A model generated the notes under the pieces. That model had not been told where the DNA came from and did no database searches. It was given only the letters and a program-made list of their open reading frames with translations. A DNA stretch of 53,296 nt, taken from positions 1 to 53,296 of the forward strand of contig CALLZY010000062.1 of assembly GCA_937858715.1 (NCBI GenBank), given 5' to 3'. How positions within the stretch are numbered: position 1 is the stretch's first letter; each line of letters opens with the position of its first letter. A program made the translations under genes and the position numbers. Below, one piece after another: positions 1 to 53,296 of this stretch. This DNA comes from an uncultured Chitinophagaceae bacterium (GTDB taxonomy: Bacteria > Bacteroidota > Bacteroidia > Chitinophagales > Chitinophagaceae).

Positions 1-2105
1 CCGATATCGGTAAATGCAGCACCATTAACGGGGATACCAAAGAGCCTGAAGAAAGGAAACCGGTATTCAGCATTAAATTCTAACTGCACATCGCCATAGC
101 TGTCGGGGTTGTCGGTTGCGTCAATGTACGAGCCGGGGCCAAGTTTACGAATGCCCCATGCCCGCATGCTGTTGGGGCCACCGGCAAAGTACTGGCGGAA
201 GAAAGGCAGGTTGTAGCTTTTTTCTTCGTTTGGTGTGTTGTCGAATTCATAACCGGCACCAGCAAAGAGACGGAGAGCAAGGGCTGTTTTTTTGTAGCTG
301 ATTTTCTTTATCAGTTCAGCATCGGCCTTTACAAAGCGGTACAGATTTTTGTTGAAGAAGTCATTCTTAATGAAACCAAATGTTCCTGAGGTTTCTGTGT
401 TCAGCCGCAGTACATTAAGGTTGTTGCCTTTACCGCCGCTCATGTTCATACCTGCTTTTACAGATGCAATCAACCCGTCAGTAAACACATACCGCAGTGA
501 CGGGTTGGTTTCAAAAATATCAAGGAGCTTTTGTTCCGGTGTGAAGGAGGCATATTCAATGTTGGGCCAGCGTATGCTGATTGCTTTTTTGCCCCACAGA
601 AAATCGTAGCCCCAGCCAAGGTTAACAGTGTTGAGTTTGTACAACTGATTCCTGATTGTGATGGCACCATTGGCGGCTAATACACTATTGAAAGAGTTTC
701 TTGTGTTTTCTTTCATCTGCCTTGCAAACGGAACCAGTATGGGTCTTGGGAACGTAATGTTGTGGCCAAGACTGAACTGGAAGGTCTGAAAGAAATTGAC
801 ATTTGTTTCCTTGTCTTTACCAATTTCCACGCCGGCCCTGAAACTGGTGTTTGACTGGTTAGCCCTTTTAGCAAAGTTCCTGTTTTGCAGGTTAACATTC
901 AGCGACAGCCCCAGCAGGTTGCCCGATATCACACTTTCATTGCGGCTTCCTTCGAGGTTGTACACAAGGGAGTGCTTTTTGGCGGGGGTGAGCCTTACAA
1001 TAAAATCAGCGGTATCCTGTCCCTTTCTGACCACCGGTTCAATATCGGTAAGCCGCCAGGAACCTAATTGGTTAAAGCGGTTGATCGTTCGCAGATAGTT
1101 CCGCTGGTCGTACAAATCACCATGCCGCAGGTAGAGGTTATTGGGAAATATTTTGGGTTTGAATGTATTCTGGAACGACACCACTTTTACACCATTTACT
1201 AAAGTTTCTTTTCTGCTGTAAAGGGAACTGTCCTGTGTATAGTCGGGATATACCGTTAAATTGCCCACATAGTATTTAATCAGTTTTGTACTGTCGGCTG
1301 TTGAACGTACCCTGAATTCGAGATTGGCTTTCGGGTTTTCCCTTCTTTCTTTCAGTTTCTGCAGCAGTTCTAATTGCTCGAATGGATCCATAGTAGGCCG
1401 GAGCAATGCCACATCAACCGTATCCCAAAGGCCGTAGAGTTCGCCCCTGTCGAACCGCATATAACCATTATTACGCAGCAGTGTTACCATCCTGTCCATT
1501 TCGTTTGAAATAGCATTTTTGGCAAAAGGATCTCCTTTCTTAATAAAAGCACTTTTTTTACTTCTGATAACTATGCGCTGTATCTCGTCTCTGTTTTGTT
1601 TATAACCAAACGAATCTAAGTTATAGCTGAGTGAATCTATCCGCACCACCTTTCCAGGCTTTACATAAAAATGTACTGTTGCACGAAGCTGGTTCTTATG
1701 TGATGAATCAATCGTTACAGAATGTGTTATAGTGTCTTTAAAATATCCAAGCGACACAAGAAGTGCCCGCATATAAAGTTTCGATTTCTCAATATTTTCA
1801 TCTTTGAGAAGCGGAGGGTTAAACAGTTGTTCTTTAAAATGGATACCTCTATAGAAAATTTTTCTTACAGATCGGACTTTTACACTATCGTCAAGTTGAT
1901 TGGAGAGTTTATTTTCCAGCACTGCCTTCTCCTGGTTTTGAAAATTTCCTTCAACTTTTACGGTGTAATTATAAACAAAGGGTTTGTTTAGCGGATAATC
2001 TCTTGGTATCACCCTATTGAGATGGCAGGATGAAATCACTATAGATAGTGCTACAACAGCCAGATAAGTAATATTTTTACGGAGCGTTAGCCCAAAAATT
2101 TTCAT
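1..2105 (-). CDS. tamL: TamL-like lipidated Omp85 (BamA/TamA family) outer-membrane protein, 3' end missing
   Basis: The gene reads leftward from an ATG at 2105 and runs off the left edge; about 701 residues are visible. The start MKIFGLTLRK is followed by a hydrophobic stretch ending in VISSC, a lipobox with Cys27, so the protein should be a lipoprotein. After POTRA-like N-terminal sequence comes a beta-barrel with the Omp85 hallmark GGPNSMRAWGIRKLGPG near residue 665. Omp85 proteins insert or translocate outer-membrane and surface proteins; a lipidated TamA relative, TamL, is typical of Bacteroidota and usually works with TamB, which is not visible here. A candidate promoter (TATATTTG) lies inside the divergent methyltransferase gene. 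The exact subfamily (TamL versus another BamA paralogue) is an inference. Confidence 0.85.
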   Translation of the reverse strand, partial: MKIFGLTLRKNITYLAVVALSIVISSCHLNRVIPRDYPLNKPFVYNYTVKVEGNFQNQEKAVLENKLSNQLDDSVKVRSVRKIFYRGIHFKEQLFNPPLLKDENIEKSKLYMRALLVSLGYFKDTITHSVTIDSSHKNQLRATVHFYVKPGKVVRIDSLSYNLDSFGYKQNRDEIQRIVIRSKKSAFIKKGDPFAKNAISNEMDRMVTLLRNNGYMRFDRGELYGLWDTVDVALLRPTMDPFEQLELLQKLKERRENPKANLEFRVRSTADSTKLIKYYVGNLTVYPDYTQDSSLYSRKETLVNGVKVVSFQNTFKPKIFPNNLYLRHGDLYDQRNYLRTINRFNQLGSWRLTDIEPVVRKGQDTADFIVRLTPAKKHSLVYNLEGSRNESVISGNLLGLSLNVNLQNRNFAKRANQSNTSFRAGVEIGKDKETNVNFFQTFQFSLGHNITFPRPILVPFARQMKENTRNSFNSVLAANGAITIRNQLYKLNTVNLGWGYDFLWGKKAISIRWPNIEYASFTPEQKLLDIFETNPSLRYVFTDGLIASVKAGMNMSGGKGNNLNVLRLNTETSGTFGFIKNDFFNKNLYRFVKADAELIKKISYKKTALALRLFAGAGYEFDNTPNEEKSYNLPFFRQYFAGGPNSMRAWGIRKLGPGSYIDATDNPDSYGDVQLEFNAEYRFPFFRLFGIPVNGAAFTDI

Positions 2106-2859
2106 GCTAAAAATTACTTCAGAAATGCTTTCAAAATCAAAGGTCAAATATATTCAAAGTTTAGGCCAGAAAAAATTCAGGCAGGGGGAGGGAGTATTTA
2201 TTGCTGAAGGTCCGAAGCTGGTGTTAGAACTCCTTTTAAGTGTTCCCGGCAATATTGTTGAAGTTTTCGCTGTAAAAGAGTGGGTGGTGGAGCATCAGAA
2301 GCAACTGGTATCGTTTACCTGTACAGAAGTACCGGAGCAGGAATTAGAAAAAATTTCACAATTGGCCACACCCAATATGGTGCTGGCGTTGGTAAAGAAT
2401 ATTGAACCTGTTATGCCAAAAGAGGTAAAAGGGCAGGTAGTGCTGGCACTTGATGGTATTCAGGATCCCGGCAACCTGGGAACGATTATCCGCATTGCCG
2501 ACTGGTTTGGCATCACACAAATTATGTGCAGCGAAGATTCTGCCGATGTGTTTAACCCCAAGGTGGTGCAGTCAACCATGGGTAGTATTGCAAGGGTGAG
2601 GGTTTCTTATACCAGTCTTGTTGAATGGCTTTCGGGACTTGATGATGTAACAATCTATGCCACCGTTCTGGAAGGACAGGATGTTACCACCATGAAAAAA
2701 ATCAGCAGTGGTGTATTGCTGATCGGAAATGAATCGAAGGGCATCAGCCCGGAAATACTGAAACTGGCCAATGCCACTGTCACTATCCCACGAAAGGGCG
2801 GGGCTGAATCTTTGAATGCTGCTGTTGCAACCGGTATAGTGCTGTCGCACCTTATCTGA
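2104..2859 (+). CDS. SpoU/TrmH-family RNA 2'-O-methyltransferase
   Basis: A 251-residue SPOUT-class methyltransferase expected to methylate ribose 2'-OH in rRNA or tRNA using S-adenosylmethionine. The three SpoU motifs are clear: motif 1 LALDGIQDPGNLGTIIRIAD near residue 120, motif 2 LLIGNESKGISPEI near 205, and motif 3 TIPRKGGAESLNAAVATGI near 230. The N-terminal ~100 residues form the L30e-like substrate-binding domain (KVKYIQSLGQKKFRQGEGVF). The ATG at 2104 shares bases with the divergent tamL start; a second ATG at 2125 (MLSKSKVKYIQ) resembles family N-termini and may be the real start. The 3' end overlaps the convergent permease gene by 8 bp. The precise target nucleotide cannot be read from sequence. 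Confidence 0.9.
   Translation: MLKITSEMLSKSKVKYIQSLGQKKFRQGEGVFIAEGPKLVLELLLSVPGNIVEVFAVKEWVVEHQKQLVSFTCTEVPEQELEKISQLATPNMVLALVKNIEPVMPKEVKGQVVLALDGIQDPGNLGTIIRIADWFGITQIMCSEDSADVFNPKVVQSTMGSIARVRVSYTSLVEWLSGLDDVTIYATVLEGQDVTTMKKISSGVLLIGNESKGISPEILKLANATVTIPRKGGAESLNAAVATGIVLSHLI
2145..2152 (-). promoter_or_regulatory. candidate -7 box (TATATTTG) for tamL
   Basis: On the minus strand the sequence TATATTTG matches the Bacteroidota -7 consensus TANNTTTG, about 40 nt before the tamL ATG. No clear -33 TTTG is present at the usual spacing. It lies within the coding sequence of the divergent RNA methyltransferase gene. Confidence 0.4.
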
Positions 2860-4108
2860 ACTGAATGGCTTTAACCGGCTGTACTTTTTTCACCAGTAAA
2901 GAGGGAACCATTAATATGAGCAGGCTTATCAAAAATGTTCCTGCACCGATTACCAATACCTGCCACCAGACAATATCAACTGCTGCTGTGCTGAGGTAGT
3001 ACGCTTCTTCCTGCAGTTTGATAAACCCGGTAGCCTGCTGCAGCCACAGCAATCCCAAAGCGATAGCAGTACCGGTAATAATTCCGGTTACGGTAATGAT
3101 GAGTGTCTGCCTGAGAAAGATTTGCTGCACTGTCCAGTCGGTTGCCCCCAGCGCTTTTAAAATGCCAATCATGCGGATGCGTTCCAGCACCAGAATGATG
3201 AGGCAGGTGACCAGGTTGATAACGGCCACCACCACCATGAAGATGATCAGTACGTTCCGGTTCATATCCATCAGTCCCAGCCAGTCGAATATATCCGGTG
3301 AAATACGTTTCACACTGATTGCATCCCATGTGGCCGGAAAATCGCCGATATTGTAAATCTCGTTATTCAGGGTGTCAATTTTCTTATAGTCTTTCAGAAA
3401 AACCTCATAGCCGCCCACCTGGTTGGGCTCCCAGTTGTTGAGCCGTTGTATGAGTTTTAAGTCGCCCAGGGCAATGAGGTTATCGTATTTTTCAATGCCA
3501 GTTCTGTAAATGCCTGCTATCGATATTTTTCGTGGTCTTGGGTTTTCGCCTGCCCTCATAAAATACATAATGAGGCTGTCGTTCACTTTCAGGTTCATCC
3601 TTCCGGCGGTGTAGGACGAAATCATGATTTCTTTGCTGTAAGCTGAATCAGCAAAGCGGATGGGCCGCCCTTCAACAATAAACTGCTGCAGATGATTGAA
3701 ATCGTAACTGCTGTCGAGCCCTTTTATCAATACACCTTCAATATCTTCCTTTGTTTTTAAAATGGCGTATTTGGTGGCGAAGGAGTGTACTGATTTAACT
3801 TCCGGATTCTGTTTTATTTCGGCGATGAGGTGAGTGTTTGCTTCGATGGGTGTTTCTTCAGAAATGATGACTTTATCGGGCTGCTTTTCCTGTATGCGGA
3901 TATGCCCCCAGAAACTGAAAATCTTCTGGCTGATGGTTTGCTGGAAACCGTTTGCCAGGCTGATGGTGATAATCATTACCGCCACGCTGATGATGGTGGC
4001 CACTACTGAGAGTTTGATGATAAACCGGGAAAATGACTTTTGCTTACCGGTTTGTCCGGAGGGTTGGGAGAATGCGATTCGATTTGCTATGAAAGCTGCA
4101 ACCTTCAA
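2852..4108 (-). CDS. FtsX/LolE-like ABC transporter permease
   Basis: A 418-residue inner-membrane permease of the MacB/LolC-E/FtsX class. There is one N-terminal membrane helix (about residues 30-55, LSVVATIISVAVMIITISLA), a ~200-residue periplasmic domain, and three C-terminal helices. The cytoplasmic coupling segment ERIRMIGILKALGATDWTVQQ (first helix of the C-terminal group) is the family hallmark. LolC/E members extract lipoproteins for outer-membrane delivery; the ATPase LolD partner is not adjacent. The start is a TTG at 4108: an in-frame TAG lies two codons upstream and no ATG precedes the conserved VAAFIANRIAFS segment. A TATTTTTG box at 4148-4155 may be its promoter. Lipoprotein release is an inference; a generic MacB-like permease is the alternative. 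Confidence 0.8.
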   Translation of the reverse strand: MKVAAFIANRIAFSQPSGQTGKQKSFSRFIIKLSVVATIISVAVMIITISLANGFQQTISQKIFSFWGHIRIQEKQPDKVIISEETPIEANTHLIAEIKQNPEVKSVHSFATKYAILKTKEDIEGVLIKGLDSSYDFNHLQQFIVEGRPIRFADSAYSKEIMISSYTAGRMNLKVNDSLIMYFMRAGENPRPRKISIAGIYRTGIEKYDNLIALGDLKLIQRLNNWEPNQVGGYEVFLKDYKKIDTLNNEIYNIGDFPATWDAISVKRISPDIFDWLGLMDMNRNVLIIFMVVVAVINLVTCLIILVLERIRMIGILKALGATDWTVQQIFLRQTLIITVTGIITGTAIALGLLWLQQATGFIKLQEEAYYLSTAAVDIVWWQVLVIGAGTFLISLLILMVPSLLVKKVQPVKAIQFR

Positions 4109-4147
4109 GTTTTTCTAATTGTCTTTATGCTGTGCTGACTGTGGGAA

Positions 4148-4155
4148 CAAAAATA
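4148..4155 (-). promoter_or_regulatory. candidate -7 box (TATTTTTG) for the permease gene
   Basis: Minus-strand TATTTTTG matches TANNTTTG and is about 40 nt upstream of the TTG start at 4108. There is no convincing -33 element. Confidence 0.4.
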
Positions 4156-4230
4156 AGGTTAGCCGGAGGATATTAGCCTGTTTTAGTTATTTTTTGCAAT
4201 ATTGTATAATTAAATACCGTTTACTGCCTG

Positions 4231-5514
4231 ATGCGAATTACATCTCTGACTGCCCTGCTGCTTGCTGCCACTGTTACTTTTGGTCAATTGCCTGATCATA
4301 TTTATAAGCCCAATATCCGTTCTGTAAAGTTGTATAAGCTGGGAGATATTTACAGTTACCCTGTCATTACACTTAATTCCGGCGATCAGCTGGAACTTCA
4401 TTTTGATGATATGGATAGCGATATGAAATATTACTATTACAGTTTTCAGCTTTGTAATGCCGACTGGAGCCCGGCCAATGTGCAGACTTATGATTATATC
4501 CGGGGTTTTCAGAGTAACCGTATCAGTACTTACCGTACTTCCAATTTGGTTGATACCCGCTATACGCATTACCAGGCAGTGCTGCCAGAAAGGAATTCGG
4601 GGCCAACAAAGGGAGGTAATTATTTGCTTAAAGTTTTTTTGAATGATGATACCTCAAAACTGGTGTTTACAAAGCGGATGTTGATTGTAAACCCGAAGGC
4701 ATCGGTAGGGGCACAGGTGCTGCAGCCTTTTGATGGGAATCTATTCAGAACACATCAGCGGGTGCAGGTGTCAGTCGGTACAGCTTCCGGCCAGCTGAAT
4801 GCTTTTTCGCCACAGGATATCAAAGTTAAAATTGTACAGAATTATGCCTGGGGACCTTCACCGCTAATTGAAAGGCCCACAATTTTCAGGGGTAATTATT
4901 ATGAGTACAGTGATGAGGATAATACCACTTTCCAGGCAGGGAAGGAGTGGCGCTGGATTGACTTGCGGAGTCTGCGCCTGCGCAGCGACCGGATGGCCAG
5001 GATTGAAGACAATGATAACAGCAGCAGAACGGATGTGTATGTTGCCGTGGATGGCGACCGCACCCGGCAGATATATGTTTACTACCGTGATTTTAATGGC
5101 TTATACACAATAGAGAACCGTGATAATCCCAATGCGTTCTGGCAGGGTGATTATGCCTGGGTGCATTTTACGTTTGTGCCGCCGGGCAACCAGCCTTTTG
5201 TCGGCAAGGGTGTTTACCTGTACGGCGAAATGGTGAATTTTGAGCAGAATGATAATTCGAAGATGGAGTTTAATGCAGAAAAGGGTGTGTATGAGAAGGT
5301 GTTGTTCCTGAAGCAGGGATATTACAACTACTCGTATGTTACATTAACCGACCGGAAAGAGGAGGGAGTGGTGCCATCGCTGGAAAACACAGAAGGCAAT
5401 TACTGGGGAACGGAGAACAGTTATATGGTGATGGTTTATTTCAGGCCCTTTGGTGCCAGGGCCGATGAACTGGTAGGTTTTGCCAAGGTGAACTCTGCAT
5501 TTCCCAGGCAATAA
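4231..5514 (+). CDS. type IX secretion system plug-domain protein (DUF5103)
   Basis: A 427-residue exported protein with a clear signal peptide (MRITSLTALLLAATVTFGQ). The N-terminal beta domain with YKPNIRSVKLYKLGD, a charged DDMDSDMKYYYYSFQLCNADW stretch and RGFQSNRISTYRTS, and a C-terminal domain with YYNYSYVTL, match the Bacteroidota DUF5103 family. That family includes the Plug protein that closes the SprA translocon of T9SS when no cargo passes. The gene stands alone between a divergent permease gene and a convergent transaldolase gene. Its presence agrees with the T9SS-sorted cargo at 34333-36003. The plug role is family knowledge; SprA itself is not in the window. Confidence 0.85.
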   Translation: MRITSLTALLLAATVTFGQLPDHIYKPNIRSVKLYKLGDIYSYPVITLNSGDQLELHFDDMDSDMKYYYYSFQLCNADWSPANVQTYDYIRGFQSNRISTYRTSNLVDTRYTHYQAVLPERNSGPTKGGNYLLKVFLNDDTSKLVFTKRMLIVNPKASVGAQVLQPFDGNLFRTHQRVQVSVGTASGQLNAFSPQDIKVKIVQNYAWGPSPLIERPTIFRGNYYEYSDEDNTTFQAGKEWRWIDLRSLRLRSDRMARIEDNDNSSRTDVYVAVDGDRTRQIYVYYRDFNGLYTIENRDNPNAFWQGDYAWVHFTFVPPGNQPFVGKGVYLYGEMVNFEQNDNSKMEFNAEKGVYEKVLFLKQGYYNYSYVTLTDRKEEGVVPSLENTEGNYWGTENSYMVMVYFRPFGARADELVGFAKVNSAFPRQ

Positions 5515-5515
5515 A

Positions 5516-5541
5516 AAAGGCGCTGAATATTCAACGCCTTT
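5516..5541. terminator. bidirectional hairpin terminator
   Basis: AAAGGCG...CGCCTTT with an inner TGAATATTCA palindrome lies between the converging plug-domain and transaldolase genes. It is preceded by an A-run and followed by a T-rich stretch, so it could stop transcription in both directions. Confidence 0.75.
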
Positions 5542-5557
5542 CCTGTACTTACTTTTT

Positions 5558-6214
5558 TTATCCTAATGTTTTTTTTGCGTCTTCAATGAATTTGGCCAGG
5601 CCAATATCCGTAAGTGGATGTTTCAGTAATCCGAGGATAGAGTCCAGCGGGCAGGTACACACATCGGCACCGGCTTCGGCACATTTCACAATATGTAAGG
5701 CACTGCGTATCGAGGCTGCCAGAATTTGTGTTTTGAAGCCCTGTGCAGCATAGATGTGAGCAATCTGGGCAATCAGCTCCACACCGTCCCAGTTGGCATC
5801 ATCAATCCGTCCGATAAAAGGAGAAACGTAGGTAGCGCCGGCTTTGGCAGCCAGTATTGCCTGTCCGGCAGAGAATACCAGGGTACAGTTTGTTTTGATG
5901 CCGTTGTCGGTAAACCATTTAATAGCTTTAATGCCGTCTTTAATCATCGGCACTTTCACAACGATGTTCGGGTGTATATCAGCAAGTTTTTTTCCTTCTT
6001 CGATCATTTCCTCAAAAGTGGTGCTGATTACTTCGGCGCTGATGTCACCGTCCACCAGTTCGCAGATGGTCTTGTAGTGGTTCATCACCCCTTCATGGCC
6101 TTTTATGCCTTCTTTAGCCATCAGAGATGGGTTCGTAGTTACGCCGTCTAAGATACCTAACTCATTTGCTTCCTGAATTTGTGCCAGATTGGCCGTGTCA
6201 ATGAAGAATTTCAT
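5558..6214 (-). CDS. fsa: fructose-6-phosphate aldolase-type transaldolase
   Basis: A 218-residue small transaldolase (MipB/TalC type) starting MKFFIDTANLAQIQEANELG, with the TTNPSL motif at about residue 27. The Schiff-base lysine is expected in the NIVVKVPM segment (about residue 86), and the NCTLVFSAGQA, SPFIGRIDD and ILAASIRS motifs line the active site. The length fits this subfamily (about 215-220) rather than classic transaldolase B (about 315). It acts in the cytosol in pentose-phosphate or C3-sugar metabolism. Distinguishing true transaldolase from fructose-6-phosphate aldolase activity needs assay. It lies downstream of the four-helix-bundle gene on the same strand. Confidence 0.92.
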   Translation of the reverse strand: MKFFIDTANLAQIQEANELGILDGVTTNPSLMAKEGIKGHEGVMNHYKTICELVDGDISAEVISTTFEEMIEEGKKLADIHPNIVVKVPMIKDGIKAIKWFTDNGIKTNCTLVFSAGQAILAAKAGATYVSPFIGRIDDANWDGVELIAQIAHIYAAQGFKTQILAASIRSALHIVKCAEAGADVCTCPLDSILGLLKHPLTDIGLAKFIEDAKKTLG

Positions 6215-6218
6215 TTTG

Positions 6219-6669
6219 TTTAATATTTTGTATTTAAGATTTAATATTTAATGAGTTACTTTTTTTCTGAGATGTCTTTCTGCTGGCTGCAAGGATTCTG
6301 GTTAGCTCATCTGCTTCGGCGAGTATTTTCTTCATTTTATCCTCTTTGATGAGTTTCAATTCCGTAATTACTTCAAGCCAGAAAAGGGATTCATCCATTT
6401 CTTCAAATGCAATAGACAGCTTGGCGGTAAAAGCTTTTACAGACTGAGCCTTGCAGGCGGCCCTGTAATTAGCAGCAGCCGAAAATGCCGATCTTGTCAG
6501 TTGGTCTTCTATTACACGGCTTACTTTTTTTGCAGGCAGGGATTCGCAAAGTGGAACAATTCTGTAGGCAAATTCCTTAAGTCTTTTTTGGAGTTCTGAA
6601 GCATTCATAAGCAATTAAAATTGAAGAAGCATGAAAATATTAAATAAAACCAATCTTCAATCTTAAATA
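6219..6669. repeat. inverted AT-rich repeat pairs flanking the four-helix-bundle gene
   Basis: TTTAATATTTT at 6219-6229 is matched by AAAATATTAAA at 6634-6644, and TATTTAAGATT at 6231-6241 by AATCTTAAATA at 6659-6669. These nested inverted pairs enclose one gene. AT-rich composition makes chance matching possible, but two 11-mers in mirrored positions are notable. Confidence 0.5.
6234..6608 (-). CDS. four-helix-bundle protein (S23/IVP-like, PF05635 type)
   Basis: A helical, charged protein of 124 residues starting at the ATG at 6608 (MNASELQKRLKEFAYRIVPL). The segments RVIEDQLTRSAFSAAANYRAAC and IAFEEMDESLFWLEVITE are typical of the family first found inside intervening sequences of 23S rRNA genes and later as scattered single genes in Bacteroidota; related bAvd proteins accompany some diversity-generating retroelements, but no reverse transcriptase is here. 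Its function is unknown. It is flanked by two pairs of 11-bp inverted AT-rich repeats (6219-6229/6634-6644 and 6231-6241/6659-6669), and its stop codon lies inside the left arm, suggesting it arrived as a small unit. Confidence 0.8.
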   Translation of the reverse strand: MNASELQKRLKEFAYRIVPLCESLPAKKVSRVIEDQLTRSAFSAAANYRAACKAQSVKAFTAKLSIAFEEMDESLFWLEVITELKLIKEDKMKKILAEADELTRILAASRKTSQKKSNSLNIKS

Positions 6670-6770
6670 AAAAAAGGCAGGCTGATTACATCGCACCGCT
6701 CAACCACTTACTCTTGCTGCCTTCCGGCCCTGGGAGGGTTCAGCAGGAGCTGGTCGTGTAAGACCTGCCG
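6669..6770 (-). ncRNA. ffs: signal recognition particle RNA, small bacterial type (4.5S-like)
   Basis: The minus strand carries the conserved SRP apical loop sequence GGGCCGGAAGGCAGCAAGAG, preceded by CTGAACCCTCCCA as in 4.5S RNA. The ends pair (GGCAGG near 6766 with CCTGCC near 6676), and a run of seven Us follows at 6669-6675. The RNA binds Ffh and directs membrane proteins to FtsY and SecYEG. A perfect TATCTTTG -7 box sits just upstream at 6774-6781, so it has its own promoter. No small protein gene needs to be invoked here. Confidence 0.95.
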
Positions 6771-6773
6771 GTG

Positions 6774-6781
6774 CAAAGATA
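6774..6781 (-). promoter_or_regulatory. -7 box (TATCTTTG) of the SRP RNA gene
   Basis: TATCTTTG on the minus strand is a perfect TANNTTTG match and ends 4-5 nt before the expected 5' end of the SRP RNA, as expected for a -7 element. Confidence 0.75.
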
Positions 6782-6819
6782 AGGTTATAAGCCTTTTAAA
6801 GGATTGTTGTTGTGAAAAA

Positions 6820-7224
6820 TCAGTTCTTTCTTTTGTTACCAGACGAAGGAGCGGGGTTGTTCATTATTTCGGCCTTGGTTGGCAACGCCGGGTCGGGGGC
6901 TGTTTTAATCCAGATAGTTTTTTCTATGAAAACTGCCGGGTCTTTCCGGAGGACTGCTTTGACGGTGACTTTTTCCTGCTGAAAGTCCATAGGGATAATC
7001 AGTTCATTACCTTCAAAAACAGCTTCGTTGCATGAAAATATTAGTTCTTTGGAGGTCAGGGGCAGCCATCGGCCATTAGAGAGTTTACCGTCCACATTAA
7101 TATAATTATGCTGTCCTTTTTTCAGGCTGTCGGTATAAAGGTGGAAATAAATGCTGTCAACCTTTTGTGCCGAAACCACAGCGGTGATGTTGGCGATTAT
7201 TATTAACAGTAAAATTTTTCTCAT
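6820..7224 (-). CDS. small secreted protein of unknown function
   Basis: A 134-residue protein with a good signal peptide (MRKILLLIIIANITAVVSA followed by Q). The mature part begins QKVDSIYFHLYTDSLKKGQHNYINVDGK, then contains a beta-rich stretch with alternating hydrophobic residues (FEGNELIIPMDFQQEKVTVKAVLRKDP) and ends in a Pro/Ser/Asn-rich basic tail (PAPSSGNKRKN). I do not recognise the family. The pattern 'intended role as a quantity, then a value' (GRWLPLTSKELIFSCNEAVFEGN) suggests a single immunoglobulin-like fold, but this is a guess. It lies between the SRP RNA and the divergent ribosomal operon. It has no recognisable lipobox or sorting domain. Confidence 0.65.
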   Translation of the reverse strand: MRKILLLIIIANITAVVSAQKVDSIYFHLYTDSLKKGQHNYINVDGKLSNGRWLPLTSKELIFSCNEAVFEGNELIIPMDFQQEKVTVKAVLRKDPAVFIEKTIWIKTAPDPALPTKAEIMNNPAPSSGNKRKN

Positions 7225-7509
7225 GTGTAATCCGCTTGTTGCTTATTGTTAAGTCGCATCATTTGAAAATTAAGTTGCGCCTGCCGGCAATTTACAGTCT
7301 TGTTAACAGTAAACAAACTGGCTGGTCTTTCTTTTTTCTCAGGGCAAGGTTACTGGTATTTTATAAATTGAAAATCAGCTTTTTGCTTTAAATGGGTCAC
7401 AAATCCTAGCTATCCCGTGATTCTATAAAAAATTATTTCACAAGTATTTGGAAGAAAAGGGGAACACCCCTACCTTTGCACTCCCAAAAGAAAAATTGGG
7501 ATTTGACAC
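7225..7509. other. intergenic region with the S10 operon promoter
   Basis: The 285-bp divergent gap holds the rpsJ promoter at 7447-7478. Just after the likely start site, CCCAA...TTGGG (about 7483-7500) can form a small hairpin in the leader. Nothing else convincing was seen. Confidence 0.6.
7447..7478 (+). promoter_or_regulatory. promoter of the S10-spc ribosomal protein operon
   Basis: TTTG at 7447-7450 and TACCTTTG at 7471-7478 are separated by exactly 20 nt, matching the Bacteroidota -33/-7 consensus (TTTG-N19-21-TANNTTTG). The start of transcription should fall near 7483-7486, giving a leader of about 25 nt before the rpsJ ATG. Confidence 0.85.
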
Positions 7510-7815
7510 ATGTCGCAGCGAATCAGAATAAAATTACAGTCTTACGATCACAACCTGGTTGATAAATCAGCAGAGAAAATCGTAAAAACAGTTCGTAGTA
7601 CAGGAGCGGTTGTAACCGGGCCAATTCCCCTGCCAACCCGCAAGAAAATTTTTACCGTATTACGTTCACCACACGTTAATAAGAAGAGCCGTGAGCAGTT
7701 CCAGTTAGCCACTCACAAAAGGCTGTTAGATATCTACACTTCTTCATCAAGAACTGTAGATGCACTGAGCAAACTTGATTTGCCCAGTGGTGTGGAAGTT
7801 GAAATTAAGGCGTAG
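7510..7815 (+). CDS. rpsJ: 30S ribosomal protein S10
   Basis: A 101-residue S10 ([49 protein letters not shown]), full length for the family. S10 sits in the 30S head and in other bacteria also acts in antitermination as NusE. It is the first gene of the operon and has its own strong promoter; rpsL, rpsG and fusA, which precede it in many bacteria, are absent. A 302-bp gap with a palindromic repeat and structured RNA separates it from rplC, which is unusual for this operon. There is no Shine-Dalgarno sequence, as usual in Bacteroidota. Confidence 0.98.
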
Positions 7816-7818
7816 TAT

Positions 7819-7960
7819 GCCCCCAACCCCTAAAGGGGAGAAAGGCAATAGTTCTTACAAATAAATTTTTTCGTTATCTCTCAATCAATCGTTTACAGCG
7901 AATGAAAAAAGAGCTCTGACAATTATCAAAATACTTATCCCCCTTCAGGGGATAGGGGTA
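7819..7960. repeat. palindromic (REP/MITE-like) inverted repeat inside the S10 operon
   Basis: The arms 7819-7840 (GCCCCCAACCCCTAAAGGGGAG truncated to its core CCCCTAAAGGGG) and 7936-7960 (core CCCCTTCAGGGG followed by ATAGGGG) are imperfect inverted copies about 95 bp apart. C4/G4 palindromes of this style are common between genes of Bacteroidota. Confidence 0.5.
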
Positions 7961-7984
7961 CATAAAACAAGCCGTTCAGGGTTT

Positions 7985-8079
7985 GTTTACTGCCGGTACT
8001 TCCCCAGAAAGGAAAAGGTCGGCGGCAAACGGGGATTGACCCTTCGTTGCACCAGGGTGATAAATTCATCTGCAACGAA
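7985..8079 (+). promoter_or_regulatory. possible structured RNA leader upstream of rplC
   Basis: Two successive hairpins were found by eye: 7985-7996 with 8019-8030 (12 positions, one mismatch), and 8043-8051 with 8071-8079 (9 bp, perfect). They end 38 nt before the rplC start, where an autoregulatory r-protein leader could act. No known leader family was recognised. Confidence 0.35.
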
Positions 8080-8117
8080 AGATGTCCCAATAATCCTGCA
8101 GGCACAAATTGACAAAC

Positions 8118-8735
8118 ATGAAAGGTATTATTGGGAAAAAAGTTGGGATGACCAGCATTTTCGATTCCGATGGAAAGCAAACAGCCTGCACCATCATCGA
8201 AGCCGGTCCATGTGTTGTAACGCAGGTTAAGACGGTTGATTCAGATGGTTACAACTCACTCCAGTTGTCATTCGGCGACAAAAAAGAAAAGCATTCTACA
8301 AAGGCCGAAAAAAATCACTTCGCTAAAGCTCAGACAGCTCCTAAAAAATTCTCTAAAGAATTCAGAGATTTTGCAATCGAAAAAAATATTGGTGAAACCG
8401 TTACGGTTGACATTTTCGCCGAAGGCGATAAAGTTGAAGTAGTAGGTACTACTAAGGGTAAAGGTTTTCAGGGTGTTGTTAAACGTCATGGTTTCCATGG
8501 TGTTGGACAGCAGTCGCATGGTCAGCATGACCGTCAGAGGGCTCCGGGTTCACTCGGTAACTCTTCGGATGCCAGCCGTGTTATGAAAGGTGTTCGTATG
8601 GCGGGCCGTACCGGTACCGACAGGGTAAAAATGAAAGGCCTGAAGGTGGTGAAGATTTTCCCTGAACAGAACTATATCCTTGTAAGCGGGTCAGTTCCCG
8701 GTTACAACGGTTCTATTGTTTTAATTCAAAAATAA
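8118..8735 (+). CDS. rplC: 50S ribosomal protein L3
   Basis: A 205-residue L3 starting at the ATG at 8118 ([20 protein letters not shown]). A TTG three codons upstream is not needed. The family signature [20 protein letters not shown] and the basic loop reaching the peptidyl-transferase centre ([19 protein letters not shown]) are intact; the glutamine in GQQSHG is the site methylated by PrmB in other bacteria. L3 is an early assembly protein of the 50S subunit. It is 41 bp ahead of rplD. Confidence 0.97.
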
Positions 8736-8776
8736 CCGGGATATAAGTTAACCCTTGTATCACAAAAAAGAATACA

Positions 8777-9409
8777 ATGCAAATTGAAGTTTTAAATACA
8801 AAAGGAAAAGCAACCGGCAGAAGTGTTGAGCTTCCGGAAGAGATTTTTGGTGCCGAGCCTAATAATCATGTGATTTATCTTGCTGTTAAGCAGTACTTAG
8901 CTGCACAGCGCCAGGGTACACATAAGGTTAAAACCCGTGCCGAAGTACAGGGTGCCAGCCGTAAGCTGCATCGCCAGAAAGGTACAGGCGGAAGCCGTAA
9001 GGGTAATATCCGTAACCCTTTATACAAGGGTGGTGGTACCATCTTCGGCCCCAAGCCCCACAGCTATGACATTAAACTGAACCGTAAAGTGAAGGATCTG
9101 GCAAAGATTTCTGCACTTTCTTACAAGGCTAAAGACAATGCCATCATGGTGGTTGAAGATATCGCTATGGATGCGCCTAAAACAAAAACCCTTGTTGACA
9201 TCCTGGGTAACCTGAAAGTGGCTGACAAGAAGGTAATGTTTATCCAGCCTGAGTATAATGACAATGTTGAGCTTTCTCTCCGCAATGTTCCCTCTGTATT
9301 GGGTGTGTTGCTGAGCGATATGAACACTTATGATATTGTAAACTCTGAAGTGCTGGTGCTTACAGAGAGTGCGGCAAAGATTTTTGCCGACGATGATAAA
9401 GAAGCATAA
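8777..9409 (+). CDS. rplD: 50S ribosomal protein L4
   Basis: A 210-residue L4. The family core HKVKTRAEVQGASRKLHRQK and GTGGSRKGNIRNPLYKGGG forms the extended loop that lines the exit tunnel near L22. The C-terminal part (KVMFIQPEYNDNVELSLRNV, ADKKV) matches the globular Rossmann-like domain. In E. coli L4 represses the S10 operon through its leader; whether the structured gap before rplC does this here is unknown. It lies 28 bp before rplW. Confidence 0.97.
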   Translation: MQIEVLNTKGKATGRSVELPEEIFGAEPNNHVIYLAVKQYLAAQRQGTHKVKTRAEVQGASRKLHRQKGTGGSRKGNIRNPLYKGGGTIFGPKPHSYDIKLNRKVKDLAKISALSYKAKDNAIMVVEDIAMDAPKTKTLVDILGNLKVADKKVMFIQPEYNDNVELSLRNVPSVLGVLLSDMNTYDIVNSEVLVLTESAAKIFADDDKEA

Positions 9410-9437
9410 TTATTAAACTGATTAAACTAAGAGAAAG

Positions 9438-9737
9438 ATGAAACTTTCTGAAGTACTGATAAAGCCAATTTTAACTGAAAAAGCAAATGCCCAGCAGGAC
9501 AAACTGCGCCGCTATGCTTTCAAAGTATCGAAGAAGGCTAACAAACTGGAAATTAAGAAAGCGGTTGAAAATTTTTACGGTGTAACCGTTACAGGTGTTA
9601 ATACCTCGGTTGTGCCTGCAAAAGCGAAGAGCCGTTTTACCAAATCCGGCGTTATCTCAGGTCGCAAACCTTCTTACAAAAAAGCGTTTGTAACAGTTGC
9701 CGAAGGCGAAGCAATTGACCTGTACTCAAATATTTAA
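9438..9737 (+). CDS. rplW: 50S ribosomal protein L23
   Basis: A 99-residue L23 (MKLSEVLIKPILTEKANAQQ; YAFKVSKKANKLEIKKAVENFYGVTV), near the usual 95-100 residues. L23 sits at the tunnel exit and is the docking site for SRP, trigger factor and the SecY translocon; it is therefore functionally linked with the SRP RNA and secY in the same window. The C-terminal extension (SGRKPSYKKAFVTVAEGEAI) is typical. About 100 bp of leader separates it from the rplB start. Confidence 0.97.
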   Translation: MKLSEVLIKPILTEKANAQQDKLRRYAFKVSKKANKLEIKKAVENFYGVTVTGVNTSVVPAKAKSRFTKSGVISGRKPSYKKAFVTVAEGEAIDLYSNI

Positions 9738-9838
9738 TAAGCTTTCTATTTTCTTTATAATGAAGAAGATAGAGAATGAATGGCAATCAACCGCCGCGAA
9801 GTGTTGGAGTTAAGAAATTAATTTTAAGAGTTTTAAAA

Positions 9839-10675
9839 ATGGCATTAAGAAAATTTAAACCAATGACAGCAGGTACCCGGTGGAGAATCGGGAATGCTTA
9901 TGCTGAGGTTACCACAAACGTTCCTGAAAAGAGCCTTGTTGAGGCTAAGCCAAGAACAGGTGGCCGTAACTCATCAGGTCATTTGTCGATGAGGTACAGG
10001 GGTGGCGGACACAAGAAGAAGTATCGTATTATCGATTTCAAAAGGAATAAAGCTGGTGTCGGAACTGTTGAATCTATTCAATACGACCCGAACCGTTCTG
10101 CATTTATCGCCCTGCTCAACTATGCAGATGGTGAAAAAAGATATATCCTGGCTCCGCAGGGTTTACAGGTAGGTTCCAAAGTGGAAAGTGGTGCTGATGT
10201 GGCCCCTGAAGTGGGAAATGCTCTTCCTATGAAGAACATTCCTCTGGGTACCAATGTGCACAACATTGAAATGCAGCCTGGTCAGGGTGGTAAATTAGCC
10301 AGAAGCGCTGGTTCTTCGGCTCAATTGACCAACAAAGAAGAAAAGTATGCTATTTTAAAGATGCCTTCTGGCGAATTGAGAAAAGTACTTGTGAACTGTT
10401 ATGCTACAGTTGGCGTGGTGAGCAACAGCGACCACTTCTTACAGAGCATGGGTAAAGCAGGCCGTAACAGGTGGAAAGGTATTAAGCCAAGAAACCGTGG
10501 TGTTGCAATGAACCCTGTAGATCACCCAATGGGTGGTGGTGAAGGTAAAGCTTCTGGTGGTCAGCCCCGTTCAAGGAATGGCCAGTACTCAAGAGGTCTT
10601 AAAACAAGAACAAAGGGTAAAGGAAGCGATAAGCTGATTATCCAGCGTAAAAACGGAAGTAAACTGTCTAAATAA
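9839..10675 (+). CDS. rplB: 50S ribosomal protein L2
   Basis: A 278-residue L2 starting at the ATG at 9839 ([20 protein letters not shown]). An upstream ATG at 9776 in the same frame would add 21 residues unlike the family and is rejected. The basic C-terminal [20 protein letters not shown] with the invariant histidine close to the peptidyl-transferase centre is present, as is the N-terminal [19 protein letters not shown]-binding segment. L2 is needed for subunit joining and peptidyl transfer. Next gene rpsS follows after 23 bp. Confidence 0.97.
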
Positions 10676-10698
10676 TATTTGAAAATTAACGAATTAAC

Positions 10699-10968
10699 AT
10701 GGCTCGTTCAATTAAAAAAGGTCCTTATGTAGCTTCTCACCTCGAAAACAAGGTGCTGGCTATGAATGAAGGAAAAAACAAAAAGGGTGTGATAAAAACC
10801 TGGAGCCGCCGCTCTACTATTACGCCGGATTTTGTTGGACACACATTCGCTGTTCATAATGGAAATAAGTTCATCCCGGTTTATGTAACAGAATTTATGG
10901 TGGGTCACAAGTTGGGTGAATTTGCACCTACCCGTTCATTCAAAGGACACTCTAAAAAAGAAGGTTAA
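10699..10968 (+). CDS. rpsS: 30S ribosomal protein S19
   Basis: An 89-residue S19 ([20 protein letters not shown]), with the [22 protein letters not shown] core and [18 protein letters not shown]-terminus normal for the family. S19 forms a head complex with S13 and touches the A-site finger and tRNA. The expected next gene is rplV, which starts 58 bp downstream. Confidence 0.97.
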
Positions 10969-11026
10969 TAAAGCCCGGGGGTATGCTCCAAAAGGAGTCA
11001 AGGCCTTCGGAAAAACTAAAATAACA

Positions 11027-11368
11027 ATGGAAGCAGTAGCTAAATTGAGAAATTATCCCACTTCTCCCCGTAAAATGAGATTACTGGCTGACCTGATCCG
11101 TGGTCAGAAAGTGGAAAAAGTACTGGCAGAACTGGAGCATAACCCAAAACATCCCGCTGTGCCGCTGAGAAAACTGGTGCTGAGTGCTATCAGCAACTGG
11201 AAGCAGAAGAATGATGGGGGAGATGAGAGCAAACTTATCGTTAAGACAATCTTCGTGGATGGAGGAAGGACACTGAAGAGGATGCGTCCTGCACCACAGG
11301 GCCGCGGTTACCGTGTTCGCAAGCGCAGCAACCATGTAACAGTGATTGTTGATACTAAAGAAAATTAA
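11027..11368 (+). CDS. rplV: 50S ribosomal protein L22
   Basis: A 113-residue L22 starting at the ATG at 11027 ([20 protein letters not shown]). The reading frame is open back into rpsS, but those 37 upstream codons are unlike the family, so the internal ATG is chosen. The tunnel-lining beta-hairpin region ([20 protein letters not shown] followed by [14 protein letters not shown]) is intact. Mutations in this loop give macrolide resistance in other bacteria; none of the usual deletions is apparent. It ends 25 bp before rpsC. Confidence 0.95.
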
Positions 11369-11393
11369 TTAAACGAATTAATAAACCAATAAC

Positions 11394-12167
11394 ATGGGTC
11401 AAAAAGCAAATCCGATTGGTAACAGGTTAGGAATCATCCGTGGATGGGAATCTAACTGGTATGGTGGCAAAAAAGATTACGCCGGCAAACTGATCGAGGA
11501 TCACAAAATCAGAACATACCTGAATGCCCGTATTAACAAGGGTGGTATCTCCAAGATTGTAATTGAGAGAACACTGGGAAAACTGATTGTTACAATTCAC
11601 ACTTCCAAGCCAGGTATCATTATTGGTAAAGGTGGCGGAGAAGTTGACCGTATCAAAGAGGAACTGAAGAAACTTACAGGTAAGGATGATGTTCAGATTA
11701 ACATCCTGGAAATCCGCCGTCCTGAGCTGGATGCAATGATTGTAGGCGATACTATTGCCCGCCAGATTGAAAACAGGATTAACTACAAAAGGGCTACAAA
11801 AATGGCTATTGCTTCTGCACTTCGCATGGGTGCTGAAGGAATAAAGGTGAAACTGGGTGGCCGTTTGGCCGGTGCAGAGATTGCCCGCAGTGAAGAGTTC
11901 AAGCAGGGCCGTGTACCTCTTCATACTTTCCGTATGGATATTGATTATGCCAACGTATTTGCACAAACAGTATATGGTAAAATCGGTATCAAGGTATGGA
12001 TTTGTAAAGGTGAAGTTCTTACCAAGAGAGACCTGAACCCCAACTTTATCGGTGGCAAGAGCGAAGTAAGCGACAGAAGGGAGAGAAGGGATGATCACCG
12101 TGGCGACCGCCGTGATGACAGGAGAGGAGACAGAAGAGGTGGTGGAAGAGGTGACAGAAAAGGTTAA
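11394..12167 (+). CDS. rpsC: 30S ribosomal protein S3 with an Arg/Asp/Gly-rich tail
   Basis: A 257-residue S3. The KH domain [20 protein letters not shown] near residue 77 and the C-terminal domain ([29 protein letters not shown]) are normal. S3 lies at the mRNA entry channel and has helicase activity with S4 and S5. The last ~35 residues are a low-complexity tail of [20 protein letters not shown]-like repeats, longer and more repetitive than the common S3 end (E. coli S3 is 233 residues). The tail is likely disordered and RNA-binding. A strong AT-rich hairpin follows in the 84-bp gap to rplP. Confidence 0.97.
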
Positions 12168-12186
12168 TTAAGAAAAGTTCAATTGG

Positions 12187-12220
12187 GAAATTTTGAAATT
12201 GAAGACAATTCCAAAATTTC
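12187..12220. repeat. AT-rich hairpin between rpsC and rplP
   Basis: GAAATTTTGAAATTG (12187-12201) and CAATTCCAAAATTTC (12206-12220) pair over 15 positions with one mismatch around an AAGA loop; a further partial copy of the right arm follows to 12241. It could be a processing site, attenuator or a small intergenic repeat. Confidence 0.6.
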
Positions 12221-12251
12221 GAAATTCCAAAATTTCAAAATAGTTTAAGAA

Positions 12252-12674
12252 ATGTTACAACCGAAAAGAACGAAGCACAGGAAGATGCAGAAAGGCCGCA
12301 TGAAGGGCGATGCTAAAAGAGGTGCTACTATTTCCTTTGGCTCCTATGCACTGAAGGCATTGGATCAGCACTGGATTACTGACCGCCAGATTGAGGCAGC
12401 CCGTCAGGCACTTACCCGTGAAATGAAAAGGGAAGGTAATGTTTGGATCCGTATTTTCCCTGATAAGCCAATTACCCGCAAACCACTTGAAGTGAGGATG
12501 GGTAAAGGTAAAGGTAACCTGGAATTTTGGGCTGCCGTGGTTAAGCCAGGCCGTATCATTTTTGAAATTGACGGTGTAAGTGAGCAGGTTGCCCGTGCAT
12601 CCCTCGCCTTAGCTGCCGGTAAGTTACCCATTAAAACCAAGTTTATTATGCGCCGTGACCTGGTTACTGCGTAA
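12252..12674 (+). CDS. rplP: 50S ribosomal protein L16
   Basis: A 140-residue L16 ([20 protein letters not shown]). The conserved [40 protein letters not shown] and basic [12 protein letters not shown] motifs are all in place. L16 contacts the A-site tRNA elbow and is a late-assembling protein. The start ATG lies directly after an AT-rich hairpin region. Confidence 0.97.
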
Positions 12675-12695
12675 TAACTAAATAAATCGTAAACG

Positions 12696-12902
12696 ATGTC
12701 TAAGAAAGCAGATTTTGTAAAAAGTATTCACGGTATGAACGAGCAGGACCTGAAGAACCGTCTTGCTGAAGATAAACTGAGGCTTAAAAAGCTGGAGTTT
12801 GCTCATACTATTTCTCCGCTGGAGAACCCGATGAGCATCCGTGGATTGCGCCGGGAAATTGCCCGTCTGAAAACAGAATTGAAGTTAAAGCAAGCAAAAT
12901 AA
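12696..12902 (+). CDS. rpmC: 50S ribosomal protein L29
   Basis: A 68-residue L29, two long helices. DLKNRLAEDKLRLKKLEFAH and RGLRREIARLKTELKLKQ match the family. L29 binds next to L23 at the tunnel exit. The stop codon is 9 bp before the rpsQ start, so the two are likely translationally coupled. Confidence 0.95.
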   Translation: MSKKADFVKSIHGMNEQDLKNRLAEDKLRLKKLEFAHTISPLENPMSIRGLRREIARLKTELKLKQAK

Positions 12903-12911
12903 AGCTAAACA

Positions 12912-13169
12912 ATGGAAGCAAGAAACTTAAGAAAGACCAGGATTGGTGTGGTAACCAGCAACAAGATGACTAAGACCATCACTGTTGCCGTTGAAAGAAA
13001 AGTAAAGCACCCCATCTATGGTAAGTTTGTAAAAAAGACTACCAAATTCCATGCACATGATGAGAAAAACGAGTGCAGCATTGGTGACCTGGTTAAAATC
13101 ATGGAAACCCGTCCTCTCAGCAAAACGAAGCGCTGGAGACTGGTGGAAGTAGTAGAGAAAGTTAAATAA
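12912..13169 (+). CDS. rpsQ: 30S ribosomal protein S17
   Basis: An 85-residue S17 ([30 protein letters not shown]). The OB-fold core [20 protein letters not shown] and the [18 protein letters not shown] end are typical. It binds 16S rRNA early in 30S assembly. The following 71-bp gap to rplN holds a short repeat that can form a hairpin. Confidence 0.96.
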
Positions 13170-13170
13170 A

Positions 13171-13230
13171 AAGTAAGAAGTCAGAGGTACGAAGTCAGAA
13201 AGTCGTACTTCCTAATTCGTAATTCATAAA
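13171..13230. repeat. short palindromic repeat between rpsQ and rplN
   Basis: The gap contains the near-tandem words AAGTCAGAGGTACGAAGTCAG and TCGTACTTCCTAATTCGTAATTC. GTACGA (13187-13192) can pair with TCGTAC (13203-13208). Runs of AAGTCAGA/TAATTCGTAATTC words recur between Bacteroidota genes, which suggests a small dispersed repeat. Confidence 0.45.
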
Positions 13231-13240
13231 TTGATTCAAG

Positions 13241-13609
13241 ATGATTCAGCAAGAAAGCCGTTTGAATGTTGCGGATAACAGTGGTGCCAAAGAGGTACTT
13301 TGTATTCGTGTACTCGGCAACAGCGGTCAGCGTTATGCCAGGATAGGTGACAAAATCGTTGTTACAGTAAAAGATGCATTGCCGGCCGGTGGTATCAAAA
13401 AAGGTACTGTGGCAAAAGCGGTAATTGTTCGTACTACTAACAAATTGCGCCGTAAGGATGGTTCTTACATCCGTTTCGACGACAACGCAGTGGTAATCCT
13501 GAACCAGTCAGATGAGCCCCGTGGTACCCGTATTTTCGGGCCTGTTGCCAGGGAACTTCGTGACAAAGGCTATATGAAAATCATTTCACTGGCCCCGGAA
13601 GTATTATAA
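13241..13609 (+). CDS. rplN: 50S ribosomal protein L14
   Basis: A 122-residue L14 ([20 protein letters not shown]), exactly the usual length. The [20 protein letters not shown] and [20 protein letters not shown] motifs are conserved. L14 forms the intersubunit bridge B8 and is the docking site of the silencing factor RsfS. It begins the spc part of the cluster, followed by rplX after 35 bp. Confidence 0.97.
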
Positions 13610-13644
13610 TTGATTAAAAGGGTTTTCCCATTAATGTAATAAAC

Positions 13645-13980
13645 ATGAAAGCAAGATTTAAACCAAAATTTAGTATCCGCAAGGGCGACAGTGTGGTTGT
13701 TATCACCGGTGATGACAAAGACCTCACCAAACCCCGCCTTGTTAAAGAAGTGCTGATTGATAAGGCCAAAGTTGTTGTGGAAGGTGTAAACATCATTACC
13801 AAGCACACCAAGCCTTCTGCTCAGAATACTAAAGGTGGAATCATAAAGAAGGAAGCTCCCATCCACATCAGCAATGTTATGCTTTGGGATGCAAAAGCCA
13901 AAGCACCTGTAAAAGTGAAGAGAGAAAGGGAGAACGGTAAATCAGTTAGAATTTCAAAAAAATCAGGAGAGAAAATCTGA
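13645..13980 (+). CDS. rplX: 50S ribosomal protein L24
   Basis: A 111-residue L24. The KOW motif (KFSIRKGDSVVVITGDDKD) is near the start, followed by GVNIITKHTKPSAQNTKGGI and EAPIHISNVMLWDAKAK. L24 is an assembly initiator of the 50S subunit. The C-terminus is basic (RISKKSGEKI). It precedes rplE by 29 bp. Confidence 0.96.
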   Translation: MKARFKPKFSIRKGDSVVVITGDDKDLTKPRLVKEVLIDKAKVVVEGVNIITKHTKPSAQNTKGGIIKKEAPIHISNVMLWDAKAKAPVKVKRERENGKSVRISKKSGEKI

Positions 13981-14009
13981 TTTTCTATCCAGTTTAATAA
14001 GAGAATTTT

Positions 14010-14579
14010 ATGAGTACAAAAACATATAGCCCAAGACTGGCAGATAAGTACAAAAAAGATGTTGTACCTGCCCTTGTAAAAAAATTCGGCTACGAAACAG
14101 TAATGCAGGCTCCCAAGCTGGAGAAAATATGCCTGAACCGTGGTGTAAACGGTGCCGTTTCTGATAAGAAGCTGGTGGATATTGCAATCGATGAGCTGAC
14201 ACAGATTTCTGGCCAGAAGGCAGTAGCTACTATTTCTAAAAAGGACATTTCAAACTTCAAACTCCGTAAAAGTATGCCGATTGGCGCAAGGGTAACCCTT
14301 CGCGGAGACAAGATGTATGAATTTTTAGACAGGCTGATTGCTGTTGCACTTCCCCGTGTACGTGACTTTAAAGGTGTGAATGAAAAAGCTTTTGATGGCC
14401 GCGGTAACTATACACTGGGTGTTACAGAGCAAATCATCTTCCCTGAAATAGATATCGATAAGGTAAACAAGATTACCGGTATGGATATCACTTTCGTAAC
14501 CACTGCCAATACTGACGAAGAGGCTTATGAGTTGCTGAAGGAACTGGGAATGCCTTTCAAAAATGCAAAAGCTAACTAA
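14010..14579 (+). CDS. rplE: 50S ribosomal protein L5
   Basis: A 189-residue L5. The [37 protein letters not shown] and [20 protein letters not shown] motifs are conserved. L5 binds 5S rRNA with L18 and contacts the P-site tRNA. Length is a little over the usual 178-180, mainly from the N-terminal extension. rpsN follows after 65 bp, the usual order. Confidence 0.97.
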
Positions 14580-14644
14580 AGTTATTAATACAGTTCGTTT
14601 TCAGGCGGGCTGTAATTCAAAAAAAGAAAAATAAAAAATCAACT

Positions 14645-14914
14645 ATGGCTAAAGAATCAGTAAAAGCCAGGCAAAAGAAGAGGGAGAGAATGGTGGAGCA
14701 GTATGCTGCCAAAAGAGAAGAACTCAAAAAAGCAGGAGACTGGAAAGCCCTTGATGAAATGCCTAAAAATTCTTCCAAGGTGAGGTTGAAAAACCGCTGC
14801 CAGTTAACGGGCCGTCCGAAAGGGTATGTACGCTACTTTGGTATTTCAAGGGTGTTGCTGCGTGACATGGCACTGAACGGTAAGATACCAGGGCTTAAAA
14901 AAGCAAGTTGGTAA
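14645..14914 (+). CDS. rpsN: 30S ribosomal protein S14 (zinc-free type)
   Basis: An 89-residue S14 ([40 protein letters not shown]). The C-x-x-C pairs of the short zinc-binding form are absent, so this is the long zinc-independent type. That makes it resistant to zinc starvation. It lies 92 bp ahead of rpsH. Confidence 0.96.
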
Positions 14915-15006
14915 AAAAGTGAATAGTGAAGATCAACAGGGTAAAGCACCTCTGCTGGTATTCACAATTGACAAACTAAATTCAAAATTGATCTAATTAA
15001 AATAAT

Positions 15007-15405
15007 ATGGTAACAGATCCTATAGCAGATTTTCTGACCAGAATCCGTAACGCACAAATGGCTGGTCACCGTGTGGTTGATATACCCGCATCAAATCTGA
15101 AAAAACGTATGACAGAAATCCTGTACAACCAGGGGTATATTCTGAAATACAAGTTTGAGGATGATAACAAGCAAGGCATTATCAAGATTGCATTGAAGTA
15201 CGACCCTTCAACAAAGTTGCCTGCTATTCAGAGCATGGAAAGAATCAGCCGTCCTGGTCTGCGTCATTATGCAAAGCCTGCTGATTTTACCCGTGTAAAA
15301 AGCGGACTTGGTATTGCTATCCTTTCTACATCAAAAGGTGTGATGACCGATAAGGAAGCCAAAGCCCAGAATGTGGGCGGAGAAGTTCTTTGCTATATCT
15401 ACTAA
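15007..15405 (+). CDS. rpsH: 30S ribosomal protein S8
   Basis: A 132-residue S8 (MVTDPIADFLTRIRNAQMAG). The conserved KYDPSTKLPAIQSMERISRP and GLGIAILSTSKGVMTDKEA C-terminal motifs are intact. S8 is a primary 16S rRNA-binding protein and in E. coli represses the spc operon by binding its mRNA. There is no clear S8-site mimic in the rplE-rpsN region by eye. Confidence 0.97.
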   Translation: MVTDPIADFLTRIRNAQMAGHRVVDIPASNLKKRMTEILYNQGYILKYKFEDDNKQGIIKIALKYDPSTKLPAIQSMERISRPGLRHYAKPADFTRVKSGLGIAILSTSKGVMTDKEAKAQNVGGEVLCYIY

Positions 15406-15480
15406 GAAAAAACATTGCTGATACATTAAGCTGAAACTATACTAAGCTGACCGGTCAGTATAAAATAAAAACAAACAATT

Positions 15481-16035
15481 ATGTCCCGTATAGGAAAAAA
15501 ATCAATCACTGTCCCAGAAGGTGTAACCATTACTGTGGGTAAGGATAATGTAGTTACCGTTAAAGGAAAAAATGGTGAACTGAAGCAGGCTATTGACAGA
15601 GATATCACTGTTGAGGTGAAAGACGGCCATGTATATTTCACAAGGCCTACTGACCAGATACGTCACCGTGCCATGCATGGTTTGTACCGTGCCCTTGTTG
15701 CAAACCTTGTAAAAGGTGTAACTGATGGTTTTCAAAGAAAGCTGGAACTGATTGGTGTGGGTTTCAAAGCCGCCAACCAGGGAAACATCCTTGACCTTGC
15801 TTTGGGATACTCTCACAACATAATATTCGAAGTTCCTAAAGAGCTTAAGATTACTACTGAGCAGCTGAAGGGTCAGAACCCGATTATCACCCTTGAAGGT
15901 ATCGACAAGCAACTGATTGGGCAGGTAGCCGCAAAATTGCGCAGCCTGCGTAAGCCGGAGCCTTACAAAGGAAAAGGTGTTCGTTATGTTGGTGAAGTGG
16001 TACGTAAGAAAGCTGGTAAAGCTGCTGGTAAATAA
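15481..16035 (+). CDS. rplF: 50S ribosomal protein L6
   Basis: A 184-residue L6 ([20 protein letters not shown]). Both repeats are visible, and the C-terminal [19 protein letters not shown] is the family signature near residue 165. The [20 protein letters not shown] segment joins the two halves. L6 sits by the sarcin-ricin loop and GTPase centre. The gap to rplR is 47 bp. Confidence 0.97.
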
Positions 16036-16082
16036 TAAATAAACAATTGCCTGGCAGAATCAGGCATCAAAAAGAATACGAG

Positions 16083-16442
16083 ATGAATCCGAAAGTAAAA
16101 TCACAAATGAGACAAAACAAGCGGTACAGGATACGTAAAAAAATATCTGGTACTGCTGCTAACCCGAGGTTGTCTGTTTTCAGGAGCAATGCTGAAATAT
16201 ATGCACAGCTGATTGATGACAACAATGGTGTTACACTTGTTTCTGCTTCATCAAAAGATAAAGACATTGCTACGCAAAAAGGTACAAAGTCTGAAATAAG
16301 CAAACTGGTAGGTGCTGCCGTGGCCCGCAAAGCCGGTGAGCTTGGCATCAAAGAAGTAACTTTTGACCGTGGTGGTTTCCTTTACCATGGAAGGGTTAAG
16401 GCCCTTGCAGAGGGAGCAAGAGAAGGTGGTCTTCAATTCTAA
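16083..16442 (+). CDS. rplR: 50S ribosomal protein L18
   Basis: A 119-residue L18 starting at the ATG at 16083 ([20 protein letters not shown]). A TTG 12 codons upstream exists but adds residues unlike the family. The [18 protein letters not shown] and [20 protein letters not shown] motifs are typical; the latter binds 5S rRNA with L5. It is followed by rpsE after 30 bp. Confidence 0.95.
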
Positions 16443-16472
16443 TTATAAACAAACTTTTAATTGTAAGTATAA

Positions 16473-16991
16473 ATGTCAAAGCTTAACGTAAACAGGGTAA
16501 AAGCCGGTGATCTGGAACTAAAAGATAAAGTAGTTGCCATAAACCGTGTGGTTAAGACCACAAAAGGTGGCCGGGCTTTCAGTTTTTCTGCCTTAGTTGT
16601 TGTTGGTAACGAGAATGGTGTGGTAGGACATGGCCTGGGCAAAGCAAAAGAAGTTCAGGAAGCAATAACTAAAGGTATTGAAGACGCTAAGAAGAACCTG
16701 ATTAAAGTTCCGGTGATGAAGGGTACCATCCCTCATGACCAGTGGGCAAAAGAAGGTGCTGCCAAAGTACTGATTAAGCCAGCCGCACAGGGTACTGGTG
16801 TTATCGCCGGAGGTTCTATGCGTGCCGTTTTGGAAAGTGCCGGTGTACACGACGTATTAGCTAAATCACTGGGTTCAGCCAATCCTCATAATGTGGTAAA
16901 AGCTACTTTTAAAGCACTTGCTATGCTCCGTGAGCCGGTACAGGTTGCCAAGACCCGCACTGTAGGACTGAAAAAAGTATTTAACGGATAA
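16473..16991 (+). CDS. rpsE: 30S ribosomal protein S5
   Basis: A 172-residue S5. The double-stranded RNA-binding part is [20 protein letters not shown] with [20 protein letters not shown], and the C-terminal [18 protein letters not shown] is typical. S5 is at the mRNA entry channel and affects decoding accuracy and spectinomycin sensitivity. The gap to rpmD is 73 bp and holds an imperfect hairpin. Confidence 0.97.
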
Positions 16992-17011
16992 ATAAGAGGT
17001 GTAAGGCGAAT

Positions 17012-17035
17012 GGTGTAAGGCAAAGGCCTTTTACC
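17012..17035. repeat. imperfect hairpin repeat between rpsE and rpmD
   Basis: GGTGTAAGGC and GCCTTTTACC form an imperfect stem around AAAG, preceded by a partial copy (GGTGTAAGGCG) and followed by a CCTTAAACCCTAAACCCT run. The style matches small dispersed intergenic repeats of this phylum. Confidence 0.4.
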
Positions 17036-17064
17036 TTTTCCTTAAACCCTAAACCCTGATTAAA

Positions 17065-17247
17065 ATGAAAAAGATAAAAATAACATTAGTTAAAAGCCCG
17101 ATTGACAGACCTGAGCGTCAGAAACTGACCCTGCAGGCATTGGGTCTCAACAAAACAAATGCTTCAAAAGAAGTAGAAGCCACACCGCAGGTTTTGGGTA
17201 TGGTGAACAAAGTGAAGCACATGGTGAAAGTTGAAGACGTAAAATAA
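17065..17247 (+). CDS. rpmD: 50S ribosomal protein L30
   Basis: A 60-residue L30 (MKKIKITLVKSPIDRPERQK; LGLNKTNASKEVEATPQVLG). The length and the MVNKVKHMVKVEDVK end fit the small bacterial form. It lies between rpsE and rplO as usual. A GC-rich hairpin (17273-17290) sits in the 64-bp gap to rplO. Confidence 0.95.
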   Translation: MKKIKITLVKSPIDRPERQKLTLQALGLNKTNASKEVEATPQVLGMVNKVKHMVKVEDVK

Positions 17248-17272
17248 TTTCAAACACAATTTTAGTATGCGA

Positions 17273-17290
17273 GCCCTGAGCTTTCGGGGC
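17273..17290 (+). repeat. GC-rich hairpin between rpmD and rplO
   Basis: GCCCTGA and TTCGGGGC pair over seven positions (one G-U) around a short loop. There is no U-run after it, so it is unlikely to be a full terminator. Confidence 0.45.
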
Positions 17291-17311
17291 GTTAAGTAAA
17301 AAATAAAAGCA

Positions 17312-17761
17312 ATGAAGTTACATGAATTAAGACCTGCAAAAGGCGCAACTCACAAGACAAAACGTATCGGCCGTGGTGATGGTTCAGGACATGGTGGTAC
17401 CTCTACAAAAGGTACAAAGGGTGGACAGAGCCGTGCAGGTTATAAGAGAAAAATGGCCCATGAAGGTGGCCAGATGCCAATTCAGCGCCGTATCCCTAAA
17501 CGTGGTTTCAAGAATCCTCACAGGATTGAATACAAAGTGTTCAATCTGGCACAGATTGAGCAACTGGCTGAAAAATACAATATCTCTGAAGTTAGTCTTG
17601 AGAACCTTTACATCAATGGCATTATCAGCCAGACAGACCGGGTGAAGATTCTTGGGAATGGCGAAATAAAGAACAAGTTTACTTTCAAAGTAAATGCCAT
17701 CAGTGAGAAAGCAAAAACTGCAATCGAAGCTGTTGGAGGAACGGTGGAAATAGTTAAGTAA
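17312..17761 (+). CDS. rplO: 50S ribosomal protein L15
   Basis: A 149-residue L15 (MKLHELRPAKGATHKTKRIG), with the glycine-rich GRGDGSGHGGTSTKGTKGGQ N-terminal extension and MPIQRRIPKRGFKNPHRIEY. The C-terminal globular domain ends in GGTVEIVK. It is the usual gene before secY and a late 50S assembly protein. The stop is 71 bp before the secY start. Confidence 0.97.
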   Translation: MKLHELRPAKGATHKTKRIGRGDGSGHGGTSTKGTKGGQSRAGYKRKMAHEGGQMPIQRRIPKRGFKNPHRIEYKVFNLAQIEQLAEKYNISEVSLENLYINGIISQTDRVKILGNGEIKNKFTFKVNAISEKAKTAIEAVGGTVEIVK

Positions 17762-17832
17762 TTTCGCTAAATTGCACGACGCATTGAATATGCGTCTTTT
17801 ATGTTTAAGTGCTATAAACTTATTTTACTCCC

Positions 17833-19170
17833 GTGAAGAAATTAATACAAACGCTTAAGAATATCTGGAGCATCGAAGAGCTAAAGTCCAAAATACTTTT
17901 TACTCTTATGATGATAGGTATATATATTATCGGAACCAAGATTGTTTTACCTGGGATCGATCCATCTATGATTAAAGATGGGGGTGGAGCAGGAGATGGT
18001 ATCCTTGGATTGATAAATACTTTTTCAGGCGGCGCTTTCAATCAGCAATCCATATTTGCGTTAGGTATTATGCCTTACATCTCTGCTTCAATCTTTATGC
18101 AGCTGATGACTGTGCTGGTACCTAGTTTCCAGAAATTGAATAAGGAGGGAGAAAGCGGACGTAAAAAGATTAATCAATATACCCGCTACCTGACTGTTGC
18201 TGTTACACTTTTACAGGCATCTGCTTACGTAACTTATATTAATGGTCTTAACCAGACAAATGGTGCCATGATTGAAGGTTTCAGAAATTACTTCTGGATT
18301 ACTTCTGTTTTTGTACTTACTGCAGGTACCTTGTTTGTAATGTGGATGGGTGAAAGAATTACAGATAAAGGGTTGGGTAACGGAACTTCTTTAATTATCA
18401 TGATTGGTATCCTGCACAGGCTGCCTCAATCTTTCCTGCAGGAGTTAAGCGCCAAGTCTGTACGAAATGGTCAGATATTGGTTTTCATCATTGAGATAGC
18501 TATTCTTATTGCCATCATTATGGGATGTATCCTGTTGATCCAGGGTGTTAGAAAAGTGCCGGTGAACTATGCCAAACAGATAGTTGGCAACCGTCAGTTT
18601 GGTGGTGCCCGGCAGTTCCTGCCACTGAAAGTAAACAGTGCTGGTGTAATGCCGATCATCTTTGCCCAGGCAATCATTTTCATACCAACCATTTTTGCCA
18701 ACTTTAATCCTGAGAAAGGGAAATTCCTGATGGCATTAAATGACCACAGCAACTTCTGGTATATGCTTATTTATGCCGTAGTGGTAATTGGTTTTACCTT
18801 CCTATATACAGCGTTAATATTCAATCCTAAGCAGATTGCTGATAACCTTAAGCAAAACAATGGTTTTGTTCCAGGTGTTAAACCAGGTCAGCCTACTGCA
18901 GATTATATTGGCTCTATCATGGATAAGATCACTCTGCCCGGCGCTATTTTGCTTGCCTTTGTGGGTATTCTTCCTGGTATTGCTCAGCGTTTTGGTGTAA
19001 CACAGGGGTTCTCATCTTTCTTTGGAGGAACCTCACTGCTGATTATGGTAGGTGTTATACTTGATACACTCCAGCAAATAGAAACACAACTGCTGATGAG
19101 GCAGTATGATGGACTGATGAAGAGCGGAAGGATTCAGGGCCGTCAGACAGCATCGGCAGTTCAAATGTAA
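17833..19170 (+). CDS. secY: preprotein translocase subunit SecY
   Basis: A 445-residue channel protein with about ten membrane helices. The start is a GTG at 17833 (MKKLIQTLKNIWSIEELKSK). Family motifs include the plug region with the LGIMPYISASIFMQLM helix-2 signature, ITDKGLGNGTSLIIMIGI, and the RQFGGARQFLPLKVNSAGVMP loop. SecY with SecE and SecG moves proteins across or into the inner membrane, fed by SRP and SecA. It is the last gene of the operon, closed by a strong terminator. Confidence 0.97.
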   Translation: MKKLIQTLKNIWSIEELKSKILFTLMMIGIYIIGTKIVLPGIDPSMIKDGGGAGDGILGLINTFSGGAFNQQSIFALGIMPYISASIFMQLMTVLVPSFQKLNKEGESGRKKINQYTRYLTVAVTLLQASAYVTYINGLNQTNGAMIEGFRNYFWITSVFVLTAGTLFVMWMGERITDKGLGNGTSLIIMIGILHRLPQSFLQELSAKSVRNGQILVFIIEIAILIAIIMGCILLIQGVRKVPVNYAKQIVGNRQFGGARQFLPLKVNSAGVMPIIFAQAIIFIPTIFANFNPEKGKFLMALNDHSNFWYMLIYAVVVIGFTFLYTALIFNPKQIADNLKQNNGFVPGVKPGQPTADYIGSIMDKITLPGAILLAFVGILPGIAQRFGVTQGFSSFFGGTSLLIMVGVILDTLQQIETQLLMRQYDGLMKSGRIQGRQTASAVQM

Positions 19171-19189
19171 TATACCGTTTAACGACATA

Positions 19190-19226
19190 AAACCCGGTAG
19201 GCAATAACTTACCGGGTTTCTTTTTT
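19190..19226 (+). terminator. Rho-independent terminator of the S10-spc operon
   Basis: AAACCCGGTA (19190-19199) and TACCGGGTTT (19210-19219) form a perfect 10-bp stem, followed by CTTTTTT. Confidence 0.92.
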
Positions 19227-19242
19227 CAGGATATTTGCAGAT

Positions 19243-20043
19243 ATGATGATTGTAAAAACAGATGAACAGGTTGAACTGATGCGGCAGAGCGCTCTGCTGG
19301 TGAGCAAAACGCTTGCCGAAATGGCAAAAGTGCTGAAGCCCGGCATTACAACCCTTGCTATTGATAATATGATAAGTGAATTTGTCAGAGATCATCATGC
19401 TGTTCCGTCTTTTCTGAATTACAATGGGTATCCTTTCAACTCCTGCATTTCGGTAAACGATGTGGTAGTGCATGGGTTTCCAAATAAGGCACCGCTAAAG
19501 GAAGGAGATATTATTTCGATTGACATAGGAGTAATTCTCAACGGCTGGCACGGCGATCATGCTTACACTTTTGCGATTGGCAATCCGGGGGCGGAGGTAA
19601 TGAAGCTGATTGAGATAACAAAAGAATCGCTGTACAAAGGAATAGAGAAAGCTGTAGCCGGAAACCGTGTAGGAGATATTGCTTTTGCCATACAGGAACA
19701 TACCGAGAAGAAGAATGGTTACGGTGTGGTTAGAGAACTGGTGGGTCATGGATTGGGAAAGCACCTGCATGAGGATCCGCAGGTGCCCAACTATGGAAAA
19801 CGGGGCAGTGGTGCCAAGCTGAAAGAAGGATTGGTTCTTGCCATTGAGCCTATGATTAACATGGGCAAAAAAGATGTTTATACTGAAGATGATGGCTGGA
19901 CGGTGCGTACCAAAGATGGAAAGCCCTCTGTCCATTTTGAACATGATGTTTGTGTACGAAAAAACAAGGCAGATATACTATCTGACTATTCAATAATTGA
20001 GCATCAGGAAAGACTTAACCCGAATTTGTTTACCAACAATTAG
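19243..20043 (+). CDS. map: methionine aminopeptidase, type I
   Basis: A 266-residue pita-bread metallopeptidase that removes the initiator methionine. Metal ligands are seen in GDIISIDIGVILNGWHGDHAYT (two Asp), HGLGKHLHEDP (His), VLAIEPM (Glu) and SVHFEHDVCV (Glu). The substrate-side histidine is in VVVHGFPN. Start: ATG at 19243 or the next codon. It commonly follows secY, but here the operon terminator stands between them. The TAG stop is only 3 nt from the TTG start of the next gene, in the same reading frame. Confidence 0.96.
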   Translation: MMIVKTDEQVELMRQSALLVSKTLAEMAKVLKPGITTLAIDNMISEFVRDHHAVPSFLNYNGYPFNSCISVNDVVVHGFPNKAPLKEGDIISIDIGVILNGWHGDHAYTFAIGNPGAEVMKLIEITKESLYKGIEKAVAGNRVGDIAFAIQEHTEKKNGYGVVRELVGHGLGKHLHEDPQVPNYGKRGSGAKLKEGLVLAIEPMINMGKKDVYTEDDGWTVRTKDGKPSVHFEHDVCVRKNKADILSDYSIIEHQERLNPNLFTNN

Positions 20044-20046
20044 ACT

Positions 20047-21297
20047 TTGTTACATCATCTCGTAATTATCGGGGGTGGGGCGGCTGGTTTTTTTTCTGCT
20101 GTTAATGCCGCAAGAATGAATCCTTCGCTGCGGGTGACGATACTTGAGAAATCAGGTAAACTGCTTTCCAAAGTGAAAGTGAGTGGCGGCGGCCGGTGCA
20201 ATGTCACTCATGCATGTTTTGACATTACTGAGATGAGCCGCAACTACCCAAGGGGTGGCAACTTTGTAAAAAAAACGTTTCATCATTTTTTTACTGCTGA
20301 TACAGTTAATTGGTTCGAAGAACGGGGCATTAAACTAAAGCGGGAAAGTGATGGCCGGATGTTTCCTGTATCAGACACATCTCAAACTATTATTAACTGC
20401 CTGCTGGAAGAAGCAGCAAAACGCCAGGTTGCAGTAAGAGTGCATACTGAAGCAGCGGGCATTAAAATGGCAAAGGCTAAATTCAAAATCGAAACAAAGA
20501 CAGGCGAAATTATTGATACAGATTATTTGCTTATTGCTTCGGGCGGAATCGTACAGTTGGACAAAGCTGCATGGCTAAAAGAATTTGGGCACCAGATACA
20601 GAAGCCGGTACCTTCTTTATTCACTTTCAATCTTGCAAAAGAAAAAGCGGCATCATCTGTTACTCAGCTGATGGGTGTGACCGTTGAAAAAGTTTCTATT
20701 AAAATATCAGGAACAAAGTTATTACAGCAAGGACCTTTACTGATAACACATTGGGGGTTCAGCGGACCTGCCGTTTTAAAATTGAGTGCCTGGGGAGCAA
20801 GAGAACTCAGTGAAAGAAACTGGAACTTTGATATAAGCATTAACTGGCTCGGGGATATGAATGAACAGGAGTTGAGAGAGAGTTTTGCAGAAATGAGACA
20901 AACCACCCCATCGCAAAGAATAAAGACTAAGAATAAATTTCAAATACCAAACCGGCTGTGGGATTTTCTGGCATCAATCTCAGGAGTAAAAGAAGATATG
21001 CGCTGGGCTGACCTTCCTTCTGGTGTTCAGAACAATTTCATCAGAAACTTATGCAGTTACACCGCTTGCATAAAAGGAAAAACAACTTTCAAAGAGGAGT
21101 TTGTTACTGCCGGAGGGATTACCACTTCGGAAATTGACCATAATACAATGATGAGCAAACTGGTTCCCAATTTATTTTTCGCCGGAGAAGTTATGGACGT
21201 TGACGGAGTTACAGGAGGCTTTAATTTTCAACATGCCTGGACGAGTGGCTATATTGCTGCCAAGGCGATAGCTGAATTGGCAAAATCTGCTTCCTAA
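20047..21297 (+). CDS. YhiN/HI0933-family FAD-dependent oxidoreductase
   Basis: A 416-residue flavoprotein with an N-terminal dinucleotide-binding motif HLVIIGGGAAGFFSAVNAAR, the GKLLSKVKVSGGGRCNVTHA family signature, and a C-terminal FAD segment EVMDVDGVTGGFNFQHAWTS. Family members are related to BaiN; a general physiological role is not established. The start must be the TTG at 20047, because the in-frame map stop codon (20041-20043) lies just upstream and the Rossmann motif begins four codons later. Initiation is probably coupled to map termination. The 3' end overlaps the convergent acyltransferase gene by 4 bp. Confidence 0.9.
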   Translation: MLHHLVIIGGGAAGFFSAVNAARMNPSLRVTILEKSGKLLSKVKVSGGGRCNVTHACFDITEMSRNYPRGGNFVKKTFHHFFTADTVNWFEERGIKLKRESDGRMFPVSDTSQTIINCLLEEAAKRQVAVRVHTEAAGIKMAKAKFKIETKTGEIIDTDYLLIASGGIVQLDKAAWLKEFGHQIQKPVPSLFTFNLAKEKAASSVTQLMGVTVEKVSIKISGTKLLQQGPLLITHWGFSGPAVLKLSAWGARELSERNWNFDISINWLGDMNEQELRESFAEMRQTTPSQRIKTKNKFQIPNRLWDFLASISGVKEDMRWADLPSGVQNNFIRNLCSYTACIKGKTTFKEEFVTAGGITTSEIDHNTMMSKLVPNLFFAGEVMDVDGVTGGFNFQHAWTSGYIAAKAIAELAKSAS

Positions 21298-22256
21298 TCA
21301 AACTGTTTTTTTATTTGTACAAAGGCCCATGCAGAAAAGGGCATCAGCACTATCAGGAAAATACTGTACCAGCATCCGCTGACAATCCACAAAGTTCCTG
21401 TTATCAGTAAAAGATAGGGGAGATATAAAATCAGTAATAAGGCTGTTATAACTGAATCGTAGTGGCCAGTATGTTTTGTTTTGGCAGCAGCAAATTTCTT
21501 TAGTGGGTAATATAAAGGTGAGTGGAGCAGCCAACCTATCAGGCCGGGAACAAAAAGTAGTATCTTTTTGAACTGTGAAACCGGAACTGTCAGTTTTTTT
21601 TTCTTTAGTTCTTTTTCGGACACTGGAATCTCAAATACCAGTGTGCCCAGTTCTTCCTGGAGTTTTGTGTTGAATTGCTGATGCCTTAGCCCATCGCCAT
21701 CGTTGAAATCGATATCGTTTTTTGTGATTGGGTTACCGAAATTCAGAAATACGTTTTTACCAAACTTTCTGAAAGAGCTGTAGTTAATTCCAACCGGCAG
21801 AACTTTTAGCGGAATGTTTTCTTCCCATGCTTTTACAGCGAGTCTTGCAGTGCCTTTCTTCAGGTTGCGTAAATGCCATTCATTAACACAAAGTCCTTCG
21901 CTGTAAATAGCGATGGTTGCATTTTCTTTTAGCTTTTCAATACAGGCTTCAAATGTTTTATAATTCTCTGAAAGGTTTTCCACACCTTCGCTGGTCCTGT
22001 AAACGGGCAGAATATTCAGTGAATTCAGCAACCGGGCATGAAAAGGTTTTCTGAATACATCACCTCTTGCCAGTGACCAGATACTTTTCTTAAAAACTGT
22101 ATTAAGGATAATTGAATCAAAAAAGGAGTTTGGGTGGTTAGCTGCAATTAAAATGGGACCATCGATTTTCAGGGTTTCAGGTTTGTTAATGATTATTTTC
22201 CTGCAATAAATGCGGATAGCAATGCGGGATAATATTTTGAGAATTTTGTAAAGCAA
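21294..22256 (-). CDS. PlsC-like glycerol-phosphate acyltransferase, membrane protein
   Basis: A 320-residue acyltransferase. The HX4D catalytic motif is in ILIAANHPNSFFDSIIL near residue 40, and the substrate-binding IAIYSEGLCVNEWHLRNLKK segment near 116. Two or three hydrophobic helices near the C-terminus (ITALLLILYLPYLLLITG; FLIVLMPFSAWAF) anchor it. It should transfer acyl groups in phospholipid or lipid-A-like synthesis at the inner membrane. The only usable start is TTG at 22256; upstream, in frame, no ATG occurs before a TAA. Which lipid it acylates cannot be read. Confidence 0.8.
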   Translation of the reverse strand: MLYKILKILSRIAIRIYCRKIIINKPETLKIDGPILIAANHPNSFFDSIILNTVFKKSIWSLARGDVFRKPFHARLLNSLNILPVYRTSEGVENLSENYKTFEACIEKLKENATIAIYSEGLCVNEWHLRNLKKGTARLAVKAWEENIPLKVLPVGINYSSFRKFGKNVFLNFGNPITKNDIDFNDGDGLRHQQFNTKLQEELGTLVFEIPVSEKELKKKKLTVPVSQFKKILLFVPGLIGWLLHSPLYYPLKKFAAAKTKHTGHYDSVITALLLILYLPYLLLITGTLWIVSGCWYSIFLIVLMPFSAWAFVQIKKQFD

Positions 22257-22411
22257 AACCTGATTTTTGGTGAATATAATATGTTTGCCTGAAAGAGTAA
22301 ATGAAATATCCTGTTTCGTTTAGTTTAATATGCTGAAAAGCAGCCTGTTGGGGAAGAAAAAACCTCTGTAAAAAACCGGTAATAATAAACCACAAACACG
22401 AAACTTCACCG

Positions 22412-22419
22412 TATCTTTG
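22412..22419 (+). promoter_or_regulatory. -7 box (TATCTTTG) for rpsA
   Basis: TATCTTTG is a perfect TANNTTTG match, 38 nt ahead of the rpsA ATG. A clear TTTG is missing at the -33 position. Confidence 0.65.
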
Positions 22420-22456
22420 CCGCCCCGAAATAATAAACCCCTTCGGGATAAAAATC

Positions 22457-24403
22457 ATGTTTGAAAACAACATTAAAAAACAACTAAACGCTGATGCACA
22501 GGAGTCTGCTTCTGCTGATGCTTCGCAAGAACTCAGTACTGAAGTGGCTGCAGCGACAACAAACGAACCTGTGGAAGCTGCACCTGTTGCAGTTAAAGAA
22601 GAGGTACCCGTTATTGAAACTGCTCACGACGACTTCGACTGGAGTGTTGACAAACGCAATGTTATTTCTTATTCCGCTGAAGAAAGAGAGAAATATCATA
22701 AAGTGTATGATAACACATTCGTACAATTGAACGATGGCGAACTGATTAATGGATTAGTGGTTGGCCTTACAAAGACTGATGTGGTGTTAAACATCGGTTT
22801 CAAAAGCGATGGCCTGATATCTTTAAACGAATTCCGTGACATACCAACACTTGCGGTAGGCGATACTGTTGAAGTAATGGTAGTTGAAAAAGAAGACAGG
22901 GAAGGACACCTGAACCTGAGCCGCCGCCAGGCCCGCATTACCCGTGCATGGGAGAAAATCGTTGAAGTTCACAAAACCGGAGAGGTTATTACAGGTACTG
23001 TTACATCTAAAACCAAAGGCGGTCTTATTGTGGATGTGTTTGGCATGGAAACCTTCCTGCCCGGTTCACAAATTGACGTTAAGCCTGTAACCGATTACGA
23101 TCAGTTTGTTGGAAAAACAATGGAATTCAAAGTTGTTAAGATTAACGAGACAATTAAGAATGCCGTTGTATCGCACAAAGCATTAATTGAAAGTGATATC
23201 GAGGCTCAAAGGGCTGAGATTATGAGCAAACTGGAGAAAGGCCAGGTGCTTGAAGGTACTGTTAAGAACATTACTGACTTTGGAGCCTTTATGGATCTGG
23301 GTGGTCTCGACGGTCTGCTCTACATTACTGATATTTCATGGGGCCGTATTTCTCATCCTTCGGAAGTGCTTAAACTTGACCAGAAGGTTAACGTTGTGGT
23401 ACTTGACTTTGATGATGAGAAGAAGCGTATCAGCCTCGGCCTTAAGCAACTTACACCGCATCCGTGGGATGTGCTGGCTGAAAATATTGCAGAAGGCAAT
23501 GTAGTGAAAGGTAAAGTGGTGAACATTGAAGATTACGGCGCTTTCCTCGAAATACAGCCCGGTGTGGAAGGTTTGGTGCATGTATCTGAAATTACATGGG
23601 CTAATACTCCAATCAATGCAAAAGAATTCTTTAAGCTCGGCGATGAGCATGAAGCAAAAGTTGTAACGCTGGACAAAGAAAGCCGTAAAATGAGCTTGTC
23701 TATCAAGCAACTTTCTGCTGACCCCTGGAATGATATCGAAGCTAAGTTTGCCGAAGGCAGCAAGCATACCGGTTTGGTGAAAAACATTACCAACTACGGA
23801 GTGTTTGTTGAACTGGCTGCCGGTATAGGTGGTATGATCCACATCAGCGACCTGAGCTGGCTGAAACGTTTCAATCACCCAAGCGAATACACTAAGGTTG
23901 GTGCAAATATTGATGTAATCATTCTTGGTATTGACAAAGACAACCGCAAACTACAGCTTGGACATAAGCAATTAGAAGAAGATCCCTGGAATGCACTTGC
24001 TGATACATTTGCTATCGGAAGCCTGCATGAAGGAACTGTAATCCGCCGTGATGATAAAGGTGCTACGGTACAACTTCCTTATGGCCTCGAAGGTTTTGCC
24101 CCTAACCGTCATCTGACTAAAGAAGATGGTAAGAGCATTGCTGCTGATGAAACTGCACAGTTTATGGTAATTGAGTTTGACCGCAACGAAAAACGCATTG
24201 TGGTTTCTCATACCCGCATTTGGGAGCAAGGCCAGGTTGAAGCTGCTGAATCTGCCAAGAAAGAGGCAAGGGCCGAAGCAGAGCATACCCGCAAGGCTGT
24301 GAAGAATGTTCAGAACAAAGTTGAGAAAGCTACTTTAGGCGACCTGGGCATCCTGGCCGATCTGAAGAAGAAACTTGACAGTGATGAAGCTAAAGGTGAA
24401 TAA
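22457..24403 (+). CDS. rpsA: 30S ribosomal protein S1
   Basis: A 648-residue S1 with six S1 (OB-fold) domains, e.g. GTVKNITDFGAFMDLGGLDG (third), GKVVNIEDYGAFLEIQPGVE (fourth) and GLVKNITNYGVFVELAAGIG (fifth). An acidic, alanine-rich N-terminal extension of about 60 residues precedes domain one, and a charged helix (KKEARAEAEHTRKAVKNVQN) follows domain six. S1 unfolds and binds mRNA on the 30S subunit, especially important where Shine-Dalgarno sequences are rare. The gene has its own promoter and a terminator right behind it. Confidence 0.96.
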   Translation: MFENNIKKQLNADAQESASADASQELSTEVAAATTNEPVEAAPVAVKEEVPVIETAHDDFDWSVDKRNVISYSAEEREKYHKVYDNTFVQLNDGELINGLVVGLTKTDVVLNIGFKSDGLISLNEFRDIPTLAVGDTVEVMVVEKEDREGHLNLSRRQARITRAWEKIVEVHKTGEVITGTVTSKTKGGLIVDVFGMETFLPGSQIDVKPVTDYDQFVGKTMEFKVVKINETIKNAVVSHKALIESDIEAQRAEIMSKLEKGQVLEGTVKNITDFGAFMDLGGLDGLLYITDISWGRISHPSEVLKLDQKVNVVVLDFDDEKKRISLGLKQLTPHPWDVLAENIAEGNVVKGKVVNIEDYGAFLEIQPGVEGLVHVSEITWANTPINAKEFFKLGDEHEAKVVTLDKESRKMSLSIKQLSADPWNDIEAKFAEGSKHTGLVKNITNYGVFVELAAGIGGMIHISDLSWLKRFNHPSEYTKVGANIDVIILGIDKDNRKLQLGHKQLEEDPWNALADTFAIGSLHEGTVIRRDDKGATVQLPYGLEGFAPNRHLTKEDGKSIAADETAQFMVIEFDRNEKRIVVSHTRIWEQGQVEAAESAKKEARAEAEHTRKAVKNVQNKVEKATLGDLGILADLKKKLDSDEAKGE

Positions 24404-24422
24404 TTGCAAGTAACGATAATTG

Positions 24423-24453
24423 AAAAGCTGTTCCTCAGGGAGCAGCTTTTTTT
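24423..24453 (+). terminator. Rho-independent terminator of rpsA
   Basis: AAAAGCTGTTCC pairs with GGAGCAGCTTTT (one G-U) around TCAG, followed by a T-run. Confidence 0.9.
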
Positions 24454-24459
24454 ATTATA

Positions 24460-24467
24460 TATCTTTG
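24460..24467 (+). promoter_or_regulatory. -7 box (TATCTTTG) just before the diheme peroxidase start
   Basis: TATCTTTG ends only 4 nt before the ATG at 24472 and lies directly after the rpsA terminator. Transcription would start at or within a few nt of the start codon, so the operon mRNA may be leaderless. Confidence 0.65.
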
Positions 24468-24471
24468 CCGG

Positions 24472-25521
24472 ATGTTTAAGGCCACAGTACTCATTAAAAT
24501 ATTTCTTTTCTCTATAGTGGGGTTGCTTATATATTGTACAAACCACCGCAATACTAAAACAAAAACAACCAGGGAAGTACTTGAAATTCCGGACAGCATT
24601 CCAGATTCTGTTTTTAACGATGCCGATAATTTTTTTTCAAAAGAAAAGGCAGAATTAGGCAGGTATCTTTTTTATGATAAGCGCCTTTCGGTTAACAATA
24701 CAAAGTCCTGTGCGTCCTGTCATGCCCCGCAGTTTTCTTTTACTGATTCATACAGGAGGTCGGTAGGTGTATTTGGCGATTTTACAAAACACAACTCACC
24801 GCTGCTGGTAAATATCGTTTTCAATAATTATTTTACTTATACTGACACCTCACTTCATTCACCTGAAAGGCAAATTAAAAACCCGATGTTCGGCACTGTT
24901 CCGGTTGAAATGGGGTGGGCGGGAAATGAAGATGAAATATTAGGCAGGATTAAGCAAGAGACACAGTATGTTCAGCTTTTTTCAAAAGCATTTGCTGCTG
25001 ACAGAGAAAAATTCACGGTGAAGAATGTGCAGTATGCCATTACCAGTTTTGTAAAAACGCTGATTTCATTGCACTCACCCTATGACCAATATATGAAAGG
25101 CGACAGCACCGCTTTAAGTGTTGCTGCAAAACGGGGCAAAGTGCTGTTTGAATCAAAGGAACTTAAATGCAGTTTATGTCATGGAGGAATAAATTTTAAC
25201 CGTCCTGTATTTCAGCAGTCACCTTATTTTGCAGCTGGCTTTTCCGGCGATGCAGGTAAGGATTCTCTGAGGTATAAGGTGCCGACTTTAAGAAATCTAG
25301 CATTTACGTCGCCGTACTTTAATGATGGCAGTGTTGAAATGCTTGAAGAAGTAATAAACTTTTTTGCTGCAGGTGGTAAAGCACCAAACAGGCATCCTTA
25401 TGTATCAGGTTTCAGCTTAAATTTGGAGCAGCGAAAGGATTTGGTTCTTTTTCTCCTGTCTTTGTCTGATTCATCATTTATTAAAAAAACACAGTTCCAG
25501 GATCCATGGGTAACAAAATAA
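24472..25521 (+). CDS. MauG/CCP-like diheme cytochrome c peroxidase, lipoprotein
   Basis: A 349-residue exported enzyme. The N-terminus is a lipoprotein signal (hydrophobic residues 5-21 then YC, Cys22). Two covalent heme-c sites are present: C80-x-x-C83-H84 (KSCASCHAPQFSFTD) and C233-x-x-C236-H237 (LKCSLCHGG). The order and the PMFGTVPVEMG segment between them match the CCP_MauG family. Members either reduce hydrogen peroxide or, like MauG and MbnH, oxidise tryptophans of a partner protein. It is the first gene of a three-gene operon; the next gene overlaps its last 16 bp. Nothing here separates a plain peroxidase from a modifying enzyme except context. Confidence 0.9.
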   Translation: MFKATVLIKIFLFSIVGLLIYCTNHRNTKTKTTREVLEIPDSIPDSVFNDADNFFSKEKAELGRYLFYDKRLSVNNTKSCASCHAPQFSFTDSYRRSVGVFGDFTKHNSPLLVNIVFNNYFTYTDTSLHSPERQIKNPMFGTVPVEMGWAGNEDEILGRIKQETQYVQLFSKAFAADREKFTVKNVQYAITSFVKTLISLHSPYDQYMKGDSTALSVAAKRGKVLFESKELKCSLCHGGINFNRPVFQQSPYFAAGFSGDAGKDSLRYKVPTLRNLAFTSPYFNDGSVEMLEEVINFFAAGGKAPNRHPYVSGFSLNLEQRKDLVLFLLSLSDSSFIKKTQFQDPWVTK

Positions 25522-27305
25522 TCGAACGGACGAAAATAATGTCAATTGTTTTTTCTGTTTTTTCTGTTTTTGCTGTTGTGTTCCTTTCCTGTAAGGACGG
25601 GAAAAAACCTGTCAGCAGTTTACAGGGAGATAAGTCGGTACTGGAGTCAATACTTTCATCTGCAGACTCACTTATTACTTTTCCTTTCGTAGAACAGAGG
25701 GTAAAGAAGATTAAAGAGGCGCTGCAGTTACCAAAGCCTGTCTTATTGTATCCCGACAGTGCATCGGCCAAACAACGTCTTGCAGAGATGATCGCTTTGA
25801 ATGATTCCTCTTTTACCCAGTTCCTTTTTGACCCGTTTACCAAAATGCCTTTCCGTAATGAAGTTTTTGGTATTCACCAGGCAAGGGAAAGTGATATGGC
25901 TGGTATTCCCGGTCCGCATAACCTCGCAGAGTGTTTCAGGGTGGAAATGTATAATTATGCCCTTAACAATACATCGGTTGCTATTGTGGATGCTGGAGCA
26001 CAGAAGGTACTCAACCGTTTTTATCTGAGCGATACACAACCCGACCCGCCTTACAGCCTTGTTGATTTGGCAAACGAGATTGCAATGGCTTCGCCGGAAG
26101 TAGAAAAGGCTTTAGGCTTTAAACCCACAAAAGAAAAGCTGCTGGCACAATACTATAAAACATCGCTGAACAGGACAAGGTGCGAACGCAGCAGGCATTT
26201 ATGTGTGGCGCCTACTTTTTTGCTTGGTGAAAAAACACTGTGGGCAATTGTTGACCTTACCGACCATCGCCTTGTTGGTGTAAGATGGATTACATCAGGA
26301 AAGACCGGCCCTGCCGCCCCTATACTTACAGAGAGAAAGTTGCAGGATGATAAAATATCTGCCTGTTTTTGTGAGCAGGAAACAGCACTAATAAAAGATG
26401 GCTGGGATATGAAGTATATGCTTACAAGCAGCGATGGCCTGCGGATAAGTAATGTGATGTTTAATGGAAAGCCGGTATTGCGTAATGCAAAATTGGTTGA
26501 CTGGCATGTAAACTACAGTGGCACTGATGGATTTGGGTACAGTGATGCGGTGGGATGCCCATTCTTTAGCCAGGCAGCCGTAATCGCCTGGGATCCGCCG
26601 CTTATACTCGATCTGAAAGATGATGCAAATAAAACAATCGGTTTTGTATTAGAACAATCCTATCGTTCAGAAGGATGGCCAACGCCATGCAGTTATAACT
26701 ATAAGCAGCGTTATGAGTTTTATAAAGATGGAAGGTTCAGGGTAGCTGGTGGCAGTCTGGGCAGAGGGTGCAGCAATACAGCCACATACCGGCCGGTTTT
26801 CCGGATTGCATTTGCAGGTGATGGGAATAATTTTTTTGAGTGGGGAAATACTACCTGGAACCAGTGGATGACTGAAAAATGGCAGTTGCAAAACTCATCA
26901 ACACCCTATTCACCAGAAGGATTTCAATATAAAATAGCTTCTGCCGCAGGTGGCTATTACCTTGAGCCGGGCAAAGGACAGTTTAATGATGGCGGCCGGG
27001 GTGATTTTTCTTATGTATATGTTTCAAGACATGATGGGAAAAGGGATGAAGGTGAAAGCGATTTGGTAACAATTGGCCCATGCTGTAATACCGATTATCA
27101 CCAGGGCCCCGAAAAGTTTATTGAGCCTGTAGCCGAAAGCATACAGAATAGTTCTCTTGTGGTGTGGTATGTAGCGCAGTTAAGAAACGATGATAAAGCA
27201 GGCAGTGAGTATTGCTGGGCTGAAAATAAATTGGAGAATGGTGTTTGGAATACTAAGGTGTATCCTTGTTTTGCAGGGCCAATGTTTATACCTGTAACAA
27301 AATAA
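25506..27305 (+). CDS. lipoprotein distantly like copper amine oxidase, copper histidines apparently lost
   Basis: A 599-residue lipoprotein (basic start, hydrophobic core, FLSC with Cys29). A start at 25539 is possible but leaves the signal without positive charge. Residues ~185-265 (ASPEVEKALGF ... LWAIVDLTDHRLVGVRW) resemble the small N3 domain of copper amine oxidases. Residues ~330-440 resemble the start of their catalytic domain: VNYSGTDGFGYSDAVGCP (possible base Asp347) and PCSYNYKQRYEFYKDGRFRV, where Tyr399 sits like the topaquinone tyrosine. The H-x-H copper ligands expected next are replaced by ATYRPVFRIAF. Many cysteines (226, 233, 287, 289, 351, 395, 422, 526, 527, 570, 588) suggest disulphides. 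The family call is tentative. Confidence 0.45.
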   Translation: MGNKIIERTKIMSIVFSVFSVFAVVFLSCKDGKKPVSSLQGDKSVLESILSSADSLITFPFVEQRVKKIKEALQLPKPVLLYPDSASAKQRLAEMIALNDSSFTQFLFDPFTKMPFRNEVFGIHQARESDMAGIPGPHNLAECFRVEMYNYALNNTSVAIVDAGAQKVLNRFYLSDTQPDPPYSLVDLANEIAMASPEVEKALGFKPTKEKLLAQYYKTSLNRTRCERSRHLCVAPTFLLGEKTLWAIVDLTDHRLVGVRWITSGKTGPAAPILTERKLQDDKISACFCEQETALIKDGWDMKYMLTSSDGLRISNVMFNGKPVLRNAKLVDWHVNYSGTDGFGYSDAVGCPFFSQAAVIAWDPPLILDLKDDANKTIGFVLEQSYRSEGWPTPCSYNYKQRYEFYKDGRFRVAGGSLGRGCSNTATYRPVFRIAFAGDGNNFFEWGNTTWNQWMTEKWQLQNSSTPYSPEGFQYKIASAAGGYYLEPGKGQFNDGGRGDFSYVYVSRHDGKRDEGESDLVTIGPCCNTDYHQGPEKFIEPVAESIQNSSLVVWYVAQLRNDDKAGSEYCWAENKLENGVWNTKVYPCFAGPMFIPVTK

Positions 27306-27315
27306 AACTGATTGA

Positions 27316-28227
27316 ATGAACAGATATTTCTTTCTTTTTATGATAGTCATTTCAACTTTTTTTTCCTGCAAAGAAGAAGAAGTGGATTTTTCGCTCAATA
27401 ACTGCAAAAGGAATCCTGTTTTTATTCAGTCAATGGGTTTTAATCCCGCAAAGTCTTACCTCAGTACTTCTGAAGAAAGAACTATGGGGCTGGTACTGAT
27501 TGAAGCCGAGCAGCCAGGAAATCCTCAATCCAGAAAAGTAAAAATAGTGCAGCATCCTTCATGGCGGAAAGGAGGGTGGCTGGCTCCCATTCTGCTGGAT
27601 GAAAAGGGAAATATTTTTACAGCACCGGCACCATTTATTACTGTCTATAATAACCCAATCGCAAACAATAACACCATATATAAGGTTGACAATACTACCG
27701 GAGAAATGAGTGAATTTTTGAAATTGCCATTTGCAGATTCTATTAACCCGGAAAACCCGTTTGGGATAATAGGTATGGCCTATTTATGTGAAACTCATAC
27801 TTTGTATGTGTCAACAGTAGCCGGTTCAAGGAGATATGAGGAGAGGGGTAATATTTATGCAATCAGTACTGAAAGCGGAGGGATTATTGATAAGCTCGCA
27901 GGTACAGATGCCCTTGGGCTGGGTATTTCTTATATTACCGGCAGCCGGGAATTGTATTTCGGTCTTGCCCGTAATTCGGATATTATGTCTGTGAAACTCA
28001 ACAGTAAAGGAAAGTTTTCAGGAGATGCAAAAAAGGCATTTTCACTTGCAGGCATTGGCCCAAGGGGTGATGATAAGGTAAGAAAAATCCGGTCTGACCA
28101 AAATGGAAACTTAGTCATACATGGCATGGAATTTAATTTCAACCTGATTGCGCCAAGAGAAAAGCAGGAAACCCTCTATAATTTCATATACAATAATGAT
28201 GAAAATAAATGGGAGCCCCGCAAGTAA
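27316..28227 (+). CDS. lipoprotein of unknown function, possibly beta-propeller
   Basis: A 303-residue protein with a lipoprotein signal (MNRYFFLFMIVISTFFSC). The mature part has recurring short units of the type 'label, value, turn' (GWLAPILLDEKGNIFTAPAP; NTIYKVDNTTGEMSEFLKLP; GNIYAISTESGGIIDKLAG; NSDIMSVKLNSKGKF; IRSDQNGNLVIHGMEFN) as in NHL/SMP-30-like propellers, about five blades. I do not recognise a specific family. It begins 11 bp after the copper-amine-oxidase-like gene and is surely co-transcribed, so the three lipoproteins probably act together at the envelope. Confidence 0.7.
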   Translation: MNRYFFLFMIVISTFFSCKEEEVDFSLNNCKRNPVFIQSMGFNPAKSYLSTSEERTMGLVLIEAEQPGNPQSRKVKIVQHPSWRKGGWLAPILLDEKGNIFTAPAPFITVYNNPIANNNTIYKVDNTTGEMSEFLKLPFADSINPENPFGIIGMAYLCETHTLYVSTVAGSRRYEERGNIYAISTESGGIIDKLAGTDALGLGISYITGSRELYFGLARNSDIMSVKLNSKGKFSGDAKKAFSLAGIGPRGDDKVRKIRSDQNGNLVIHGMEFNFNLIAPREKQETLYNFIYNNDENKWEPRK

Positions 28228-28633
28228 GGAGGACCATTAGTGTTGGAAAAAGAATTGTGTTACAACTTCTACTTTGAATTTTTTTCATTTACCGTGTTAA
28301 AATAGCCATTAATCTTCCAGTAAACCGCTTTTGTCTAATATTCAGATACATAAAGATCTGAGCCGTATTTTTACCTATCAAATCGTATAAATACGTAGTG
28401 GAAATAAAAAAAATATTCAGTAAAACTTGCAAGTATTAATTTTTGAAATTACCTTGCGTCTCCATCGGTATTAATACGTACCAATTCCTCTGATACCTTT
28501 TCAAATCCAGTCTTATTCTAACCTTTTGTCAGTTGCTATTCAGCAGCCTATTGATTAAAATAATAGCGTATGAATGCAGCGAAATTAAGTATTCTGTGCA
28601 GGCCGCCCTTTGAATCATAAAACGAGCATCAAA
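28228..28633. other. 406-bp intergenic region with CGTAT/ATACG palindromes
   Basis: No gene is supported. It is AT-rich and holds three related inverted-repeat sites: CGTATTTTTACC (28364-28375, imperfect), CGTATAAATACG (28384-28395, perfect arms) and GTATTAATAC (28468-28477, perfect). They could bind a dimeric regulator of the giant surface-protein gene. A good TANNTTTG box was not found, and no terminator for the upstream operon is obvious. Confidence 0.5.
28364..28477. promoter_or_regulatory. cluster of three candidate operator palindromes
   Basis: Sites at 28364-28375, 28384-28395 and 28468-28477 share CGTAT/ATACG-like halves; the first two are 20 bp apart centre to centre (two helical turns). 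All lie 157-270 bp before the surface-protein start. Confidence 0.35.
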
Positions 28634-31600
28634 ATGAAAAAAACTGCTTTTTTGCACCTGAGATCACTTTCTCTCAGAGTTGTATTAACTTTTTATGTCG
28701 TCCTTCTTAGCTTCTTATCAAAAGGACAGGTTTGTACTTGTACTGGTAATTTGGTAACCAATCCAAGTTTTGAAAGCGGAACAACAGCCTGGGGTTGGTC
28801 AGGAGGTACATTAAGTGCTGGAACCGGTGCTGTTGCCTGCGGATCAAAATCAGGCGATTTTCAGATTACAAATAATTCAAGCAACTGGGTTTCTCAAACG
28901 ATCGGAACTGATTTGCCTGTAGGAACAGTTATTAACGCCAGTGTTTATGCAGGAACTCATGATAACAGCTATTATCATGAAGTAGGTGTTTATTTCTTTG
29001 ATGCAAACTGGAACTGGCTTTCGGGGGCATCGGTTGAAGTAAACAAAGTACTTGCTAATTCGCCTGCTGGTCCCCAGCTTTATACATGGACTGCTATTGT
29101 ACCTGTCGGTACAAAATATACCCAGGTTGGATATAGCGGAAATGGTAACTGGATTAAAACTGACCAATGGTGTGTTACACTTGCCACAGGCACAACTGTT
29201 GCATTTGGCAACCAGCTTTTCGTTGACCTGAACGGTAACGGAATAAAAGACGGAAGTGACTGGGGTTATGATGGTGTAACTGTAAAGCTCTATGCAGATG
29301 CTAATGAGGACGGTGTTGCAGACGGAGCAGCACTGAAAACAACTACTACCAGCGGCGGTGGTTATTACAATTTTGCTAACCTGGCTGCCGGTAAATATCT
29401 GGCACAAATAGAAAATGCACCTTCTTGGATGTATGTAATTCCCAAAAGCGGCGGAGACCCTGATAACGATGTTGATGATGATAACAACGGACTGACTCAA
29501 TCCGGCACTACTATTAAAGGCGGCACCATCACATTAAGTGTGGGTGGGGAACCGGGCAGTACAAGCTACAATAGTACGTACGATTTTGCAGTATATAAGG
29601 ATAATGGCCTGGGTGATTATGTTTTCCTGGACGCAAATACAAATGGTATTCAGGATGCAGGTGAAGGCGGAATTGCCGGTGTAACCGTGAAACTGAAGAA
29701 TACATCCGGTACGGTACTGGCAACTACAACTACTGATGCAAACGGGTACTATTATTTTTATGACCCTAGCCAATATGGTACTACAACATATAGTATTCAA
29801 TTTGTAACACCTTCGGGTTATTCTCCTTCTCCATCTAACCAGGGCAGCGATGATTCGAAAGACAGTGATCCGGTCGGAGGAGTGATAAGTAATGTAACCG
29901 TTCCAATTGGTACATGGAATAACTCATTCGATGCTGGATTCAGCACAACCCTTTCTCTTGGAAACAGGGTTTGGTATGATGCCAACAATAACGGATTAGA
30001 CGATTCTGAGAACGGAATAGTCGGCGTAACTGTAAACCTGTATGCTGATGCTAATAATGATAATGTGGCTGATGGTGCCATTATCCAGACTAAAGTAACT
30101 GATGCAAATGGATATTACCAGTTTGACGGGCTGGCACAGGGAAATTACATTGTTGGTGTGGTTACTCCTGCAGGGTATATGAGCAGTTCGGTGAATGGAG
30201 GCGATCCTGATAACAATAACAATCTTGATGATAACGGGCAGGTTGTTGCCGGTAACGAAACGAGAGGTTTGGCCATTACACTTGCTTTTGGTACAGAACC
30301 GCTTGTTGATGGCAACACAAACCCGAACAGTAATATTACATATGATTTTGGTTTCCTGCCTGATTGCAACTGCACATCTTCTGCAAGCAATCTGCTTGTA
30401 AACGGAAGTTTTGAAAGCGGTACAACCGGATGGAGCTGGAGCGGAGGTTCTCTTACAACAGGTACCGGCTATATTGCCTGCGGTTCTGCCAACGGATTTA
30501 ATAACTGGAGCAGCGGCACTTCCAAAGTATGGCAGGATGTTACAATAGCGGCAGGATCAACTGTAACATTCAGTGCTTATGCGGGCACACATACTGCAGG
30601 TATTTCCTGCAGCCCCAAATTAAGCCTGATATTCCTTAATTCTTCTAATACAGTAATTGGACAGACAGATGTAACTGTAACAAGGGATGTGGATGTGAAT
30701 TTTAGTCAGTTGGCTTATTATTCTATTACAGCTGTTGCACCTGCAGGTACAGTTAAAGCAAGGGTGCAAAGTGCGATTACCTGCAACACTATGAAGATTG
30801 ATGCATTTTGTCTTACTGCCACCAGTCCGGTTAATGTTGGAAATTTTGTTTGGTATGACAGAAACAATAACGGAACACAGGATGCAGGTGAAACAGGTAT
30901 AAGCGGAGCGACTGTAAAAATATATCTGGATGCAAACGGTGATAATACACCTGACGGTGCAGCCATAGGAACAACCACATCAGATGCAAATGGTTTATAT
31001 TCCTTTACCGGCCTTACACCAAACAAATATATTGTTGGAGTGACCATTCCTACAGGATATGCTGCCGCAACAACCACAGCAACTTCTTCTTCTCCTGATA
31101 ATGATAATAACACAGATAATAATGGTGTGACAACATTCAGCGGAGAACTCAGAAGTAATTATATTACCCTTACGGCCGGTTCTGAACCTACAACTGATGG
31201 TGATGGCAATAATGGCAACCTGACTTTAGACTTTGGTTTGAAAGGAACAGCAAGTATTGGTGATTTTGTCTGGAATGATTTGAATGGAAATGGCATCCAG
31301 GATGCTGGAGAACCTGGTATCAGCGGAGCTACTGTTACGCTTACTTATCCTGGCGGATCCACAGCAACCGTAACTACTGATGCAAACGGTGCTTATAGCT
31401 TCACTGGTCTTGCACCGGGTTCTTATAGTGTAACGTTTACAACACCGTCAGGTTTTGTACAGTCACCTGCTGATCAGGGCAGTGATGACAGTAAAGACAG
31501 TGATCCTGTAAGTGGTGTAGTGAGCGGAATAGTTTTAACGGCTGGTCAGAACAACACTACAATTGATGCAGGCTTCCAGAGCAATCAACTCAACCTTGGT

Positions 31601-34297
31601 AATTATGTTTGGTACGACCAGAATAATAACGGATACCAGGATTCTGGTGAACAGGCAATCAGCGGTGTTACCGTAAACCTGTATAAAGATGCAAGCGGCG
31701 ACAATGTTCCGGATGGTGCTTCTGTAGCTACAACAACTACAAATGCTTCCGGTGCTTACAGCTTTAGCGGACTGACACCTGGTAATTATATTGTTGGGGT
31801 GGTTATCCCTGCCGGATATACTGCAGCAGCGGTTACGGCTACTTCCTCGTTGCCCAATAATGATAACAACACAGATAATAATGGTGTGGCAACTGTCAGT
31901 GGTGAACTGAGAAGCAATTTTATCACATTGACAACTGGTGGTGAGCCTGCTTCTGGTGTTGACGGAGATGGTACTAACGGTAACTTAACACTTGATTTTG
32001 GATTGAAAGGAACAGCTTCACTCGGTGATTTTGTTTGGAATGACCTGAACGGAAATGGTGTTCAGGATGCAGGTGAGCCTGGTATCAGCGGAGCAACGGT
32101 AACGCTGACTTATCCGAATGGTGCTACGGCTATTACCACTACAGATGCAAACGGCGCTTATGGGTTTGCTAATCTGATACCTGGAACCTACAGTGTTAGT
32201 TTCACTACTCCATCTGGGTTTATTCCGTCTCCTGCTAACCTGGGTGATGATACTAAAGACAGCGACCCTGTAAGCGGAGTGGTAAGTGGTATTGTATTAA
32301 CAGCAGGTCAAAATAATACAACCATTGATGCCGGCTTCCAGAGCAATCAGCTGAACTTAGGAAACTATGTCTGGTATGATAAGAATAATAATGGTATTCA
32401 GGATGCCGGTGAGGCAGGTATAAATGGTGTAAGTGTGAAATTGTATAAGGATTCTGATGGCAACAATATACCTGACGGAGCAGCATTGGCAACTACTACG
32501 ACAAATGCAAGCGGTGTATATAGTTTCGGTGGTTTAACACCAGGTAATTATATTGTTGGTATTACTGCCCCGGCCGGATATGCAATGGCCTTTACTACTG
32601 CAAGCAGTTTATTACCCAATAATGACAATAATACCGACAACAATGGCATAACCATTATCGGAACCGAAATTACCAGCAACTTTATTACGCTTACAACATT
32701 GAGTGAGCCGACTACCGACGGAGATGGCAGCAATGGAAACCTTACTCTCGACTTCGGTTTGAAAGGAACCGGAACAATAGGTGACTTTGTTTGGAACGAT
32801 TTGGATGGTGATGGATTCCAGGATGCTGGTGAACCAGGTATTGGCGGAGCGTCAGTTACGTTAACATATCCCGATGGTACAACCATTTCAACAAATACTG
32901 ATGCAAATGGCGGGTACAGCTTCACTAATCTTGCACCAGGCACTTATAGCGTAAGTTTCATTACTCCTTCAGGATTTGTGTCATCCCCGGCTAACCAGGG
33001 AGGTGATGACAGTAAGGATAGTGATCCGGTTGCAGGGGTGGTAAGTGGTATTAATTTGTCAGCCGGACAAACAAACCTGACTATTGATGCTGGATTCCAG
33101 AGCAACCAGTTAGTTCTTGGTAATTATGTTTGGTATGATAAAAACAATAACGGTGTTCAGGATGCAGGTGAAACGCCAATTGCAAATGCAACCGTAAGAT
33201 TATATGCTGATGCAAACGGCGATAATGCACCAGACGGCGCTGCAGTTGCCAATACATCCACAAATGCAAATGGTGAGTACAGTTTCACTGGCCTTACTCC
33301 GGGCAATTACATTGTCGGTGTTGTTCCTCCTGCGGGATACACAGCGTCAGCAACAACCGGAACAAGTACAACACCTGATAATGACAATAACACCGATAAT
33401 AACGGTGTGGCAATTGTTAGCGGAGAAATAAGAAGTAACCATATCACTCTTACAACGTTGGGTGAGCCAACAACAGACGGTGATGGCAGCAATGGAAACC
33501 TGACTCTTGATTTTGGCCTGACCGGAACTGGAAGTTTAGGAAACTTTGTATGGAGAGATTTAAATAATAATGGACTTCAGGATGCAGGTGAACCTGGAAT
33601 AGCAGGGGTGACTGTAACATTAACAAATCCCGATGGAAGTACTATAAGCACAACTACAGACGCAAATGGTGCTTACCAGTTTACGAACCTGTTACCAGGT
33701 ACTTACAGTGCAGGTTTTACAACGCCTTCTGGTTATATACCCGCAACCGCAAATGCTGGCAGTGATGATGCGATAGACAGTGATCCGGTTGGTGGAGTGG
33801 TAAGTAGTATTGTACTTACTGCCGGAGAAAGCAACCAGACTATTGATGCTGGCTTCAGAAAGCTGATTAACCTGTCTGGTAATGTATGGCATGATGTGAA
33901 TGCTATGAGTGACGGGTATGTTAACAATTCTGGTGGAACTCAAATTCCTCCTGCAACTGCAATTCCATTGTTAAGGGCATATCTGGTAAACTTTGCTACA
34001 GGGCTTGTAGAGAAAATGACTTTTGTTAATCCTGCAGATGGTCAGTATTCGTTTACAAATGTTACACCTAATACTAATTATTATGTTCTGTTGACCAGCT
34101 CTTCTGGCTCTGTAGGATTTACTCCACCTTCTTCAGTTTTGCCTTCGGGTTGGGAACATACCGGCCAAAAACTGGGGGTTATATCTGGTAGTGATGGCTT
34201 CAACGATGGACGACTAATTGTTACAGTGGGTTATACAGATGTGATTAATGCAAACTTTGGAATCAGACTAATGGGTGGGGATGTTGTAATCCCTTAA
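28634..34297 (+). CDS. giant SdrD B-like repeat surface protein
   Basis: A 1,887-residue exported protein starting at the ATG at 28634 (a TTG at 28610 is unnecessary). After the signal peptide (ends near LSKGQVC) comes a carbohydrate-binding-like domain (NLVTNPSFESGTTAWGWSGG), repeated once near residue 590 (NLLVNGSFESGTTGWSWSGG). Eleven SdrD B-type domains follow, each starting like LGNYVWYDKNNNGIQDAGE, with calcium-loop Asp/Asn patterns; they alternate between a longer form (with PDGAA and DNDNNTDNNG) and a shorter one (with SDDSKDSDPVSGVV). A different domain (NLSGNVWHDVN) closes the protein. No T9SS sorting domain or LPXTG is seen at the end (RLMGGDVVIP). Role: probably adhesin or surface-layer protein. 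Confidence 0.88.
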   Translation: MKKTAFLHLRSLSLRVVLTFYVVLLSFLSKGQVCTCTGNLVTNPSFESGTTAWGWSGGTLSAGTGAVACGSKSGDFQITNNSSNWVSQTIGTDLPVGTVINASVYAGTHDNSYYHEVGVYFFDANWNWLSGASVEVNKVLANSPAGPQLYTWTAIVPVGTKYTQVGYSGNGNWIKTDQWCVTLATGTTVAFGNQLFVDLNGNGIKDGSDWGYDGVTVKLYADANEDGVADGAALKTTTTSGGGYYNFANLAAGKYLAQIENAPSWMYVIPKSGGDPDNDVDDDNNGLTQSGTTIKGGTITLSVGGEPGSTSYNSTYDFAVYKDNGLGDYVFLDANTNGIQDAGEGGIAGVTVKLKNTSGTVLATTTTDANGYYYFYDPSQYGTTTYSIQFVTPSGYSPSPSNQGSDDSKDSDPVGGVISNVTVPIGTWNNSFDAGFSTTLSLGNRVWYDANNNGLDDSENGIVGVTVNLYADANNDNVADGAIIQTKVTDANGYYQFDGLAQGNYIVGVVTPAGYMSSSVNGGDPDNNNNLDDNGQVVAGNETRGLAITLAFGTEPLVDGNTNPNSNITYDFGFLPDCNCTSSASNLLVNGSFESGTTGWSWSGGSLTTGTGYIACGSANGFNNWSSGTSKVWQDVTIAAGSTVTFSAYAGTHTAGISCSPKLSLIFLNSSNTVIGQTDVTVTRDVDVNFSQLAYYSITAVAPAGTVKARVQSAITCNTMKIDAFCLTATSPVNVGNFVWYDRNNNGTQDAGETGISGATVKIYLDANGDNTPDGAAIGTTTSDANGLYSFTGLTPNKYIVGVTIPTGYAAATTTATSSSPDNDNNTDNNGVTTFSGELRSNYITLTAGSEPTTDGDGNNGNLTLDFGLKGTASIGDFVWNDLNGNGIQDAGEPGISGATVTLTYPGGSTATVTTDANGAYSFTGLAPGSYSVTFTTPSGFVQSPADQGSDDSKDSDPVSGVVSGIVLTAGQNNTTIDAGFQSNQLNLGNYVWYDQNNNGYQDSGEQAISGVTVNLYKDASGDNVPDGASVATTTTNASGAYSFSGLTPGNYIVGVVIPAGYTAAAVTATSSLPNNDNNTDNNGVATVSGELRSNFITLTTGGEPASGVDGDGTNGNLTLDFGLKGTASLGDFVWNDLNGNGVQDAGEPGISGATVTLTYPNGATAITTTDANGAYGFANLIPGTYSVSFTTPSGFIPSPANLGDDTKDSDPVSGVVSGIVLTAGQNNTTIDAGFQSNQLNLGNYVWYDKNNNGIQDAGEAGINGVSVKLYKDSDGNNIPDGAALATTTTNASGVYSFGGLTPGNYIVGITAPAGYAMAFTTASSLLPNNDNNTDNNGITIIGTEITSNFITLTTLSEPTTDGDGSNGNLTLDFGLKGTGTIGDFVWNDLDGDGFQDAGEPGIGGASVTLTYPDGTTISTNTDANGGYSFTNLAPGTYSVSFITPSGFVSSPANQGGDDSKDSDPVAGVVSGINLSAGQTNLTIDAGFQSNQLVLGNYVWYDKNNNGVQDAGETPIANATVRLYADANGDNAPDGAAVANTSTNANGEYSFTGLTPGNYIVGVVPPAGYTASATTGTSTTPDNDNNTDNNGVAIVSGEIRSNHITLTTLGEPTTDGDGSNGNLTLDFGLTGTGSLGNFVWRDLNNNGLQDAGEPGIAGVTVTLTNPDGSTISTTTDANGAYQFTNLLPGTYSAGFTTPSGYIPATANAGSDDAIDSDPVGGVVSSIVLTAGESNQTIDAGFRKLINLSGNVWHDVNAMSDGYVNNSGGTQIPPATAIPLLRAYLVNFATGLVEKMTFVNPADGQYSFTNVTPNTNYYVLLTSSSGSVGFTPPSSVLPSGWEHTGQKLGVISGSDGFNDGRLIVTVGYTDVINANFGIRLMGGDVVIP
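30837..33855 (+). repeat. four tandem ~760-bp coding repeats
   Basis: The units start near 30837, 31595, 32357 and 33116 (spacing 758, 762, 759 bp). Each encodes one long and one short SdrD B-like domain (~253 residues). High similarity at DNA level is visible in the GGAACCGGA, GATGCAGGTGA and TATGTTTGGTA blocks. Confidence 0.85.
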
Positions 34298-34332
34298 TAC
34301 AGGACTTCCTTAATAATAATAAAACCTAAACA

Positions 34333-36003
34333 ATGAGCACAAACTTTAAAACATTTATTGGACTTGTCAGTTTTGTACTGATATGTAATTCTAACATTGT
34401 CGGACAGACAACTTTAGAGATTCCTGATGGTATTATGCCTCCGGGAACAGGACCGTCAGTAGCAAATTATGGGCCTGTCAGTTTACAAAAAGACCTAGAT
34501 AATGCAACAAATAATAACACTTTTGTAGCCCCGCTTTCTTCGGAAGTTACTACAGTCAGCTTTAAGTTGGCAAATCAGCAGTATAGTGCTAATTACAGTA
34601 ACGTTTCTACAGGATTAGTATTTGGAGCCAGATCTACTACTGCTGTCGGCCCCAATCATCCTTCTGGACCTGGCGTTCAAACAGCTGATCCAGAAGATTT
34701 TTTTAATATTCTGGGCTCATTCATCAGCAATCCCGGAGGGCCAACTAGTAATTTTTTTACAGCACACCCATTTGTTAATTCTGGACAGGGTATGATTTCT
34801 CAGCCAGCATTCACTGGGCCTGATGCCGGTAAAACTGTTAATGGCGCAATTTCTGTTTTTACAGTAGCCCAATTGCAGTATGATCAAGGAATTCAAAATA
34901 ATCCAAGCCCATTACCTTCTATACATAATGATGCGACCAGATATTATTATGGCGACTTACAGATTGAATTTAATAGGTTTATCAGAAATCCAGTAATTCA
35001 CATTGCAGGCTTAGGGGGGTCTTATCAATATTTGCCTTATCAGACACCAGGTCTTGACCCAAGTGTTGCTGCAAATTGGAGGCGTACACAATTTTCAACC
35101 GAGTTACAAGTTGTTGGTGCTACTGTAACTCGTCTATCTGGGAACGGAAGTTTTCAAGTAAGCGGAAGTAATATCCTCAATAGTTCTGCTTCTCCAGACG
35201 GTGCATCTGTTAGTACTACAGTTAATGCTTCAGATCCTATAGATCATATTGGGGCGGCTTCTGGTAGTGTAAGAGTTAATGCTCTTACCAAAGTGATAAC
35301 AATCAGGGTTTATCTAAGAGGTTGTAATGCATCTCAATTTGCATGGTCAGCACCAGGTACAGCTTCAAATAATAGCCCAGCCACTTTAAGAAATCCACTT
35401 ACTGGGGATACTTGGTGGGTCTCAGTTAGTACAATCCCGGAAGAACTAATTCCTCTTGCCAGCACAGGTGTAACTCTCACCGGTGCCCTCAATGGTAATG
35501 ATGTATCATTAAACTGGAAAACGCTTACAGAAACTAATACAAAATCATTTGAAATAGAAAGAAGCACTGATGGTATTAATTATGTAAAAGTGGGTGAAAA
35601 AACTGCTGCGGGGAACAGTGTTTCCGAGATAAGCTACAGTTCAGTTGATCCGAACATGAATGTACCTGTTTACTATTACAGGTTAAAAATGCTTGACTTT
35701 GACGGACGTTTTTCTTACAGCAACGTTGTTATTGTCAGGAAGTCAATGATTAAAGGAATTAAGACATTCCCTAATCCTGCAACTGATCATGTGAATATTG
35801 AATTTTCAAATGCAAAAGGTTCATATAATGTAGCCCTTGTTAACCAGCTTGGCCAGCAGGTATATTCTAAGAAGGTGGATATTAATAATACTGTGCAATA
35901 CGTAAGAATTGAAAGGGGAACTATTCCCGCAGGTATGTATCATGTAAGTATCCATGATAATAACACAGGCGAAGTACAATCAGAAAAGGTTTTGATAAAA
36001 TAG
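34333..36003 (+). CDS. secreted protein with T9SS type A C-terminal sorting domain
   Basis: A 556-residue protein with a signal peptide (MSTNFKTFIGLVSFVLICNSN ... GQT). Residues ~30-370 are Ser/Thr/Asn-rich and match no family I know; they hold FGARSTTAVGPNHPSGPG and IHIAGLGGSYQYLPY. Residues ~380-470 form the fibronectin-like domain that often precedes the sorting signal (VSLNWKTLTETNTKSFEIER). The last ~80 residues are the type A sorting domain: IKTFPNPATDHVNIEF, QLGQQVYSKKV, GTIPAGMYHVSI, EKVLIK. It should be exported by T9SS and anchored or released. It starts 36 bp after the giant SdrD-repeat gene and is likely co-expressed. Confidence 0.88.
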   Translation: MSTNFKTFIGLVSFVLICNSNIVGQTTLEIPDGIMPPGTGPSVANYGPVSLQKDLDNATNNNTFVAPLSSEVTTVSFKLANQQYSANYSNVSTGLVFGARSTTAVGPNHPSGPGVQTADPEDFFNILGSFISNPGGPTSNFFTAHPFVNSGQGMISQPAFTGPDAGKTVNGAISVFTVAQLQYDQGIQNNPSPLPSIHNDATRYYYGDLQIEFNRFIRNPVIHIAGLGGSYQYLPYQTPGLDPSVAANWRRTQFSTELQVVGATVTRLSGNGSFQVSGSNILNSSASPDGASVSTTVNASDPIDHIGAASGSVRVNALTKVITIRVYLRGCNASQFAWSAPGTASNNSPATLRNPLTGDTWWVSVSTIPEELIPLASTGVTLTGALNGNDVSLNWKTLTETNTKSFEIERSTDGINYVKVGEKTAAGNSVSEISYSSVDPNMNVPVYYYRLKMLDFDGRFSYSNVVIVRKSMIKGIKTFPNPATDHVNIEFSNAKGSYNVALVNQLGQQVYSKKVDINNTVQYVRIERGTIPAGMYHVSIHDNNTGEVQSEKVLIK

Positions 36004-36075
36004 TTGAATGATGCACTGATGCGTATCTGGAAGCATTAATTCTAACATTAGTTTTTGATGCTCAAGGTTTACAAC

Positions 36076-36105
36076 GAGGGATCCCTTTTGGGATCCCTCT
36101 CTTTT
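36076..36105 (+). terminator. Rho-independent terminator after the T9SS cargo gene
   Basis: GAGGGATCCC and GGGATCCCTC form a perfect 10-bp stem around TTTT, followed by TCTTTT. Confidence 0.88.
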
Positions 36106-36186
36106 GCAATATCCGCAAGAGAGAATTTTGCCAGGTGCCTGTCAATTACTTATTTTGAGTATTATTGTTTGCCTAAATAATCATTG

Positions 36187-36954
36187 ATGGGTACTTTTTC
36201 AGACAGGATAAGGCGGTTTAAGCTGGTAAGAAAGATTGTTTACTTCATTGTGGGTATGGTTTCTTATCCCGGTCTTACTATTATTAATAAACTTCGGATT
36301 TCCGGAACAGAACATATAAGCAAGTTACCCAGAAAGAATGTTCTGTTTGTTAGCAATCATCAAACATATTTCGCTGACGTTATCACCTTTCTGCATATTT
36401 TTTGTGCTGTTAAATGGGGCAAGAAGAACAGGCTTGGGTTACCTTACTATTTACTTAATCCCTTTACACATGTGAATTATGTGGCTGCCGAAGAGACAAT
36501 GAAAGGGAACTGGATAAGCCGTCTTTTTTTGCTTGCCGGAGGTCTTACAGTTAAGAGAACCTGGCGGGCGGAAGGTAAAGAGGTGAGGAGAGGACTTGAT
36601 CCTTCAGATACCAGGAAAATAACAAGGGCCCTTGACAATAACTGGGTGATTACTTTTCCGCAGGGCACTACAAAACCTTTTGCCCCCGGGCGCAAAGGCA
36701 CTGCGTTAATAATAAAACAGACAAAGCCAGTAGTAGTGCCTGTAATTATTAATGGTTTCTGGCGGGCTTTCAATAAAAAGGGATTAAAGTTCAAAAAGAA
36801 AGGGGTTACACTTTCTGTAACTTTTAAAGAACCTCTGCAAATAGATTATGATGCTCCCGCAGATACTATTTTGTCGCAAATAATGGACAGCATTGAGCAA
36901 AGCAAGAAATATATGATGATGGGTAAGCACCACTGGCTTACTACAGACAAATAG
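36187..36954 (+). CDS. PlsC-like acyltransferase with an HX5D motif
   Basis: A 255-residue membrane-associated acyltransferase starting at the ATG at 36187 (MGTFSDRIRRFKLVRKIVYF). The catalytic region reads VLFVSNHQTYFADVITFLH near residue 60: His and Asp are separated by five residues rather than the usual four, a variant I recall in Bacteroidota. The substrate-contact part VITFPQGTTKPFAPGRKGTA stands in for the usual FPEGTRS. It should use acyl-ACP or acyl-CoA for lysophosphatidate or a similar acceptor. The convergent ribF gene ends 2 bp away. Confidence 0.82.
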   Translation: MGTFSDRIRRFKLVRKIVYFIVGMVSYPGLTIINKLRISGTEHISKLPRKNVLFVSNHQTYFADVITFLHIFCAVKWGKKNRLGLPYYLLNPFTHVNYVAAEETMKGNWISRLFLLAGGLTVKRTWRAEGKEVRRGLDPSDTRKITRALDNNWVITFPQGTTKPFAPGRKGTALIIKQTKPVVVPVIINGFWRAFNKKGLKFKKKGVTLSVTFKEPLQIDYDAPADTILSQIMDSIEQSKKYMMMGKHHWLTTDK

Positions 36955-36956
36955 TA

Positions 36957-37886
36957 TCAGAGAACAGCAAGACTGTCTAATTTATCCTGGTCCATTTGTT
37001 TAACCAGTTCATCAAGTGTGTCAAATTTCTTTTCTTCCCGCAGGTATCTTTTCAGGTAAACTTTCAAGTGCTGGCCATAAATCTCTTTATCAAAATCAAA
37101 AATGTTCACTTCGATAACTCTCTTCTTGCCATCAACTGTTGGCCTGAAGCCAATGCTCATCATTCCTTTCAATTTTTCGGTATATCCTTCTGGCTGTGCA
37201 TACACCGCATAAATACCATTGCCCGGAATAATTTTTTCTTCATCTGATACATGAATATTGGCTGTGGGGTATCCCAGCTTTCTGCCTAATTTATTGCCGT
37301 GAACCACTTCACCAGAGAAAAAATAATTATAGCCAAGCAGTGATGAAGCAGTTTTGCAATCACAATGAAGCACTGCTTCCCGTATGTTGGTTGAACTGAT
37401 GGCAATATCATCCAGCACATGTTTGGGGATTTCCCTAAGCTGGTAGTTATATTCTTTTGCTTTTTTCTCCAGCAGTTTGTAGTCACCAAGGCGACCCCGG
37501 CCAAACCGGTGGTCGTAGCCGATGATAATAGTATGAGGATGGAATTTTTCTATCAAAAAGTCCTTAATATATTCTTCTGCAGACATGTTGGCGAAAACAT
37601 CGCTGAATGGAACAATCACCAGGTGGTCAATACCTAATTGCTCAATCAATTCAGCTTTTTCGCCGGGTGTGTTCAGCAACCGGATTCCTAAGATGGCTGA
37701 GGACACTACTTTCCGCGGATGCGGATGGAATGTAATGATAACAGTTTCGCCATCATTCTTTTGCGCCTCAGTTTTTAATTTCTCAATAATCTGGCGGTGA
37801 CCCATATGTACCCCATCGAAGGTGCCAATAGTAATAACGGCCTTTTTGAAATGCGGAAGATTTTCAATATCAGTATGTATCCTCAT
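36957..37886 (-). CDS. ribF: bifunctional riboflavin kinase/FAD synthetase
   Basis: A 309-residue enzyme starting at the ATG at 37886 (MRIHTDIENLPHFKKAVITI). The N-terminal adenylyltransferase domain has the GTFDGVHMGHR motif near residue 22 and IIIGYDHRFGRGRLGDY near 115. The C-terminal kinase domain has VVHGNKLGRKLGYPTANIHV near 207. It makes FMN, then FAD, for flavoproteins such as the YhiN-like enzyme. An in-frame extension upstream is unlike the family. purM diverges from it with a 75-bp gap. Confidence 0.95.
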   Translation of the reverse strand: MRIHTDIENLPHFKKAVITIGTFDGVHMGHRQIIEKLKTEAQKNDGETVIITFHPHPRKVVSSAILGIRLLNTPGEKAELIEQLGIDHLVIVPFSDVFANMSAEEYIKDFLIEKFHPHTIIIGYDHRFGRGRLGDYKLLEKKAKEYNYQLREIPKHVLDDIAISSTNIREAVLHCDCKTASSLLGYNYFFSGEVVHGNKLGRKLGYPTANIHVSDEEKIIPGNGIYAVYAQPEGYTEKLKGMMSIGFRPTVDGKKRVIEVNIFDFDKEIYGQHLKVYLKRYLREEKKFDTLDELVKQMDQDKLDSLAVL

Positions 37887-37961
37887 ATTAGCTGCGAAAA
37901 TAACTGATAATTGATAATTGAAAAATGTATAATCCTTAGTTTTACAACTCAATCCTTTAAA

Positions 37962-39143
37962 ATGAGTTTATACAGTAAAAGAGGGGTTTCTGCCCAGAAA
38001 GAGGAAGTGCATGCTGCCACCAGAAAGCTTGACAAGGGATTGTATGAAAAAGCCTTCTGCAAGGTTTATCCTGATGTGCTTTGCGGCGATGAAAACTGGG
38101 TGAATGTGATGCATGCAGATGGTGCAGGCACCAAAAGCATTTTGGCATATTTGTACTGGAAGGAAACCGGCGATGTAAGTGTATGGAAAGGGATTGCACA
38201 GGATGCTGTAGTTATGAACCTGGATGATTTGCTTTGTGTGGGTATTTATGACAACTTGCTTTTTTCTTCTACCATCGACAGAAATAAAAATCTTATTCCT
38301 GCTGAAGTGCTGGAGGCAGTAATCAGTGGCACGCAGGAGTTTTTTGATACGATGAGAACTTTTGGTGTAAACATCAGCTACATGGGAGGAGAGACAGCCG
38401 ATGTGGGTGATGTAGTGCGCACAATGGCTGTAAACGGTACTATGACTGCCCGCTGGCCCAAATCAAAGGTTGTTACCAACGGGAAAATAAAACCGGGTGA
38501 TGTAATCGTTGGTCTTGCCGGATTTGGCCAAGCCCATTACGAAAATGAATACAACAGTGGCATCGCCAGCAATGGACTTACGAGTGCAAGGCATGATGTG
38601 CTGCATAAGACCTATGGTGCAAGGTTTCCGGAAACTTATGATAACTCATTAGAGGAGTCAGTTGTTTATATCGGGCCTCACAGGCTTACAGACAATATTC
38701 AGTATTCAATAAACAACAGTCAATTTTCAACTGAAGCGGGAAAGTTATTATTAAGCCCAACCCGCACATTTGCACCGGTGATGAAGGAGATTTTAGCGAA
38801 TCATTTTGATGCCGTGCATGGCCTGATACACTGCAGCGGTGGCGGGCAAACCAAGTGCCTGAAATATGTACCGGAAAATGTAAGGATTGTAAAAGACGAC
38901 CTGTTTGAACCACCCGTTATTTTCAAACTGATACAGGAAGCCAGCAAGGCAGACGATAGGGAAATGTATCAGGTATTTAACATGGGCACCAGGCTGGAGA
39001 TTTATACCAATGAAAAAGACGCCGAAACTATTATCAGCGTCTCTGAATCTTTTGGTGTGGATGCACAAGTTATTGGCAGGGTGGAAGAGAGTGAGAAAAA
39101 GATACTTCTTGTGAAGACTTCTTCCGGCTTATTGGAATACTAA
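37962..39143 (+). CDS. purM: phosphoribosylformylglycinamidine cyclo-ligase (AIR synthetase)
   Basis: A 393-residue PurM starting at the ATG at 37962 (MSLYSKRGVSAQKEEVHAAT). The ATP-grip-like motifs are MHADGAGTKSILAYLYWKET, MNLDDLLCVGIYDNL and SYMGGETADVGDVVRTMAVN. It forms the imidazole ring in purine synthesis. Length is larger than E. coli PurM (345) but usual for this phylum. Residues ~244-257 (NIQYSINNSQFSTE) are encoded by an AT-rich run (38692-38731) resembling a small intergenic repeat. The end overlaps the convergent M56-amidase gene by 4 bp. Confidence 0.92.
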   Translation: MSLYSKRGVSAQKEEVHAATRKLDKGLYEKAFCKVYPDVLCGDENWVNVMHADGAGTKSILAYLYWKETGDVSVWKGIAQDAVVMNLDDLLCVGIYDNLLFSSTIDRNKNLIPAEVLEAVISGTQEFFDTMRTFGVNISYMGGETADVGDVVRTMAVNGTMTARWPKSKVVTNGKIKPGDVIVGLAGFGQAHYENEYNSGIASNGLTSARHDVLHKTYGARFPETYDNSLEESVVYIGPHRLTDNIQYSINNSQFSTEAGKLLLSPTRTFAPVMKEILANHFDAVHGLIHCSGGGQTKCLKYVPENVRIVKDDLFEPPVIFKLIQEASKADDREMYQVFNMGTRLEIYTNEKDAETIISVSESFGVDAQVIGRVEESEKKILLVKTSSGLLEY

Positions 39144-41746
39144 CTGACTACTTTATATACTTTTGACGGTACTTTTATTTTCTCTCCATTCTGTATTATT
39201 ATTACGTCGTCAAAAGTAATTAACCGGCCAGGTTTAGATGTATTGAGGTGATTTTTAATAGCGGGATTTATTTGATTTCCCTTGTTGGGAACAACCACTA
39301 TTTCTGTTTCTAAATCGGCTGTGAATGTGAAACTTACAATCTGGCTGTTCTCGGCAATGCCCAACAACTTATTAATACTGAGAACTTTTAGTTCGTAGAC
39401 AGAAATTTTTGGTATTTCGCTATCAGACTCTTCAGTTATTTCAAATATTACAGGAATCTTGATATAAGATTTTACAAAATTTCCATTCTGTTTCGCAGGA
39501 ATCCATTTCGGCCCTTTAGATATTAGCCTTATTGCTTCCTGTTCCATTCCATGGCCATGTTTTGTCAGTGGTCTGATATCACTAAGAAAGCCGTCAATAT
39601 CAACAATAAACTGTATTTCAACTTTGTAAGTACCCGGTGCTGCTCCGCTGTCAACCGGAACATTCGCATTAATGTTTGTTGAAAGATATTTTCTCCATGA
39701 TTCAACTCCACCGGGAAAATGGGCAGGTTCTTCAATTTTATTATTTGGTTCTTTTTGATAACCCACTATTACCACTTCATTAAGCATATCTTTTGTAATC
39801 GTTACGGAATTATCATTTTTTTCGCCATTATAGACTTGTTCCTGTAGTACCTGGAAAGTAATTGGCTGCTTCCTGTAAGATTTTACCGGTTTTCCGTTTA
39901 CTATGGCAGGAACCCATTTTGGTCCTTTAGAAATTACCCTTATGGCCTCTTCTTCCATACCATAGCCATGTCTTGTTAGTGGTCTGATATCAGAAATTGA
40001 ACCATCTATAGCTACAATAAACATGGTAATGGTGGTATAAGCTCCATTAGGTGCTTTGTTATTAATGGGTACATCCGGATTCATGTTTCTCTCAAGGTAT
40101 TGCCTCCAATTGGCATTGCCGCCTGGAAATGAAGCTTCAATTTCTACCTTGTCAAATATTTTGTTTTCATTATTTACCAAATTTTTCTTAGGCAAGGTGT
40201 CAGATATACCAATGTTTGTACTTAATTCATTTTTTACAGCATTTGCAGGAATATCAAGTTTTAGGTAGTTATTTATCCCATTTAAAATTGCCTGTGCAAT
40301 ATTTTCTTGATTTGCTTCTTGTTTGATAAAGGCTAGGTCAATATCATTAGTGATATAGCCACAATCAATCATTACAGATGGGCATTTAGCCATTTCGAGC
40401 AAAAAAGATCCCGTTTCTTCAAAAGTGTGAGGCCTTTTTTGAAAATTTTTGGGAAATAATTCTTGTAGTTCTTTACTAAGTGACGAAACGAAGTAGTGGT
40501 TTGCAACTGTAAGCTTTTTGTTTTTCCCGGATACATATGCATTAAACCCGCCAAGTTTATTGTTACTGTTTGATGCACTATTTATATGTATTGATAAAAA
40601 CAAATCGGCATTTTTTTGTTCTAAAAAAGTTAAACGTTCCTTTAATGTAAGCGTATTGTCTTCTTCCCTGCTTAGAACAATTTCTACATTGTTACTTATG
40701 TTCAATTCCTTTACTTTTTGGGCAATGGCAAGTGTCAGTTCTTTTTCAGTACTCCCGTCATGTGCTTTTGCTCCTGCATCATCACCACCATGTCCTGCAT
40801 CAATAACAACAGTTACTGGTTTCCCGTTGTATAAATTGGTATTTGTCGCTGTGTTTTTGTAAGTAAAAGCAAACAGGCCGACAGCAACGGCTGTTACCGG
40901 CAGTGCCATCAGTTTCCTGAAATACTGGTGTCCGGGTTTTTTAGATGTTGTAATCATGGCTATACGTCTTTTTATCTGGTTATGAAAAAAAGGATTGACA
41001 AGGTTGAGTTTTGTATCTAGTGCCTGTTGTAGCAGCATTTCAGCGTATTCCCATTTGGTGTCTTCGTGTATGGCAAACTGGTCGGCCAGAAATTCATGTA
41101 TGGCTTTCACTTCTTTTTTAATCAGGTGAAAGAAGGGGTTAATCCAGAAGGCCACAGTTAGCAATTCCATAAAAAAAATATCAAGGCTGTGTACCTGTCT
41201 TATATGAAAGAGTTCATGCCGGAAAACCTGTTCGCCTTTGGCTGAATGCAGTTCAATTTTTTTGTTCCAGAATAACCAGCGGAAGAAGGAGAACGGAGTG
41301 CCGGGTTCATCAGTATTTATAAAACGGATATTCTGAATTTTTTCTGACGGATTATTCTTTGCTATTTTTCTGATTTTATTAATTGAAAAGAATATCCTTA
41401 AAAGGGCAATAACGGCTACCAGCAAATACAAAAAGTATAAAATGTTAGTGAAAGTAAAAAAGTTAACTGACGGGTGTGTGCTTGCCCGTACAATTACTTC
41501 CTGTTCATAATCACTGCCAGAGATTACTGTAAGTGTTTGCAGCAGGGCAGATGATTGTTGTTGGGTATCAGAGAAATAAAGAGGTATGTTTAGAAAAGGG
41601 ACAACCAGGCTAAGTATGCAAGATGCTATAAGGTAAAAGCGGTTGTACTTGTGAAACCTTTTATTGCGTAACACAAAATGATAATAGCCGTAAAAAATTC
41701 CAGAGGCGGCAACCACCTGGATAAGGTATAATATTATCTCTCTCAT
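39140..41746 (-). CDS. M56 (BlaR1-like) metallopeptidase fused to an amidase_3-like domain and two TonB C-terminal domains
   Basis: An 868-residue fusion. Residues 1-125 hold three membrane helices; the M56 zinc motif HELFH is at 177-181, followed by the HEFLADQFAI segment and a fourth helix near 280-296. Residues ~312-496 resemble a zinc N-acetylmuramoyl-L-alanine amidase (VVIDAGHGGDDAGA His319, STEKE Glu334, LFLSIHINS His387), but the usual catalytic Glu before G-F/Y is Asp461 (VMIDCGYITN). Two TonB C-terminal-type domains follow (about 535-632 and 670-770), joined by a SusC-like LNEVVIVGYQ linker. It overlaps the upstream BlaI-type repressor gene (ATGA). Probably a sensor that cleaves the repressor when the cell wall is altered. 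Confidence 0.85.
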   Translation of the reverse strand: MREIILYLIQVVAASGIFYGYYHFVLRNKRFHKYNRFYLIASCILSLVVPFLNIPLYFSDTQQQSSALLQTLTVISGSDYEQEVIVRASTHPSVNFFTFTNILYFLYLLVAVIALLRIFFSINKIRKIAKNNPSEKIQNIRFINTDEPGTPFSFFRWLFWNKKIELHSAKGEQVFRHELFHIRQVHSLDIFFMELLTVAFWINPFFHLIKKEVKAIHEFLADQFAIHEDTKWEYAEMLLQQALDTKLNLVNPFFHNQIKRRIAMITTSKKPGHQYFRKLMALPVTAVAVGLFAFTYKNTATNTNLYNGKPVTVVIDAGHGGDDAGAKAHDGSTEKELTLAIAQKVKELNISNNVEIVLSREEDNTLTLKERLTFLEQKNADLFLSIHINSASNSNNKLGGFNAYVSGKNKKLTVANHYFVSSLSKELQELFPKNFQKRPHTFEETGSFLLEMAKCPSVMIDCGYITNDIDLAFIKQEANQENIAQAILNGINNYLKLDIPANAVKNELSTNIGISDTLPKKNLVNNENKIFDKVEIEASFPGGNANWRQYLERNMNPDVPINNKAPNGAYTTITMFIVAIDGSISDIRPLTRHGYGMEEEAIRVISKGPKWVPAIVNGKPVKSYRKQPITFQVLQEQVYNGEKNDNSVTITKDMLNEVVIVGYQKEPNNKIEEPAHFPGGVESWRKYLSTNINANVPVDSGAAPGTYKVEIQFIVDIDGFLSDIRPLTKHGHGMEQEAIRLISKGPKWIPAKQNGNFVKSYIKIPVIFEITEESDSEIPKISVYELKVLSINKLLGIAENSQIVSFTFTADLETEIVVVPNKGNQINPAIKNHLNTSKPGRLITFDDVIIIQNGEKIKVPSKVYKVVS

Positions 41747-42114
41747 TTCTGCTGATTTTTTTGTTTCTTAATCTGACTGAGTAACTGTTCCAGTTCCTCT
41801 ACTGAAATATTGTTTTCTTTTACGAGGTAAGAAACCACATTGCTGAATGAACCTTCAAAATAATTTTTTGCCAGTTGGGTAATACTTTTCCCGGAATATT
41901 CTGCTCTTGAAATAAGGGGTGAATAGCGGTGTTGTCTGCCGAACGACTCAGCTTTTACAAATTTCTTTTCAATCAGAATTTTTAAAAGAGTGGCTACAGT
42001 GTTTTGATGTGGCTTAGGTTTTGGCATGGCCTCAACAACATCCCGCAAAAAAGCGGCTTCTGATTTCCATAATGCCTGCATTACTTGTTCTTCGGCTTTA
42101 GTAAGCTGTTTCAT
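41743..42114 (-). CDS. BlaI/MecI/CopY-family transcriptional repressor
   Basis: A 123-residue winged-helix repressor (MKQLTKAEEQVMQALWKSEA; PHQNTVATLLKILIEKKFVK; GRQHRYSPLISRAEYSGKSI), with the DNA-binding domain in residues 1-75 and the dimer helix, a likely cleavage region, after it. Its start-stop overlap (ATGA) with the M56 gene makes a classic BlaI-BlaR1-type pair. Two ACTA-N6-TAGT palindromes lie 27-63 bp upstream of the start, so it should repress its own operon. Confidence 0.92.
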   Translation of the reverse strand: MKQLTKAEEQVMQALWKSEAAFLRDVVEAMPKPKPHQNTVATLLKILIEKKFVKAESFGRQHRYSPLISRAEYSGKSITQLAKNYFEGSFSNVVSYLVKENNISVEELEQLLSQIKKQKNQQK

Positions 42115-42131
42115 AAATCTGATTATGAAAC

Positions 42132-42162
42132 CGAATGTATAACTAAGTTTTTAGTTTAACAA
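42132..42162 (-). promoter_or_regulatory. candidate promoter of the blaI-like operon
   Basis: On the minus strand TTG (plus 42160-42162), 20 nt, then TACATTCG (plus 42132-42139; one mismatch from TANNTTTG). The operators overlap this region. Confidence 0.45.
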
Positions 42163-42175
42163 CTATTTTTTTAGT
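42142..42175. promoter_or_regulatory. two BlaI-type operators, ACTA-N6-TAGT
   Basis: Site 1 is 42142-42155 (ACTAAGTTTTTAGT) and site 2 is 42162-42175, extended to ACAACTA...TAGTTGT (42159-42178). Centres are 20 bp apart, two helical turns, placing two dimers on one DNA face. Confidence 0.7.
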
Positions 42176-42241
42176 TGTAGCAAGAAAAAAACTGTAATGT
42201 CTAAATAAGCTTGTAAAAATCAGTGAATTAGTTTTCGAAAA

Positions 42242-42967
42242 TTAATCTCTGCGTCGCTTCCTTTTTTCCACAATTACCTGAAATGTTACAGGTTGTTTGC
42301 GGTATGCCTTTACAATTCTTCCACTTTGCATGGCGGGTGTCCATTTGGGGCCTTTCATAATAACTCTCATTACTTCAGCTTCCATACCATAGCCATGGCG
42401 TGTAAGAGGTCTTACGTCTGAAATATTTCCCTCCTTATCAACTACGAATTGAATAACTACAGTGAATTTTCCTTCCGGAGCGCCGTTATCCACCGGTACA
42501 TTAGGATTTAATGTTCTCTCAAGGTATTTTCTCCACATGCTTTCCCCTCCTGGAAATGAAGCCTCAACCTCAACCCGGTCAAAGAGTTTATTTTCATTAT
42601 CACTGTGTGGTGGTTCTGGTGTGGTTGGAGGTACCGCAGCACCAGAAGTTTCACTTTTCTTCAGGGTAATCTCAATGACTCCGGCTTTTCCCTTTTCACC
42701 ATATTTTTTTATTGCCTCAGTTCCTTTCCAAATATTTATGCTATCAATGGATGCAGGATCATATAAAGAGTTAAGGCTTCTTTTAAGTTCTTTCAAAGTT
42801 CCGGTCGGAATTCCATTTACAATCACCAGAATGTTTGAATCAATAGCTGCTCCTGAACCATTTTTCAACTGTCCTGCAGGCCTTGTTGTGTCTGAAGAGT
42901 TTTGTGAAAGAATATTTGTAGTCGTTAAAACAAAAACTAAAAGAATGAAACCTGTAAACCTGAACAT
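42242..42967 (-). CDS. secreted protein with a plug-like segment and a TonB C-terminal domain
   Basis: A 241-residue protein with a signal peptide (MFRFTGFILLVFVLTTTNIL). Residues ~45-105 look like a fragment of a SusC-type receptor plug (ILVIVNGIPTGTLKEL; YDPASIDSINIWKGTEAIKK; GKAGVIEITLKK). After a Pro-rich linker, residues ~130-232 are a TonB C-terminal domain (VEASFPGGESMWRKYLERTL; ISDVRPLTRHGYGMEAEVMR), closely similar to both such domains of the downstream M56 fusion. It lies upstream of the repressor gene on the same strand, before the operators, so it has its own transcription. I cannot assign a function. Confidence 0.75.
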   Translation of the reverse strand: MFRFTGFILLVFVLTTTNILSQNSSDTTRPAGQLKNGSGAAIDSNILVIVNGIPTGTLKELKRSLNSLYDPASIDSINIWKGTEAIKKYGEKGKAGVIEITLKKSETSGAAVPPTTPEPPHSDNENKLFDRVEVEASFPGGESMWRKYLERTLNPNVPVDNGAPEGKFTVVIQFVVDKEGNISDVRPLTRHGYGMEAEVMRVIMKGPKWTPAMQSGRIVKAYRKQPVTFQVIVEKRKRRRD

Positions 42968-43075
42968 ATTTCAGAAATTTAATAAAACGTTATAACCATG
43001 TTTAAAGATTAAATATCCGAAAAAAAATGGCTGCAACTGCCGGTTCTTTGCTTATTTTGCAGCAAAGCTATTGCA

Positions 43076-43765
43076 ATGTCCGAACCAATCATAGAAATTA
43101 AAAGTGCCAATATATACCAGGGGAGTAATCTTATATTACAGAATGTGAATCTGACAGTAAACAAAGGCGAGTTTGTGTACCTTATTGGAAAAACAGGCAC
43201 AGGAAAGTCGAGTTTGCTGAAAACCCTATACGGCGAACTGGAGTTAAAAGAAGGTGAAGCCACAGTGGCCGGGTTCAGCCTCCGCGGACTTGACTGGAAG
43301 AAAGTACCCTACCTGCGCCGTAACCTTGGAGTGGTTTTCCAGGATTTTCAGTTACTGACCGACCGAAACGTAAACGACAACCTTAAGTTTGTGATGAAAG
43401 CTACAGGCTGGACAGATGAAAAACTGATGAATGAAAAAATCGCTGATGTGTTGAATAAGGTTGGTCTGAAATCAAAAGGCTTCAAGATGCCATTTGAGCT
43501 AAGTGGTGGTGAACAGCAAAGGATAGATATTGCCAGGGCATTGCTTAATTCTCCCAAACTTATTCTGGCTGATGAGCCTACAGGAAACCTCGACCCGGAA
43601 ACATCAGATGAGATTATGCAACTGCTTATCAATATTGCAAAAGACGACAAGACAGCAGTGGTGATGGCCACTCATGATTATATTGTTGTACAAAAATTTC
43701 CTGCAAGGCTGATCAGAACCGAAAGGGGACAGGTGCTCGATAATGCTACCATAAGTATTGACTAA
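43076..43765 (+). CDS. ftsE: FtsE-type ABC transporter ATPase
   Basis: A 229-residue ATPase with Walker [18 protein letters not shown], signature [15 protein letters not shown] and Walker [15 protein letters not shown]. Closest in style to FtsE, which with FtsX controls septal peptidoglycan hydrolases; LolD-type is possible. No FtsX gene is adjacent (a different FtsX/LolE-like permease is at 2852-4108). It starts at the ATG at 43076. The end overlaps the convergent glycosyltransferase gene by 20 bp. Confidence 0.85.
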
Positions 43766-44876
43766 ACAGGTTTGTGTTTTTGTCGTTGTTATAAGTATCT
43801 CCCAGCAGTTCTTTGCGAAGTTGTATATCATCCTCTGTGAAAGACAGCCCGAAAAGGGTTTTTATCAGAGAAATAAATTCCGATTCATCTTTTGCTACAT
43901 GGCAGGTTTTCTCAAGGCCAGTTCCTTTCACCATTGCTTCACTCACAATGCAATGACGGCCTTCAAAGAGGCTGTGCAGCAGTTTCAGCCGTATCCCGGT
44001 GATAGTACAATTAAAGGATGGTAAAACGCAGATATGTGCTTCTCTTACAAGTCTGTCCATCTCATCACCTGATGGATTGGGAACGATGACAACATGCTTT
44101 AAACTGCTGGATAGTTTTTCGATTCTCGGCGAAGGATTCTTTCCGGCAATGAAGAATGGTATTTCAATTTTTGGGCACACTTTTTCTAATAGCCAAACAG
44201 CGGCTTCTTCGTTTTCGGCAACAGACAGATTTCCATGGTACAGGCAAAACTTGCCGGTTCCGGCACTAACAGTAACTTGCTGCCATGCCGGAAATGTTGG
44301 TATGAAAACAGCATTGATAAGTTTCCATCGATTTTTCAGGATTGCAACATCTTCTTCTGATACGCAGGTATAAGTACATTCTGACGGCAACCGGTTATTA
44401 TATGATTTAATAAGACGGCTTTCTCTCTTAAAAAACAGTTTCCGGAACCATGATTTTTCTGCTCTTGCCAATTCCTGGTAATAGAGGCTTTCCTCATTGT
44501 GCATTCTTACCACTACTTTTCTTCTCTTGTAATCGATATAAGGCAGAATGCCGGTGCAGTGCAATCCTTCCAGTAATATGGGAAGCTCGTCTTTATTAAG
44601 GTTGTCAATAAGCTCCTTGTTTATTCTTGATGCAACGATATATGGAAGGCGAAACGATAAACCTTTTAACCCTTTCTTCCTTCTATAAACATGAATGCTT
44701 TCGCAATACGGTTTTAATTCTCCTGGTGTTCCCCGCCTGTTATAGCTGAAATAGTGCAGGTGAATATTAATGCCAGCTTTTTTAAAGGCTTTTATCCTGT
44801 TCATCATATCAATGGCCCCGCCGTAATCAGGTGGCCACGGCACATCGAGGCAAACGATATGTAGTTCCCGTATCAT
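43746..44876 (-). CDS. glycosyltransferase, GT-B fold (group 1-like)
   Basis: A 376-residue glycosyltransferase. The N-terminal domain has LDVPWPPDYGGAIDMMNRI near residue 10, the acceptor-side glycine turn of GT4 enzymes. The nucleotide-sugar half has FCLYHGNLSVAENEEAAVWL, FIAGKNPSPRIEKL and VLPSFNCTITGIRLKLLHSL. The usual E-x7-E donor motif is weak. It probably adds sugars to surface polysaccharide. Its ATG overlaps the stop of the next upstream gene (ATGA), so the two glycosyltransferases are one operon. Confidence 0.85.
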   Translation of the reverse strand: MIRELHIVCLDVPWPPDYGGAIDMMNRIKAFKKAGINIHLHYFSYNRRGTPGELKPYCESIHVYRRKKGLKGLSFRLPYIVASRINKELIDNLNKDELPILLEGLHCTGILPYIDYKRRKVVVRMHNEESLYYQELARAEKSWFRKLFFKRESRLIKSYNNRLPSECTYTCVSEEDVAILKNRWKLINAVFIPTFPAWQQVTVSAGTGKFCLYHGNLSVAENEEAAVWLLEKVCPKIEIPFFIAGKNPSPRIEKLSSSLKHVVIVPNPSGDEMDRLVREAHICVLPSFNCTITGIRLKLLHSLFEGRHCIVSEAMVKGTGLEKTCHVAKDESEFISLIKTLFGLSFTEDDIQLRKELLGDTYNNDKNTNLFSQYLW

Positions 44877-45964
44877 TGATTGAACAGTTGGTGATAAAAT
44901 TTGAACAAGATATCTCTTTCTTTCTGCCAGTTTAGTTCATTCCTTGCAAGAACGCAGTTGCCGGATAATTCAGAGTAAAGACTATTATCTGCTGCAAGTT
45001 TATTGATAGCGCCTGAAATATTTTCTGGGTTTAAATCATCAAGCAGCAACGCAATATTATACCGGGCATTAATTTTTTTATATTCCGGGAAATTCATTGT
45101 TATCTGCGGAAGACCTGCATGTATATAATCAAAAAACTTATTGGCAAGTGAGAGGTATTGGTTCATTCCTGTATTCTCAACAAGGTTGATGCCAATGAAT
45201 GCCTGTTGAGAAATTACTGATAGTTCTTCGGGTTGCATCAATCCCTTTAAAATAATCTTGTTTTCCAAGTTGTTTTTTGCAATCAGTTCTTTTAGCTGCG
45301 GCATGAAGTTGCCGTCACCGCAAATCACCAGAGGAAACGGCACCTCTTTCATTGCAGGGATAAGAAACTCAAATCCCCTGGCTTCATTTACTGCACCCTG
45401 GTAAAGAATAAACTTTTCTTTTTTTGTTTGTATTGTATCTGGCTTTAGCAAGGGCACATTCCTGATGGTTTGATACTTAACCTGGTACCTGTGGTTGAGC
45501 TCTTCAGCAATGCTATCGCAAACAGTATAGCCATGTTTAAATGTGGGAACTTTTTTTGCTTCTATCTTTTTCCAGATTTTTTGTATTTGTGGACGGGTAA
45601 CGACTTCTTTCATTTCGGTGAAGAGTTCGTGGGCATCGTACACACGGGAAATTTTTTTCCACCTTGAAATTGTATGGCAGGGAATAATTGTATCAAGGTC
45701 AACCGCACAGATAGCATCCATTTCCTTAAACAGAAGGTAAAACAGAATGCGGATATTAAACTCCAGGTAAAAAAGTTTTCCTTTTTGAAACCAACAATTA
45801 AGTCTTTTTTGATTATAGGTTGTCTTTGCCAGTGGAAGGGAAGTTGCTTTCTTTCTGCCAACAAGGGTTACTGCATATCCATGTTCTGCCAGGGAACCGC
45901 AAATACGTTGCATCCGCTGATCAAAAGTCAGATCATTTGTAACCGTAAAGTAGATTTTTTTCAA
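44873..45964 (-). CDS. glycosyltransferase, group 1 family
   Basis: A 363-residue GT-B glycosyltransferase (TTG start at 45964: an in-frame TAG lies nine codons upstream and no ATG or GTG intervenes). It begins MKKIYFTVTNDLTFDQRMQR and has KISRVYDAHELFTEM near 105, FILYQGAVNEARGFEFLIPA near 200 and SLANKFFDYIHAGLPQIT near 285. The partner gene (43746-44876) follows in tight overlap. Acceptor and sugar are unknown. A CATCTTTG sequence about 35 nt upstream could be a weak -7 box. Confidence 0.85.
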   Translation of the reverse strand: MKKIYFTVTNDLTFDQRMQRICGSLAEHGYAVTLVGRKKATSLPLAKTTYNQKRLNCWFQKGKLFYLEFNIRILFYLLFKEMDAICAVDLDTIIPCHTISRWKKISRVYDAHELFTEMKEVVTRPQIQKIWKKIEAKKVPTFKHGYTVCDSIAEELNHRYQVKYQTIRNVPLLKPDTIQTKKEKFILYQGAVNEARGFEFLIPAMKEVPFPLVICGDGNFMPQLKELIAKNNLENKIILKGLMQPEELSVISQQAFIGINLVENTGMNQYLSLANKFFDYIHAGLPQITMNFPEYKKINARYNIALLLDDLNPENISGAINKLAADNSLYSELSGNCVLARNELNWQKERDILFKFYHQLFNQ

Positions 45965-45990
45965 TCTGGATGTAATTGGCTGTAAAAACT

Positions 45991-46018
45991 AAAGGTTTTG
46001 CAAAGATGCAAAACCTTT
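45991..46018 (-). terminator. hairpin terminator after the outer-membrane receptor gene
   Basis: AAAGGTTTTGCA and TGCAAAACCTTT form a perfect 12-bp stem around AAGA; on the minus strand it is followed by AGTTTTTAC. Confidence 0.75.
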
Positions 46019-46051
46019 AATTATCTGATGCTTAAAGCAGCAATAAGTTCC

Positions 46052-48664
46052 TTACATATTCATCATATCCATACCATTTTCCTGGTTTTTGCTGTTTTTG
46101 CGTTTAAACAAGTTGGTATCAAATTTCCCGAAACGCCAGCTAAGGTTAAGTCTGAGTATTTGCGGATCCCGGCGGCGAAAAATATTTTGTACAAAATCGG
46201 ATGACTCAGAATAAATATCCTGCCTGCGGGTCCTGAAAATATCATTAACGTTAAGAGAAACAGAAGCCCTTTTTTCTTTTAAGAAATCATACCTGATTGC
46301 GGCATCTACAAAGTAGTTTGCCCTGATGTAACCTTGTGCAGCACTGGCTTGGCCAAACATTCCGCCACCGCCACCCATCATCATGCCACCACCGCGGCCA
46401 CCACCGCCACCGCTTCCCCCAGGAGGGAGAACACTTTTTGATTGGTATTCTCCCGAGAGCTGAAGGGTGAAGTTCTTGAACAATTTAAAACTGTTGTTAA
46501 GTTTAGCAAACCAACTGGCAAACTGATCTTGTTCAGGCTGGCCTTCAATGCCTGTATTAATCTTTGAGGTAAACAGGTTGAAGTTCGTTGTTAAATCCCA
46601 CCATTTGGTGATTTTATTCTTTGAAACAAGTTCAAGACCGGTAACATAACTTGAATTGGCATTAATATAGCTGCTGACGAGGATATCTTTTCCAATTACG
46701 GCATCGGCTTCTTTTGCCTGATAACGGGTAATGAGGTCAGTTGTATTCTTATAATATGCTGATGCAATAAAGTTGTCTTTGTTTTTGAAGGTTTTTTGGT
46801 AAGTCAGTTCTATTGAATTGGTGAATTCTGGTTTTAACGCCGGATTACCACGGGAGATATTCATAGTGTCTGAATAGTCAGTATAAGGAAGCAATTGGAA
46901 GAATCCCGGCCGGTTAATCTTCCTTGTGTAGTTCAATTGCAGTTCCTGTTCATTTTTAAGTTTCTGATTCAGGAATATGCTTGGAAACAGGCTGATTGGA
47001 AAATCGATTTTAAACGATTGTGATTTATCCGGCAGATTACCCTCATAATTCGAACTTTCAGCCCTTAAACCAACCTGGTATCCAAAATTCTTTACTTTAT
47101 TAGAATAGGTGGCATAACCGCCATATACATTATCAACACTGTTGTAGTTTATTGACAGGTTGGGTGAATAGACTGCAGTTCCGCTATTATTAAACATGAA
47201 GAAATCTGTACGGTTATAAACCGACCTGAATTGTGCCCTTAAGCCCATCTCCAGCTTTGAATCTTCTGAAAGTGGCTTTGTGTAATCAGTTTGCAGCACC
47301 AGGTTTTTATTTTCCCCTTTGCCAATTTGTTGCTGCTTCATGGTTCCAAGCAGTGTATTTCCCGGAACTTTATATTTACTGTTGGTGATGATATTTTGTG
47401 TACTGCTTTCGCCAATATGCAAATTGGCATCGGCTGTCAGTTCTTCTCCTTGTTTAGGGAAATTATGTTTATAGCTCAATGAACCGCCATTCATGTTCAT
47501 CTTGAAAAAATTATCGGAAAACCTGCTGTTGAAAGACGATGTATCAACTGGTGAGAGCCATTTAGTAAGGATATCGCTTTCAGTAAAAGGAGTGTGTTTG
47601 CCACGGCCAATCATAGCAGTTACGGAAAGGGTATTTCTGTTGTCAATGAAATAATCAATTCCTCCGCGGAAAAACATAAATCGTCCTTTTTGGACACTTT
47701 CATCTGTTTGATAACTGGCAGTATCCGGGTTTCCGTATGTTAATCTGTCAGTTGTACCATTACTGATGGACTTACGCTGGTTGTAATTAGCCCCTAAAAA
47801 GAAATTGATTTTGTTTTGGCGGATATTAATATCACCTCCACCGCCTACCCTGGCACGAGAGTCAACATTTGCCCTCAGACTTCCGCTATAACCAACCCGT
47901 TTGTTCTTTTTCAAAACGACATTTAAAATTCCGGCAGTTCCGCCTGATGCATCAAATTTTGCAGAGGGATTTGTAATGATTTCAACACTTTCTATGGCAT
48001 CGGCAGGAATCTGATCAAGTGTCATAATAGTCGGTCTGCCATCAACAAAAACCTGTGGTGCATTATTTCGCATCGTAACATTCCCGTCAATATCCACGTT
48101 GATAGAAGGAACATTTCTCATCACATCGACGGCAGTACCACCTGTAGAAACCATATTCTTATCAACATTAAATACTTTTCTGTCTATGCCAAGTTGAAGG
48201 CCGGGTTTTCCTGCAGTTACTGTTACATTTTCCAAAGTCTTGTCAGCTATGTCAACTTTGATATTGCCAAGGTCCTTATCGAGTGCATTCATCATGGAGC
48301 TCATGTCTCCGCCCGGCTTAAAACCAAACGATACGGGTACCTCGTACGGAGTATAGCCAACAACGGTTACCCGGAGTTTTAAAGCTCCCATAACAGGTAC
48401 ATTTTGAAAGATGAAGTCTCCTTTATTGTCAGCCAGTACCCCATTTATCACTACATCCTTCCGTTTTTTGCTGGCAGAATCATACTTGTTTTGGAGTAGC
48501 TGAACCGATGCGTAGTCAATGTGCTTTCCTGTTTTTGCCTCCACAATTTTGCCATACATGGTGCCTGCAGGCATTTGACGGCCTCCGTTATTACCATTTA
48601 CGGGCTGCGACAGACCTGAATAACTTATTATAAAACAAATAATTGTACTAAATAAAACTCTCAT
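46052..48664 (-). CDS. TonB-dependent receptor-like outer-membrane beta-barrel protein (OMP_b-brl_3)
   Basis: An 870-residue exported protein (MRVLFSTIICFIISYSGLSQ). Residues ~35-135 are a carboxypeptidase-regulatory-like domain (GTMYGKIVEAKTGKHIDYAS), followed by a plug (STGGTAVDVMRNVPSINVDI; QVFVDGRPTIMTLDQIPADA; ESVEIITNPSAKFDASGGTA) and a barrel with many YxN-type strands, ending NLSWRFGKFDTNLFKRK. There is no classical SusC extension. Near residue 760 lies a Gly/Met-rich insert (GGGGGRGGGMMMGGGGGMFG). The ligand is unknown. It is a single gene with its own terminator. Confidence 0.88.
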   Translation of the reverse strand: MRVLFSTIICFIISYSGLSQPVNGNNGGRQMPAGTMYGKIVEAKTGKHIDYASVQLLQNKYDSASKKRKDVVINGVLADNKGDFIFQNVPVMGALKLRVTVVGYTPYEVPVSFGFKPGGDMSSMMNALDKDLGNIKVDIADKTLENVTVTAGKPGLQLGIDRKVFNVDKNMVSTGGTAVDVMRNVPSINVDIDGNVTMRNNAPQVFVDGRPTIMTLDQIPADAIESVEIITNPSAKFDASGGTAGILNVVLKKNKRVGYSGSLRANVDSRARVGGGGDINIRQNKINFFLGANYNQRKSISNGTTDRLTYGNPDTASYQTDESVQKGRFMFFRGGIDYFIDNRNTLSVTAMIGRGKHTPFTESDILTKWLSPVDTSSFNSRFSDNFFKMNMNGGSLSYKHNFPKQGEELTADANLHIGESSTQNIITNSKYKVPGNTLLGTMKQQQIGKGENKNLVLQTDYTKPLSEDSKLEMGLRAQFRSVYNRTDFFMFNNSGTAVYSPNLSINYNSVDNVYGGYATYSNKVKNFGYQVGLRAESSNYEGNLPDKSQSFKIDFPISLFPSIFLNQKLKNEQELQLNYTRKINRPGFFQLLPYTDYSDTMNISRGNPALKPEFTNSIELTYQKTFKNKDNFIASAYYKNTTDLITRYQAKEADAVIGKDILVSSYINANSSYVTGLELVSKNKITKWWDLTTNFNLFTSKINTGIEGQPEQDQFASWFAKLNNSFKLFKNFTLQLSGEYQSKSVLPPGGSGGGGGRGGGMMMGGGGGMFGQASAAQGYIRANYFVDAAIRYDFLKEKRASVSLNVNDIFRTRRQDIYSESSDFVQNIFRRRDPQILRLNLSWRFGKFDTNLFKRKNSKNQENGMDMMNM

Positions 48665-48781
48665 TTTCTGGATTTATATTTTAGACGGGCAAAACTGCAA
48701 TTACTTGCAGACATTTCAGTGACATTGTGATGAATGGTGATATTACAATCTTAAAGGCTGATTGTTCAGAAAACCAGGCTA

Positions 48782-49387
48782 TTAGCTTGTTAATTGTGTG
48801 ATAATGATTTGAACGACCCCAATAATGAAACCAATAACTGCGCCAATGATTTCCACAAACCTGAATTCTTTTGACATTATTTGATATAAAATCTCTTCAA
48901 GCTTATCAGATGAAAACCCGGCTACTTTCTTAATTACAATATGCTCAAGATCAAGTTCTGATTTCAAATTTCCGGCATATTGCTTCATTACCATAGGGAA
49001 GAGGTTCTCAATTTCATCCATCAGAGCTCCCTTGATCTTGTTAAGGGTTTTTTCGCCAATGAACATGCTGATAACCGGCATTTCATCACTGAGGCGCAGC
49101 CTGAGAAAGTCGTCAATATGCTTTTCAATCATCGGCATAATTTTTTTCAGATTCTCAGGATTGCTGATTTTTTGCTCTATGTCGCTGAAGGAAAGGAACT
49201 CGTTACTAACCAGTTTGCCCAGTTTCTCGGCAAATTGCTGCTGCCTTTTGGGAAAAATACCCTGAAATGTGATACCGAGGATTTTTTTTGGCTCACGGGG
49301 ATGAAAAAGCATTTTGATTGCTATCCAGTTTGTTACCCAACCTATAAAGGCAGAAATAAGCGGGATTAATATGAGCCAGTAATTCAT
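48782..49387 (-). CDS. DUF445 (YheB-like) membrane protein
   Basis: A 201-residue protein. It has a membrane helix at residues 3-25 (LILIPLISAFIGWVTNWIAI) with the DUF445 signature TNWIAIKMLFHPREPKKILG, a helical soluble part and a second helix near the C-terminus (IIGAVIGFIIGVVQIIITQL). The family is common in bacteria with no settled function. It starts at the ATG at 49387, 20 nt after the hairpin that follows tRNA-His. Confidence 0.85.
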   Translation of the reverse strand: MNYWLILIPLISAFIGWVTNWIAIKMLFHPREPKKILGITFQGIFPKRQQQFAEKLGKLVSNEFLSFSDIEQKISNPENLKKIMPMIEKHIDDFLRLRLSDEMPVISMFIGEKTLNKIKGALMDEIENLFPMVMKQYAGNLKSELDLEHIVIKKVAGFSSDKLEEILYQIMSKEFRFVEIIGAVIGFIIGVVQIIITQLTS

Positions 49388-49406
49388 GAAAAATAATTAT
49401 AAAATG

Positions 49407-49434
49407 ATACCCCGCTTCGGGAGAAACGGGGTAT
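49407..49434 (-). terminator. terminator of the tRNA-His transcript
   Basis: ATACCCCG (49407-49414) and CGGGGTAT (49427-49434) form an 8-bp stem; the minus strand continues CATTTTATAATTATTTTT. Confidence 0.75.
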
Positions 49435-49440
49435 TTTATG

Positions 49441-49515
49441 GGTGGCTAACCGGGTTCGAACCGGCGACCCTCAGAACCACAATCTGATGCTCTAACCAGC
49501 TGAGCTATAGCCACC
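49441..49515 (-). tRNA. tRNA-His (anticodon GTG)
   Basis: The minus strand folds as a cloverleaf: acceptor GTGGCTA/TAGCCAC, D arm AGCTCAGCTGGTTAGAGC, anticodon stem TCAGA/TCTGA with loop TTGTGGT (anticodon GTG), T arm CCGGTTCGAACCCGG. The G(-1) characteristic of tRNA-His (opposite C73) is encoded at 49515. The 3' CCA is not encoded: C73 is followed by CAT. A terminator follows. Confidence 0.96.
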
Positions 49516-49672
49516 ATTTAATCGGACGGCAAAAATAAGAAAAATGGGTTTTGGGAAAAAATAAAACATTGATTTTATGAGGTTACAGAAATATTACTAA
49601 GGTTCATTTCTGCCATTCATCAAAAAGCGATGTTAAAACGCTGAAAACACAAGAAAACCTCTCTTTTTCCGT

Positions 49673-49680
49673 TATTTTTG
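49673..49680 (+). promoter_or_regulatory. candidate -7 box (TATTTTTG) of the protease gene
   Basis: TATTTTTG matches TANNTTTG and lies 37 nt before the preferred ATG at 49718, only 7 nt before the in-frame ATG at 49688, which supports the downstream start. Confidence 0.5.
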
Positions 49681-49717
49681 GTTTGATATGTCAGGCACAT
49701 TAAAATATCTGTTGAAT

Positions 49718-51859
49718 ATGAAGAGACTCCCGTTTGTAATCTTGATTGTGGTTGCCCTTTCCTTTGTTGCTTTCCAAACTATGGGAAAAAGTAATACTGT
49801 ACCCCCTTCCAAATATGACAAAGTTTTGCGCTTAGTCGGTGAAATGCTGATGGATTATCATTTTAACCCGCAGGATATTAATGATGACTTCTCAGCTAAA
49901 GTGTTCAAGAAATACATCAAAGAACTTGATCCCGAGAAAACTTTCTTCCAAAAAGGGGATATAACCATTCTTCGGAAATATGAGGCCAGGATAGATGATG
50001 AGATTAAAGGATCACAGGTTGAATCTTTCCTTGCAGCGGGCAAACTCTTTGACCAGAGAATGGAAGAGGCCGCATTACTCTATAAAGAAATTCTGGCCAA
50101 ACCGTTTGAATTTACTTCCGATGAAGATGTTCAACTGGATGAAGACAAGCTTGATTTTACAGCAAATGCTGCTGAACTAAAAGAAAGATGGAGAAAGAAA
50201 TTGAAGTTTTCAGTGCTGGAACGTTATGCTGATCTGCTTGAACAAAGGGAAAAGAATAAAGGTAAGGAGGGGTTTGTGGTAAAGCCGGATGAAGAACTGG
50301 AAAAAGAAGCCCGGGAGAAAGTTATAAAAACATACGACAGGTATTTTGACAGGTTCAGGGCAAAATTCAATGATGATGACAAGTTTAATGTTTTTGTAAA
50401 TGCCATTACAACTACGATGGATCCTCATACTGAGTTCTTTCCGCCGGTAGATAAGAGATATTTTGATGAAGAAATGTCGGGAACTTTTTACGGAATAGGA
50501 GCCACCCTTCAGTATGATGAAGGAAATATAAAAATTACCAGCATTGTTACCGGCAGCCCGGCTTATAAGTCAGGAGAGTTACAGCCTGGCGATGTTATTC
50601 AGAAAGTAGGGCAGGGCAGCGCCGAACCTGTTGACCTGACAGGCTACAGTGTTACGGATGCTGTAAAAGTAATCAGGGGTAAGCAGGGAACTGAAGTGAG
50701 ATTAACTGTAAAAAAAGCAGACGGTACATTCAAAGTGGTTAACCTCAAGAGGGAAAAGATTGTGCAGGACGAGGCTTATGCAAGAAGTGCCATTGTTAAC
50801 GAAAACGGTTCCAAAATCGGGTATATTTTTCTGCCTGAATTCTATGCAAATTTTGATGACCCTAATGGCAACAGAAGCTTTACAGATGTTGCTAAAGAGG
50901 TGAACAAACTGAAGGAAGAGAAAGTAGATGGTATTGTAATTGACTTGCGTAATAACGGTGGTGGTTCTTTATATGATGTGGTGCAAATGGCCGGATTGTT
51001 TATTGACGAAGGCCCCATAGTGCAGGTAAAAGACAGGGACAGCAAACCAACTGTTCTGAAAGATAAAGACCGTAATGTTCTGTATAATGGTCCGCTGGCA
51101 GTAATGGTTAATGAATTCAGCGCCTCTGCCTCAGAAATTTTTGCCGCCGCAATTCAGGATTATGGAAGGGGAATAGTTATTGGCAGCACTTCAACTTATG
51201 GAAAAGGTACTGTACAGCGCAACATTGGACTGGGAGAAAACGCTTATTCGATGTCTAATTCGGAACTGGGTACCATCAAACTTACCTTGCAAAAATTCTA
51301 CAGGATTAATGGCGGCTCTACTCAGATGAGAGGGGTAACATCGGATATTGTAATACCTGATAACTTAGAATATCTGAAGCTACGGGAGAAAGATGACCCG
51401 GATGCGCTTCCATGGGATGAAATTGGAAAAGCATCATACAATCAATGGAAGCCGGGTTATGACCTTACGACAATTAAGCAGTTGAGTAATCAGCGGGTTG
51501 AGAATGATCCGGCTTTTAAAGTTATTCAGGAAACTACCGAATGGCTTTCTAAGCAAAACGAGAAACCCCGTTCGCTGAACCTGGAAAAGTATAAGGAATA
51601 TCAGAAAACAATTATAGCAACTTCAAAACAATTGGAGTCGTTACTGAAACTCAAAACTCCGCTTACTGTTTCGGCTTTGCCAAAAGAAGCGAACCGCTGG
51701 GCTGATGACAAAGCCAAACAGGATCGTTTTAATAATTGGCTAAAAGACCGGCAAAACGATATCTATCTTGACCAGGCTGTCAAAGTGGTTAACGATATTA
51801 TCAGTCAGCAAAACCTGGCAAAAGAATCTTCCGATAATAAAACAAAAAAGGGATTCTGA
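49718..51859 (+). CDS. prc: C-terminal processing protease (Prc/Tsp, peptidase family S41)
   Basis: A 713-residue periplasmic protease (723 from the upstream ATG at 49688). The start at 49718 is chosen because MKRLPFVILIVVALSFVAFQ is a good signal sequence and the candidate -7 box at 49673-49680 would place the start of transcription near 49685. Order: N-terminal helical domain, PDZ domain (IKITSIVTGSPAYKSGELQP and GDVIQKVGQG), S41 catalytic domain (GIVIDLRNNGGGSLYDVVQM; NEFSASASEIFAAAI with the catalytic Ser in SASAS; TYGKGTVQRN with the general-base Lys), then a DUF3340-type helical C-terminus. It trims C-termini of periplasmic proteins and lipoproteins. A 12-bp-stem terminator follows. Confidence 0.94.
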   Translation: MKRLPFVILIVVALSFVAFQTMGKSNTVPPSKYDKVLRLVGEMLMDYHFNPQDINDDFSAKVFKKYIKELDPEKTFFQKGDITILRKYEARIDDEIKGSQVESFLAAGKLFDQRMEEAALLYKEILAKPFEFTSDEDVQLDEDKLDFTANAAELKERWRKKLKFSVLERYADLLEQREKNKGKEGFVVKPDEELEKEAREKVIKTYDRYFDRFRAKFNDDDKFNVFVNAITTTMDPHTEFFPPVDKRYFDEEMSGTFYGIGATLQYDEGNIKITSIVTGSPAYKSGELQPGDVIQKVGQGSAEPVDLTGYSVTDAVKVIRGKQGTEVRLTVKKADGTFKVVNLKREKIVQDEAYARSAIVNENGSKIGYIFLPEFYANFDDPNGNRSFTDVAKEVNKLKEEKVDGIVIDLRNNGGGSLYDVVQMAGLFIDEGPIVQVKDRDSKPTVLKDKDRNVLYNGPLAVMVNEFSASASEIFAAAIQDYGRGIVIGSTSTYGKGTVQRNIGLGENAYSMSNSELGTIKLTLQKFYRINGGSTQMRGVTSDIVIPDNLEYLKLREKDDPDALPWDEIGKASYNQWKPGYDLTTIKQLSNQRVENDPAFKVIQETTEWLSKQNEKPRSLNLEKYKEYQKTIIATSKQLESLLKLKTPLTVSALPKEANRWADDKAKQDRFNNWLKDRQNDIYLDQAVKVVNDIISQQNLAKESSDNKTKKGF

Positions 51860-51876
51860 GTAAATAATTTATTAGC

Positions 51877-51906
51877 AAAGGCTGTCCAAAGTGGACAGCC
51901 TTTTTT
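51877..51906 (+). terminator. Rho-independent terminator of the protease gene
   Basis: AAAGGCTGTCCA and TGGACAGCCTTT form a perfect 12-bp stem around AAG, followed by Ts. Confidence 0.93.
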
Positions 51907-51935
51907 GTTTGTCATTCAGCCAAGCAATACCTTTA
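51904..51935 (+). promoter_or_regulatory. candidate promoter of ftcD
   Basis: TTTG (51904-51907), 20 nt, then TACCTTTA (51928-51935), one mismatch from TANNTTTG; 24 nt before the ftcD ATG. The -33 element overlaps the preceding terminator's T-run. Confidence 0.5.
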
Positions 51936-51959
51936 TAAATCCTTTTAGTTTATAAAACG

Positions 51960-53296
51960 ATGGCTATGCAACAGATTATTGAATGTGTTCCAAATTTTAG
52001 TGAAGGCAACGACCTTGGCATTATTAGGCAGATTACTGATCAGGTTGAATCAGTTGACGGAGTCCGTTTATTGAATGTAGATCCGGGTAAAGCAACAAAT
52101 CGTACGGTAGTAACATTTGTCGGTAATCCGGAAGCAGTAATTGAAGCTGCTTACAGGGCTATAAAGAAGGCTGGTGAGTTAATTGATATGTCTAAGCATA
52201 AAGGTGAGCATCCCAGGATGGGAGCCACAGATGTTTGTCCGCTGATACCTGTATCTGGAATATCAATGGAAGAAACAGCAAAATATGCACAGCAGCTTGC
52301 AAAAAGGGTGGGAGAAGAATTACAAATACCTGTTTACTTATATGAAGCTGCTCAACCTGACAAATCAAGAAACAACTTATCTGTTATCAGGTCAGGAGAA
52401 TACGAAGGTTTTTTCAAGAAGATAAAATTACCGGAGTGGAAACCTGATTTCGGACCCGCAGAGTTTGATGCAAAAAGAGGCGGCACTGTAATTGGTGCAA
52501 GAGATTTTCTGATTGCCTATAACATCAATTTGAACACAACTTCAACAAGGCGGGCAAATGCTATTGCTTTTGACGTAAGGGAAGCTGGCAGAACAAAGAA
52601 AGTAAACGGAAAAGTGGTTACAGGCGAAGATGGAAAACCGGTTGTTATACCGGGAACCCTGAAGGCAGTAAAAGCTATTGGCTGGTACATTGAGGAATAT
52701 GGAATAGCCCAGATAAGTATGAACCTTACCAATATCAACGTAACGCCTGTTCATATTGCTTTTGATGAAGTTTGCAAAAAGGCCAATGAAAGGGGTATCA
52801 GGGTTACAGGCAGCGAACTTGTTGGACTGGTGCCATTAAATGCAATGCTGGAAGCAGGAAAATATTTCCTTCGTAAACAACAACGTTCTGTTGGTGTTTC
52901 AGAAAAAGAACTGGTAAAGATTGCAGTAAAATCATTGGGGCTTGATGAACTGGCACCTTTTAAACCGGAAGAAAGGATCATTGAGTATTTGCTTCGCAAT
53001 CCTGCCGATAGTAAACTGGTAAGTATGAAACTTACTGATTTTGCTGACGAAACAGCAAGTGAAAGTCCCGCCCCTGGCGGTGGGTCAATTTCAGCTTATG
53101 TAGGAGCATTGGGTGCATCGCTGGCAACGATGGTTGCGAATTTGTCTTCTCATAAGGTTGGTTGGGATGATCGCTGGGAAGAGTTTAGTACCTGGGCCGG
53201 GAAGGGCGAAAATATTAAGAACACCCTTGTTAAATTAGTTGATGAGGATACTAATGCTTTCAACAGGATTATGACTGCTTTTGCTCTTCCAAAAGC
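51960..53296 (+). CDS. ftcD: glutamate formimidoyltransferase/formimidoyltetrahydrofolate cyclodeaminase, 3' end missing
   Basis: The frame is open from ATG 51960 (MAMQQIIECVPNFSEGNDLG) to the right edge: about 445 residues. The N-terminal transferase part shows ECVPNFSEGND, HKGEHPRMGATDVCPLIPVS and GARDFLIAYNINLNTTSTRR; the C-subdomain ends near ELVGLVPLNAMLEAG. From about residue 355 the cyclodeaminase helices begin (KLTDFADETASESPAPGGGS). The fused enzyme moves the formimino group of histidine degradation to tetrahydrofolate. A second in-frame ATG two codons on is an alternative start. hut genes probably follow outside the window. Confidence 0.95.
   Translation, partial: MAMQQIIECVPNFSEGNDLGIIRQITDQVESVDGVRLLNVDPGKATNRTVVTFVGNPEAVIEAAYRAIKKAGELIDMSKHKGEHPRMGATDVCPLIPVSGISMEETAKYAQQLAKRVGEELQIPVYLYEAAQPDKSRNNLSVIRSGEYEGFFKKIKLPEWKPDFGPAEFDAKRGGTVIGARDFLIAYNINLNTTSTRRANAIAFDVREAGRTKKVNGKVVTGEDGKPVVIPGTLKAVKAIGWYIEEYGIAQISMNLTNINVTPVHIAFDEVCKKANERGIRVTGSELVGLVPLNAMLEAGKYFLRKQQRSVGVSEKELVKIAVKSLGLDELAPFKPEERIIEYLLRNPADSKLVSMKLTDFADETASESPAPGGGSISAYVGALGASLATMVANLSSHKVGWDDRWEEFSTWAGKGENIKNTLVKLVDEDTNAFNRIMTAFALPK

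What the first reader, a model, noticed from the sequence alone, without database searches (positions are those of the whole stretch)
24472..28227. Three-lipoprotein operon: MauG-like diheme oxidase, amine-oxidase-like protein, propeller-like protein
The genes overlap by 16 bp and then lie 11 bp apart, after the rpsA terminator and a fresh promoter. The first carries two CxxCH hemes of the CCP_MauG family. MauG makes the tryptophan tryptophylquinone cofactor and MbnH oxidises a tryptophan of MbnP, so some family members modify a neighbour-encoded protein. The neighbour here resembles a quinone (copper amine) oxidase but seems to lack the copper ligands needed to make topaquinone itself. A hypothesis is that the diheme enzyme builds or reoxidises a side-chain-derived cofactor in the second protein, with the third as binding partner, all tethered at the envelope. 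This is inference from context.
Basis: partly seen in the sequence, partly recalled or inferred. Interest (0 to 1): 0.8.

Follow-up and report, generated by a model that had tools for sequence, protein, structure and literature searches.

The report
Heme enzyme beside copper-less amine-oxidase relative
A bacterial gene trio pairs a two-heme enzyme of a protein-modifying kind with a relative of copper amine oxidases that lacks copper-binding residues but keeps the tyrosine that normally becomes the built-in cofactor, which suggests, without proving it, that a heme enzyme has taken over a job done by copper.

Summary
Gene 1 is a diheme protein whose group is sister to MbnH in trees with few references. 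Gene 2 is a remote copper-amine-oxidase (CAO) homologue: CAO pieces recur in order above permuted controls. The tyrosine aligned with CAO's topaquinone precursor is invariant (25 of 25), yet no histidine after it is conserved, so the three-histidine copper site is gone. Gene 3 is weakly propeller-like.

In the window's phylum, 20 of 20 gene-2 genomes found carry gene 1, 19 in the same cluster, in three gene orders. In one family sample gene-1-grade hits occur in 12 of 12 genomes with gene 2 and 0 of 232 without. An SdrD_B surface-protein gene lies nearby at 15 of 22 loci.

Against: five proteobacterial loci carry genes 2 and 3 without gene 1; the window's own gene 1 lacks the usual tyrosine heme ligand and inter-heme tryptophan; CAO's catalytic aspartate was not located; no structure could be predicted.

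Best reading: gene 1 oxidises an aromatic side chain of gene 2, perhaps Tyr397. Plausible, untested; nine paper searches found no description.

The parts
24422..24451 (+). terminator-like hairpin after rpsA
   Evidence: 13 pairs; 6 such sites in the scan against 5.9 expected
24472..25521 (+). gene 1, MbnH/MauG-type diheme protein, 349 aa
24709..24723 (+). first heme motif CASCH (C80-H84)
   Evidence: translation; invariant in 19 of 19
25168..25182 (+). second heme motif CSLCH (C233-H237)
   Evidence: translation; C233, C236, H237 invariant in 19 of 19
25363..25365 (+). Phe298 of gene 1 at the axial-ligand position (Tyr in 15 of 19 rows)
   Evidence: position placed by alignment and by recalled MauG numbering
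25506..27305 (+). gene 2, copper-amine-oxidase-like protein without the copper histidines, 599 aa
26514..26516 (+). Tyr337, aligned with TynA Tyr369, the tyrosine that hydrogen-bonds topaquinone
   Evidence: 25 of 25; aligned in 11 of 12 resamples
26694..26696 (+). Tyr397, aligned with the topaquinone precursor TynA Tyr466
   Evidence: 25 of 25; aligned in 11 of 12 resamples
26787..26795 (+). Tyr428-Arg429-Pro430, invariant, in the stretch where CAOs carry the His-X-His copper ligands; exact counterparts unresolved
26865..26867 (+). Trp454, 20 of 20 in rows of the window's phylum and 0 of 5 in proteobacterial rows: candidate alternative target
27316..28227 (+). gene 3, weakly propeller-like (YncE) protein, 303 aa
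28610..34297 (+). giant SdrD_B-domain surface protein, usual neighbour of the trio
   Evidence: SdrD_B near 15 of 22 loci

Best explanation
Gene 1 is an extracytoplasmic diheme oxidase of the MbnH kind that, in the window's phylum, acts on the product of gene 2, a protein with a copper-amine-oxidase-like domain that has lost its copper ligands. Using peroxide equivalents it oxidises one or more aromatic side chains of gene 2, giving a side-chain-derived cofactor or crosslink without copper. The site with most meaning is Tyr397 (the topaquinone position); a Trp such as Trp454 is the main alternative. Gene 3 is a constant partner of gene 2, and the SdrD_B surface protein is a possible substrate or scaffold. 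Shown: remote homology, retained tyrosines, lost histidines, linkage and co-occurrence. Inferred: contact between the proteins, the modification, its site and any activity.
For: Gene-1 group sister to MbnH (100/98; 100/99 with three unlinked paralogues inside the group); profile hits MbnH structure 6e1c at 392 bits, next chain 178. Axial position Tyr in 15 of 19, Met in 0. Gene 2: CAO pieces above 40 permuted controls; Tyr397 and Tyr337 25 of 25 and aligned with the CAO active-site tyrosines in 11 of 12 resamples; no conserved His after Tyr397. Gene 1 in 20 of 20 gene-2 genomes of the phylum, 19 in the cluster, three gene orders; 12 of 12 against 0 of 232 in a family sample. The window genome has no MbnP that gene 1 could serve. 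Precedent: diheme genes beside the kynurenine-bearing copper proteins CorA and MopE (PMC3912023, passages).
Against: Five proteobacterial loci have genes 2 and 3 without gene 1 in the cluster, and one of those genomes has no CCP_MauG at all. The window's gene 1 has Phe at the ligand position, Tyr instead of the inter-heme Trp and a missing loop; the G560 copy has His by the same count. Three unlinked gene-1-group paralogues exist. The Asn before Tyr397 is Ser in the window, the acid after it is not kept in the family, and CAO's catalytic Asp was not found. The gene-2 profile found no CAO among PDB sequences. In one cited relative, loss of the diheme gene did not abolish growth and non-enzymatic Trp oxidation was suggested (PMC3912023, passages). 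No structure, no biochemistry.
Confidence: 0.42

Rival explanations
1. Gene 2 is a catalytically silent CAO-fold binding or scaffold protein; its conserved tyrosines and ten invariant cysteines are structural. Gene 1 modifies another target (gene 3, the SdrD_B protein) or serves the same surface structure in another way.
For: Genes 2 and 3 occur without gene 1 in five proteobacterial loci; SdrD_B gene near 15 of 22 loci in both groups; catalytic Asp not found.
Against: Tyr337 and Tyr397 are both invariant while the histidines are not; SdrD_B is not seen at 7 of 22 loci although gene 1 is present at six of those.
Confidence: 0.25
2. Gene 1 makes a Trp-derived group in gene 2 (as MbnH does on MbnP, recalled), for example kynurenine at Trp454, to build a metal or other ligand site rather than a quinone cofactor.
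For: Nearest relatives of gene 1 lie beside MbnP. Trp454 20 of 20 with gene 1 and 0 of 5 without.
Against: Only His231 and His334 are conserved, few for a metal site. Three other aromatic positions (124, 468, 586) also separate the two lineages, so ancestry may explain Trp454.
Confidence: 0.13
3. Gene 1 is an electron acceptor or peroxide-removing partner of a redox-active gene 2 rather than its maker.
For: CCP_MauG members include peroxidases; the window copy lacks features of MauG.
Against: Tree and residues place gene 1 with MbnH, not with the Met-ligand peroxidase sampled; a common acceptor would not need such strict co-occurrence.
Confidence: 0.12

Closest known systems
MbnH-MbnP, CorB-CorA and SACCP-MopE pairs
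   Same: Diheme protein of the same larger group encoded beside one partner; partner of CorA/MopE type carries an oxidised Trp (PMC3912023, passages)
   Different: Partner here is a CAO-like protein plus a propeller-like protein, not MbnP; the window genome has no MbnP
MauG and pre-methylamine dehydrogenase
   Same: CCP_MauG fold family; Tyr at the axial position in 15 of 19 rows
   Different: Far below the TTQ_mauG cut-off (141.5 against 443.85 bits); no methylamine dehydrogenase subunit recognised in the cluster
Copper amine oxidases (TynA and kin)
   Same: Remote profile homology and both active-site tyrosines
   Different: No copper histidines; shorter active-site region; Asp base not located; ten invariant cysteines
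BthA
   Same: Diheme protein without the inter-heme Trp, like the window's gene 1, that still forms bis-Fe(IV) (PMC6405878, passages)
   Different: Another subgroup; its passages seen name no CAO-like partner
YncE propeller
   Same: Partial profile match of the gene-3 family to 3vgz, E 0.00098
   Different: Window protein scores 16 bits against a cut-off of 400

Membership tests
MbnH family (TIGR04039), gene 1 | curated whole-protein score | tested here: not met
   window 296.8 bits, cut-off 362.85; best of 19 members E 4.2e-119, bits not listed
MbnH family (TIGR04039), gene 1 | grouping with MbnH in a tree | tested here: met
   sister to four MbnH proteins, 100/98 and 100/99; few references
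MbnH family (TIGR04039), gene 1 | MbnP encoded alongside | tested here: not met
   no MbnP anywhere in the window genome
MauG/MbnH-type diheme enzyme, gene 1 | two CXXCH hemes | tested here: met
   19 of 19
MauG/MbnH-type diheme enzyme, gene 1 | Tyr as axial ligand of the second heme | tested here: not met
   15 of 19 of the family have Tyr, but the window copy has Phe
MauG/MbnH-type diheme enzyme, gene 1 | Trp between the hemes | tested here: not met
   present in 12 of 19, Tyr in the window copy
MauG/MbnH-type diheme enzyme, gene 1 | oxidises side chains of a partner protein | not testable with these tools
   needs biochemistry
Copper amine oxidase, gene 2 | homology to the enzyme domain | tested here: met
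   profile comparison E 1.4e-9 locally, controls; but no CAO found by hmmsearch of PDB sequences
Copper amine oxidase, gene 2 | three copper-binding histidines | tested here: not met
   11 of 11 in the CAO set; no His column after Tyr397 is conserved in gene 2
[quoted passage not shown]
   Tyr 25 of 25, Asn 24 of 25 (Ser in the window), Asp/Glu not kept; consensus from PMC3382800 passages
Copper amine oxidase, gene 2 | catalytic aspartate | tested here: inconclusive
   no gene-2 residue tested aligns with Asp383; Asp347 aligned elsewhere in 12 of 12 resamples, one of them a gap
YncE-type propeller, gene 3 | propeller fold | tested here: inconclusive
   partial match E 0.00098; Pfam SBBP in 4 of 16 members, weak

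The most novel reading that the evidence does not exclude
A copper-amine-oxidase lineage has lost copper and has its topaquinone-like cofactor (or a related Tyr-derived quinone or Tyr-Cys link at Tyr397) installed by a dedicated MbnH-type diheme enzyme: heme-catalysed biogenesis in place of copper self-processing, within a surface module whose SdrD_B protein could be the amine (lysine) substrate.
Probability: 0.22. Interest if true: 0.92.

Novelty: new variant of a known kind. Interest (0 to 1): 0.72.

Why it matters
In CAOs topaquinone forms from a tyrosine with bound copper (PMC3382800, passages). A relative that keeps the tyrosine, has no copper histidines and travels with an MbnH-type diheme enzyme would show that a quinone cofactor site can change from copper to heme biogenesis. 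It would also give MbnH-like enzymes a new kind of partner with a defined residue to test.

Tried and rejected
The gene-2 profile against PDB sequences found no CAO, only two chance-level hits. The best local profile alignment stops before the tyrosine motif; segments were therefore compared apart, with permuted and reversed controls. Two of the segment tests found the same 22-column C-terminal piece and are not independent.

Considered and rejected: gene 1 as an ordinary Met-ligand peroxidase (0 of 19 Met; tree). Gene 1 serving an MbnP in this genome (none found). The proteobacterial diheme proteins as gene-1 equivalents: 5 of 6 gene-2 genomes have CCP_MauG against 47 of 103 others, and all six such proteins of those genomes fall outside the gene-1 group (one, L083, on a long branch of unsure place). 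Asp347 as the catalytic base. SdrD_B as an obligate partner: not seen at 7 of 22 loci, six of them judged only by phmmer against the window protein, L051 by Pfam. A scan of other proteobacteria found gene 2 in 1 of 398 genomes, the centre itself.

Literature: nine searches listed nothing on this gene set; most subscription papers are not held. The action of MbnH on MbnP is recalled, not read here. Rows dropped: L007 as a duplicate of L050 (on); L011, L038, L042 and L043, truncated, from the distance test; the six proteobacterial diheme rows from the second tree. L055, a degenerate gene-2 remnant, was listed but not counted as a locus.
Full report
What is there. Three genes lie in a row at 24472-25521, 25506-27305 and 27316-28227, after rpsA and a terminator-like hairpin. 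Genes 1 and 2 overlap by 16 bp; 10 bases separate genes 2 and 3. A giant SdrD_B-domain protein follows at 28610-34297.

Gene 1. CCP_MauG E 1.5e-45; best NCBIfam match the MbnH family, 296.8 bits, under its cut-off of 362.85. All 19 family members match that model. The family profile hits the PDB diheme enzyme 6e1c at 392 bits, the next chain at 178. In a 41-row tree the 19 gene-1 proteins form one group (96/93) that joins four MbnH proteins taken from annotated MbnP-MbnH neighbours (100/98); 12 diheme proteins beside MbnP in relatives' genomes lie outside. A 39-row tree with four further proteins, and without the six proteobacterial ones, puts three unlinked copies from one genus inside the gene-1 group (98/96; 100/99 with MbnH), so the group is not purely linked to gene 2, although those three genomes also carry the trio. 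At the axial-ligand position 15 of 19 have Tyr, 4 have Phe (window, L030-L032), none has Met; the one classical peroxidase among the references has Met. Tyr294 as the MauG ligand is from PMC7567364 (passages); its spacing is recalled. The inter-heme Trp is present in 12 of 19 and absent in 7, the window included. The window protein also lacks a loop. BthA lacks the same Trp and still forms bis-Fe(IV) (PMC6405878, passages), so activity is not excluded, but the window's copy is a poor type specimen.

Gene 2. Cu_amine_oxid is weak for the window protein (E 3.6e-4), but it hits 15 of 15 members of A3 and all 15 genomes tried, each at about positions 15-67 of the 407-position model, 6 of 15 over the cut-off. 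Against 11 real CAOs (TynA and ten plasmid CAOs) the local profile match has probability 96 per cent and E 1.4e-9. Full length, domain start, tyrosine motif and C-terminus scored 80.9, 37.9, 24.2 and 32.3 against the best of 40 column-permuted controls of 29.6, 22.1, 17.4 and 18.3; a longer C-terminal segment scored 32.1 against 27.3. Reversed controls scored 10.0 to 20.3. In 12 resampled global alignments Tyr397 fell on the topaquinone precursor Tyr466 and Tyr337 on Tyr369 in 11 each. Both are invariant, 25 of 25. The tyrosine equivalent to Tyr369 shares a proton with topaquinone (Tyr305 of HPAO-1; PMC3382800, passages; the equivalence is recalled). Copper is held by three strictly conserved histidines (same passages). 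In the CAO set all three are kept, 11 of 11; in gene 2 no column after Tyr397 has His in more than 13 sequences, and only His231 and His334 are conserved anywhere. So the copper site is lost whatever the exact alignment, which places the His-X-His stretch inconsistently. Not met or open: the Asn before Tyr397 (24 of 25, Ser in the window), the acid after it (not kept), the catalytic Asp. Ten cysteines are invariant, one of them two residues before Tyr397.

Gene 3. The family profile partly matches YncE (E 0.00098); Pfam gives only weak hits, SBBP propeller repeats in 4 of 16 members.

Distribution. Gene 2 was found in 6 of 58 relatives, 5 of 395 genomes of the phylum sample, 12 of 244 of the family sample, 3 of 3 of one other family, 6 of 109 of the order of an Arenicella MAG (one a remnant with stops) and 1 of 398 of that MAG's phylum, the MAG itself. 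The samples overlap and include their centres. In the window's phylum this makes 20 genomes. Gene 1 is in the same cluster in 19; in the twentieth, G560, it is on another contig and the gene-2 contig ends inside gene 2. Gene 3 is in the cluster in 18; the other two gene-2 contigs end inside gene 2. Of 17 complete clusters, 13 run g1-g2-g3, three g3-g1-g2 (L029, L039, L040) and one g2-g3-g1 (L041).

Co-occurrence. In the family sample the gene-1 profile gave 14 hits of 385 bits or more and one partial hit of 273 bits (G560); all lie in the 12 gene-2 genomes. The best hit in the other 232 genomes has 263.6 bits. The line was drawn after seeing the gap, at most eight candidates per genome were scored, and the profile came from linked genes; but MbnH itself reaches 392 bits with it, so MbnH-like proteins would have been seen. 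Pairwise distances of genes 1 and 2 correlate (r 0.932, 17 loci, 0 of 2000 shuffles as high), as shared descent alone could give.

Exceptions. Five proteobacterial loci (L050-L054) have genes 2 and 3 together without gene 1 in the neighbourhood. CCP_MauG occurs elsewhere in 5 of the 6 genomes with gene 2 or its remnant and in 47 of 103 others; all six such proteins of those genomes fall outside the gene-1 group, and G680 has none. So gene 2 does not always need gene 1.

SdrD_B. A Pfam-confirmed SdrD_B gene lies within about 6 kb at 15 of 22 loci with enough context, in both groups. It was not seen at L030-L032, L034, L036, L037 and L051.

How it may work. MbnH kinship, strict co-occurrence, linkage through three gene orders and a partner that keeps the cofactor tyrosine without copper ligands together favour oxidation of a gene-2 side chain by gene 1. 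Tyr397 has the most meaning. Trp454 is the residue whose presence best follows gene 1 (20 of 20 against 0 of 5), though three other aromatic positions also separate the lineages. The nearest precedent in print is the suggestion that diheme proteins beside CorA and MopE oxidise a Trp to kynurenine; the same text reports that loss of one such gene did not stop growth (PMC3912023, passages).

Verdict. The idea passes its co-occurrence test in the window's phylum and fails it outside. It is a new variant of the diheme-enzyme-and-partner theme with an unusual partner, and stays an inference until a modification is seen.

Noticed in passing
L163 6443-7492, L164 2326-3501, L165 7015-8055: Second, unlinked copies of the gene-1 group in one genus, with the Tyr ligand and inter-heme Trp, not beside gene 2. 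Their partner is unknown.
   Followed up: partly
L051, L053, L054, L055: Genes that look like a small PqqD-type protein and kinase- or nucleotidyltransferase-like neighbours lie upstream of gene 2 in some proteobacterial loci. The names are recalled from sequence look, not searched.
   Followed up: no
L055 (G690:C108): A gene-2 remnant with stop codons inside, next to the same upstream genes as L053.
   Followed up: no
L086, L088: Two proteobacterial diheme genes lie in a similar setting, just after a short secreted-protein gene; I recall methanethiol-oxidase clusters of this look, not tested.
   Followed up: no
plasmid records behind L130 and L131: Diheme genes beside MbnP are annotated 'methanobactin export MATE transporter MbnM', apparently a naming error.
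   Followed up: no
window 24460-24467: TATCTTTG five to twelve bases before the gene-1 start, like a Bacteroidota -7 box (recalled), which would give a very short leader.
   Followed up: no
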